Positions 1-37,880 of a stretch of 37,880 nt of DNA are shown one piece after another. Under the pieces are notes generated by a model. It was not told the DNA's origin, ran no database searches, and saw nothing but the letters and a program-made list of their open reading frames with translations. Every line of letters begins with the position of its first letter. Position 1 is the stretch's first letter. The DNA lies in the IMG/VR virus record IMGVR_UViG_3300031511_000003, positions 1 to 37,880 of that record, one strand, 5' to 3'. The translations under genes were made by a program, and so were the position numbers. The DNA comes from a virus.

Positions 1-3000
1 AGACATCCTTCGCAAGGAACCATGCAAGCTCGCCGGTTTGCTGCTGTGTGGGAGCACCCGGCGTTATGATGCGGTCGCCCTTCCAGTCACGGTTGCGCCA
101 GAGGCTAGCACCCAACTTGGGCACGGATGCGAGGTTGTTGTAAAGCACTCGCTCCAATCCCTTTGCGACCCCATGTCCTGTGCTCTGCGCGCTACCCTCT
201 TCGTAACCAGCCGATGCTCTTCCCCACACCTTGAACGGTTCCGAGAATGGGCCGAACATCTGGACAATGTGCTCCTTGCCCTCTTCGTCCTCCTTCTTGA
301 TGAAGCGGTACTTGTCTTCCCAAGAGTAGCCGAGCAGTGCCATGCCAGCAGCGCTTCCCACCACGCCGAGCATTGCGCGGATCATGGGGACCGGGTCTTC
401 CCACGTGGCGGCGTCCTTGACCATCTTCGGGAACAGCCTGCCCCACATGGCTACCTTGTAGGATGGAGTCAGCATGACTCTACGCGCCCACTTGGCAGGT
501 TCGGCTCGCATGAGGTTGTAGTCGCCGTGGTACTCGCGCGACCTGACTATGGCCTTGGACATAGCTTCTGCACGGTTGAACGGGATTCCTCTGCGCTTGG
601 CTCGCTTCTCCATGATTTCCAGCTGCGCCTTGGTGGAAGCAACACGCGCAACACGGTCGAGCCACCACGTAGCCTGTCGCAGCATCTTGTACGATGCGCT
701 CTCAGGCCAGAGCGGGAGCATCTTCCAGAGGTCCTTGGCGCTGTCTATCCCGTACTTGTTGAAGAACTTGGCCAGCGGAGTCTTGTCCTTCAGGCCAGCC
801 TCAATACTGGCTCGCATGTAGTCGTGGAACGAATCACGGTTCAGATCGGGCGGGGTGCTGAAGTTGTCGCCCTGCACCATTGCCATGTAGTCGTCGTCAC
901 GAGACAGGATGGACTTGATGGCCTCACCCCACTTCATGATGAACTTGTGACCGGACAGAACGGTGCCCTGCCACATGTTGTTGGTGGTCATAATGAGCGG
1001 ATTGAAGAACTTGAGCTGCTTCTGCATGACGTTGAAAGCATCGTACAGCTTGCCAGCGCTGGTGCTTACAGAAGCTCGTTCTGTGAAATCCCTGATGGCC
1101 TCGGCCATGATGGGGTTGACCTTCCACTTCTGGCCCTTGTATCCATAGGTGGCGCGTTCCTCTGTGCGCACCTTGCCATCCGGGCCAATGACCTTGAAGG
1201 TGGAGGTTCCGGTCCTGAACCTCTTGCGGTTGTAAGGCTCAATGCCGGGTAGCTCGACCCACCCATCGGGCGCTTCGTTGGCGGGTAGAGCATACTCGGG
1301 GTCCGTCTTCACGATCATCTCGTGGAAATCGTTGACGAGAAGCTTGTTCATCATGTAGCTATAGGCATCTGCCATAGCCACACGGAAGTCCATCTCGACA
1401 TCGAAGCCATCCTTGATGAGGTCCGGTATCGTTTCGTATTGCCTGCCGAGCGCGCGCTCTGGAGTGGTCTTCAGCCTTTCCTTCAACGTACCTCGGTGGA
1501 TGTCCTGCTCAATGGACACGGAGGTCTCGGGGTTGATCTGCTTTCCAAGAAGAATGTGGCGAGAGTAGCGAAGGCGCATGAGCCTATCCCTAACTCTCTG
1601 TAGGTCAGCGATTTCCTGCAACGCATCGGCCTTCTTGGTGCTGCCCTCGACGTAGTCCCCCAGCTTCTCTTTGAGTCCTTCTATCCTAGCATCGGTAGCC
1701 TTTATGGCACTATTCGGCCAAGTACCCATTCCGAGTTCTTCCACCCATATCTTGTCCATCATGGAGTAGAACTCGTTTACTTCCTCGCCCACTCCTTTCA
1801 GATATTCTGGCAGATTGTAGCCCTCGGGGTTTTCTCTCCACAGGGATACGAGTCCAGCATCCCGCTCGGAGATGTCGTTGCCGTTGTCATCGTACTGGAA
1901 CTTGTCGAGTACTGCCTTGCGGGCTACCTCGTTCGTAAACCCCTCGCTGACGTATGTCCTGCGAAGGTGCTCGAACAGAGTGAGCTTTGCTGCGCGCAGC
2001 CTGCGTCCCTTGAAGACCTTGTTTGCCACAGCACTTATGGCCGCACCAACTCGCTTGATCGCAGCTGTTACGTCAGAAGGGGCGATACCGCTTCTGAGCG
2101 TAGTGTCCCCCATGGCCCGCCTGATGTCGTCCTGATTGGTGCTCTTGCCTTCGACGAGGTCGCGGACTCTCTGCGCGTACTCAGGCCCGAACTTCGGGTC
2201 TTCTGCCATGGCACGATAGGTTTTCTCGGCTTCTACCGGGTCGTTCATATCAAGTAGCGACTGAGCAATTATCTGCTCACCGGACTCTTCGCTTATGGCC
2301 TCACCTTCGGCAGCGGCCTTGCGCATATTAGTTTCGGCATTCTTCTGGGTCTCTATCGGTACTTCAAGAGTGCCTTCTTCGCCGGTAGCGTATCCAATGT
2401 CCTGCTTCTGGTTCGCAGCTTCCATCGCAGCCATGCCAGCATCGAGTTCAGGATGCTCTTTGCGAAGACGATTAAACTCCTGCTCCTGAGCCAGACGAGC
2501 TTCAGCGGCTTGAGCCAGTTCCGCTCTCTGGTTCTGGATGATCTGCGGCACATCGCCATTGGCCATTGATTCGAGTTCGGTGATAGCATTGTCGATGCCC
2601 TTGCGCATTGCCTCTCTGAAAGCTCTGAGCTTCTTCGACCTGCTGCCGAGAGCCTTCAGTGCCTTGCGGACACCGTTGAGTCTGCGCACGGCACCGGCGT
2701 AATCACCATCTTCGATTGCATTGCGCACAATGCTTTGCGGAGAGGCTACTCCCTTGTTCTGCAAGTGCTTGCGAAGCGCATCTTTTGCTCCGTGAGCGGC
2801 TTCCAGCTTGGTGAACGCAGTGCTAAGCTCTTCTCCTACGGTCCTGACCTCGTTGTCGGATAGCCCGCTCTTGCTCGTAACTCCGAGCCTGACCTCTGGA
2901 CGCGGACGCTTGAGCACGGACATCTTCTCACGCGCCGCTTCCACCTCTGGCGCGGCACCCTCTGCGATAGGGGCTATCTCCCCACCAGCTACAGCGTCAG

Positions 3001-5767
3001 CAATGATGGCATCTACCATCTGGTCTTTAGTCAGATTGAGGTGCGGAATTCCCCTATCGTTAAGGTCTTCTGCCAGTTCGCCTTCGGCCTTGTCGTCAAG
3101 CTCAAGCTCAGACATCGCCTGTGCTCTGGTATGCTCAGTGGCAATGCGCGCAGGAGGCTTCTTCTCAAGGACCTCCTCGCCCATGCGAGGCTGAGCTTCC
3201 TCTCTCTCAAGCTCTGCCGGTTTTTCTTGAGCGGCTATTTCGGTTGCCGCAACTTCCTGCGTCTTTACCGCAGGGACCTGCGGTGCAGCTACGGGCCGCT
3301 CGACCGGGACCTGCGGTGCAGCTACGGGTTCCTTGATTGGAACCTGAGGTTCGCTGACAGATTTCGGCTTCGGCTGGACTACCGTACCTCCCGGTGCACC
3401 ACGCTGAATCGGAACTGCCGCGCCCTTCTGCTTCTTGCGATCTTTGATGTCTGCCAGTTCTCTTTCGAGGCTGGCTATCTGGGTGTTGATCTGGGCAGCA
3501 CGATTGAAGTCCTGCTCTCTATTCGCCCTGCGTTCTTCCTTCCTGAGTTGCTTGATCTGGTTGTTCAAGTCCTTCTGCCACTTGGACAAGCGCATCTGGC
3601 GCTTACGTTCGGCTGCGCGCACCTCCTTGGCAGACGGCTTGGCTTCCTGTACCTTAGGCGCAGGCTCGGGAATGCCCTTGATGGCACGGAGCCTCTTCCT
3701 AAGCGACTCCTTCACATTGGTTAGGTTCTTCTTGTCCCTTGGGTCCTGCTCCAGCTCAACAGCACGACGACCCAAGTCCTCGTACAGGACCTCGGCCTCG
3801 GCCTGAGTGACGGTGCCCTTCTTCAGGCCGTTGTCGACCTCAAGGGCTATCTGCTTTATCCCCCTGCCCGACTTGGCTTTGCGAGCACGTGCCCTCTTCT
3901 TGAGCGCGGTCTCGCTGACTGCCTGCTGCGTGGGGGGTGGGACAGGTTCTGTCCTAGGTGCTTTCTTCTTGGCTGGAGCCTCTCGCTGAGCTGCGCGCTC
4001 GGCTGCGAGGCGTCTGACCTCCTCTACAGTGGGGCCAGCTTCCTCAGCTGGGGGCGCAGGAGGGGCCTTCTCTTCCTTCTTGGCTTCCGGCTTGGGTGCC
4101 TTCTTGGGCTTCTCTACGGGCTTCTGTGGCTCAGCAACGGCACGTTCTCTGGTCTCCTTGACGAAGGGTCCGACCGTCTTGCGCTCGACCTTCATCTCGC
4201 CGACACTGCCCTCAGCCTCAGCCTTCTTTACTACCTTCTCGGCTTGCTTGGCCTTCGCCTCTTCTGCCTTGGCCTCCATGATGGTCGAGATGGCATCTTT
4301 GACTCTGAGGGCCTCAGCCTCGTTCATCACCCTCTCTGCCAGACTCTTAGCCTTCTCGTCTACCGGGACTTTGTTGTCTATCATCCCGATGAGGGTGTTG
4401 GCATACTGCTGCATCTTCTTATTGGTGCTCTTCTCAGACACCATCACAGCAGCGTTGTATAGCTGTTGCTGACGATTGGCTACGACACCGCCCTTGAAGG
4501 CACCCGGTATGTGACCGGCGGCGGTGAGCATGAGCAGGCTGACACCGGCCCGCTTCATTTCCTCAAGCCCTTGATCGAGAACGGCATAGAAGTCTATGTC
4601 TGGGTTCTCTTTGTTAGCCGCTGCCGCCCCGGCCTTACCGGCTTCCTCGATGACGAACTGCAAGCCTTCCTCGCCGACTTCGTGCAGCCAGTTCTTGCCG
4701 AACTTCTTTGCGTAGCTGGTCATGTAAGCGACCACGCCACGACGGAAAGCCTCCTGTGCGCCGGGGGTCAAGCCTTCTATCTGCGACATTTCTACGGCAG
4801 CAGATGGGATAGCAGCGGCAATAGCCCAAGCTGTAGCCTTCTCCTTGGGCACTCCCATGTCGATCATTTCGGTGCGCAGGTCCGGTGCTATCTGCGAAGT
4901 CCAGAAAGCGATGCCGCCGCCGGGGCCGGTGGTTCCGGTAGCTACTGCGCTGGCCCCAAGCCTCGGAATCATGCGAGCTACGTCGGCTAGCCCCTTCGTT
5001 ACAAGGTTGTGGCCAAGTACGTCCTTGCCCTCGCGTATGCGACGGACGCGACTTCTGATTTCTGCCGCATCCGAGACTGCGTCCTGAATCTCCTGCGGGA
5101 TGTCCGCAGGTCTGCCGCGCTCAAGGCTCTTCTGGAATGACCACTCGCCTTCCTTCCAAGGCTTCGTAGCCCTTGGGTGATCTTCCGCAAAGACGCTTGG
5201 GAAGCCGGGGACGATAGCCATCTGCTTCTCGAACGAATCCCAGATGTCGACAAACCCACGGCTTACGCTCTCGAACGTGAAGCCAAGAGCGTTGCGCTGC
5301 TTCTCTGTCGACTGCTCGTTCAGGAAGGAGTAGAAAATCTGCCGGTCCTTCGGGTTGAGATTCTGGATGTACCCGGTATCTATGTCATCGAGAGTTTCAC
5401 CACGAGCGTACTCGCCAGCCCGCTTGTACATCTCCTTGTACGGCTTCCAGTACTTGACCGTGGCATCGTAGATGGACTTGCCAGCCTTCTTGCCGAACCT
5501 GAGGTCCAGCAAGTCCTTCGTGTCCTGCTCGGGCACATCCTGAAAGTACCACTGGCGAGCAGTGGCAGCATAGTCCATGACATCCTGATAGTTCTTGCCA
5601 GCCTCGTCGAACGAGTCGAGGATGTTGCTCAGGTCTTGGTCGTCTACCTTCCGATTTCCGTCAGTGGCGGTCAGAAGAGAATCAAGTTCTTCGTCCTGCC
5701 CCTGACCGGGAGACAGTCTGGCAGTCCCCGGCGGTAATTCGGCACCGTACTGTATGAACCCTGCCAT
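1..5767 (-). CDS. giant polyvalent internal virion protein, C-terminus cut by the window edge
   Basis: An open frame of 1,922 codons starts at ATG 5767, two bases after the stop of the upstream gene, and is still open at base 1. Residues about 1-430 are mostly helical, with alanine-rich hydrophobic stretches near residues 310-320 and 405-420. Residues about 440-870 are a low-complexity Lys/Glu/Pro/Ala linker containing an 11-residue tandem repeat. Residues about 900-1900 are again well-ordered and helical, and a Trp/Arg-rich segment near 1,660-1,730 recalls the LPD38-type domains of phage polyvalent proteins (recalled from the family, not searched). Last in the structural operon, this size and make-up fit an internal protein ejected with the DNA into the host. 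No enzyme domain was recognised. The virion-ejection role is inferred from family and position. Confidence 0.85.
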   Translation of the reverse strand, partial: MAGFIQYGAELPPGTARLSPGQGQDEELDSLLTATDGNRKVDDQDLSNILDSFDEAGKNYQDVMDYAATARQWYFQDVPEQDTKDLLDLRFGKKAGKSIYDATVKYWKPYKEMYKRAGEYARGETLDDIDTGYIQNLNPKDRQIFYSFLNEQSTEKQRNALGFTFESVSRGFVDIWDSFEKQMAIVPGFPSVFAEDHPRATKPWKEGEWSFQKSLERGRPADIPQEIQDAVSDAAEIRSRVRRIREGKDVLGHNLVTKGLADVARMIPRLGASAVATGTTGPGGGIAFWTSQIAPDLRTEMIDMGVPKEKATAWAIAAAIPSAAVEMSQIEGLTPGAQEAFRRGVVAYMTSYAKKFGKNWLHEVGEEGLQFVIEEAGKAGAAAANKENPDIDFYAVLDQGLEEMKRAGVSLLMLTAAGHIPGAFKGGVVANRQQQLYNAAVMVSEKSTNKKMQQYANTLIGMIDNKVPVDEKAKSLAERVMNEAEALRVKDAISTIMEAKAEEAKAKQAEKVVKKAEAEGSVGEMKVERKTVGPFVKETRERAVAEPQKPVEKPKKAPKPEAKKEEKAPPAPPAEEAGPTVEEVRRLAAERAAQREAPAKKKAPRTEPVPPPTQQAVSETALKKRARARKAKSGRGIKQIALEVDNGLKKGTVTQAEAEVLYEDLGRRAVELEQDPRDKKNLTNVKESLRKRLRAIKGIPEPAPKVQEAKPSAKEVRAAERKRQMRLSKWQKDLNNQIKQLRKEERRANREQDFNRAAQINTQIASLERELADIKDRKKQKGAAVPIQRGAPGGTVVQPKPKSVSEPQVPIKEPVAAPQVPVERPVAAPQVPAVKTQEVAATEIAAQEKPAELEREEAQPRMGEEVLEKKPPARIATEHTRAQAMSELELDDKAEGELAEDLNDRGIPHLNLTKDQMVDAIIADAVAGGEIAPIAEGAAPEVEAAREKMSVLKRPRPEVRLGVTSKSGLSDNEVRTVGEELSTAFTKLEAAHGAKDALRKHLQNKGVASPQSIVRNAIEDGDYAGAVRRLNGVRKALKALGSRSKKLRAFREAMRKGIDNAITELESMANGDVPQIIQNQRAELAQAAEARLAQEQEFNRLRKEHPELDAGMAAMEAANQKQDIGYATGEEGTLEVPIETQKNAETNMRKAAAEGEAISEESGEQIIAQSLLDMNDPVEAEKTYRAMAEDPKFGPEYAQRVRDLVEGKSTNQDDIRRAMGDTTLRSGIAPSDVTAAIKRVGAAISAVANKVFKGRRLRAAKLTLFEHLRRTYVSEGFTNEVARKAVLDKFQYDDNGNDISERDAGLVSLWRENPEGYNLPEYLKGVGEEVNEFYSMMDKIWVEELGMGTWPNSAIKATDARIEGLKEKLGDYVEGSTKKADALQEIADLQRVRDRLMRLRYSRHILLGKQINPETSVSIEQDIHRGTLKERLKTTPERALGRQYETIPDLIKDGFDVEMDFRVAMADAYSYMMNKLLVNDFHEMIVKTDPEYALPANEAPDGWVELPGIEPYNRKRFRTGTSTFKVIGPDGKVRTEERATYGYKGQKWKVNPIMAEAIRDFTERASVSTSAGKLYDAFNVMQKQLKFFNPLIMTTNNMWQGTVLSGHKFIMKWGEAIKSILSRDDDYMAMVQGDNFSTPPDLNRDSFHDYMRASIEAGLKDKTPLAKFFNKYGIDSAKDLWKMLPLWPESASYKMLRQATWWLDRVARVASTKAQLEIMEKRAKRRGIPFNRAEAMSKAIVRSREYHGDYNLMRAEPAKWARRVMLTPSYKVAMWGRLFPKMVKDAATWEDPVPMIRAMLGVVGSAAGMALLGYSWEDKYRFIKKEDEEGKEHIVQMFGPFSEPFKVWGRASAGYEEGSAQSTGHGVAKGLERVLYNNLASVPKLGASLWRNRDWKGDRIITPGAPTQQQTGELAWFLAKDV
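3273..3328. repeat. 23-bp direct repeat inside the giant protein gene
   Basis: Two identical 23-bp copies lie at 3273-3295 and 3306-3328 with a 33-bp period, so the reading frame is kept. They encode two copies of PVAAPQVP in the proline/alanine linker of the giant internal protein. The repeat most likely arose by in-frame slippage in a flexible linker. Confidence 0.85.
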
Positions 5768-5769
5768 TG

Positions 5770-6984
5770 TTATTTCCTCGGGTCGTTCGTCAGCCAGCCC
5801 TTGTGCTTCTTGAAGAAGTCCATCTTGGCAGCAGCCGGGTCGCCTATGCTGCCGTTAGCGAGCAGCTTCTTGAGTTCCTCCTTCACCCTGCCGATGTTCT
5901 TCTTGCGAACCCAGTAAAGACTGCCAACCTCATTGGAACCCGGCAGGATAACATCCGGATGCTGGAGCCTGTACATGTCCTTCTCGGAGTACGGCCCATC
6001 CCACTTCAGGACTCTCGAAGCGTACTCCACAGCCATGTTGGCGGGACGGTAGCGAACCGGGTTCTTCGGGTAGAAACCGGTGCGCAACTGCTCTCGCTGC
6101 TGCTCGAAGTACAGCTTGTCCAGCTTGGCATCGGATTCGGTAGGAGCAGTATGCCCGAACCTTCCGTACCCCGGCTGAGATTCAGGAGTGGCCTCTTCCG
6201 TGTTGCCGCTTCCGAAGTAGTCGGAAACCCCTTGATTGAAGGATTGCACGGCTTTAATCATGTCCGGAGTAATGCCGGGTAGCGCATCCGGCTGGACCTG
6301 AGAGCCACCGTAGCCCTGCAAGAACTTGGCGTACAGGCCATTGTATATCTTGCGGTCTTCATCAATGCCACCCTGTAGCTTCTCAATCTCAGCATCTATC
6401 TTCGCCCTCTGCGCCACTGCCTCTGGGCGATTGCCAAAGATGAGACCCTTCGCCTGCTTCAGCTTGTTCACTTGAGATTCGGAATAGCGTATCTTCTTGT
6501 CCACTACGCCGATACGCCGGTTGAGTTCGACGTTCTCGTTGATTTTGGTGCGCTTGTTCTTCAGGTACTCCTTGTGCGCTTCGTAAAGCTCGTCGTCCTC
6601 GTTTATCGAGCGCCATTCGCCGGAAGTGCTGTCAAGCACAGCGCCGTACCGTACAGCCTGCTCGGCCTCGTCCAGACCACGCTTCTGAGCCGCTGCATCC
6701 ATGCGAGCCTGAAGGTCCATGGCCTTCTGCTCGGCAAGCAGGGAGTCCTTGTAGTACTTAGCGCCAAGCTCTTCCTCGCGCATACCCATGGTTTCGTCGA
6801 ACTGGCGCTTGCGTTCCTGCAAGCCAAGGTAGTTGAGGTACTGCGAGGTCTGTTGCTGGACTCTTGCGTCACGAAGCTGCTGCCCCCTGAGGTCAAGAGC
6901 CTCTTGGTTCTGCCGCTCTCCTACCAGCTGGTGAGCGACATCGGCCCAAGAAGACCAGTCACCACCTGATATACGTAGTGCCAT
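5770..6984 (-). CDS. coiled-coil structural protein, probably internal virion protein
   Basis: This 404-aa protein has a start preceded by TAGGAGG six bases upstream, and it ends two bases before the giant protein gene. Residues about 15-215 are rich in Glu, Gln, Lys and Arg with heptad-like patterning, including a strongly charged stretch near residues 140-215. The C-terminal third (about 270-404) looks globular, with several Tyr/Trp residues and a Lys-rich end. It sits between a structural protein of unknown role and the giant internal protein, the place where short-tailed phages often encode internal core or ejection proteins. That role is inferred from position. No enzymatic motif was seen. 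Confidence 0.85.
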   Translation of the reverse strand: MALRISGGDWSSWADVAHQLVGERQNQEALDLRGQQLRDARVQQQTSQYLNYLGLQERKRQFDETMGMREEELGAKYYKDSLLAEQKAMDLQARMDAAAQKRGLDEAEQAVRYGAVLDSTSGEWRSINEDDELYEAHKEYLKNKRTKINENVELNRRIGVVDKKIRYSESQVNKLKQAKGLIFGNRPEAVAQRAKIDAEIEKLQGGIDEDRKIYNGLYAKFLQGYGGSQVQPDALPGITPDMIKAVQSFNQGVSDYFGSGNTEEATPESQPGYGRFGHTAPTESDAKLDKLYFEQQREQLRTGFYPKNPVRYRPANMAVEYASRVLKWDGPYSEKDMYRLQHPDVILPGSNEVGSLYWVRKKNIGRVKEELKKLLANGSIGDPAAAKMDFFKKHKGWLTNDPRK

Positions 6985-6993
6985 CGCTGCCTC

Positions 6994-7881
6994 CTAGAAC
7001 CCAGCTGGGTAGATTTTCCCGCTTACAGTCGGAGTCGTAGTGGGCATCTGCGGTGCCTGTTGGTTGCCTATGTTCATGAACGCAGGGCCTATGCCTCCAC
7101 CAAGATACTGCTGGCTGTCCCCATAGCCACTGCGCAAGGGGATGGTGGGAATAGGCTGCGGATACCTATTCCCACCTAGTCCCACACCGCCGCCCAACTG
7201 GTCCGTCTGCTCCCCGTAACCGGGAACATCCGAACGCAGGAAGTACGAAAGATTCGGTGCCTCGAACTGCGTGTTCATGTAGGTGTTGGCCATCTGGCTG
7301 AGCAACGGACTCTGCATGGCCGAGGAACTGAACGGCCCGCCGCGCGTAACTCCCCCGAGTCCGTACCTTAGAGTGGAGATTGCGTTCTTGAGAAGTCCGA
7401 GGTTGTCTTCCCGGTTCTTCTCAAACGCCTTCCACTGCATGTACATAGCCTCTTCAGGATTGGCAGGAGGCCGGTTAGGAAGCCCGGTGTCAGGGTCGAT
7501 CAATGGCCCCAAGTCCACCTTTGGAGTGCCATCGGACTTGTAGATGTCATTGGACTTGTTGTATGCTTGCTTCCTCTTATCCGGTGAGGACGACAGGTAA
7601 TTGCCAAAGTCCATGCCATAGGCACTCTTGACTTGGTTCATTACCTGTTCGATGGGAGCATTGGTGAAGACGTTGGGGTCAAGTCCGTACTTTCGGGCAT
7701 ACATGCTGCCCAAGAAGTTACCGGGTTCAAAGTCCTCAACGCTCTTCCAGAAGTCGAACCGGTCGCTGGCCTTCTGCTCTTTGAGAATCGACCCATTGCG
7801 AGGGTCGAGCAGAACTCTCATGTCAGGACGGTTCAGCGTCTTGGTAAAGTACTTGGTCAGGTCGACGTATTGTGCGCCCAT
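6994..7881 (-). CDS. structural protein, Gly/Pro-rich C-terminus
   Basis: I chose ATG 7881 (295 aa) over an in-frame GTG twelve bases upstream, because that GTG is part of the GGAGG ribosome-binding site. ATG 7881 also follows the stop of the spike gene directly (TAAGATG). The N-terminal half is charged and probably folded. The last 100 residues are rich in Gly, Pro, Gln and Asn and look disordered or extended. Its place between the spike and the internal proteins makes it a likely virion component, but I do not recognise a family. The ten-base spacing to the next gene contains that gene's ribosome-binding site. Confidence 0.8.
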   Translation of the reverse strand: MGAQYVDLTKYFTKTLNRPDMRVLLDPRNGSILKEQKASDRFDFWKSVEDFEPGNFLGSMYARKYGLDPNVFTNAPIEQVMNQVKSAYGMDFGNYLSSSPDKRKQAYNKSNDIYKSDGTPKVDLGPLIDPDTGLPNRPPANPEEAMYMQWKAFEKNREDNLGLLKNAISTLRYGLGGVTRGGPFSSSAMQSPLLSQMANTYMNTQFEAPNLSYFLRSDVPGYGEQTDQLGGGVGLGGNRYPQPIPTIPLRSGYGDSQQYLGGGIGPAFMNIGNQQAPQMPTTTPTVSGKIYPAGF

Positions 7882-7882
7882 C

Positions 7883-9343
7883 TTAACCTCCACGATTCCG
7901 ATGGATGTGAGCGTCGAGTTGCGGCCAGTCGAGGATGTTGATTCCTAGCTCAGCATCATCAGCGAATTCTACCGGGGGAGCACTACTAATGCCAACGTTA
8001 AGGTTCGGAATACCAGAGATTTCAATCTCCTGCCCCGAACACAGAGAGAGGCATGGCCAACTGAGGATGTGCATCCACTGGATGCCCTGATAGCCACTGC
8101 TCCAGCTGAGAGCCACCTCGTCGTTGTCATCCTCGTAGATCGTATCAGCAGCATCTATTGCGACAGCGCGAACGGCCACATAGTACTGCCTGTTGGTAAA
8201 CAGATGTACGTTATCGCCGTGCTGACTGTACGCCTCGAAGGCTATGAGAGCACTACAGATAGCGGGGCCGATCGGTGGCGACACACCGACATTCGGGTAG
8301 CCGACAATGTCCTCCTGATAGATAGCTCTGGCGAAATAGGTACACGCATCTATCTCTGCCTTGGTCAGGACGCCACTGTCGGCTTGCTTAACGTGGATGT
8401 CGTAGCGATACGGAACAGTGCCGGTATCACAAACCATCTCAAAGAATCGAATGAGGATGCAGCCCTGAGCTGCCGGTGCGGCGTCGATGATGCCGAGACA
8501 GGTGGGAGCGCCACCAATGGGAGCGCCACCAACCGGAGCCACGTAGGGATCATGGTCGCCAGCATACATCTCACCGGTTTCGTAGGAACGCGCCTTCTGC
8601 GTATAGTCTGCTTGAGTGCGCGGATTTCCATCCCACATCGCGCCATTTGCGTTCTGCGGATATACAAGGTCGAAGTCGCCGCCAGCGTAGTTGACGAAGT
8701 TGGCTGGGTCGAATCCCGTGCGATTCTGTACGCCGACACCCAGCAGTGAATTGTCCCCGCTTACGTTGTTGCAGGCTTCGCCGGAAGTGTTCGCAAAGTC
8801 GGCTACTCCGTTTCCGTAACCAAGGCAGGCATCATAAATACCATGAGTCGAGCTGTTAGTGTAGTACCCATAGCTGATGTTGTTCACGCATGTGCAATGT
8901 ATGCCAATTATATTGCAGTTAGTGCCCGCCCTAAGCCCTATTGTGCAACCCCATACGCGACAGTTGACACAAGTGGTGGTCCAAGCCCCAGTGGCATAGA
9001 CCCCGTGATAAAACCCCGTTACCCATACCCGGTTGATGAATGTGCGTTCCCTGTAGGTTGAACTGTCAATGATGCCGCTATTGCTACCGGGGCCTACTAA
9101 CTTCAAATTTGCGACACCACCGCCGGTATCGAGGGTTATCCCATCAGCCGCTGTTGCGCTACTATCAAGGACCGTGTCGTCGGGGTTGTCGCCCATCCCG
9201 AACATGAAGAGCTTTTTGCCAGTGAAATCCAGCCCGGTCGTTATGTAGGTGTTTGGCCGCAGACCGATATGGTCACCAGAAACAGCGGCTGCAACTGCTG
9301 CTGCCGGGGTAGGCTGGTCATCGGGGACAATGATTAGCGCCAT
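7883..9343 (-). CDS. tail spike with right-handed beta-helix
   Basis: This 486-aa protein has an N-terminal half (about residues 25-215) of short hydrophobic strands with repeated Gly, Asn, Thr and Cys turns. That is the pattern of a right-handed parallel beta-helix, as in phage spikes and pectate-lyase-like proteins. Residues about 285-410 have alternating hydrophobic strands that could form an Fn3-like sandwich. The protein has many cysteines for a phage protein. It lies among fibre and tail genes on the late strand. The likely role is receptor binding or glycan cleavage on the host surface. The fold call rests on sequence pattern alone, and no catalytic residues can be assigned. Confidence 0.7.
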   Translation of the reverse strand: MALIIVPDDQPTPAAAVAAAVSGDHIGLRPNTYITTGLDFTGKKLFMFGMGDNPDDTVLDSSATAADGITLDTGGGVANLKLVGPGSNSGIIDSSTYRERTFINRVWVTGFYHGVYATGAWTTTCVNCRVWGCTIGLRAGTNCNIIGIHCTCVNNISYGYYTNSSTHGIYDACLGYGNGVADFANTSGEACNNVSGDNSLLGVGVQNRTGFDPANFVNYAGGDFDLVYPQNANGAMWDGNPRTQADYTQKARSYETGEMYAGDHDPYVAPVGGAPIGGAPTCLGIIDAAPAAQGCILIRFFEMVCDTGTVPYRYDIHVKQADSGVLTKAEIDACTYFARAIYQEDIVGYPNVGVSPPIGPAICSALIAFEAYSQHGDNVHLFTNRQYYVAVRAVAIDAADTIYEDDNDEVALSWSSGYQGIQWMHILSWPCLSLCSGQEIEISGIPNLNVGISSAPPVEFADDAELGINILDWPQLDAHIHRNRGG

Positions 9344-9346
9344 TAC

Positions 9347-9538
9347 CTACTCCTTGGGCGACTTCTTGGGCGGCTCCGGAGCCAAGCAAACCAGCGGCTC
9401 TATCGCCCTCAGGCACACACTCAGGCCAAACCGAAACGCATCGAATCGGTCGCCGTTGAAAGTGGATGGTAGACCGGTCTTGTCCAGCACCTCGACCAGC
9501 TTCTTTTTGTCCTCAGGACTGAGCGGCATCGACTTCAC
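9347..9538 (-). CDS. small unknown protein in the tail module
   Basis: This 63-aa protein has an ATG that overlaps the stop of the upstream gene as ATGA, so translation is probably coupled. The N-terminus is a charged helix with a KKLVEVLDKTGLP stretch. A more hydrophobic middle (about residues 38-52, with two cysteines) is followed by a Pro/Lys tail. It could be a fibre chaperone or accessory protein given its place between fibre and spike, but nothing in the sequence proves this. Confidence 0.7.
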   Translation of the reverse strand: MKSMPLSPEDKKKLVEVLDKTGLPSTFNGDRFDAFRFGLSVCLRAIEPLVCLAPEPPKKSPKE

Positions 9539-9756
9539 CCTCCGTACTTCGCACGCATCGCATCGGCGCAGAACCCCTCAATCCATGTCTTTGCAGTCGG
9601 GGGCAGATCAGAGGGCTTAATGAACACTACGTCCTCAAGCGTGCCGCCGCCCACCAGTTCGAGAAGCACGGCCACTCGCAGTTCGCTCCCGTCCGCCTTT
9701 AGCCTCATGCCGCTGATCTTTGGCCGCTCTAACTGCGGGTCAAATTCTACGGTCAT
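9535..9756 (-). CDS. small unknown protein in the tail module
   Basis: This 73-aa protein starts nine bases after the fibre-like gene and overlaps the next gene by four bases (ATGA). The first 45 residues alternate polar and hydrophobic residues like a small beta-sheet. The last 25 are probably helical and include WIEGFCADAMR. No family is recognised. Tight packing on both sides supports it as a real gene. Confidence 0.7.
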   Translation of the reverse strand: MTVEFDPQLERPKISGMRLKADGSELRVAVLLELVGGGTLEDVVFIKPSDLPPTAKTWIEGFCADAMRAKYGG

Positions 9757-9765
9757 TATGCGCTC

Positions 9766-10572
9766 CTACGAAACGTCCGTAATGATGCCATTGGTAACCG
9801 TAACTGTGTCACCGTCCCCGTTGGTGAATGACCCACTCCATCCGTCTGCGCCGCCCGCTGCTAGACCCCCCTGTACGTCCAACTTCTTCACCATGTCAAC
9901 GGTTTCGCCGTCACCGTTTATCACCATGTAGTCGGACAACGCGGTGTCGCCGTTATCCACGCACTGGAATGTGACCTTTGTGCCCCTGTGCGTGGCGTCG
10001 AAGTTTTCTGCGGCTTGTGCGTAGAAGTTCGCGCCGCCCCGGTATGCAGTGCCATCGTGTCCGTAAAACGCTACCGCACCCAAAACCTTGTTGGCTGTGA
10101 CCGCGCCCTCTGAGCCATACGTGCCCCGCGACCGGCGCAGCCCTAGATAAGGATACTGCCCTGCCGCCGCGTTGGCCGTTAGCCTGGCAATGCAATATCC
10201 GGTGTCCTGCCGCATCTCCAAGCCGCCAGCATTAACAGTTCCTAGCGGTGTGGCAATCGAAGCTACGTCGCTGCCGAACGCCACGGCGCATACCAAGTCT
10301 ACACCATTCTGTAGCTCCGCATCCCCGGTAATGTCGTGAGCGCCAAGGCTTAGAATCGGGTCTGCCCCAGCACCGGCATGACGATCAGCATGAAGCGGCA
10401 AGTTGGTCGGGTCGTTGATATAATCCATTATCCAGTCAAACGACCGGCATGTATCGGCCTCAAGGTCCCACAGCCCGATTGCGCAATCTACTACACGAGC
10501 AAGACTAGAGAGATTATACGTTTCCATAATCCCCATTGCCGCTTCGCAGTATGTGCTGCGCTGCATGTCCAT
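9766..10572 (-). CDS. tail fibre-like protein
   Basis: The open frame extends 21 codons further upstream, but ATG 10572 overlaps the stop of the small upstream gene as TGATG, so I place the start there (268 aa). Residues about 55-80 carry HADRHAGAGADPI, a motif common at the shaft start of phage tail fibres. The segment near residues 150-230, with GAVAFYGHDGT and a following Gly/Asn-rich pattern, is typical of fibre tip or head-binding beta domains. The C-terminus is Gly/Asp/Thr-rich. A host-recognition fibre is likely. The exact fold is not established. Confidence 0.75.
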   Translation of the reverse strand: MDMQRSTYCEAAMGIMETYNLSSLARVVDCAIGLWDLEADTCRSFDWIMDYINDPTNLPLHADRHAGAGADPILSLGAHDITGDAELQNGVDLVCAVAFGSDVASIATPLGTVNAGGLEMRQDTGYCIARLTANAAAGQYPYLGLRRSRGTYGSEGAVTANKVLGAVAFYGHDGTAYRGGANFYAQAAENFDATHRGTKVTFQCVDNGDTALSDYMVINGDGETVDMVKKLDVQGGLAAGGADGWSGSFTNGDGDTVTVTNGIITDVS

Positions 10573-10697
10573 CAGCCGATTCCCAGCACCTTCTTCGTCC
10601 ACATGATGAGCTTCCACGAAGCCCATCCCGGCCACTGCCCGCTACGCCTGTAGATGGCAGCGGCCAGATTCGCCTTCTTCCAGTTGAACCACCCCAT
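10572..10697 (-). CDS. 41-aa Trp-rich basic peptide, coupled on both sides
   Basis: This ORF starts at ATG 10697, which overlaps the stop of the propeller gene as TGATG, and its own stop overlaps the fibre ATG as TGATG. The peptide has six tryptophans and many Lys/Arg residues, for example MGWFNWKKANLAAAIYRR at the start and WASWKLIMW in the middle. It could be a small virion or membrane-active peptide, or a coupling cistron for the fibre. The double stop-start overlap is the main support. No family was recognised. Confidence 0.6.
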   Translation of the reverse strand: MGWFNWKKANLAAAIYRRSGQWPGWASWKLIMWTKKVLGIG

Positions 10698-12745
10698 CAG
10701 TTAGTCTCCATCTCTACATCCATGGACACGTCGTAGATGCTCCACGGATTGTTCGGTCGGTCATCGTACAGTTCCCACGCTAGGTGCGTCTTGCGTATTC
10801 CGCCAAGCGGAACACGCTTACGGCCACGTGGGGTAATAGTGCTCTCGTCATCACCGTTCATGTTCACGAGACCGTAATCCGTGGGGTCTGTCGCCCTGTA
10901 GTTCTTATCCTCAAGATTCTCTGCTGTATCGCTGAAATCGCCGTACATGTTGAACTGAAGATTGCTGTCGTTCTTCTCGAAGACAAGGTTGGCGTACATC
11001 ATTCTCTTGATGCGGTCTATGGTTCCGTAGTCGTGCCAACCAGTCTTGTATCGAGCCTCGATGTTTCCGACGTAGTACTCGCTGGTCTCGTCCAGTGCTA
11101 CGGCAAAGCAGTCCTCCAAGTACAGGGTGTTCTCGGTGTTGGCAGCTACGATGCCCCATTGACCAGCACCGGTACCGTTGTGAATGTAGACTGGAACACC
11201 AGCCAGCCCAAGACCTGTCGTGGGGAACTGCGCATCATTGTCCGTAAGGGAGCAGTATGGCGACCCCGTACCCCAGTAGGCATCAACAGTACCAGAGTAA
11301 GTAGAGTTGACCGGTGCCCCATCGAGGTCGCCATATGGGTATTCCCACAGGTACCCGTGCCTGTCTCCAAGCACAAGTACCTCTTCGCCCTCGGTGTTTA
11401 CCACTCGGGACAACGCCGTAAACTCGGTGCGGAAGCGGAAGATGGAGAACTTCTTTTCGAGGTAGTGCCAGACGATTGCGTAATCGCATCCAAGTTCGGC
11501 ATCTTGCCCCGGTATGAACGCGAGATACTGGCCCTTGCGCTTCAGCAAACCGCCCATGCACATCTGCTGCTCGCCTGTAACGTCCAGCTGAAGGTTGTCA
11601 TACACCCAGCTGCCAAGCGCCACTGATGCAAGAGCCAGACCACCATCAGGCACGATGGCGACAATTCCGTCCTTCGACATCCAGTAGGCTACGCCGCCAT
11701 CTCCGAGCACCATGCTGCGGTGGCTGACGCAACCATATTCGGTCGAGACAGTACTGACGGAACTGTACTCGTATGAGGGGTTTGTGTTGTAGTAAAGAGT
11801 GTAGGTCTTCTTGCTCTTTGGCAGCAGCAGCCTGCGGCCTTGCGGCATGATTCCCGCAGGCTTATCATCTTCCTTCTTGTTGATGGGGAGATTGTTAAAT
11901 GCTGGCCACTTGTGCTCGAAGAACGGGTCGGTCCAGATCAGGGTGTCTGCATCTCCGCAGATGCGGTATTCCGTGGTTCGCGTTGCTCCCGCGTAGTTGT
12001 CTCGAAGCACGATGTTCCCGGTGGCGGGGTCGTAAGCGTCGATCATGTAGGCTCTGCCGTCACCTTCGGCATGAAATTCCTTGCCGATTAGATGGAAGCC
12101 GAAGACGGCTCCCTCGACCGGAGCAACCTCATCATCGCCAGTAGTTACGTCTACTCGCCCTTCTGAGTAGGGGATGTCTCCCCATCCAAAGACTCTGCTT
12201 CCATGTGTGCAGATGAACGGTTTTGGAGTCGGGACCTGTATGGCCGTATCCAGTCCTTCATTGGCGAAGTCCAAGTCGTCATCGGCGGTGTTGTCGTTGA
12301 AAACCCCGGCGGGAAGAGCGACCTCGCCAACTCGCGCAAGAACCGGCCAAGCGCCGTCAGCAATCGTTCTGTAAATGCGGACATGTGTAACCTCCGCATT
12401 ATCAGCAGCAAGAGCAGCAAGGTTGATGTTGCAGCTCTGGTTGGCCAGATCAATCTCATAGGCAGCGACCTCTTCGCCGTCTATGGGATTGGCCTGTCCT
12501 TCCTCGTCCTCGTTCACGTTGTACGGAACCAGACGATAGACGTAGTGGCCGTTGAGGTTTCCTGCCCCGCCCGCTGCCAATACCGGGTCCTGACGGAACG
12601 GACGCAGAACCAGAGGCAGCACAGCGCCGGTAACTGGGTTGTACTTCTGCATGGCCTCAAGACCGTTGCTGAGGATGCTCTTCCCATTCAACTCTGTGTG
12701 GTTGATTATTAACTGAGGAAAATCGAATTGCCCTATTACAGCCAA
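10697..12745 (-). CDS. beta-propeller tail protein, nozzle or stabilisation type
   Basis: This 682-aa protein has a TTG start eight bases after GGGGAGGG. It is almost entirely beta-strand, with repeated strand-turn units and many Tyr/Trp/Gly/Asp turns. It includes a central stretch on tail-propeller lines, with PQGRRLLLPKSKKTYTLYY near residue 305 and GGVAYWMSKDGIVAIVPDGG near 350. Large propeller proteins of this kind form the tail hub, nozzle or plug of short-tailed phages. Its place after the adaptor and before the fibres agrees. The C-terminal 60 residues contain a TPRGRKRVPLGG segment and a final acidic strand. The specific name (gp10/nozzle-like) is inference. Confidence 0.7.
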   Translation of the reverse strand: MAVIGQFDFPQLIINHTELNGKSILSNGLEAMQKYNPVTGAVLPLVLRPFRQDPVLAAGGAGNLNGHYVYRLVPYNVNEDEEGQANPIDGEEVAAYEIDLANQSCNINLAALAADNAEVTHVRIYRTIADGAWPVLARVGEVALPAGVFNDNTADDDLDFANEGLDTAIQVPTPKPFICTHGSRVFGWGDIPYSEGRVDVTTGDDEVAPVEGAVFGFHLIGKEFHAEGDGRAYMIDAYDPATGNIVLRDNYAGATRTTEYRICGDADTLIWTDPFFEHKWPAFNNLPINKKEDDKPAGIMPQGRRLLLPKSKKTYTLYYNTNPSYEYSSVSTVSTEYGCVSHRSMVLGDGGVAYWMSKDGIVAIVPDGGLALASVALGSWVYDNLQLDVTGEQQMCMGGLLKRKGQYLAFIPGQDAELGCDYAIVWHYLEKKFSIFRFRTEFTALSRVVNTEGEEVLVLGDRHGYLWEYPYGDLDGAPVNSTYSGTVDAYWGTGSPYCSLTDNDAQFPTTGLGLAGVPVYIHNGTGAGQWGIVAANTENTLYLEDCFAVALDETSEYYVGNIEARYKTGWHDYGTIDRIKRMMYANLVFEKNDSNLQFNMYGDFSDTAENLEDKNYRATDPTDYGLVNMNGDDESTITPRGRKRVPLGGIRKTHLAWELYDDRPNNPWSIYDVSMDVEMETN

Positions 12746-12746
12746 T

Positions 12747-12791
12747 TTAGAAGCCCTCCCCCTCGTACTGGAAGTTGCCGATCACGGCCAT
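12747..12791 (-). CDS. 14-codon mini-cistron repeating the N-terminus of the propeller protein
   Basis: ATG 12791 overlaps the stop of the upstream gene (TAATG) and lies eight bases after GGAGG. It encodes MAVIGNFQYEGEGF and stops two bases before the propeller TTG. The propeller itself begins MAVIGQFDF, so the two starts are near copies. It may be the relic of a duplicated gene or a leader cistron that couples translation. It may also be non-functional. The start signals are good, but the product is tiny. Confidence 0.45.
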   Translation of the reverse strand: MAVIGNFQYEGEGF

Positions 12792-14224
12792 TAGATCGAC
12801 CTCCTGTATATCTTTGCTTCCGGTACGGCCGCATCCCTAGTGATAACATACAGGTCTGTGGCTGTAGCGCCTACAGCATAGATCGTTTCTCCGGGGAAAC
12901 TTCGGTCTGTTGCCCAAGTCGCCCCATCGTAAGACACTATGCTTTCAACTCCGCCAAGAGTTTGCCCAATCCAGAGGATGCCGCCGACCACTGCCGAATC
13001 TAGGTATTGCGCTGCTGGGGCTCCAGCATTGGCCCACGCTCCAGCCGCAGTAGCTTTCCGCAGGACTCCACCGGTGCAACCTGCGTAGAGCTGACCACCG
13101 TACTCACTGAAGCCAGAGCGGCTGATGCCCGGTAGCGGAGTGGCCTGTGCGGTGAACACTGGCGGGGACGCGTTGCTGTATCTTCCGCTGAACCCAACCA
13201 CCACATTGTCGAACAGCTGGTCGTGGAACAGGTTGACGTTGTCGGCGTTCGGACCTGTATAGGCCCACACGCCGGGTCCCGTCCTCTTGTAGGTGTACTG
13301 CCCAGAGGCAGCGAGTCTGCCATTGGTATGCACAACCCCGCCTGCGGTTATCAGGTTGCCGTCTGCATTCAGACCGACAAGGTCGGCCACAAGTGCTCCG
13401 GCCTGCAATCTTGAAACGCCAAGATTCATCTCTAGCAGCAAGACCCCGCCGTCATTCACTATGGACGGTCGGAAGTCAGAGCTGAAGGTCCCTGCCGAGG
13501 CTACAAAGTTCCAGACCCCTGCATTCCGCTGGTACAGATGCGTGTCCGCTGCTGTGAAGTCGTTCAGCCCGACATACAGCACTCCGCCGATCTCTAGGAA
13601 CCCCATCCCCCGTATGTCATTGGGGATTTGGGCTTCAAGAACCCACGGGTCAGTCGTGACAGGTACGGTGTCGGTGCCAGTCTTTCCCTCGTTGTCGGTC
13701 ACGGTCAGTGTCGCAGTGTAGTTCCCAGCAGCAGCGTAGGTGTACTGCGGATTCTCTTCAGTCGAAGAACCGCCATCACCAAAGGTCCACAGGTAGCCAA
13801 CTATCGTTCCGTCCGGGTCATAGCTACCCGCCGAACTGAACTGGACCTGTAGTGGGTCTAGGTCGCTGGCGGGAGTTGCGCTTGCCACCGCGATTGGAGG
13901 ATAGTTCTCGTCCCAGAATGGCTCTGTACCACCTCCGCCGCCTCCACGCTCGTCGTGCTCGAAGATGGGAGCGGGAATCCCCGGCAATTCTGGGTAACCG
14001 CTGCATACCAGCAGCTTCCGGTAGTCACAGATGCGCTGAAGGTCGGGAATGCAGACGATTGCGCCTGTGTAGTGCCTGTGGTTCACGCGCCTGAAACCAC
14101 CACGCTTGTTGAGTTCCCCGATCTTGGGAAGCTCAATGTTCTCGGCTCTCTGCGCACCGGCATTTACCGGGTCTGCGCTAAGCAGCAGGCCGGGAAGGTA
14201 CGGGTACTTCATTTCCTCATGCAT
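12791..14224 (-). CDS. PKD-domain structural protein with beta-rich repeats
   Basis: The likely start is ATG 14224 (477 aa), overlapping the end of the upstream gene; ATG 14212 is an alternative. Residues about 5-85 resemble the small protein encoded just upstream (shared KRGG[YF]RR and a DxxKLL stretch). A Gly-rich hinge with six glycines follows. Residues about 110-195 form a clear PKD domain with YLWTFGDGG and a final YTATLTVTDNEG strand. The rest is repeated beta-strand units that look like propeller blades, such as GGVLYVG and GGQLYAG. Surface-exposed PKD/Ig-like domains on virions often bind glycans or hosts. That role is inferred. Confidence 0.75.
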   Translation of the reverse strand: MHEEMKYPYLPGLLLSADPVNAGAQRAENIELPKIGELNKRGGFRRVNHRHYTGAIVCIPDLQRICDYRKLLVCSGYPELPGIPAPIFEHDERGGGGGGTEPFWDENYPPIAVASATPASDLDPLQVQFSSAGSYDPDGTIVGYLWTFGDGGSSTEENPQYTYAAAGNYTATLTVTDNEGKTGTDTVPVTTDPWVLEAQIPNDIRGMGFLEIGGVLYVGLNDFTAADTHLYQRNAGVWNFVASAGTFSSDFRPSIVNDGGVLLLEMNLGVSRLQAGALVADLVGLNADGNLITAGGVVHTNGRLAASGQYTYKRTGPGVWAYTGPNADNVNLFHDQLFDNVVVGFSGRYSNASPPVFTAQATPLPGISRSGFSEYGGQLYAGCTGGVLRKATAAGAWANAGAPAAQYLDSAVVGGILWIGQTLGGVESIVSYDGATWATDRSFPGETIYAVGATATDLYVITRDAAVPEAKIYRRSI

Positions 14225-14468
14225 CGTACTCGTCCAAGTCGCCAGCCATGATAAGCAACTTATCATCAAAGCGCACGAGGTTGGTGACAGGATAGTTCTC
14301 ATGAACCGTCCTCCACCTTCTGTATCCTCCGCGCTTCGTAACAGTCGCCATCGGGTACAGTTCTACGTTATCTGCTATCAGCCCGCCCACCAGACCCTTC
14401 TTGGTAGGCCCAAGATGCAGCATCAGACCGGCTTCTACCAGTCGTTCAGGTACTTCCTTAAAGGCCAA
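14217..14468 (-). CDS. small paralogue of the PKD protein N-terminal domain
   Basis: This 83-aa ORF probably starts at TTG 14468, nine bases after GAGGG and overlapping the adaptor stop by eleven bases. ATG 14423 would shorten it by 15 residues. Its middle, with a DNVELYP stretch followed by KRGGYRR and then DDKLLIMAGD, aligns by eye with the first 85 residues of the next protein. A duplication of a small domain, or the split of one larger tail protein, would explain this. It is likely a virion or assembly part. The start is uncertain. Confidence 0.6.
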   Translation of the reverse strand: MAFKEVPERLVEAGLMLHLGPTKKGLVGGLIADNVELYPMATVTKRGGYRRWRTVHENYPVTNLVRFDDKLLIMAGDLDEYDA

Positions 14469-15801
14469 GCTGCTGTGCCCTCGTTACTGGACCAAGTACG
14501 GAAACGGACTTCTGACGAACCAGCTCGTTAGCTGTCCTGATGCGCGGAATCTTCTTCAGGTCGGTGTAGTTCTGCCGCTTCATGCGGTTCATCATCCGTT
14601 CCCAAGAAGACACCGTGTTCTTGTAGAAGTTGCTGTCGGTGTCGTACTGAGCACCGCGCTTGAGCGCTCCGAATACAACGAGTTCTAGCCACTGAGAGGG
14701 TATCAGTGGAATATCGTTGTACTCTTCCAGCGGTACGGGCTTGGCGTAGTACGGCAGCGTGAATACGGTATCACTGGAAGGCAGCGGCGTAAGCTCTACC
14801 ACCAGAGAACCATAGTCCCCGCGCCCCACAGTGGTGAACGAGTACGCAGTCCCGGTTCTGCTGCGTTTCGGGTCCACCCTGTTGAGGTCCTGAGCCGTCA
14901 CCTTCGACAACTGGTAACCGAGCGTGTTGTCTATCAGATCGTAGAGCAACGCAACGTGCAGCGGTAGCTCCAGATACCGGGTACCCGCTTCTACCGACAG
15001 GCACATGGTACGGTATGCCCACAGCCAAGGAGTAAGCTCGTTGTAGATTTCGTCGATGGCGAAGTTGATGAAGTCTACCATGTACTCCGCATCGAACTGG
15101 CTGTTGCCCGCCCTGTCCAGACGGTATGCACAGTGGTTCACGATGTCGCCAAGGCTGAGCATCTTGATCGGCGGGCGCACAGCCTTGACCACAGCGGACT
15201 TGAGCACGAATGCTAGGAATTCCGTGATGCTGATGCTCTGCGTTACGTTGGCATCAAGCAGCCCGAATCCTGCGTAGGTCCCGTTGGGCCGAGTATTCAG
15301 CCTGTCCACGTAGGTCAGGTTCGGGACCACCTCGTTGTCCACGAAGATGTCGATCTGAGCGCCGCGCTCATTGTCTCGAATCTTCATGATGATGTTGTGC
15401 GATGGGTTACTGTCCAATTCCAGTACAGCTGTAGCGAGCTGGACAGGGGTGTCACTCGAAGCGATTAGCGAATAGAGGGTTAGCCTCGTCGCCGTCATCT
15501 CAACGTAGTAGGCTTTGTCCAGAATGTAGGCAGAGCCGACTTCCAGATATTCGGCTCTTCCGTACAGCTGAATCCCATCGGCAGCAAGCGCCCCAGAGAT
15601 GTCCACTCTGGCCCTGATAAGTTGCTCTACTGAATCCAGAGCAGTGCCGTGCAGGGCGATTACCTGCGAGAACTGGGGCGAAGCTCTTGAGATGACGACC
15701 GCATGGTCTATGACCTCTGGAGCGCCATAGATCAGAATCCAATCGTCACCGAGGCCAGCGCTATCAGCCTGACCGAATACATCCTTTACGGAAGTCGCCA
15801 T
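14458..15801 (-). CDS. head-tail adaptor with N-terminal lectin-like domain
   Basis: ATG 15801 overlaps the upstream stop as TGATG, giving 447 aa. The first 215 residues are beta-rich and read like a concanavalin/LamG-type sandwich, with MKIRDNERG and a later GFGLLD stretch. From about residue 230 the pattern becomes helical: a LGDIVNHCAYRL helix, FINFAIDEIYNEL, then a YDLIDN strand-loop and WLELVVFGALKRGA, followed by a charged helix. That is the layout of phage gp4/SU10-like head-tail adaptors that sit under the portal. The adaptor call is supported by position right after the capsid gene. The fused sandwich domain is unusual for an adaptor. Confidence 0.65.
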   Translation of the reverse strand: MATSVKDVFGQADSAGLGDDWILIYGAPEVIDHAVVISRASPQFSQVIALHGTALDSVEQLIRARVDISGALAADGIQLYGRAEYLEVGSAYILDKAYYVEMTATRLTLYSLIASSDTPVQLATAVLELDSNPSHNIIMKIRDNERGAQIDIFVDNEVVPNLTYVDRLNTRPNGTYAGFGLLDANVTQSISITEFLAFVLKSAVVKAVRPPIKMLSLGDIVNHCAYRLDRAGNSQFDAEYMVDFINFAIDEIYNELTPWLWAYRTMCLSVEAGTRYLELPLHVALLYDLIDNTLGYQLSKVTAQDLNRVDPKRSRTGTAYSFTTVGRGDYGSLVVELTPLPSSDTVFTLPYYAKPVPLEEYNDIPLIPSQWLELVVFGALKRGAQYDTDSNFYKNTVSSWERMMNRMKRQNYTDLKKIPRIRTANELVRQKSVSVLGPVTRAQQLGL

Positions 15802-16178
15802 CAGAATCTCCCGCGAGACACCCTGCAATCAATGCCCATCTTCCTCGCAGCCTTAATCAGGTATCGCATGTCTTTGGCGGCTTCCGCGCCTTCGTTACGG
15901 TAGACGTGGGCTGCTACTTCCGCTGGAATCTGGGCAACCAGACGGGCGGTCTTCGTGTCGTTGAAACCCTTGCGGTTCTTAAGATTGCGGCGGGTCTCTT
16001 TGAGTGTGTGTTCGATGTTGTCCCGAGCCTCCCCGGCTGTGCGGCCAGACATCGGGTTGCAGGGGAACTTGTCTAGGACGGATTCTTGGTCGTCACGAAT
16101 GACATAGGGAACGCCATTGACGTTCCTCGTAACCTTGACAGTTCCGTCTTTCCGCTGGTGACGGACGGTGTAAGCCAT
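15801..16178 (-). CDS. small basic protein next to the capsid gene
   Basis: This 125-aa protein has an AGGAGG ribosome-binding site seven bases before the ATG. The first 30 residues are strands with many Lys/Arg/Asn, and the rest is probably helical, with an Arg/Lys-rich C-terminus. Its stop overlaps the adaptor start. It lies just downstream of the capsid gene and its hairpin, so it may be a minor head or connector protein. No family was recognised. Confidence 0.75.
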   Translation of the reverse strand: MAYTVRHQRKDGTVKVTRNVNGVPYVIRDDQESVLDKFPCNPMSGRTAGEARDNIEHTLKETRRNLKNRKGFNDTKTARLVAQIPAEVAAHVYRNEGAEAAKDMRYLIKAARKMGIDCRVSRGRF

Positions 16179-16195
16179 GTCGCCCTCCTTAGAGA

Positions 16196-16232
16196 GGGAG
16201 GGCAGGGTCCTTATGGGACTCTCTGCCCTCCC
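16196..16232 (-). terminator. strong hairpin after the capsid gene, possible partial terminator
   Basis: A perfect 10-bp inverted repeat (GGGAGGGCAG and its complement, 16196-16205 and 16223-16232) encloses a loop that can itself pair (GGGTCC with GGGACT). It lies in the only real gap of the capsid region, just 3' of the capsid stop. No long T-run follows, so it may be a partial terminator or an mRNA-stabilising structure that lifts capsid expression above downstream genes. Confidence 0.6.
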
Positions 16233-16260
16233 CCTTGTCAGGCCGCGTTAACGCTACCGA

Positions 16261-17349
16261 CTAGGCGCAGTTCTGCGGAGCGTAAGCCCCGAAGTTGCAC
16301 CAGCCCTCGCCGCCAGACTGGTTCAGCTGGTTGCACAGGCTGTCGACGTAGCCCGCACCCGCAGGCGCGCGCCACTCCAGCGTCATTTCGCCCTCGATCA
16401 TGAACTTGTCCGAGTTGCCGACCTTGGCCAACTCGTAGCTCTTGACCGGGCGAAGCACCGCGATCCGGGCGAAGTCCTCGTCCAACACAAGGACGCGAGT
16501 GGTCGGGATGTAACGGTGCAGCGCGATGCGCCGCAGACCGAAGTCCGACTCGTACACGTCGATGGTGTTGACCAGCTTCTTTGCCGACGCATCGATGTTC
16601 CTCGCCGTCGCGTTCACGGTGAACATGCTGATGCGCCTCTTCTGGAAGGCGTTGACCCAGATGGTCTTCGCCTGTGCGCCCTTGTTCCACATCAGTTCGT
16701 GGAGGTCGTCCAGAATGGTCGGGTTGATGTAGGTGCAGGGACTCCCACTCGGGTCCAGAACAGTACCCTGCTTCTCACTGTCCAGACAGGCGAAGTCGGC
16801 GGTGTCCCAGTCGATGACCGACAGAATGCCGTCCATCTTCCGGCAACCGACCGGACTCGCACAGACGCCGGGATAAGCCGCCTGCGGAGCGAACTGCGCC
16901 GCCCTGACCGAGTTCACCAGAGCGAACTCGATCTTGGTGCTCAGCTCCTTCATCGCCTTCATCTTCTGGTAGGCGTATTCGTCCGCCATGCCAGCGTTGT
17001 CCACCGCACGCTGAGTCTCGGAGACATCGCCGGTCTGCCTGAAGATGTGGGTGTAGTTGTTCACGCGACAGCGCACACCCAGTTCCTCGAACACCGCATC
17101 GGTTGCTTCACCGGTGCAGTGAACGTCGGTGTCTCCGTTGTCCGGATCACCGGGGCTTTCGAGGCTGTCGAGCAGCCACTCGTGGGTGATGTTCTTGGCC
17201 GGGACCTTCGGCCACCCCGACAGGAACGGGGTATCGACCGGGGAAATGTTCACGATGATGTCGAGAAGGTCCTCTCTCGTACCACCGGCAGCACCGACAT
17301 CCCACGTGGAGAGGGTGTTACAGTCCTGAATGAAATCGCCATTCGCCAC
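16261..17349 (-). CDS. major capsid protein, SU10/DUF5309 type
   Basis: This 362-aa protein has a conserved N-terminal segment at residues about 25-60, with REDLLDIIVNISPVDTPFL, as in the SU10-type major head protein family (DUF5309), a version of the HK97 fold. Later hallmarks include a NNYTHIFRQTGDVS strand near residue 97 and an FTVNATARNID stretch near 243. It is preceded by a scaffold-like gene and followed by a strong hairpin, as expected for a highly expressed capsid gene. The C-terminal tail (residues about 335-362) has three cysteines and is rich in Asn/Gln/Gly. Length and position match the family well. Confidence 0.9.
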   Translation of the reverse strand: MANGDFIQDCNTLSTWDVGAAGGTREDLLDIIVNISPVDTPFLSGWPKVPAKNITHEWLLDSLESPGDPDNGDTDVHCTGEATDAVFEELGVRCRVNNYTHIFRQTGDVSETQRAVDNAGMADEYAYQKMKAMKELSTKIEFALVNSVRAAQFAPQAAYPGVCASPVGCRKMDGILSVIDWDTADFACLDSEKQGTVLDPSGSPCTYINPTILDDLHELMWNKGAQAKTIWVNAFQKRRISMFTVNATARNIDASAKKLVNTIDVYESDFGLRRIALHRYIPTTRVLVLDEDFARIAVLRPVKSYELAKVGNSDKFMIEGEMTLEWRAPAGAGYVDSLCNQLNQSGGEGWCNFGAYAPQNCA

Positions 17350-17351
17350 GA

Positions 17352-18236
17352 CTATCCTCCTGAGCGCCCTGTGTTCCTCGTGGTTGGTACATCAGGTCGC
17401 CGCTTGATGATTTCCATCAGGTAGGACTGGGCCTGTAGATTCTGTCCCGCGTTTCGGGCGTTTACGAAGCCCTCCCGAAGCTGATCTTCGGTGATCTGTT
17501 CCCGAGACTGCTGGCCCTGACCTCCTGCTCCCATTCCTGCACCCTGCCCGACCTCCATGTGAACAGCGTCTTGGGGCGTCTGGGTCATGTCAGGCTGTTG
17601 CGCGAGTTCTTTCGGGTCAGCCACCAGCCGAATAAGATCGACCGTGGATGCTTGCGGGAACATGGCTCGCTTCTGTTCCAGAATCGGACGGTACTTCTCG
17701 ATGTCCACACCGGGGAACTGTTCTCGAATCATCCTCTCTTCCGAAGAGTTCTTCATGGTTACCACATCGGAAGCGAGGCGAGAGAAAGCCCCCAAGTACT
17801 TCTGGTCCAGTACGCGCAGCTTCTGCTCCGCAATGACCTCCGCGCAACGCCTGATCGCCTCCGCCCTCGGGAGTTCATCAAGCTCGTCGTCGCTAGGCAG
17901 TTGCAGGGCCTTAGCATCCTCACGATTGCGGAGGACGGCCAGTTCGCCCTCTAGATTCGCAATGTGATTCTGCTGAGTACTCGTCTGTTGACGCGAGGCT
18001 TCCACCGAAGCCTGCATTGATGCTATCTGGTTCTGGAGTGCGGTGAGTTGATCGGCAGTCACCGGAGCCGGGGCTTGGGCCTGCTGAGGCGGAGTCCCCT
18101 GATGTGCCGCAGGCCCCTGCGGGGTTCCGGCAGGAGCCTGCTGCGGGTTTGGCGAGGGGGGTACCTCACCAGAGGCCAATCCCATTTTGGTCCTTATGGC
18201 TCTATTCGCGGCTGCTTCAACAGCGTTATTGGGCAT
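17352..18236 (-). CDS. capsid scaffold-like protein
   Basis: The start is taken as ATG 18236, eight bases after AGGAG. A GTG three bases upstream is possible. The 294-aa product has a Pro/Gln/Ala-rich disordered region (residues about 20-60), a coiled coil with many Gln/Glu (about 60-110), a charged helical part (about 115-215) and a C-terminal helix ending in Arg/Gly. Such acidic, coiled, low-complexity proteins directly upstream of the capsid gene are usually scaffolds. No protease motif was seen, so maturation cleavage is not evident. Confidence 0.75.
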   Translation of the reverse strand: MPNNAVEAAANRAIRTKMGLASGEVPPSPNPQQAPAGTPQGPAAHQGTPPQQAQAPAPVTADQLTALQNQIASMQASVEASRQQTSTQQNHIANLEGELAVLRNREDAKALQLPSDDELDELPRAEAIRRCAEVIAEQKLRVLDQKYLGAFSRLASDVVTMKNSSEERMIREQFPGVDIEKYRPILEQKRAMFPQASTVDLIRLVADPKELAQQPDMTQTPQDAVHMEVGQGAGMGAGGQGQQSREQITEDQLREGFVNARNAGQNLQAQSYLMEIIKRRPDVPTTRNTGRSGG

Positions 18237-18279
18237 CACTCATCTCCTATCTGAAATGTACGAAGACTGGGACTATTTG

Positions 18280-18660
18280 TCAAGCCTTAACCGGCTTTCC
18301 GAGAGAGGCCTGTATCTCACCAATCTCGGAGTCCAGCTTCCTGACAATCTCAAGGGCTTCGTCAGGCGCGCTGGCGAAGTCCCTCCAAGCCTTCATTTCT
18401 CCTATCAGCTGGTCTCTTTCCGCCCCGAAGACATTGGGCAACCTCTCCAGAATGTCGGAGATAACCAGTGATGTCCGCTTCCTGACCTCCTGCCATGCAG
18501 GCTGTTTGGCGGCGTCCGCGAGTGCACGGAAAGCCTGAGCTTTCTTTGCCTTGGACACCATCCTCTGCTGAAGAACCTTGACCTCGCTGAATGCCTCTGG
18601 AAACATTGGCGGCTTGCTCAGCCTGTCGATCAGAGTCCTGTCGTTAGGCCCCCCGGCCAT
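18280..18660 (-). CDS. small helical protein between portal and scaffold
   Basis: This 126-aa protein starts three bases after the portal stop. It is almost wholly helical, with a Lys/Ala-rich helix near residues 35-55 and long amphipathic helices after that. It may assist portal or capsid assembly, judging from its place. No family was recognised and no catalytic residue is evident. Confidence 0.75.
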   Translation of the reverse strand: MAGGPNDRTLIDRLSKPPMFPEAFSEVKVLQQRMVSKAKKAQAFRALADAAKQPAWQEVRKRTSLVISDILERLPNVFGAERDQLIGEMKAWRDFASAPDEALEIVRKLDSEIGEIQASLGKPVKA

Positions 18661-18662
18661 GT

Positions 18663-20762
18663 CTAACCTCCTTGCGTTCCAGCCCTTGCTTCAGCCGCAA
18701 GCTGCTGGCCAACCCCCGCCGCATTCTGAGCGAGCGGGTAGGCAGGCTTCTCAGGTGTTCCCGTAGGGGCTGGCATACCACCGGGAGACATCTGAGGATT
18801 CGAAGCTTGGTCCCTGAGTCTTTCCATCCACATGTCGTGGTTGAGCGAGTGCGCCCTGAAGATGCTCTGCACCTCGGGCTTGAGGTCGTCGAAGGCGGGA
18901 GACAGGAACAGCTGCTCAAGCAACCTGCTGTGCTCCGGATGGTTGTGCCAAGACTTGACCTTGACCTCGATGCCCTTGAGCATGAGTCTGTTCTCATCTT
19001 CCTGAGATACAGGCTCATACGTTTCATCCGGCGGGAAGATGTAATCAGCCTCCCGATTCCCGAACAGGTCCGTCCAGACTATCCTGAAGAGCCTGCTCCA
19101 GTTGACTCCCATAGCAACCTGCGGGTTTGCCGAAGCCCTCTCCATGAAAGCCATCATCTGCTGGCCACGGATGCCGAGCAGTTCGATCTGCGGGGCCACC
19201 ATGATTTCGAACTTGGCGGGGCCTTGCAGCTTGTCAGGAGTCACCTTGAAGTGCTCGTATCCACCTGTCTCTCCTGAGCTTACGACCAAACGCTCTTCCT
19301 TCAAGAACTGGTGGTTGTTGGCGTGAGCAATCTCAAGGAACCGCTTGGTCACGTTCTTGGACATGGATACAATGACGCTCTTGATTCGCTCGTTGGCTTC
19401 GCGGGTACGAGTCAATGCCTCGGTTGCGGTGCCGCCCTCGGCTGTGCCGTAGTAAAGGCGGGTGGTCCCGGTGGTCTCAACGATGTCCTGCTTGGTCATG
19501 GCCTCGGCCATTCGCGCAACCGCTGTCATATCAGGGACATACAGCGGCTCGACACCCCTGTTGTTGCTGGTCCTGAGGAACTTGCCGGGAGCGGCCACCA
19601 TCTGCTCGTCCTCTACGTTGGCCGAGTCTTCGACCTTGAGCATCGGGTTGGCGATGATAGCGGCAGAGTGGTTGACCGTATTGCGCATGTCGTTGAGGTC
19701 CTGCACGAGCCAGATGATAGGCTCGATGACCCCCATGCTGTAGAGCTTGCCCTTCTCGGATGTGTACTGGTTGAAGACGTATGGCCTGCGCTTGTGCCAG
19801 AGCTTGTTCTCCTGAATCCTGACGCAAACCTCTTCATTCAGGTAGGTTACAACGCTCTCGGTACGCGAGCCATCAGCCTCTACCGGGTTGAGGCCCCACC
19901 ATTCCGTGACGATGATGTCGTCCTCTCCCTTGGTCGGCATCATAGCGTTGTCGAAGGCCCAGTATCTCAGGTCCTCGCCAAGCCCTGTAGCTAGCTTGGC
20001 CTTCTTCTTGCCGAGTTCATCTACCTGCTTGTGGGTGATGTTCTCGTAGATGCCACGGGTAATCATCTCGTGAACATACTCTTTGTTCTTGCGCGTCCTG
20101 TCGCCGCATCCCGGTCCCTTGGTCACCGGATCGTCGTATCTCGGGTCTGCGATGAAATCGAAGATTTCCAGAGGCCAGAGTTCAGTGCGATCACGATTTG
20201 CTTCGAACGTCTTTTCGAGCCACTTGCCCTTCTTGGTCCCGACCTCCACACCGTTCTCGTAGACAGGCTTCTCTTCGCGCTCTCGGTAGAGGTACTCCTG
20301 CTTCTCGTAGATGTAAGGCGTCTTGGCCGCTGCGAAGCCCTGAATGCACATGATGCGGACGAACATCTCCAGACGCTTGCGGAAGTCGCCGTCCTCCATC
20401 TGCTCGCGCATCAGCTTCTCGATTGCCTGCGCCTGACCGGGACGCCGCTCTTCGAGACTGAGGGCGCGGAACCAGTTGTCGGTCGGCATCAGCGCTTCGA
20501 GGATGCGCGGTACCAGACTCTCCACGGCCTTGAAAGGCTCAGGAACGTGGGTGGACTGAGAACCGGGATAGAAGCGGCTGACGGGATCGCCGCGCCACAG
20601 CCTTTCCAGCATGATCCACTTGGATTCCAAGTACCCTCGCCCGTTGATGATGTTCTTGATGTTGGTGAGCGCATAGTTGCCGACACGCTCGCGTACATCC
20701 GGATTCGTAACGAGATTCGGGCCGAAGTTCTTGACCTCGTCTAGCTTCTTCTTATCAACCAT
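18663..20762 (-). CDS. portal protein
   Basis: This 699-aa protein has ATG 20762 with GGAGGGAG just upstream. Typical portal features include an N-terminal helix, then YPGSQSTHVPEPFKAVESLV near residue 65 and the helical PIIWLVQDLNDMRNTVNHSA near residue 345. The following ANPML segment and the TATEALTRTREANERIK helix (about 450) are also typical. Length fits the long portals of short-tailed phages. The last 60 residues are Pro/Gly/Ala-rich and probably disordered. The protein forms the dodecameric DNA gate at one capsid vertex. Order relative to terminase and capsid is normal, except that a cargo block of glycan-type enzymes separates it from the terminase. Confidence 0.9.
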   Translation of the reverse strand: MVDKKKLDEVKNFGPNLVTNPDVRERVGNYALTNIKNIINGRGYLESKWIMLERLWRGDPVSRFYPGSQSTHVPEPFKAVESLVPRILEALMPTDNWFRALSLEERRPGQAQAIEKLMREQMEDGDFRKRLEMFVRIMCIQGFAAAKTPYIYEKQEYLYREREEKPVYENGVEVGTKKGKWLEKTFEANRDRTELWPLEIFDFIADPRYDDPVTKGPGCGDRTRKNKEYVHEMITRGIYENITHKQVDELGKKKAKLATGLGEDLRYWAFDNAMMPTKGEDDIIVTEWWGLNPVEADGSRTESVVTYLNEEVCVRIQENKLWHKRRPYVFNQYTSEKGKLYSMGVIEPIIWLVQDLNDMRNTVNHSAAIIANPMLKVEDSANVEDEQMVAAPGKFLRTSNNRGVEPLYVPDMTAVARMAEAMTKQDIVETTGTTRLYYGTAEGGTATEALTRTREANERIKSVIVSMSKNVTKRFLEIAHANNHQFLKEERLVVSSGETGGYEHFKVTPDKLQGPAKFEIMVAPQIELLGIRGQQMMAFMERASANPQVAMGVNWSRLFRIVWTDLFGNREADYIFPPDETYEPVSQEDENRLMLKGIEVKVKSWHNHPEHSRLLEQLFLSPAFDDLKPEVQSIFRAHSLNHDMWMERLRDQASNPQMSPGGMPAPTGTPEKPAYPLAQNAAGVGQQLAAEARAGTQGG

Positions 20763-21544
20763 TCTGACTCCCTCCGAGGAAGTATCATGTCGAGCGGCCC
20801 TGAATACGGTGACTCATTCACGATGGTCGCTCCAAGCTTCTTCGCCTTCTCCGCTACCCAGCGGAACGCAGGTAGCACTACATTCAAGTCTCCCAGATGG
20901 CAACCTTCTTTCCGTCCATCTCCGTAGCAATGAGAGCCAGTCGGAAGGTCGTAGCGCAAATCCACACCAAGTAAACGAATGTCTCTGAACCCCATGAGCA
21001 GGACTGCTTCCAAGGCGTAGGTGGCAGTGTTCGACGAGAAACGGAACTGCCCATCCCTCGGTAGCTGAGGAACCGGGGTCGAGTTCCGTGGGTGATATAC
21101 GTCCCACCATTTAACGTCCCGCTTTCTTTCCGCGCTTAGCTTCCGCTCTACGGCGCGCCTGCTCCCTCGCCAGAGCAGCAGCTCCGCGCGACTTTGGTTT
21201 ATTCTTTGGATTTCCCACTCGAATACGACGGTGTCTGCTATCAGCAGCATTTCCGGCGTAGTAGTCCTTAATATCCTGTTCACTCCGACCGTGCATTCCT
21301 GTGCCACTAAGTCGGAGATTCTCATCAGGTTCAAACTTGATGAATTGCCCAGCACGTACACGATCCCCTGTCTTGTATCTTTCAAACTCGCTATGGAAAG
21401 CTTGCTCGTCAATCCTCTCGAACGTTGGTGATAGTACTCCCTCAGGTGAGAGGTTGTATATCTTGATGCCTTTGCTCTTTGCATAAGCTGCTGCCGCCTT
21501 GAAAAATAGGAGGACCCTCTTGGTATTGAACGGAAACGCCCCAC
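20741..21544 (-). CDS. second DUF115/MptE-like protein, overlapping the first out of frame
   Basis: The longest frame gives 267 aa from 21544. A GTG at 21355, nine bases after AGGGG, would give 204 aa. The domain begins at VLGNSSSLN (residue 64) and continues with VGVNRIL, an IADT stretch, RDIRLLGVDLRYD near residue 190 and a final NESPYSGPLD. These match the same blocks in the next upstream protein. This is the DUF115/MptE-like fold, related to sialyltransferase-type folds. The activity is unknown; a nucleotide-linked transferase role is a family guess. The coding region shares 245-434 bp with the upstream gene in another frame, and both frames look conserved. Its end overlaps the portal start by 22 bp. 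Confidence 0.7.
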   Translation of the reverse strand: MGRFRSIPRGSSYFSRRQQLMQRAKASRYTTSHLREYYHQRSRGLTSKLSIASLKDTRQGIVYVLGNSSSLNLMRISDLVAQECTVGVNRILRTTTPEMLLIADTVVFEWEIQRINQSRAELLLWRGSRRAVERKLSAERKRDVKWWDVYHPRNSTPVPQLPRDGQFRFSSNTATYALEAVLLMGFRDIRLLGVDLRYDLPTGSHCYGDGRKEGCHLGDLNVVLPAFRWVAEKAKKLGATIVNESPYSGPLDMILPRRESEWLIRRS

Positions 21545-22241
21545 GCTTCTTGCCCTCCCCGAAGAAGTGAGTCCTCTTCTTGTCTTTCCAGACCAAGTCG
21601 ACGCCGCAGATGCCTATCGGGTTAGCGCCCATGGCCAAGGCTACCTGTAACATACAATACGCGATATTCGCTCCGCTCGGCATGAATTCGTCAAGATTGG
21701 TCTGGACTGCCGGGAGTCTGCCGCGAGACACACGCTTGTCATTGCAGTAGTAGGTGAACACCCATTCCGGCACTCTGGCCGGGAACGGAGTTGTGCTGGC
21801 CACGGCCCTGTATCTGTACCATTCGTAGCTCGGCAAGTCCTGCACGGGAGTGCGCCTGCAACTTACCTCCGGGTCGAAGAGGGTTTCTGACAGGACGCGC
21901 GTACCCTTGTATCCGCAGATACGCTGGTATTGCTCCATGTATGGGGCGCGGTCCACGACCGTGAAGAACTCCGGATGCTTGGGAAGTTCGAGGCAGCGAT
22001 TGCAACCTATCGTCGTAAAGTCGAATACCTTGTCCAAGTCCATGTGGTTGAGCGAGTAGGCATTGCCCATCACTATCATCGGCCTGCCGCTCATGGTTCC
22101 GTGCAGCTTGCTGCCCTTGGCCACGTTCTTGCCGAGGAAGTTGATGTCCGTCCCTCTGGCCATCATGCGCTGCTTGACCAGCTTCTGCTCTTCAGCGAGC
22201 ATGGCATGGCGCGAGTACCTTCCGTATGTATGCCTGCTCAT
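21111..22241 (-). CDS. DUF115/MptE-like protein with basic C-terminal tail
   Basis: ATG 22241 overlaps the upstream stop as ATGA; 376 aa. The domain starts at VMGNAYSLN (residues 57-65), followed by TIGCNRCLEL, a FFTVVDRAP stretch, the helix IAYCMLQVALAMG and IGICGVDL (209-216), ending near NLSPEGVL (263-270). After that comes a tail of about 105 residues, rich in Lys/Arg and Ala at its end. The fold is of the DUF115/MptE type, so a sugar- or nucleotide-transfer function in a surface-modification pathway is possible. The tail is out-of-frame with the start of the paralogous gene. The neighbouring glycosyltransferase supports a glycan-linked role. Confidence 0.75.
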   Translation of the reverse strand: MSRHTYGRYSRHAMLAEEQKLVKQRMMARGTDINFLGKNVAKGSKLHGTMSGRPMIVMGNAYSLNHMDLDKVFDFTTIGCNRCLELPKHPEFFTVVDRAPYMEQYQRICGYKGTRVLSETLFDPEVSCRRTPVQDLPSYEWYRYRAVASTTPFPARVPEWVFTYYCNDKRVSRGRLPAVQTNLDEFMPSGANIAYCMLQVALAMGANPIGICGVDLVWKDKKRTHFFGEGKKRGAFPFNTKRVLLFFKAAAAYAKSKGIKIYNLSPEGVLSPTFERIDEQAFHSEFERYKTGDRVRAGQFIKFEPDENLRLSGTGMHGRSEQDIKDYYAGNAADSRHRRIRVGNPKNKPKSRGAAALAREQARRRAEAKRGKKAGR

Positions 22242-23317
22242 TGCCACACCGGGGCGTTCTCAAACGCTGGCAAGTACATGTTCTTGAGCAGCACATCCGG
22301 ACGCCAATACCGCTCCATCCATCGGCGGCTGTCTTCCATCATCTCGGCCAACTGGCACGGATTCTCTTTCAGGTAGACGATGGTATCGTACAGGCTGTCG
22401 ACGTTGCACCGCAGCCAAGGCAAGCTCCCGCAGCCAGTTATGGACTGTACGATTGACCGAACCTTCTCGTTCACGTAATTGATGGCCAACTGTCCGTGGC
22501 TGCAAGCTTCCAGAGTGCAGCGATGATAGCTCCCCGTAACAACCTCGTCCAAGACGATGTGGCATTGACGCCTCGCTTTCATGCATTGTTCGAATGGAAC
22601 CCCTGTGAACTCCTTGATCGTGATGTCGCCTCTTCGAGCGAGCTTGTCAAGTATCGGCTTGGTTTCGGGGTAGCCTTTGCTGCTGTACGGCAGTCTGTCC
22701 CTGCACAGAAGTGCGTGTCCGTGCTTGTTGCTTGGGGCGTAGGCAATGATGAACTTCTCGCATGGCTCTGCGCGTTCGCCCTTGTATGGCGGAGTCATGA
22801 GGGGATGATCGATGTCGACGAGGTTGGGGAGCACCGGCAGACCGGGATAAAGAAGTGCGTGGCCCTGCGCGATGACGTATGCCGGTGCTCCCGCCTTCTC
22901 CCATCTGCGGTCCACCCTATGCGGTTCTGAATGGTAGTATGCAAGCAGCCGCTTGCCGCGAAAGAATCGTGAGAGGTGGGCAGTGCGGGGGTGTCGAGCA
23001 CCGTTGTGGAGCATTATCACATCTGCCCACCCCACGATTTCTTCGGCCTTGCGGACGTTTGACCAGTTGACATCGGGGTTGTTCCACTTGCGACCGTCCC
23101 CGTAACCGGGGTGTCCGGTAAGCGTCCTGCATTCGTGCTGCGTGTACTTGTTGATGATGTCCTTCAGGATGAACGGTACGCCTGCAACCGGCGTCGGGGA
23201 CAGCATCAGAATCTTCATCTTGCCCTGATGCGGCCCTGACTTCATAGCGCGCCCGGTGACCGTGTGCGACATGGCCAAGGCTCGCTTGTACTGCTGTGCC
23301 CGGTTGTACCTGCCCAT
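22238..23317 (-). CDS. GT-B fold glycosyltransferase
   Basis: ATG 23317 overlaps the upstream stop as TGATG; 359 aa. The N-terminal domain starts with MKILMLSPTPVAGVPFILKD (residues 34-53), a Rossmann-like strand and a Gly loop as in GT4-like enzymes. The C-terminal domain has FIIAYAPSNKHG near residue 190 and HIVLDEVVTGSYHRCTLEAC near residue 255-275. The latter matches the acidic/EACS region that binds the sugar nucleotide in GT-B enzymes. It probably transfers a sugar to a host surface glycan, virion protein or DNA base. The acceptor cannot be told from sequence. It sits in a block with sulfotransferase-like and methyltransferase genes. Confidence 0.8.
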   Translation of the reverse strand: MGRYNRAQQYKRALAMSHTVTGRAMKSGPHQGKMKILMLSPTPVAGVPFILKDIINKYTQHECRTLTGHPGYGDGRKWNNPDVNWSNVRKAEEIVGWADVIMLHNGARHPRTAHLSRFFRGKRLLAYYHSEPHRVDRRWEKAGAPAYVIAQGHALLYPGLPVLPNLVDIDHPLMTPPYKGERAEPCEKFIIAYAPSNKHGHALLCRDRLPYSSKGYPETKPILDKLARRGDITIKEFTGVPFEQCMKARRQCHIVLDEVVTGSYHRCTLEACSHGQLAINYVNEKVRSIVQSITGCGSLPWLRCNVDSLYDTIVYLKENPCQLAEMMEDSRRWMERYWRPDVLLKNMYLPAFENAPVWQ

Positions 23318-23430
23318 CACTTGCCGGCCCTCTTGCTGAGGATGCCACGGATCATAACGGTTATCCCATAGACCAGCAGGCATCCTTGAGTCAGGGTGCC
23401 AATAACCACTAAGCACTCCAGCCAGATCAC
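23317..23430 (-). CDS. 37-aa single-span membrane protein
   Basis: GTG 23430 overlaps the methyltransferase stop as GTGA, with AGGA eight bases upstream. The product is hydrophobic from residue 2 to about 29, with a VVIGTLTQGCLLVYGITVMI core, and ends in a basic tail (SKRAGK). This is the layout of a small single-pass membrane protein. Its stop overlaps the glycosyltransferase start as TGATG. It could anchor or regulate the enzymes around it, or be a small lysis-like protein, but it has no holin signature that I can identify. Confidence 0.65.
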   Translation of the reverse strand: MIWLECLVVIGTLTQGCLLVYGITVMIRGILSKRAGK

Positions 23431-23960
23431 CGGTCTATCCTGACCACGAGAAGCCTCTCGTTCTTCGCCCCACGGAGAACCACGTGCCGGTAGGGATTGA
23501 AATCCGCGAGGCCCCACCGGCACTTGTGGTCCTGATACGGATTAGGCTTCCTCCTTTTCATCTGCGTGGGACAGTTCGGAGTGGACACGATGACCCACTT
23601 GGCCCCAAGACCTCGGAGGACTGTGTGGCCCTCCTGCTTGGTCATGTGCTCGATCACGTCGCCCATGTAGACGAGATCGTACTGTGTGTCGAACTGGAAG
23701 TTCCTGATGTCGCCGACGTAGAGGTTGTTGTAGATTTCGTGGTGCCAAGGCTGCAAGTACTGCTGGTAGATTTCGATGCCGTCGATGCGCAACTGCCACT
23801 GCGGCTTCGAGTAGCGATGATGCGCCCAGCCTTCCAAGTACTCCCTGAACAGCAGCCCCCACTTGCCCATCCCGACGCCGACATCCAAGATGCTTCTGGG
23901 CCGCAACTTCATCACGTCGTGGATGACTGGCAGTATCCCGGTCGGGTCGCTGGTTGGCAT
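23427..23960 (-). CDS. SAM-dependent methyltransferase, class I
   Basis: ATG 23960 overlaps the upstream stop as TGATG; 177 aa. Motif I is ILDVGVGMG (residues 24-32), the acidic end of strand 2 is IDGIEIY (59-65), and a DVIEHM segment at 101-106 follows strand 4. These are the standard SAM-binding features. The C-terminal part contains STPNCPTQ and ends with a basic strand. The protein is short, so the target-recognition part is small. Substrate could be a sugar or small molecule, given the glycosyltransferase and sulfotransferase-like neighbours. Nothing suggests a DNA methyltransferase: no NPPY or PC motif is seen. Confidence 0.85.
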   Translation of the reverse strand: MPTSDPTGILPVIHDVMKLRPRSILDVGVGMGKWGLLFREYLEGWAHHRYSKPQWQLRIDGIEIYQQYLQPWHHEIYNNLYVGDIRNFQFDTQYDLVYMGDVIEHMTKQEGHTVLRGLGAKWVIVSTPNCPTQMKRRKPNPYQDHKCRWGLADFNPYRHVVLRGAKNERLLVVRIDR

Positions 23961-24574
23961 CAGAAGTCTCCGGTGTTCTTGTATCCGAACACGCGCATGA
24001 GCCGCTGGTCTACGGTCTGGATCGCCCGCTTCAACAGCTTCTTGTTGTACGCCTCCATCCACTTCTTCTTGGTGTACTTGGTCCTGTCGAACTTGCGCGC
24101 CGATTCCTCGCCACCGTGAATCGGGCGCATGATCTTGTTGCTGGTGATCCACTTCTTGCTGGTGCGAGTCAGGCCGAACTCCTTGGCGGCTTTGCCGATG
24201 ACCTTCTTGGAGTTGTCCAGCAAGTCTTCCGCCCTGATGATTGCGAGTGTCTGGTCGCCCAGCTTCATTGCGAGGAACTGAGCCATGCGCCTGTTCCAGA
24301 GCGGGATAGCCGCAGAGATGCAGAAACTCTTGAACTTGGCGACATCCTTGCTCTGCTTCTTGTAGTACTTGAAGATGCTCACGGCCCAGCTGAACGGATG
24401 CTTCACCGACAGCACTGACGGCACATGCGGCGGAGCGCCCAGTGGGGTGTGCTTGTCAGGCTCCCTGTTCAGAACCTTCACATCGAAGTTCTGCTCAAAG
24501 AGGAACTGAGTGTAGCACGTTCCGCTGCGTTGCAGCCCGTACTGCCGGATGAAGTTACTTACCTTTTCGGACAC
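23960..24574 (-). CDS. sulfotransferase-like protein
   Basis: The frame opens at GTG 24574, 204 aa, overlapping the preceding small gene by 16 bases; only a weak GGG lies upstream. Residues 13-21 (GLQRSGTCY) match the phosphosulfate-binding loop of PAPS-dependent sulfotransferases, and VKHPFSWAVS (57-66) matches the second PAPS-binding block. The C-terminal half is Lys/Arg-rich and helical. A sulfate-transfer role on a glycan would fit the neighbouring glycosyltransferase. The call rests on motif order, so I keep it as sulfotransferase-like. Sulfotransferases are uncommon in phages. Confidence 0.75.
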   Translation of the reverse strand: MSEKVSNFIRQYGLQRSGTCYTQFLFEQNFDVKVLNREPDKHTPLGAPPHVPSVLSVKHPFSWAVSIFKYYKKQSKDVAKFKSFCISAAIPLWNRRMAQFLAMKLGDQTLAIIRAEDLLDNSKKVIGKAAKEFGLTRTSKKWITSNKIMRPIHGGEESARKFDRTKYTKKKWMEAYNKKLLKRAIQTVDQRLMRVFGYKNTGDF

Positions 24575-24678
24575 TTTTGCCCAGCGGCCTTCCTGCGCCC
24601 CTTGTGCCCGCTCTTCCTCCGGTAACTGCCCTTGTAGGGGCCAGTACCGTCTCTCTTACCTCTTGCGTTTCTTGCCAC
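24559..24678 (-). CDS. 39-aa basic protein
   Basis: GTG 24678 lies five bases after an AGGGGG ribosome-binding site and overlaps the end of the upstream gene. The product is strongly basic, with GTGPYKGSYRRKSGHKGRRK in the middle and a final QKCPKR. The gene overlaps the sulfotransferase-like start. It looks like a small nucleic-acid-binding or virion protein. No function can be assigned. Its frame uses an arrangement similar to other tiny basic phage ORFs. Confidence 0.6.
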   Translation of the reverse strand: MARNARGKRDGTGPYKGSYRRKSGHKGRRKAAGQKCPKR

Positions 24679-24805
24679 CTGAACCCCCTTTGCTGTGCTT
24701 CTTGGCCCGGTACGCGGCGTAGGCCCGCTCGGCAGAAGCCTTGCTCTTGTACATGCACTTGCCGCTACCTATCCTGTACTTCTTCCCACATGACTTTACA
24801 GGCAT
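24656..24805 (-). CDS. 49-aa basic protein with conserved GSGKC stretch
   Basis: ATG 24805 is preceded by GAGGTG four to five bases upstream and follows the zinc-ribbon gene by three bases. The product begins MPVKSCGKKYRIGSGKCMYK and has an Ala/Tyr helix (AERAYAAYRAKK) and a Gly/Lys/Arg tail. Small proteins of this type are common near phage terminase genes, as I recall. They may bind nucleic acid. Function is unknown. Two cysteines could bind a metal together with a partner. Confidence 0.7.
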   Translation of the reverse strand: MPVKSCGKKYRIGSGKCMYKSKASAERAYAAYRAKKHSKGGSGGKKRKR

Positions 24806-24808
24806 TGC

Positions 24809-25099
24809 TCACCTCACCCATGGCCGCTGACTGCGACTCTGCCACTCGGCCTCCTGAACGGACGGTAGCGGGTTCTCGGGTATGCCGCCATGATAGTCCA
24901 GAGTATTGATGCGAATCTGCGTCGAACCGCAGTTCGGACAGGCGCGTATGCCCATCTGCCGTGCGTAGCTCTCGGTGCACTTGAACCCGCAGCCGGGAGT
25001 AATGCAAGTGAACGTCGGGTCGATGCGCCTGCCCGCCGCTCGCTTGCGGTCTATCTCGCGCCTGAACTGCATCTTCTCTTCTTCAGTGTACTCAGCCAT
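24809..25099 (-). CDS. zinc-ribbon protein
   Basis: This 96-aa protein has an ATG that overlaps the terminase end by eight bases. Residues about 1-27 form a charged helix. Then a zinc ribbon follows: a cysteine group TFTCITPGCGFKC (residues about 29-41) and CPNCGS about 12 residues later. The C-terminal part has Pro/Gln/Trp and ends in a basic residue. It may bind DNA or the terminase. The position just after the large terminase gene suggests a packaging-linked role, but this is inference. Confidence 0.8.
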   Translation of the reverse strand: MAEYTEEEKMQFRREIDRKRAAGRRIDPTFTCITPGCGFKCTESYARQMGIRACPNCGSTQIRINTLDYHGGIPENPLPSVQEAEWQSRSQRPWVR

Positions 25100-26810
25100 G
25101 ATAACCTCGCTGATTGCTTAGGCGATGCTGCCGCTGCCAGAAGTTCTCCCCGGCTATCCCTTGGGCGGTGGGACGCCGCAGAGCTTCGCGGTTGTAGCTG
25201 CCGTTTATGGTCCCCGGCTTTTCAGGAGCAACATGCCGCCTTCTGGGGTAAGGGAACAGTTCCGCGCCTGTTCTCCTGTCCCGCTTGTCCATGTCACTGA
25301 GGCAGTCCGGAATGTCCTTGGTGCCTCCGCTCTTCGGCCTGAAGCGCACGTACTGGCGCACGATTTCTCCGAAGGGCTGGCCACCTTCCAAGTGGATGAG
25401 ATAGTCTTCAATCTCGTCCGAGAAGAAGATGGTCCCGCTCTCGAACCGACCCTGCTGACTGATGATGCGGTCATCTTTGGCCTCTCGGGTGCGGCCCATG
25501 ATCCACTCGACCCGAACCCGAATCTGGCGCTCGCGCGCTTCGCGCTCGATCATCGTCCAGTAGTTGTCGTTGATCGGGACCTTCTCCATCCCGGCCACTC
25601 TGGGATTCCACTTCACCCAGTACAGGAAGAACTTGTCCAGATACTCGTCTGGCTTACACTGCGCACTCCAGCCGTCCAGTATGTAGACGTTGTTGATGCT
25701 GTCCTTGCCGAGGATGAACACGCAGCTGTGGCACCCATCGACTGTGGTGGACGAGTCCGTAAGCATGTAGATGTTCAGCGTCTTGGGGACTTCTTCGGCG
25801 CGTATGATCCTGAACATCCCCCGGTTGAAGAGTGCGTTCTCGCTGCTGACCGGCTCGTTCTGGTACTGGCAGGACCAGACGTAGGAGCCTTGGTCGAGCA
25901 GCTTCTTCCTGAGGAAGAGTCCGTCAAGATGCTCGAAGTGGGTGCGGACCTTGTCGAGGCCGCTGCCCTCATGCAGGAGATGGACATCCTCTTCGAAGCA
26001 GGCTTTCTCCACCATGATTTCGAACGGCATCAGATCCGGACGCTTCTTGTCTTCCGGCAGGCTCTCGTAGAACTTGGTAGCCGCCGGGTTGTTACGGATG
26101 ATGTGCCCGTAGAGGTCCTCGTCGTCGTAGCGGGTCCCGCACAGGATGAGGGTGCCATCCGGCTCCAAGATGCTCAGCAGCAACCTGTACCAGTTCAGTG
26201 TCTTCTGCATCTGAGCGGAGGTCATTGTGTTGGTATCGCTTACCGGGTCGTCGACGATAATCAGGTCGTAGTGCATCCCGGTCTTGGTTACGTCGATGCC
26301 AGCTGCCGTGAGAGTGCTCTCCTTCTTGGATATATCCACGGCCTGACGAACCCTGAACTTCTCCTGCCGCCAGTCGGTCTTGCCTACGAAGTCTCCGAAC
26401 GTGGCCCTCAGCGAGATGTTCGACTCCAACTGGCGGCGCACCCAAGCTATGTAGTCCTTGCTGTTGGAGTAGGTTTCCGAGGCGTAGAGAATGCGGATAT
26501 TGGGGTCCTTGATTATCTCTCTGGCCGCGAAGCAGCACAGCAGCGTGGACTTGTAAGTCCCACGCGGCATGTTGATTAGCTTGCGTCTGGAGGAAGAATG
26601 CAGGAAGTTGAAGAACTTGCGGTAGCGGTCGGACATGTACGTCCGCTCGCAGCGCAGGAACTTCGTCCAGCGGAGGAAGCTCTCAGGCGTCGACTCCAGC
26701 AGGTCCGCTCCCTTCGGCATCGAGGAGCTTTTGCTCTGCTCTCCGAGCTTCGCGGCTATCTGCTGGAATAGCGATTCGACCGAGCGCTGTCCGGATTCTT
26801 CCGATGACAT
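25092..26810 (-). CDS. terL: terminase large subunit
   Basis: This 572-aa protein has AAGGA five bases before ATG 26810, overlapping the small-subunit gene by 128 bp. Walker A is PRGTYKST (residues 82-89), Walker B is LIIVDD (183-188), and the coupling strand LILCGTRYDD follows (221-230). The RNase H-like nuclease domain has candidate acidic residues D352, E409 and D502. This is the DNA-packaging ATPase and nuclease that works at the portal. The last 60 residues are basic with many Arg and Gln. An alternative start is ATG 26720, but it lacks a good ribosome-binding site. Confidence 0.92.
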   Translation of the reverse strand: MSSEESGQRSVESLFQQIAAKLGEQSKSSSMPKGADLLESTPESFLRWTKFLRCERTYMSDRYRKFFNFLHSSSRRKLINMPRGTYKSTLLCCFAAREIIKDPNIRILYASETYSNSKDYIAWVRRQLESNISLRATFGDFVGKTDWRQEKFRVRQAVDISKKESTLTAAGIDVTKTGMHYDLIIVDDPVSDTNTMTSAQMQKTLNWYRLLLSILEPDGTLILCGTRYDDEDLYGHIIRNNPAATKFYESLPEDKKRPDLMPFEIMVEKACFEEDVHLLHEGSGLDKVRTHFEHLDGLFLRKKLLDQGSYVWSCQYQNEPVSSENALFNRGMFRIIRAEEVPKTLNIYMLTDSSTTVDGCHSCVFILGKDSINNVYILDGWSAQCKPDEYLDKFFLYWVKWNPRVAGMEKVPINDNYWTMIEREARERQIRVRVEWIMGRTREAKDDRIISQQGRFESGTIFFSDEIEDYLIHLEGGQPFGEIVRQYVRFRPKSGGTKDIPDCLSDMDKRDRRTGAELFPYPRRRHVAPEKPGTINGSYNREALRRPTAQGIAGENFWQRQHRLSNQRGYHG

Positions 26811-27120
26811 CCTCGTCCTTTATCTCTCTCGCCAGTATCTCCACTATCTGCCGTATCATCAGTGGCAGGAAGGACACGGGCAGGTACCCCTTGGCGTGCT
26901 CCATGTTCTTCGCCACGGTATTCGACATCTTGCGTATCTCTGAGATGGTGTCCTTGACGGCAGCGAGCTGCCCCTTTTCCGCAGGAGTCCGCAGCTGGTC
27001 CGCAAGGTGGGCTTTGAGCAGGCTCATCTCGTTGCTCAGGTCCAGTATCTCCTGATCCTTGTAGAACCGGTCGTAAGCCTCTCTAACCGTATCGGTTAGG
27101 TATTCCGAGTAGATCGGCAT
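26683..27120 (-). CDS. probable terminase small subunit
   Basis: This 145-aa all-helical protein has ATG 27120 in a TGATG overlap with a tiny upstream ORF. The EMSLLKAHLADQL stretch near residue 30-43 resembles the phage packaging families with an EI-x-LLR pattern, followed by an acidic/basic helix and a C-terminal EAR-rich tail. No HTH could be assigned with confidence. Its position directly before terL and its size support a small terminase subunit that recognises phage DNA. The final 128 bp overlap the terL start in another frame. Confidence 0.7.
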   Translation of the reverse strand: MPIYSEYLTDTVREAYDRFYKDQEILDLSNEMSLLKAHLADQLRTPAEKGQLAAVKDTISEIRKMSNTVAKNMEHAKGYLPVSFLPLMIRQIVEILAREIKDEDVIGRIRTALGRIAIPADSREARRAEQKLLDAEGSGPAGVDA

Positions 27121-27155
27121 CAGCTCATGGCCTCAAGGATGTCCATTCTAGTCAT
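27120..27155 (-). CDS. 11-codon mini-ORF before the small terminase gene
   Basis: ATG 27155 overlaps the upstream stop as ATGA, and its own stop overlaps the next ATG as TGATG. The product would be MTRMDILEAMS. Lacking a Shine-Dalgarno site, it would be translated only by coupling. It may serve as a bridge that passes ribosomes into the terminase gene. It could also be a chance arrangement. Confidence 0.3.
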   Translation of the reverse strand: MTRMDILEAMS

Positions 27156-27355
27156 GACAGCGCCAGCGCCCAGTTCAAAGCCCTTGCCAGACAGCACTGT
27201 ACGGTCTTGACCTTCTTGCCGTCAGGACTGGTGAGCTTCCACCCTCTCGGCGGCACCTTCTCTATCTTCCAGCCCATGTCCTCCAGCAGCTTCCTCTGCT
27301 TGTTCCGCCGCAGAGTGACCGCCGCACCGTCCTGCGCGTTGGTATGCCTGCTCAT
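27152..27355 (-). CDS. small basic protein with a compact beta motif
   Basis: This 67-aa protein overlaps the zinc-finger gene by 134 bp in another frame. The stretch LLEDMGWKIEKVPPRGWKLT, followed by a SPDGKKVKT turn, reads like a small wing or HicA-like basic fold. HicA itself is not claimed. GGAG lies about ten bases before the ATG. The C-terminus is Cys/Ala/Leu-rich. Function unknown. It may bind DNA or RNA. Confidence 0.6.
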   Translation of the reverse strand: MSRHTNAQDGAAVTLRRNKQRKLLEDMGWKIEKVPPRGWKLTSPDGKKVKTVQCCLARALNWALALS

Positions 27356-27590
27356 CGTAGATGCTCTCCGGTGGCTCCATCTTCGTCACGCACTTCTTGC
27401 AGACGTTCACGACCACGAACTTCATCTGCCTGACAAGGTCCTCCTTGTAATGAATCACCCCGCAGCAGGAGCATTTCTCCCGGTTGCGGGGCCTCAGGGC
27501 TGGCAGATTGTCGCACCTTCTGGATAACTCCTGAATGCGCCTTTCCTGCTCTTCCGGTGGCAGCTGGAAGAATGGGACCCATTCAGGCAC
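27222..27590 (-). CDS. zinc-finger protein with an overprinted C-terminus
   Basis: This 122-aa ORF starts with GTG 27590, overlapping the stop of the upstream ORF. It has a zinc-binding pattern: EKCSCCG near residues 38-44 and VCKKC near residues 63-67. The last 45 residues are rich in Gly, Ala and Glu and share their DNA with the start of the next gene in another frame, so they look like an overprinted tail. A DNA-binding or HNH-like role is possible, but no HNH catalytic triad is seen. The full-length product is uncertain. Confidence 0.6.
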   Translation of the reverse strand: MPEWVPFFQLPPEEQERRIQELSRRCDNLPALRPRNREKCSCCGVIHYKEDLVRQMKFVVVNVCKKCVTKMEPPESIYDEQAYQRAGRCGGHSAAEQAEEAAGGHGLEDREGAAERVEAHQS

Positions 27591-27786
27591 GAGGCCACTC
27601 CATCTCCCGCTCGTGCGAAAGCCGATTGAACCGCTTGACCTTCTTCAACTCCTCAGCCAAACGGTTGCCAGCAACCACCAAGAGCACAGCCATAGCCGCA
27701 CCATCTTCAGGCTTCATCGTGTCTAGGAGTTTCTTGGACCTCTCCCACGCCTCGACAGGAGAGCACTTGCGAAGCTGAACCCCCAC
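27583..27786 (-). CDS. first gene of the late arm, small unknown protein
   Basis: GTG 27786 lies five bases after GGAGGT, about 25 bases downstream of the predicted late-arm start of transcription. The 67-aa product has a helical, Ala/Val-rich middle, GAAMAVLLVVAGNRLAEEL, and a Lys/Arg/Glu-rich second half. It is the first gene of the whole minus-strand operon. Function unknown. Confidence 0.7.
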   Translation of the reverse strand: MGVQLRKCSPVEAWERSKKLLDTMKPEDGAAMAVLLVVAGNRLAEELKKVKRFNRLSHEREMEWPRA

Positions 27787-27816
27787 AACTCACCTCCCTC
27801 GACTTTCCCCAAAGAA

Positions 27817-27846
27817 CCTATAGCACATGCGATACCCCTGTGTCAA
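27817..27846 (-). promoter_or_regulatory. sigma70-like promoter for the left arm
   Basis: Read on the minus strand, TTGACA (27846-27841) is a perfect -35 box, and TATAGG (27822-27817), with an upstream TG giving an extended -10, follows after 18 bases. Transcription would begin near 27810 and enter the first late-arm gene at 27786. It is the only strong promoter match that I found in the strand-switch region. Confidence 0.75.
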
Positions 27847-28085
27847 GACCTAAGTTCGGTGAGGGGTGGTGTGGGTCGTGGTGTGGGGGGGAGAGGGAGG
27901 CTCAAAATATATTGTATGGGACCCACGCGCGAACCGGCACCCCGGCCCCCCCCCTCGCATCAAACAGACCGCGCGTGTCGCAATCAACAAACCGCGCGCG
28001 TCGTGCGCGTTCAATCATTTCCTTCCCGGATCGCCGACCTCGCTGCGCCGCCGGAGTGGGTCCGGTGGCAGTTAGGAGGCGTGAC
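27847..28085. other. strand-switch region with G-rich, C-rich and AT-rich tracts, possible origin or cos region
   Basis: No convincing gene lies here. The plus strand is G-rich at about 27861-27900, with at least four G-runs of three or more that could form a G-quadruplex. An AT-rich segment at 27902-27916 and a C9 run near 27950 follow. A 13-bp direct repeat with one mismatch (ACCGCGCG-T/C-GTCG) is found at 27968-27980 and 27991-28003. The region is next to the terminase genes and between divergent arms, where phages often hold an origin or cos/pac site. The function is inferred; no clear promoter for the right arm was found. Confidence 0.45.
27968..28003. repeat. 13-bp direct repeat in the strand-switch region
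   Basis: Copies at 27968-27980 and 27991-28003 differ at one base and are 23 bp apart, start to start, which is about two helical turns. This spacing puts both on the same face of the DNA and would suit a repeated protein-binding site. Confidence 0.6.
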
Positions 28086-28388
28086 ATGGCAGCTACGAAA
28101 GACCGGTTGGATGTGCTGGAGCAGTTGGTGCGGCAGTTGGTGACGTCGAAGGAGCCTGCGACAGTACCGCAGCAGGCTGCGGCGTCGAAGAAGGAGAAGA
28201 CGCAGATGAACGTCCAGATGAAGCAGGACGGGGATGTGCTCTGGGTCGGCTTCAGCGCCAAGGGCCACGCCGGGTGGAGCAAGGCGGGCAACGAGCTGGT
28301 CGCCAGCAGTGCGGGATGGCTGGACCTCAGCGCCGCGCAGGGCTTCCAAGGGTGCGCCCTGAACCTGAACGTGCTGCGTAAGTCCTAG
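28086..28388 (+). CDS. first gene of the right arm, unknown, as a single-gene unit
   Basis: ATG 28086 lies six bases after AGGAGG. The 100-aa product has an N-terminal helix (residues 5-22, heptad-like), a Pro/Ala/Lys linker, then a beta-rich half with VLWVGFSAKGHAGWSK and a C-terminal LNLNVLRKS. It is rich in G/C at third positions compared with many neighbours. A strong terminator follows 20 bp later, so it is transcribed separately from the next genes. That is typical for a highly expressed early phage gene. I do not recognise the family. Confidence 0.8.
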   Translation: MAATKDRLDVLEQLVRQLVTSKEPATVPQQAAASKKEKTQMNVQMKQDGDVLWVGFSAKGHAGWSKAGNELVASSAGWLDLSAAQGFQGCALNLNVLRKS

Positions 28389-28407
28389 CAGCACCGACGG
28401 TTCGGAA

Positions 28408-28439
28408 GGGTGGGAGCTTCGGCTCTCACCCTTTTTTTT
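28408..28439 (+). terminator. Rho-independent terminator
   Basis: A 10-bp stem (28408-28417 with 28422-28431, one G-T mismatch pair) with a TTCG tetraloop is followed by eight T residues (28432-28439). It closes the transcription unit of the first right-arm gene. Confidence 0.92.
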
Positions 28440-28508
28440 GGGTGGAAGGAGCGGGTGTCGTGCAGCAAGTCCTTCTCCTCCCGTGTGATGCAAACCAGAA
28501 CGTGATGT

Positions 28509-28523
28509 CTATCATATTGATAG
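28509..28523. promoter_or_regulatory. 15-bp palindrome, candidate operator
   Basis: CTATCA-TAT-TGATAG is a perfect 6-bp inverted repeat around a TAT centre. It lies 36 bp before the next gene and after a terminator, in the one AT-rich stretch of this gap. This is where the promoter of the following operon must lie. I could not find a good -35/-10 pair, so the promoter is not marked. A small repressor or phage regulator could bind here. Confidence 0.5.
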
Positions 28524-28558
28524 GCATTACATAACACACTCATAGCGGGAGGCATACG

Positions 28559-28774
28559 ATGAGAGCAACCCTGAGGCTTAGTGACAGGACAGACGACAGC
28601 CGGGTAGCACCCAGAGCCTTCGAGATAGCGTCCAGCATGTTCGATGAGGATGCTAGGTTCCTGAGTGCGTGTTACGAGACCACGGATGAGGACTGCAAGC
28701 ACTTGGTGCCGGTTGCCAAGGTTGTAGTCAGGATAGGTCGTCGAGAGGTGATGACCAAGGAGCGGACGAGATGA
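28559..28774 (+). CDS. small unknown early protein
   Basis: This 71-aa protein has GGGAGG about seven bases before its ATG. It begins with an MRATLRLSD strand and is charged throughout. Its stop overlaps the next start as ATGA. No family was recognised. Confidence 0.75.
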   Translation: MRATLRLSDRTDDSRVAPRAFEIASSMFDEDARFLSACYETTDEDCKHLVPVAKVVVRIGRREVMTKERTR

Positions 28775-28995
28775 AAGGCAAGAAGGGAGTGCCTTCATTG
28801 GCTTACACCTACAAGCAGTGGGCTAGAGCCAAGGAGGAGGCTGCTGAGAAGATGCGTGTGATGTCAGATGGGTTCAGGTTCCTTGAACTCGGCTTCAAAG
28901 AGCATGAGCTACTGGTCGGATTCAAAGGCAACCGCACGCTCCGTGAGTCTGATGCTTATGACCTGTATCGTGAGCTGAAGGCTCTATTCGAGTAG
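28771..28995 (+). CDS. small unknown early protein
   Basis: This 74-aa protein is coupled to the previous gene by ATGA. The N-terminus is basic; the middle (KQWARAKEEAAEKMRVM) is a charged helix, and the rest alternates strands and a final helix ending in LKALFE. Function unknown. The next 116 bases are non-coding, with no clear promoter. Confidence 0.75.
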   Translation: MKGKKGVPSLAYTYKQWARAKEEAAEKMRVMSDGFRFLELGFKEHELLVGFKGNRTLRESDAYDLYRELKALFE

Positions 28996-29111
28996 GAATG
29001 GGTTAGGGGCGCTGAGAACACCGCCACCGCATCAGCGTACACATTTCAGGGCGCTTTGTCCATGGAGTTTTGCGGCATAGATTTGTACTTTTGGAACATC
29101 GGAGGTGTAAG

Positions 29112-29312
29112 ATGGTGACACGCAAGCACTTCGAGATCATTGCGGATGAGCTGAAAGCCACGCTTAAGGGCATCGGAGAGGACTCTGGCATTTTTGCCAG
29201 TGGCGAGATAAGCGGCTTCTTGCAGGCTGTCAGCGCCGTGTGTGATGGCCTGAAGGCTATCAATCCCCGGTTCGACCGTCACAAGTTCTTTGAGAGAGTG
29301 AAAGGGAGGTGA
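29112..29312 (+). CDS. small unknown early protein
   Basis: The frame opens at 29070, but ATG 29112, six bases after GGAGG, is the better start (66 aa). The protein is helical with MVTRKHFEIIADELKATLKG at its N-terminus, a SGIFASGEISGF loop and a basic end. No family was recognised. It is followed six bases later by another small gene. Confidence 0.75.
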   Translation: MVTRKHFEIIADELKATLKGIGEDSGIFASGEISGFLQAVSAVCDGLKAINPRFDRHKFFERVKGR

Positions 29313-29318
29313 TAGAGC

Positions 29319-29585
29319 ATGTCAACCAAGAGATTCGTCGCTTGTGACCCGTACGCGGTGCTGGCAGAGCTGGACAGACACTTCGGCACTGAATTCTACG
29401 AAGAGGCATTGAAGTTCAGCTGCGAAGTCGAAGACCTCTGCTGCGAGATTCTCGGTGTCAGTTGCGATGACGACTTCAATGCAGTCGAGAAGCTAACCAA
29501 TGAGCTGGTGCTGCCTGAGCTGGAAGAGTTTGCCCGCCAGTGCCTTGCATACGTGGCCGAGCGGCTGACGTTCCGTGGACTCTAG
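29319..29585 (+). CDS. small acidic unknown protein
   Basis: This 88-aa protein has GGGAGGTG upstream of its ATG. It is acidic and helical, with cysteine pairs (DLCCEILGVSCDDD, residues about 39-52). The pattern suggests a small protein-interaction or anti-host protein, but nothing specific is recognisable. Confidence 0.75.
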   Translation: MSTKRFVACDPYAVLAELDRHFGTEFYEEALKFSCEVEDLCCEILGVSCDDDFNAVEKLTNELVLPELEEFARQCLAYVAERLTFRGL

Positions 29586-29658
29586 CTGCGGCATGACTGT
29601 AGCATCCTGCCAGTATCTCGCAGGGTGCTGCGGTTTTCTCGCAGAAGGAGGCGTAGAG

Positions 29659-29892
29659 ATGAACGCTATAACAAGAGAGCTGTTCTACCGCAGGCCGGGT
29701 CCTCTCAAGCAGAGGGTTGACTATGCCCTCAGCAAGGCTTATGATGTGGGTGGCTGGGCTTTCAGGCAGAGGGTTATGCACGAGCTTCAGGACGCTGGCA
29801 TCATCAGGGTAGAGAGCAAGCCTTGGGTCATGGGCAACGTGACCGTCTGGAGTGTGTGCTGCAAGGAGAGTGAGCATCTTGGAGGTGCCTGA
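29659..29892 (+). CDS. small unknown protein with winged-helix-like pattern
   Basis: ATG 29659, with GGAGG upstream, gives 77 aa; the frame is open from 29575 but without a good upstream start. The pattern helix-helix-strand, with FRQRVMHELQDAGIIRVESK, is like a small winged helix, which could bind DNA. Its stop overlaps the next ATG as TGATG. The winged-helix idea is only a pattern reading. Confidence 0.65.
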   Translation: MNAITRELFYRRPGPLKQRVDYALSKAYDVGGWAFRQRVMHELQDAGIIRVESKPWVMGNVTVWSVCCKESEHLGGA

Positions 29893-30329
29893 TGGCTCGC
29901 CAGCTGACTGACCATGCTGAGAGAAACATAGGGTCTTGCAGGCATTGCCGAGAGAACTTTATTAACGACTGGTACTGGCGCAACCAAGACATAGTCGTCA
30001 GCTTCGCCTACTGCGAAGCTATCGAAAGCACACCAGGGGAAGGACAGATCGTGGCATGGTGGAATGGTTTCTCTCTGTTCATTGATGACCATTCCCACTT
30101 ATGGGACCAACGGATTCCGCGAAGACGGTACGGGTCTTCCGTTACAGCGCAAGAAATCGCTGAACATGGGATTAGCAATGTGTCCGTAGCCATTGGCGAC
30201 AGGATGCGGGAAGCATTCCGCTTCGCTCTGAGTGAGAAGCGAGTAACTAGCTCTTGGCTCGCTTTCGCTAACGATCTCAAGATTCTGAGTGGCGGCAGGG
30301 GGCATGGAAGTCATGAGCCGCCGTTCTGA
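29892..30329 (+). CDS. unknown early protein with CxxC motif
   Basis: This 145-aa protein starts in a TGATG overlap with the previous gene. It has a single CRHC motif near residue 16-19, an aromatic-rich middle with NDWYWRN and IVAWWNGFSLFIDDHSHLW, and a helix-rich C-terminus. The base composition is ordinary for this arm. It may need another protein for a complete metal site. Function unknown. The hairpin-rich leader of the ubiquitin-like gene follows. Confidence 0.7.
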   Translation: MARQLTDHAERNIGSCRHCRENFINDWYWRNQDIVVSFAYCEAIESTPGEGQIVAWWNGFSLFIDDHSHLWDQRIPRRRYGSSVTAQEIAEHGISNVSVAIGDRMREAFRFALSEKRVTSSWLAFANDLKILSGGRGHGSHEPPF

Positions 30330-30331
30330 CC

Positions 30332-30390
30332 TTGCACTGTGTGTCCATCTGGGTAAGACTACGCCTCCTGCTCAGCATGACACAGTGCAA
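30332..30390. repeat. perfect 11-bp inverted repeat, 37-bp spacing
   Basis: Arms at 30332-30342 and 30380-30390 are exact reverse complements. The spacing is too long for a simple operator but fits a stem with a large loop, or two separate half-sites. It lies at the very start of the leader that precedes the ubiquitin-like cassette. Confidence 0.8.
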
Positions 30391-30395
30391 TACAG

Positions 30396-30453
30396 GGAGG
30401 TACCGACAGCTGTCGTGGTCACCGGCGCTCACGCAGCGGGTACCTCCTCTTTT
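30396..30453 (+). terminator. possible terminator or attenuator upstream of the ubiquitin-like gene
   Basis: A 9-bp perfect stem (30396-30404 with 30439-30447) encloses a 34-base loop that contains its own palindrome. It is followed by TCTTTT (30448-30453). The large loop makes it weaker than the other two terminators in this arm. A switch between the inner and outer hairpins is conceivable. Confidence 0.45.
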
Positions 30454-30542
30454 AACACCGCCGGTTCTGCATGAATGGTTCGTGCAGGCCGATTCTGGAG
30501 GGGCATGTCGCCCCATAGTTGCCCAATGGGCAGGAGGTTATC

Positions 30543-30755
30543 ATGGCGGTTACTGTGAAGTTCGGCGCGAACACCCTGAACATCGAAGCGGCAGGTCGCA
30601 CGGTCAGCGAAATCCGTGAGGACTACGAGGGGCCGCTCGGCATGTCCGGGGACGAGCAGGCACGGCTCAACAACGGCGGTGCCGTTCAGGACGACCACGT
30701 TCTGCACGACACCGACGTGCTGGAGTTCGTGAAGCCCGCTGGCGAGAAGGGCTAG
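30543..30755 (+). CDS. ubiquitin-like (beta-grasp) protein of a conjugation cassette
   Basis: ATG 30543 lies five bases after AGGAGG; 70 aa. The order VTVKFG strand, TLNIEAAG strand, VSEIREDYEG helix, RLNNGG turn and VLHDTDVLEFVKP strand is that of ThiS/MoaD/PRTRC-C-type beta-grasp proteins. The protein ends in AGEKG, so a single C-terminal glycine is already exposed and no processing would be needed for activation. PRTRC C proteins also end in Lys-Gly, as I recall. It lies directly before E2-like, JAB and E1-like genes, which is the main support for a conjugation role. A strong terminator right after it should raise its level over the enzymes. Confidence 0.75.
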   Translation: MAVTVKFGANTLNIEAAGRTVSEIREDYEGPLGMSGDEQARLNNGGAVQDDHVLHDTDVLEFVKPAGEKG

Positions 30756-30777
30756 CTGCTCAGCAGGTCGCCGTGGT

Positions 30778-30816
30778 GGGGTGCTCGGGCTTTGACGCTC
30801 GGGCACCCCATCTTTT
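30778..30816 (+). terminator. strong terminator between ubiquitin-like and E2-like genes
   Basis: A 13-bp stem (30778-30790 with 30797-30809, two G-T pairs) with a six-base loop is followed by ATCTTTT. It lies 23 bp after the ubiquitin-like stop and about 18 bp before the E2-like start. The likely effect is partial termination, giving more ubiquitin-like mRNA than enzyme mRNA. Confidence 0.85.
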
Positions 30817-30833
30817 CGTGAAAGGAGGCGTGG

Positions 30834-31736
30834 ATGTCTCTTTCGGAAGGAACGCACATCGAGATAGAAGGCAACGAGGTGTGCATCGTTCGTACTCAGG
30901 TAATGCGCAGGGTCAAGACGGACGATTTCGTTGCCAAGATGGCCTCGATGAATCCCGTTTCAACGGGTTTGCAGCCAAAGCACACCATCTTCTACCAGCA
31001 GTGGACTCAGAACAACGTGCCGCACGGCCTGTACGTGGTGGAGTGGGAACCTCGCCGCGTGTCCCTGAACTACAAGTCGGGCATGTTCGAGTCCATCGGC
31101 GCGAACGTCTACGAGGTCTGGTTCCCGTGGGTGCAGTGGTACCTGCACATCATCAGCGGCAAGGTGATGCGTGTCTACATCACATGCACGGAAAACCGCA
31201 TCAAGCAGATGGAGGACAAGCTCTTCCGTCTTCCGATTCCCAATCACAGCCACACCGGGTTCTGTCAGGGCGACGTGGCCGCTCGTGCCAAGCTGCCGCT
31301 GAACGTCCAGTGCGAGCAAATCATAACAGACATCATCACAAGCATCTGGAACGATGACCTTCAGCCTCCATGGGTGGACTTCAATCTCATGGACCGAAAG
31401 GCGTATTCGACATGCGAGACCAAGTACTACACGGTGCGTGACGAATGGAACACCTTATTCGCCGACATCACGCAACGCCGTAAAGCCGCTAACTTAAAGG
31501 GCAATGTCGATGAGTTCAAGAAGATCACCGAGGAAATGAAGGCCAGGCAAGCCGAGTGGAAAGAGCTTGAACTTCCGCTGGCGCAAGCGTGGCTTGCCAC
31601 TTCGGGCATTCCGTACTGGGCGAACAAGGTCAAGGAGGAAGGCTCCGAGTTCTGGCGCAAGCTGCTGCGTATTCGCCATGACTACGGGACATTCGGCGAG
31701 TACCTCAAGCAGTTCACAGACGGGAGGATGCGATGA
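30834..31736 (+). CDS. E2-like conjugating protein
   Basis: ATG 30834 follows AAAGGAGG; 300 aa. The middle region has an E2-like order: strand GLYVVEWEPRR (residues 65-75), VYEVWFPWVQWYLHI (92-106), MRVYITC (112-118), then PIPNHSHTGFCQGD (134-147). The last block resembles the HPN...GxxC active-site segment of E2 enzymes, so Cys144 is the candidate catalytic cysteine. A helix (CEQIITDIITSIWN) follows, as in E2s. The C-terminal 120 residues are charged and helical, with a KKITEEMKARQAEWK coiled coil, and are probably an extra domain. The same role in PRTRC systems is played by protein B. Family assignment is by eye and needs a profile search. Confidence 0.65.
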   Translation: MSLSEGTHIEIEGNEVCIVRTQVMRRVKTDDFVAKMASMNPVSTGLQPKHTIFYQQWTQNNVPHGLYVVEWEPRRVSLNYKSGMFESIGANVYEVWFPWVQWYLHIISGKVMRVYITCTENRIKQMEDKLFRLPIPNHSHTGFCQGDVAARAKLPLNVQCEQIITDIITSIWNDDLQPPWVDFNLMDRKAYSTCETKYYTVRDEWNTLFADITQRRKAANLKGNVDEFKKITEEMKARQAEWKELELPLAQAWLATSGIPYWANKVKEEGSEFWRKLLRIRHDYGTFGEYLKQFTDGRMR

Positions 31737-32005
31737 GTGCTTCCGTGGAAATCGCAAACCTGTGCCCGGAGGTGACAGCTTCTCCCCTCAGAAACTACTT
31801 CGGCAACTCCCTGCTCAAGATGGATGCCGAGGGTCTTGAGGGAATGGTTGGCAACGTGGCCACCCTGCTCATGGCCCAGACAGTGTGCTACATCAAGAGT
31901 CAGGGCGAAGTGGTCGAGGTGCTGCGTTCCGATACCAAGACGTTCGGTCGCATGTGCGCGATCATCGAGACATGCAAGACACAAGGAGGGAAGGTGCGCA
32001 GATGA
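31733..32005 (+). CDS. unknown protein embedded in the ubiquitin-like cassette
   Basis: This 90-aa protein is coupled to the E2-like gene by ATGA and to the JAB gene by ATGA. It is helical with four cysteines and a KMDAEGLEGMVGNVATLLMA helix in its centre, and a Lys/Arg tail. It may be a partner, adaptor or substrate of the cassette enzymes. PRTRC cassettes also have small unknown proteins in equivalent places. It has no recognisable domain. Confidence 0.75.
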   Translation: MSASVEIANLCPEVTASPLRNYFGNSLLKMDAEGLEGMVGNVATLLMAQTVCYIKSQGEVVEVLRSDTKTFGRMCAIIETCKTQGGKVRR

Positions 32006-33378
32006 CGCTACCAATCGTGATTCTTCCCAAGGAAGAGAGTGTGCTTGCGTTCGAGAAGCGCACCGGGATTCAGGACACCATCTACTACGTGGTGACCGCT
32101 GACGGTGTGTTCATACGCAAGCGCAACCCGCTGTACGACTGTCTGCACGAGGCAGAACTCCCCAAGTGCCTCGGCAGCGCCAAGGAATCGCTGATTCTCA
32201 AGGCCAAACCGGTGCCCCGGCGTGTGCTCAACGAGATAATCGCCTTCCTTGCCGAGGTCTGCGTGAAGTACGACGCCGAGGGTGTGGCCATGCTCTACTA
32301 CCACCCCGAGAAGAAGGAGTGGGCATACATCATTCCCGAGCAGGAGACAACCGAGAAGGGACTGCACGTGGAATACAAGATGCCCGACACTCCCGAAGGC
32401 TTTGTGCTGTTCGGCTCCGTGCATTCTCATGCAGGTTCTTCTGCATTCCAGAGCGGCACGGACCACAACGACGAGTGCAATTTCGAGGGAGTCCACATCA
32501 CCGTGGGCAAGCTGCCAGACAACCCCGAGCTGCATGTCCGATTCCATGCTTGCGGTTCCAAGTGGGACTTCAAGAACCGGGACAAGCTCGTCGAGTCCAT
32601 CACTCCCAAGGTCAAGGTGCCCGAGGGTGCGATGGAAAAGGTATCGCTCAAGAAATCCTACGTTGCGTCGTCCATACCGGTCGCCAAAGGTGAGTACTCC
32701 AATGGACACCAGCAGACCATGTTCAACAACATGAATGGCTGGTCGGGTGACGGCAGCGTGTACTGCACCGAGCAGAAGGACCGTGTGCATCCACTCAAGT
32801 CCAGAATGGACCACTACCCTGTTGGTCAGGTGCTCAGGTACAAGGGAGAGTACTACATCAAGACCAACACAGGCTGGAAGGAGATGGACAGCAGCGAAAA
32901 AAAATCCCTTCCCCCCGCGTCCCAGACTACGGAGGTGGACGAAACAGCTACCTCGAAGAGTTCGGATGGGACGAGCACGGGGGGTACTGAATGGTACGAG
33001 GAAATCCCCGAGGAAGAGCTGATCGAGATCATGGACGTTCGGGACAGCTACTTCGGGGAGGGCACGTTCAGGGAGGGCAAGCTGTTCGGCGGGCAGGAGT
33101 ACCACCGCACGGTGTGGGGATGGGAGACAGACCTCGAAGAGGAAGTCGGCCACTACATTCTCCCGCTCAGCAAGCGCAAAGAGCTTGTCAATCTGCTCGA
33201 CATCGAAGAGCGCAGTGAGATGGTGCAGGGCTACAATCAGGACATGCTCAGACAGCTGCTATCTTCCGGCTGGACTCCGCAGGATTGCCTCATGGCACTC
33301 GTCGTAGAGAACAAGGAGTGCCAAGAATTCGAGGACGAGATAGATGCCGAAACGAAGGAGGCGGAGCATGTGGGATAG
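32002..33378 (+). CDS. JAB/MPN-domain isopeptidase, PRTRC-A-like, with C-terminal extension
   Basis: ATG 32002 overlaps the previous stop as ATGA; the upstream open part (31885-32001) belongs to another frame and is not coding. The 458-aa protein has an N-terminal region (1-125) with a large strand-helix pattern and a JAMM zinc site at VHSHAGSSAFQSGTD. H141, H143, S151 and D154 fit HxHx7SxxD exactly. Glu85 is one candidate for the general base. Such enzymes cleave ubiquitin-like conjugates or precursors. Residues 225-285 form a separate beta-rich part with a WSGDGSVYC stretch, a Ser/Thr linker follows (about 300-330), and the last 125 residues are acidic and helical. A homopolymer A8 (32897-32904) with C6 (32911-32916) lies in the linker. 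Confidence 0.88.
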   Translation: MTLPIVILPKEESVLAFEKRTGIQDTIYYVVTADGVFIRKRNPLYDCLHEAELPKCLGSAKESLILKAKPVPRRVLNEIIAFLAEVCVKYDAEGVAMLYYHPEKKEWAYIIPEQETTEKGLHVEYKMPDTPEGFVLFGSVHSHAGSSAFQSGTDHNDECNFEGVHITVGKLPDNPELHVRFHACGSKWDFKNRDKLVESITPKVKVPEGAMEKVSLKKSYVASSIPVAKGEYSNGHQQTMFNNMNGWSGDGSVYCTEQKDRVHPLKSRMDHYPVGQVLRYKGEYYIKTNTGWKEMDSSEKKSLPPASQTTEVDETATSKSSDGTSTGGTEWYEEIPEEELIEIMDVRDSYFGEGTFREGKLFGGQEYHRTVWGWETDLEEEVGHYILPLSKRKELVNLLDIEERSEMVQGYNQDMLRQLLSSGWTPQDCLMALVVENKECQEFEDEIDAETKEAEHVG

Positions 33379-34039
33379 ATTCGTCATCGTCGGGTGCGGG
33401 GGGATAGGCGGCTGGCTTATCCCTCCGCTCTTCAAGGAGATAGAACAGTACAAGCAGGACTGCAACCCGAACGTCGAGGTCGTTCTCGTAGATGGCGACG
33501 TGATCGAGGACGGTAATCTTCCTCGCCAGAACTTTCATGCCGACATGGTTGGCATGAACAAGGCGGAGTCTTTCCTGCCCGATACCTCAGGGTATTCGGT
33601 CGAGAAGTTCTACGTCGGCAACGAGAACGTCGAAGAACTGGTGCGGGAGAATACGGTCGTTCTGGCCGGTCCTGACAACCATGCTTGCCGCCGGATTCTC
33701 GCAGAACGCTGCGATGAACTGGGGTTCAGCTGCCTGATAGTGGGCGGCAACGAACTGGTTGACGGCAACGTGTCCTGTCAGCTGCGTGAGCTGGGCCAGT
33801 ACCAGACGCAGAGATACAAGGACAGGCACCCCGAGGTCTGGAAGAGCGAGGACGATGACCGCAGCGAGATGAGCTGCGACCAGCTGTCTGCCTTGCCCGG
33901 TGGCGGACAGACCTTGGCTGCGAACTTCATGTGTGCGGCCATCATGCTGAACACCGTGCGCATTCTGCTGGGTATCCGTGTTCCGCTGTCCGATGTGTAC
34001 TTCGATGTGGCTAAAAGCCAGATGGGAGGGACAGCATGA
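33368..34039 (+). CDS. ThiF/E1-like adenylating enzyme
   Basis: ATG 33368, with GGAGG upstream, overlaps the JAB stop by 11 bases; 223 aa. The Rossmann loop is VIVGCGGIGG (residues 6-15), followed by VLVDGDVIEDGNLPRQNF (39-56), the standard D-x-D...NLxRQ block of ThiF/E1 enzymes, Lys65 and PDNHACRR (102-109). Cys170 in SEMSCDQLSALPGGGQT is a candidate thioester cysteine. There is no CxxC zinc pair as in ThiF/MoeB. It should activate the ubiquitin-like C-terminus with ATP. It is small compared with full E1s and is nearest to PRTRC-type ThiF proteins, as I recall. The next gene is coupled by ATGA. Confidence 0.9.
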   Translation: MWDRFVIVGCGGIGGWLIPPLFKEIEQYKQDCNPNVEVVLVDGDVIEDGNLPRQNFHADMVGMNKAESFLPDTSGYSVEKFYVGNENVEELVRENTVVLAGPDNHACRRILAERCDELGFSCLIVGGNELVDGNVSCQLRELGQYQTQRYKDRHPEVWKSEDDDRSEMSCDQLSALPGGGQTLAANFMCAAIMLNTVRILLGIRVPLSDVYFDVAKSQMGGTA

Positions 34040-34920
34040 TAATCGCCATGATGGCACGGCCAAGCAAGTGCGGCGCACGTTGCGATCACCTGCAGATTTC
34101 CAACTCCCGATACACGCACTACTTGGATAGATTTGTGCTAGACCGTCTTGGCAGCGCAGAAATGTCCGATCTGTGGTGGAATGTGCTGAATGAGCTTGCC
34201 ATGAGAGACCTCAACAACCACCGTAATCCGGGTTATATCACCCGATTCATCAACACCAATACCAGAGATAACGTGTATCGCTTTTGCACGTTTCTCAATG
34301 AGAACTATCGTGACTGGTATGCTGGTGTGGTCGACCCATCAGAGGACGACGCGATAGAACATGCGCAAGATCGCGTTTGCTATGGTTGCGAATATTGGGA
34401 TGATGAGGTGGGTGGTTGTATTGAAAATGACAGATGCGACGCTTATTACGAAGAGATAGACACATACATGAGAGAGAACCGTGACTACAACTACGACATG
34501 ATGCAGGATGCGTGGGAAGATTTCGACTGGGAGATGGAAGTCCCGCAGCAGACATCCTCTCGCATCAACCGACATACGATAGGTGTCTTCACTCCCATTC
34601 GCTACTTGGACCGTCGCTTCGACTTCTCAACACCGTGCATCATCGAACGCGAGCCTACGTTTGACGACCTTAGGACCGTATCGGCTGACGCCTCGATGCA
34701 CCCTACAATACACGCCATGAATCTGTGGTGCAGGATGAGACTGGCTATAGACCCTGCACTGGACCACATGATTGACAAGTCCTTGCCTCCGTCAAGCGTG
34801 TGGGGGCCACGTGCTGCGGCTACTGCCGTGCTTGCTCAGGATCGACACCAGCAGTACATGCTCGATAACGGAGTAGGATGGGAGGTGGGATATGGCCGTC
34901 CCAGTACCGCACAATTGTAG
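34036..34920 (+). CDS. Cys-rich unknown protein coupled to the E1-like gene
   Basis: This 294-aa protein overlaps the E1-like stop as ATGA, so it is probably co-translated with the conjugation cassette. It has an N-terminal CGARC pair (residues 12-16) and a CYGCEYWDDEVGGCIENDRC cluster near residues 114-133 that looks like a treble-clef or ribbon-type zinc site. It is rich in Asp, Tyr, Trp and Arg. The region has more A/T and different codon use than its neighbours, a sign of separate origin. A role as a ligase-type adaptor (E3-like) is a guess from position and the cysteine cluster only. Confidence 0.75.
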   Translation: MIIAMMARPSKCGARCDHLQISNSRYTHYLDRFVLDRLGSAEMSDLWWNVLNELAMRDLNNHRNPGYITRFINTNTRDNVYRFCTFLNENYRDWYAGVVDPSEDDAIEHAQDRVCYGCEYWDDEVGGCIENDRCDAYYEEIDTYMRENRDYNYDMMQDAWEDFDWEMEVPQQTSSRINRHTIGVFTPIRYLDRRFDFSTPCIIEREPTFDDLRTVSADASMHPTIHAMNLWCRMRLAIDPALDHMIDKSLPPSSVWGPRAAATAVLAQDRHQQYMLDNGVGWEVGYGRPSTAQL

Positions 34921-35527
34921 TTGGCTTTGCGCACATGCATATCTGGAGAGTGGAGAAAGCCCACGAAGAGGTCTTTCTGAGGACTGTCATGAGAGTTTGC
35001 GCTGTCGGATACGATGGCAAGGCGACCACACCTGTACCTGTCCCAATCCTCCGTTTGCTGCTCATTGCGCTCATCATTGTAATGGTACTAGATGTGGTGG
35101 CTTTGAACCTGCCATTAACTGTGCTTGGCTTAAAGGGGAAGAGTGCAAGAAGGTGCCCAAGTGTGAGCACGACTGGTATCTTGTCGGCGTTCACATGCCC
35201 AGCATGGTGATGTGGTGTTCCAGATGCGGTTCGATAATGACCACGAACAAGCGGGAAAGCGAGAGAGTAAGAAGCCTCAAGACGCTGTGGAACTTCAAGT
35301 GCAGACACAATCCCAAGATGCCGCGCGCTCTGCTTGAGCCGCTGGGTGGTGAGAAGATGTCCGAAGCAGAGGCAGAAGTGCGGAGATTGCTGTCCGCGAT
35401 AGCCAAGAAGCAGGGTATAATCAGTCTTTCCAAGGACGACTTGGAGGCTGTTGGGATAGCACCCGATGTCACTATCACCAAGACCAAGAAGCTCAAACTC
35501 ACTGTCATCAAAGCAAAGGAGGTCTAA
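34892..35527 (+). CDS. Cys-rich protein with zinc-ribbon-like middle
   Basis: ATG 34892, after GGGAGGTGGG, overlaps the previous gene by 29 bases; 211 aa. The first 80 residues have at least twelve Cys and several His in irregular spacing. Residues about 90-115 hold KCEHDWYLVGVHMPSMVMWC followed by SRCG, a four-residue metal-site pattern (C, H, C, C). The C-terminal part, from about residue 155, is a charged helical domain with a final Lys-rich strand. It may bind nucleic acid. The very Cys-rich N-terminus could be partly non-coding upstream sequence of a shorter gene. A later start near residue 90 is possible but has no good support. Confidence 0.6.
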   Translation: MAVPVPHNCSWLCAHAYLESGESPRRGLSEDCHESLRCRIRWQGDHTCTCPNPPFAAHCAHHCNGTRCGGFEPAINCAWLKGEECKKVPKCEHDWYLVGVHMPSMVMWCSRCGSIMTTNKRESERVRSLKTLWNFKCRHNPKMPRALLEPLGGEKMSEAEAEVRRLLSAIAKKQGIISLSKDDLEAVGIAPDVTITKTKKLKLTVIKAKEV

Positions 35528-36345
35528 TGACTAAGCCACAGTTGCACGTGTCGCAGATACGCAGGTTGTGCCTGTGTGGTGAGCAGTACAGGCGCATCCA
35601 TGTACTCGGGGAACGACGGCCACCGGGAGCAGCTGCCCACATAGGCACTGCCAACGACCGGGCGCACAAGGACGACTTGCAGCACAAGATAGACGCTGGA
35701 GTGCTGCGAGAACTGACCTACACGAATGACGTAGTACGTGACAGCCTCAATGCTCTCTTCGAGGAAGGCGTCCATCTGGTCGAGGGCGAAAGCGAGAAGT
35801 CCGTGAAGGGGAATGCCGTAGATCGTGCCATTCGCATCAACAAAGTGCGGCACGAGGAACTGGCACCCATCATAAAGCCGACTGCCTTGGGGACCAAGTG
35901 GGTCGCCGTTCTCGAAGGCTACCCGTATGACTTGGCCGGAGAGATGGATGTCGAGGACGAAGACATCCCGGTTCGTGACCTCAAGACCAGCGGAGGCTAC
36001 CCTGCCCACACGGCAGCCGACACCTCGATGCAGCTGGACATGTACGCTCTATACAAACATTGCTGCGGCGCTGAACAGCTGCCAATGAGGGTGGCGCTGG
36101 ACTACGTGACCGACGTGATGAACAAGAGCGGCCCCAAGACGACGGCGAAGGTACTTGATAGCGTCAGATCGGAAGGGCATGTCCAGTCGATGCTTGCGAG
36201 AATCGAGCGGGTAATTAGCTGCCTCGAAAAGGGAGTGTTCCTTCCCGCTGATCCCGACAGCTGGGTATGCTGCGAGAAGTGGTGCGGGTTCTTTACGGAT
36301 TGCCCCTATGCGAAGGGGCGTGTTCAGGTTGGATACGGAGGATAG
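35527..36345 (+). CDS. PD-(D/E)XK nuclease, RecB/Cas4-like, with cysteine cluster
   Basis: ATG 35527 overlaps the previous stop (TAATG) after GGAGG; 272 aa. Motifs in order: ANDRAH with H47, AGEMDVED (137-144) with D141, the DLK triad at 151-153, and a QLDMY helix (Q169, Y173). These match the RecB/AddB/Cas4 nuclease core. Cys15 or Cys17 near the N-terminus and Cys248/249, Cys253 and Cys259 near the C-terminus fit the iron-sulfur cluster seen in such nucleases. The probable role is a 5'-3' exonuclease for recombination or replication. The next gene is a putative annealing-type protein. Confidence 0.85.
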   Translation: MTKPQLHVSQIRRLCLCGEQYRRIHVLGERRPPGAAAHIGTANDRAHKDDLQHKIDAGVLRELTYTNDVVRDSLNALFEEGVHLVEGESEKSVKGNAVDRAIRINKVRHEELAPIIKPTALGTKWVAVLEGYPYDLAGEMDVEDEDIPVRDLKTSGGYPAHTAADTSMQLDMYALYKHCCGAEQLPMRVALDYVTDVMNKSGPKTTAKVLDSVRSEGHVQSMLARIERVISCLEKGVFLPADPDSWVCCEKWCGFFTDCPYAKGRVQVGYGG

Positions 36346-36346
36346 C

Positions 36347-37414
36347 ATGAGCGAGGACAAGCGGGAAGAGATCGTGCACGTCGAGGCTATGCCGATGGTG
36401 GATGCCGCCGAGGTGGATATGCAAGTGGCAACTGCCAAGAAGTACGAGCGTAGCATCAAGCGGTTCAGGGAGAAGGTGCTTGAGCTTGCCACCATCGACA
36501 AGGAAACAGCCGAGGAATGCTGGTACGCTCTGCCTCGTGGCGGCAAGGTCATCGAGGGACCGGGCATCAGGTTCGCAGAGATAGTAGCCGCAAGCTACGG
36601 TAACATGAGGGCTGCGTCACGGCACATCAGCACCGACGAGAAGAGCGTTACCTGCGAGGGGGTGTGCTGGGACTTGGAGAACAACGTCGCAGTCAAGAGT
36701 ACCGTGAACAGGCGCATAACCAAGCGCAATGGCGAGCGCTTCGACGAGGACATGATTAACGTGACCATCGCAGCGGCCAATGCTATCGCCCTGCGCAATG
36801 CCATCTTCAAGGTAGTGCCCAAAGCTATCTTCCAGAAGAGCTTGGAAGAGGTGAAGAAGATCGCCATGGGCACAGGACGCACCATCACGGAGACTCGCAA
36901 GGCGATAGTCGAGCACTTCCGCAGCATGAAGGTGCCTGTTTCAAAGGTGCTCGAACTTGTGGGGCGCAAGGGTGTAGAGGACATCACGCTGGAAGATGCC
37001 ACCACCCTGCGAGGCGTGGCCACCGCCATCAAGGAGGGAACGACCACGATAGCCGAGGTCTTCAGTGCCAAACGTGCTGCTCCCAAGACAGTTACCATCC
37101 CCAAGAGTGCCGTGAAGAGCGGGGATGCGGCGGAGCACACTGGCCCCGGCGAGGCCCACAAGACAAAAGAACCTGCGCCGAAACGTGCCAAGCGCGAGAA
37201 GAAACCGGAACCCGAGAAGCAGGAGGTTACAATCGAAGATGCGAGAAAGCGTTTCAAGGACATACTGCCGTCCATCGCTGACAAGCTGAGCGACGACGTG
37301 GTAGCCGAGGAATGCTGGATGGCCGGTATCACAGAGGGCATCGACAAGTTCGAAGATGCCGACGCTGTCGTCAAGCTCTGCGATAAGCTGGAATCTCTCG
37401 CAAGTGAGTCATAA
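36347..37414 (+). CDS. conserved phage protein, possible single-strand annealing function
   Basis: ATG 36347 has GGAGG six to seven bases upstream; 355 aa. The stretch YALPRGGKVIEGPGIRFAEI (near residues 60-80) and the following ASYGNMRAASR, then INVTIAAANAIALRNAIFK, belong to a family often found in phage early regions, as I recall. That family is sometimes next to recombination exonucleases and often annotated only as hypothetical. Residues about 245-300 are a Lys/Pro/Glu-rich linker, and the last 60 residues form a helical domain. With the nuclease gene upstream, a role in DNA recombination or annealing is plausible. This has not been shown by any motif that I can identify. Confidence 0.8.
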   Translation: MSEDKREEIVHVEAMPMVDAAEVDMQVATAKKYERSIKRFREKVLELATIDKETAEECWYALPRGGKVIEGPGIRFAEIVAASYGNMRAASRHISTDEKSVTCEGVCWDLENNVAVKSTVNRRITKRNGERFDEDMINVTIAAANAIALRNAIFKVVPKAIFQKSLEEVKKIAMGTGRTITETRKAIVEHFRSMKVPVSKVLELVGRKGVEDITLEDATTLRGVATAIKEGTTTIAEVFSAKRAAPKTVTIPKSAVKSGDAAEHTGPGEAHKTKEPAPKRAKREKKPEPEKQEVTIEDARKRFKDILPSIADKLSDDVVAEECWMAGITEGIDKFEDADAVVKLCDKLESLASES

Positions 37415-37427
37415 CTGGAAGTTCCTG

Positions 37428-37619
37428 ATGGAGTTCCGGCCTACCAGCTATCCCGGCGAAGTCAACGCTGAACTGTACTGTGACGACAGGATAGAGTACG
37501 TTTGGATTCCGGTCGAATCAGATGCGGTCGTGTTTGTGGATACGAATGGTACGGCCATACTCGTCATCGAAACCGGCAGGAGGCGGGGAGGCCACGTTGG
37601 ACTTAATCCTCGTTGTTAG
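37428..37619 (+). CDS. small protein with a KTPR-type beta pattern (unknown)
   Basis: ATG 37428, with GGAAG seven bases upstream, gives 63 aa; an upstream GTG 37404 would add eight residues but lacks a ribosome-binding site. The product alternates short strands, with YVWIPVESDAVVFVDTNGTA in the middle, and ends in a Gly/Arg-rich tail. It looks like a small beta barrel or sheet. The label refers only to its strand-rich look; no family is recognised. Confidence 0.6.
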   Translation: MEFRPTSYPGEVNAELYCDDRIEYVWIPVESDAVVFVDTNGTAILVIETGRRRGGHVGLNPRC

Positions 37620-37677
37620 CCTCATACTTCTAGCAGCATGGTGGCTCACATCAGGGAGGAAGAAAGATGTCAGCTAG
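37597..37677 (+). CDS. 26-aa membrane peptide
   Basis: TTG 37597 lies five bases after GGGAGG, overlaps the end of the previous gene, and overlaps the start of the next by 11 bases. The product is a hydrophobic stretch, LILVVSLILLAAWWL, followed by a basic tail (SGRKKDVS), which is a single transmembrane span. Phages encode such peptides to alter host membranes, but function is unknown. Confidence 0.5.
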   Translation: MDLILVVSLILLAAWWLTSGRKKDVS

Positions 37678-37880
37678 CACGATGACAATCACTCCGATCA
37701 TGATGCAGGATTGGTTCGATTGTCCAAAGAGGTTCTGGTTCAAGTACATACGGGAGGGGGACAAATCCCCTCCCATTCTTTCCCAGATGTGGGAGCGTTG
37801 CGTGTTGACCACTCTGCTTGAAGCGTGTCACCGCATAGCCAAGGGTGAAGAGCCATTCAAGCTCAAGCAGATGGTGGCGT
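37667..37880 (+). CDS. second PD-(D/E)XK-like nuclease, 3' end outside the window
   Basis: ATG 37667, with GGGAGGAAG upstream, is open to the window edge (71 codons). The N-terminal MMQDWFDCPKRFWFKYI segment, a CPxxF/W pattern followed by a GxDKSPP loop, is typical of the start of RecB/AddB/Cas4 family (PDDEXK_1) nucleases, where the cysteine often joins an iron-sulfur cluster. The catalytic part lies downstream. It would make a second such enzyme in this module. The family call is based on the short N-terminus only. Confidence 0.6.
   Translation, partial: MSASTMTITPIMMQDWFDCPKRFWFKYIREGDKSPPILSQMWERCVLTTLLEACHRIAKGEEPFKLKQMVA

Follow-up and report, generated by a model that had tools for sequence, protein, structure and literature searches.

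The window analysed here is one whole IMG/VR virus record of 37,880 bases, classed as linear. Its minus strand encodes a T7-like terminase (phrog_38), a T7-like portal and a SU10-type major capsid protein; on this gene content the source virus is a tailed phage and probably podovirus-like. The plus strand carries a five-gene cassette at positions 30543-34039, which encodes a ubiquitin-like protein (Ubl), an E2-like protein, a 90-aa helical protein, a JAB metalloprotease and an E1-like enzyme. The features of the locus are as follows:

30543..30755, plus strand: Ubl, a 70-aa ubiquitin-like beta-grasp protein ending in AGEKG
30775..30812, plus strand: terminator-like hairpin between the Ubl and E2 genes, with a 16 bp stem and a TTTT tail
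30834..31736, plus strand: E2-like protein of the Prok-E2_D type, with an N137/C144 active site and a helical C-terminal extension of ~115 aa
31733..32005, plus strand: 90-aa helical protein (P0003), encoded between E2 and JAB and conserved within the window clade
32002..33378, plus strand: JAB/JAMM metalloprotease with an N-terminal alpha+beta domain and a long C-terminal extension, a predicted Ubl isopeptidase
33368..34039, plus strand: E1-like ThiF-type adenylating enzyme, a single 223-aa domain with catalytic Cys170
34036..34920, plus strand: 294-aa protein, ATGA-coupled to E1 and associated with the system only by adjacency

The Ubl and E2 genes are separated by 78 nt, and both starts are preceded by an AGGAGG site. 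ATGA overlaps are present at the E2/small gene, small gene/JAB and E1/next gene junctions. An earlier note on this DNA had described the cassette as coupled by ATGA overlaps. JAB and E1 overlap by 11 nt. From its position, the cassette may lie in an early region, as the same note suggested. The 294-aa protein gave no match in a BLAST search against the close relative G037.

For a leave-one-out test, the window row was taken out of the alignments, and HMMs made from the remaining relatives were run against the 505 window ORFs and their reversals. They recovered E2 (5e-19), Ubl (1.1e-8), E1 (7e-27) and JAB (1e-26), in each case with the cassette ORF as the sole credible match. Since these profiles pick out only these four ORFs, the assignment of the cassette is not due to chance. 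In the single-sequence Pfam search, only E1 scored above its curated cut-off. The cassette proposed in the earlier note is real, and every sequence motif named there was found as described.

Sequence and structural features of the cassette proteins

The AlphaFold2 (AF2) model of the 70-aa Ubl is a beta-grasp fold (pLDDT 88.5), which matches Fubi, ubiquitin and MoaD best (VIA Z 9.0-9.3), together with SUMO at Z of ~9 (Foldseek E ~1e-3), and its terminal residue is already the exposed Gly; both features had been predicted. TtuB is also among the VIA matches. The only Pfam match of this protein is ThiS, at 0.016 and below cut-off, and the Ubl of the relative L175 matches the same family at 1.9e-6. 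The C-terminal tail is conserved across relatives. In T4-like phages the Ubls end in TGTKG and occur as tandem copies (three in D69, five in L053 and two in several other T4-like phages), while relatives from Chloroflexi and Planctomycetota have 1-3 residues, and L009 one residue, beyond the final Gly. Tandem or tailed Ubls require cutting and therefore fit with the presence of a JAB protease, whereas the window Ubl has no residue beyond Gly and would call on its JAB for deconjugation alone. The Ubl of L012 ends in Ala instead of Gly, which counts against a role in conjugation.

The E2-like protein has the expected P136-N137-xxxx-G-x-C144 motif, and the general form PN-x(6-8)-C resembles what we take to be the HPN...C site of eukaryotic E2 enzymes. 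An HMM made without any member of the window clade recovered the window E2 at 7e-12, and 28 of the 43 members of the E2 alignment matched Pfam Prok-E2_D directly. The window protein itself had no match in single-sequence Pfam searches, PF14460 included, and the E2 of G037 matched PF14460 at 3e-4, which is below the cut-off. The core of its AF2 model (residues 10-165) is confident, with pLDDT of ~90. Residues 43-175 matched UBC/RWD structures at Z values of only 3.6-4.6, with Ube2w, an E2 in an RBR complex, a Plasmodium E2 and RWD forming the main coherent family, and Foldseek returned nothing below E 0.19 with this model. These fold matches are weak and coherent, consistent with an E2 rather than proof of one. 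Thus, the UBC fold proposed earlier is backed by the Prok-E2_D profile matches and the invariant Asn and Cys, and undecided by structure comparison, the E2 assignment resting mainly on sequence. Residues 182-255 were also compared with known structures, and generic coiled coils were their only matches.

The metalloprotease carries the complete JAB site that had been proposed, H141-S-H143-x7-S151-x-x-D154, with Glu93 upstream. It matched TIGR03735 (PRTRC_A) at 4.2e-14 over residues 3-190 and Pfam Prok-JAB at 0.0012, both below cut-off. The E1-like protein contains GxGGxG, the predicted block of D42-x-D44 and N50-L-P-R53-Q54, as well as K65, D103 and C170. It matched PF00899 (ThiF) at 4.9e-11, and its profile matched the structures of Uba4, UBA3, UBA2, ThiF and Cap2; PDB profile searches with the E2, Ubl and JAB alignments found no relative. 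Unlike dedicated E1s, this enzyme has neither a separate Cys domain nor a UFD, which leaves no evident route for recruiting E2 and counts against the conjugation reading.

Although overall identity is ~20%, conservation of the catalytic residues is near-total: Asn137 and Cys144 of E2 are kept in 75 of 75 aligned relatives, His141, His143, Ser151, Asp154 and Glu93 of JAB in 58 of 58, and the E1 adenylation residues and Cys170 in 59-60 of 60, counts partly biased by the gathering of members by similarity. In E2, the position two residues after the conserved Asn173 is Asp in 47 of 75 sequences and His in 10. The window protein and most phages have Asp at this position (175), whereas the Oscillatoria and Cytobacillus plasmids have His; therefore, the phage type differs at a likely catalytic position of E2.

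The near-constant E2 bears on whether the Ubl might be a sulfur carrier, that is, a ThiS/MoaD-like thiocarboxylate donor working with a ThiF-type E1 and trimmed by the JAB in phage tRNA or cofactor chemistry. The ThiS matches given above, the presence of MoaD and TtuB among the VIA matches and the ThiF/MoeB-like character of the E1 would suit such a role. It is weakened because an E2-family protein with an invariant Cys lies beside E1 in nearly all loci. Tandem Ubls in related phages also speak against it, and scans of the window showed no sulfurtransferase or sulfur acceptor; we regard this role as quite unlikely. Likewise, no rhodanese, ThiG or MoaE partner was present among the genes scanned, which counts in favour of conjugation.

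The gene between E2 and JAB, listed as unknown in the earlier note, encodes a small conserved helical protein. It has homologues in the equivalent place in G037, L009 and L170; a three-sequence HMM recovered the one in L170 at 4e-7. Neither this protein nor E2 had a match in single-sequence searches. The 90-aa protein is perhaps an adaptor or specificity factor.

Related cassettes in phages, plasmids and bacteria

Using tblastn, related JAB and E1 genes were found in Vibrio phage D69, Salmonella phage Arash, Bacillus phage KLEB27-3 and a gut phage contig, as well as on plasmids of Polaromonas, Cytobacillus and Oscillatoria. Alignments made from these extended the set to 52 viral loci with E1 and 23 with E2. 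By contrast, viral_contigs gave no match when scanned with P0004, P0005 or TerL as single proteins, nor did megablast against phages. The E2-JAB-E1 order is present in ~70 viral loci, nearly all of those examined, and 26 of 36 sampled cassette contigs have a terminase match. The full order Ubl-E2-small-JAB-E1 is found in the viral loci G037, L009 and L012 and on a planctomycete chromosome (L170), and the Chloroflexi MAGs L171-L183 have the same order with an ORF at the position of the small gene. The gene order is thus kept in related phages, as the conjugation proposal had supposed. Mass spectrometry of Arash particles lists Gp246 (E1), Gp247 (JAB) and Gp248 (E2), and because ribonucleotide reductase and primase are listed too, this is weak evidence for presence in the virion.

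The closest relative found is G037 (IMGVR_UViG_3300033487_000021). Its major capsid protein and portal share 77% and 55% identity with those of the window, against 48% for Ubl, 41% for E1, 35% for JAB and 28% for E2. The cassette therefore diverges rapidly, with the catalytic residues held while the remainder has changed. E2 has changed most, as would be expected if it faces the targets. Two further plus-strand genes of the window, 35527-36345 and 36308-37414 (phrog_3657), are conserved in G037 (49% and 61%). Two records with 53-55% capsid identity (L087 and L088) have no cassette on their fragments of 13-16 kb. A search for the SU10 capsid in relatives gave no signal, and its controls were likewise without signal.

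Fast divergence relative to the structural genes might point to counter-defence, in which the JAB especially, or Ubl, E1 and E2 decoys, would undo host Bil or CBASS conjugation and tag nothing. A precedent is the Cap3 JAB isopeptidase, which reverses cGAS conjugation in CBASS (PMC10097602). However, a JAB by itself would do this job, whereas here all conjugating residues are conserved, beyond those of JAB alone, and the complete cassette also occurs in bacterial genomes. As an explanation that replaces tagging, counter-defence is rather improbable in our estimate.

In the E1 tree, the window, G037, L009, L012, L011 and the group of 200-kb phages fall into one set (12 viral rows, SH-aLRT 96), which stands apart from the plasmid and T4-like sequences in this analysis by a quick method with long branches. 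The tree predates the bacterial (Chloroflexi and planctomycete) loci, which the 12-row set may also include. This separation from plasmid E1s bears on the idea that the cassette is a decaying, functionless remnant of a plasmid PRTRC cassette, for which relatives on plasmids could be cited. Its open frames, overlapping starts and near-invariant catalytic residues argue otherwise, as does its retention in a relative at 28-48% identity, making decay highly implausible.

In T4-like phages, a divergent terminase gene adjoins the Ubl gene and the cassette lies inside the structural region. Constant association of the cassette with replication genes was considered and rejected, the T4-like neighbours being terminase and structural genes. 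Elsewhere, the neighbours are a clamp loader or genes without assigned function, and bacterial cassette neighbourhoods showed no recurrent partner. The T4-like location, which is not an accessory locus, speaks against a phage-carried defence or superinfection-exclusion system that tags proteins of rival phages in the way that Bil is described, by citation in PMC12135933, to tag phage tails. Cassettes of the window clade in Chloroflexi and Planctomycetota genomes would be compatible with such a system, but PADLOC calls no system for this set and gives the E1 only weak E1-E2 matches. We consider exclusion of rivals unlikely as the explanation of the cassette.

The gap between the window Ubl and E2 genes has a folding z-score of -4.0, and unrelated hairpins occur at the equivalent site in G037, L009, L012 and others, including loci where Ubl is the last gene. 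Values of z < -2 were found at the Ubl 3' ends of 30 out of 40 loci (75%) compared with 15% of the 239 ends of other ORFs used as controls (Mann-Whitney p 2e-14, an overstated value, since the 40 loci are related and the controls include false ORFs). In high-GC bacterial loci the hairpin is without a T tail, and a terminator role there is putative. This terminator-like hairpin after Ubl is a new observation. Its simplest reading suggests that Ubl is transcribed in excess of its enzymes, and we propose the hairpin as an attenuator.

Comparison with known ubiquitin-like systems

A 2006 study predicted operon type 6d in bacteria, with no phage among the carriers that it lists (Iyer, Burroughs and Aravind; PMC1779556). 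Like this type and the PRTRC B/A/ThiF plasmid genes (Polaromonas JS666, L005), the window has the order E2-JAB-E1. It also has a small Ubl with a C-terminal Gly, an E2 with a conserved Cys that is of the Prok-E2_D type by profile (with weak fold matches), and a JAB with an N-terminal alpha+beta domain adjoining a single-domain E1. In contrast, the downstream His called absolutely conserved in type 6d E2s (PMC1779556) is Asp175 in the window. Type 6d includes a gene for an alpha-helical protein; the 90-aa protein of the window is conserved and gave no match to that known protein. Unlike the 6d/PRTRC plasmid sets, the window set lies in a phage, has the extra 90-aa gene between E2 and JAB, and its E1 belongs to a separate clade. 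Against NCBIfam, PRTRC_A reached 52.6 of 101.8 bits and PRTRC_ThiF 33.8 of 144.75, below their cut-offs, and neither a ParB-related protein nor PRTRC_F was matched in the 37.9-kb record, which is possibly incomplete. The PRTRC resemblance noted earlier is real and distant.

The cassettes of the large phages D69, Arash and KLEB27-3 share the E2-JAB-E1 order and the Asp in E2. D69 and Arash have GxKG Ubl tails; unlike the window, they have longer E1s and a long F-like gene that separates Ubl from E2, with tandem Ubls in D69. In the gut contig MT835919, which also has Asp in E2, JAB and E1 lie together and E2 apart. The genes of these large-phage cassettes are mostly annotated as hypothetical or structural proteins.

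The earlier comparison with Bil and Cap2-Cap3 holds for the shared parts, whereas the architecture differs. As in Bil, Ubl, E2, JAB and E1 are together in one operon, but BilA has two Ubl domains, BilB a CEHH motif and BilD two adenylation domains and a Cys domain (PMC11354881), whereas the window has a single 70-aa Ubl, an E2 without His/Glu at the CEHH positions and a single-domain 223-aa E1. With CBASS the window would share E1-E2 conjugation and its reversal by a JAB; there, a C-terminal Gly or Ala is used (PMC10097602). Unlike Cap2, an E2-E1 fusion that conjugates cGAS, the window enzymes are separate and have a dedicated Ubl, and no nucleotidyltransferase was found among the cassette neighbours scanned. 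Judged by sequence, the window set is a divergent relative of 6d/PRTRC operons rather than PRTRC proper, Bil or Cap2/3.

A proposed phage-encoded conjugation cycle

We propose, with a probability of about 0.75, that the phage uses the cassette to run a ubiquitin-like conjugation cycle that is self-contained and reversible. The sequences themselves supply its parts and their order, the near-invariant catalytic residues, the related cassettes across phages and the speed at which the cassette diverges; for the chemistry, the part played by the hairpin and the choice of targets, we propose the following. E1 would adenylate the C-terminal Gly70 of Ubl, which would then be held as a thioester on Cys170 of E1 and handed to Cys144 of E2. 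Asn137 of E2, which corresponds to the Asn of HPN, would aid transfer to lysines of the targets, probably together with Asp175. The cassette shows no separate E3, and the variable C-terminal extension of E2 together with the 90-aa partner may select the targets. JAB would cut the isopeptide bond; where a relative has a tailed or tandem Ubl, the protease would process the precursor as well. Owing to the hairpin downstream of the Ubl gene, Ubl transcripts would outnumber those of the enzymes. The most likely purpose would be modification of the phage's own replication or virion proteins, followed by that of host or defence proteins and then by exclusion of rival phages.

More broadly, we find it reasonably likely that tailed phages of at least two main lineages operate a ubiquitin-like protein-modification cycle of their own during infection, with phage or host proteins as its substrates and a Ubl supply set by the hairpin. 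One lineage would be the clade with the order Ubl-E2-small-JAB-E1, the other a T4-like clade whose poly-Ubl precursors are encoded next to the terminase gene. No description of a phage-encoded cycle was found in the literature searched, subscription journals being mostly beyond that search, and such a cassette is mentioned neither in a comparative survey of 224 jumbo phages from 2021 nor in a review of jumbo phages from 2026.

Known bacterial ubiquitin-like conjugation is anti-phage defence, and a complete cycle encoded by a phage would reverse this picture. The cassettes are widespread in IMG/VR and also present in cultured phages (Arash and D69), making a direct laboratory test possible. Minimal, separate E1, E2, JAB and Ubl proteins together with natural poly-Ubl precursors would provide material on the origins of ubiquitin systems. 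Thus, phages probably run their own ubiquitin-like signalling, with related kits in dozens of other phages.

Related cassettes in bacterial and plasmid DNA

The window-type cassette is present in a Planctomycetota chromosome and on Chloroflexi MAG contigs (loci L170-L183), with multiple copies within one bin in MGR_bin130 and SKS1.bin7. On an Oscillatoria plasmid (L008, 7583-11162), PRTRC-like E2-JAB-ThiF genes directly adjoin a CBASS-like set consisting of a DncV-like nucleotidyltransferase and a SAVED protein.

Ubiquitin-like proteins and neighbouring phage genes

Phages encode poly-ubiquitin-like precursors in which 2-5 ubiquitin-like (Ubl) domains follow one another in tandem, and every domain has GTKG or a similar motif at its end. 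These were found in the following related loci:
L002, 2415-3206
L053, 1586-2692
L033, L041, L062 and L063

The Ubl of L012 (3652-3867) has a C-terminal GTKA with Ala in place of Gly, and both residues are usable in CBASS conjugation (PMC10097602). The Ubl gene directly adjoins a divergently oriented terminase large subunit gene in L036, L062, L063, L066, L061, L080 and L082.

The window itself contains these additional features:
28404-28435, plus strand, strong terminator-like hairpin
37752-37774, plus strand, strong terminator-like hairpin
36308-37414, conserved phrog_3657 protein (match 2.6e-51)

The latter looks like a putative recombination protein and shares 61% identity with its counterpart in the close relative phage G037 (IMGVR_UViG_3300033487_000021).

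Paired E2-like proteins in large phages

Large phages (L010, L013-L029) each encode two differing E2-like proteins (about 2300-4300 and 11000-12600). One, with a long fused C-terminal part, is located in the JAB-E1-Ubl operon, and the other is encoded about 5 kb downstream. The presence of two different E2-like proteins suggests that the E2s of these phages have diversified to serve different targets.
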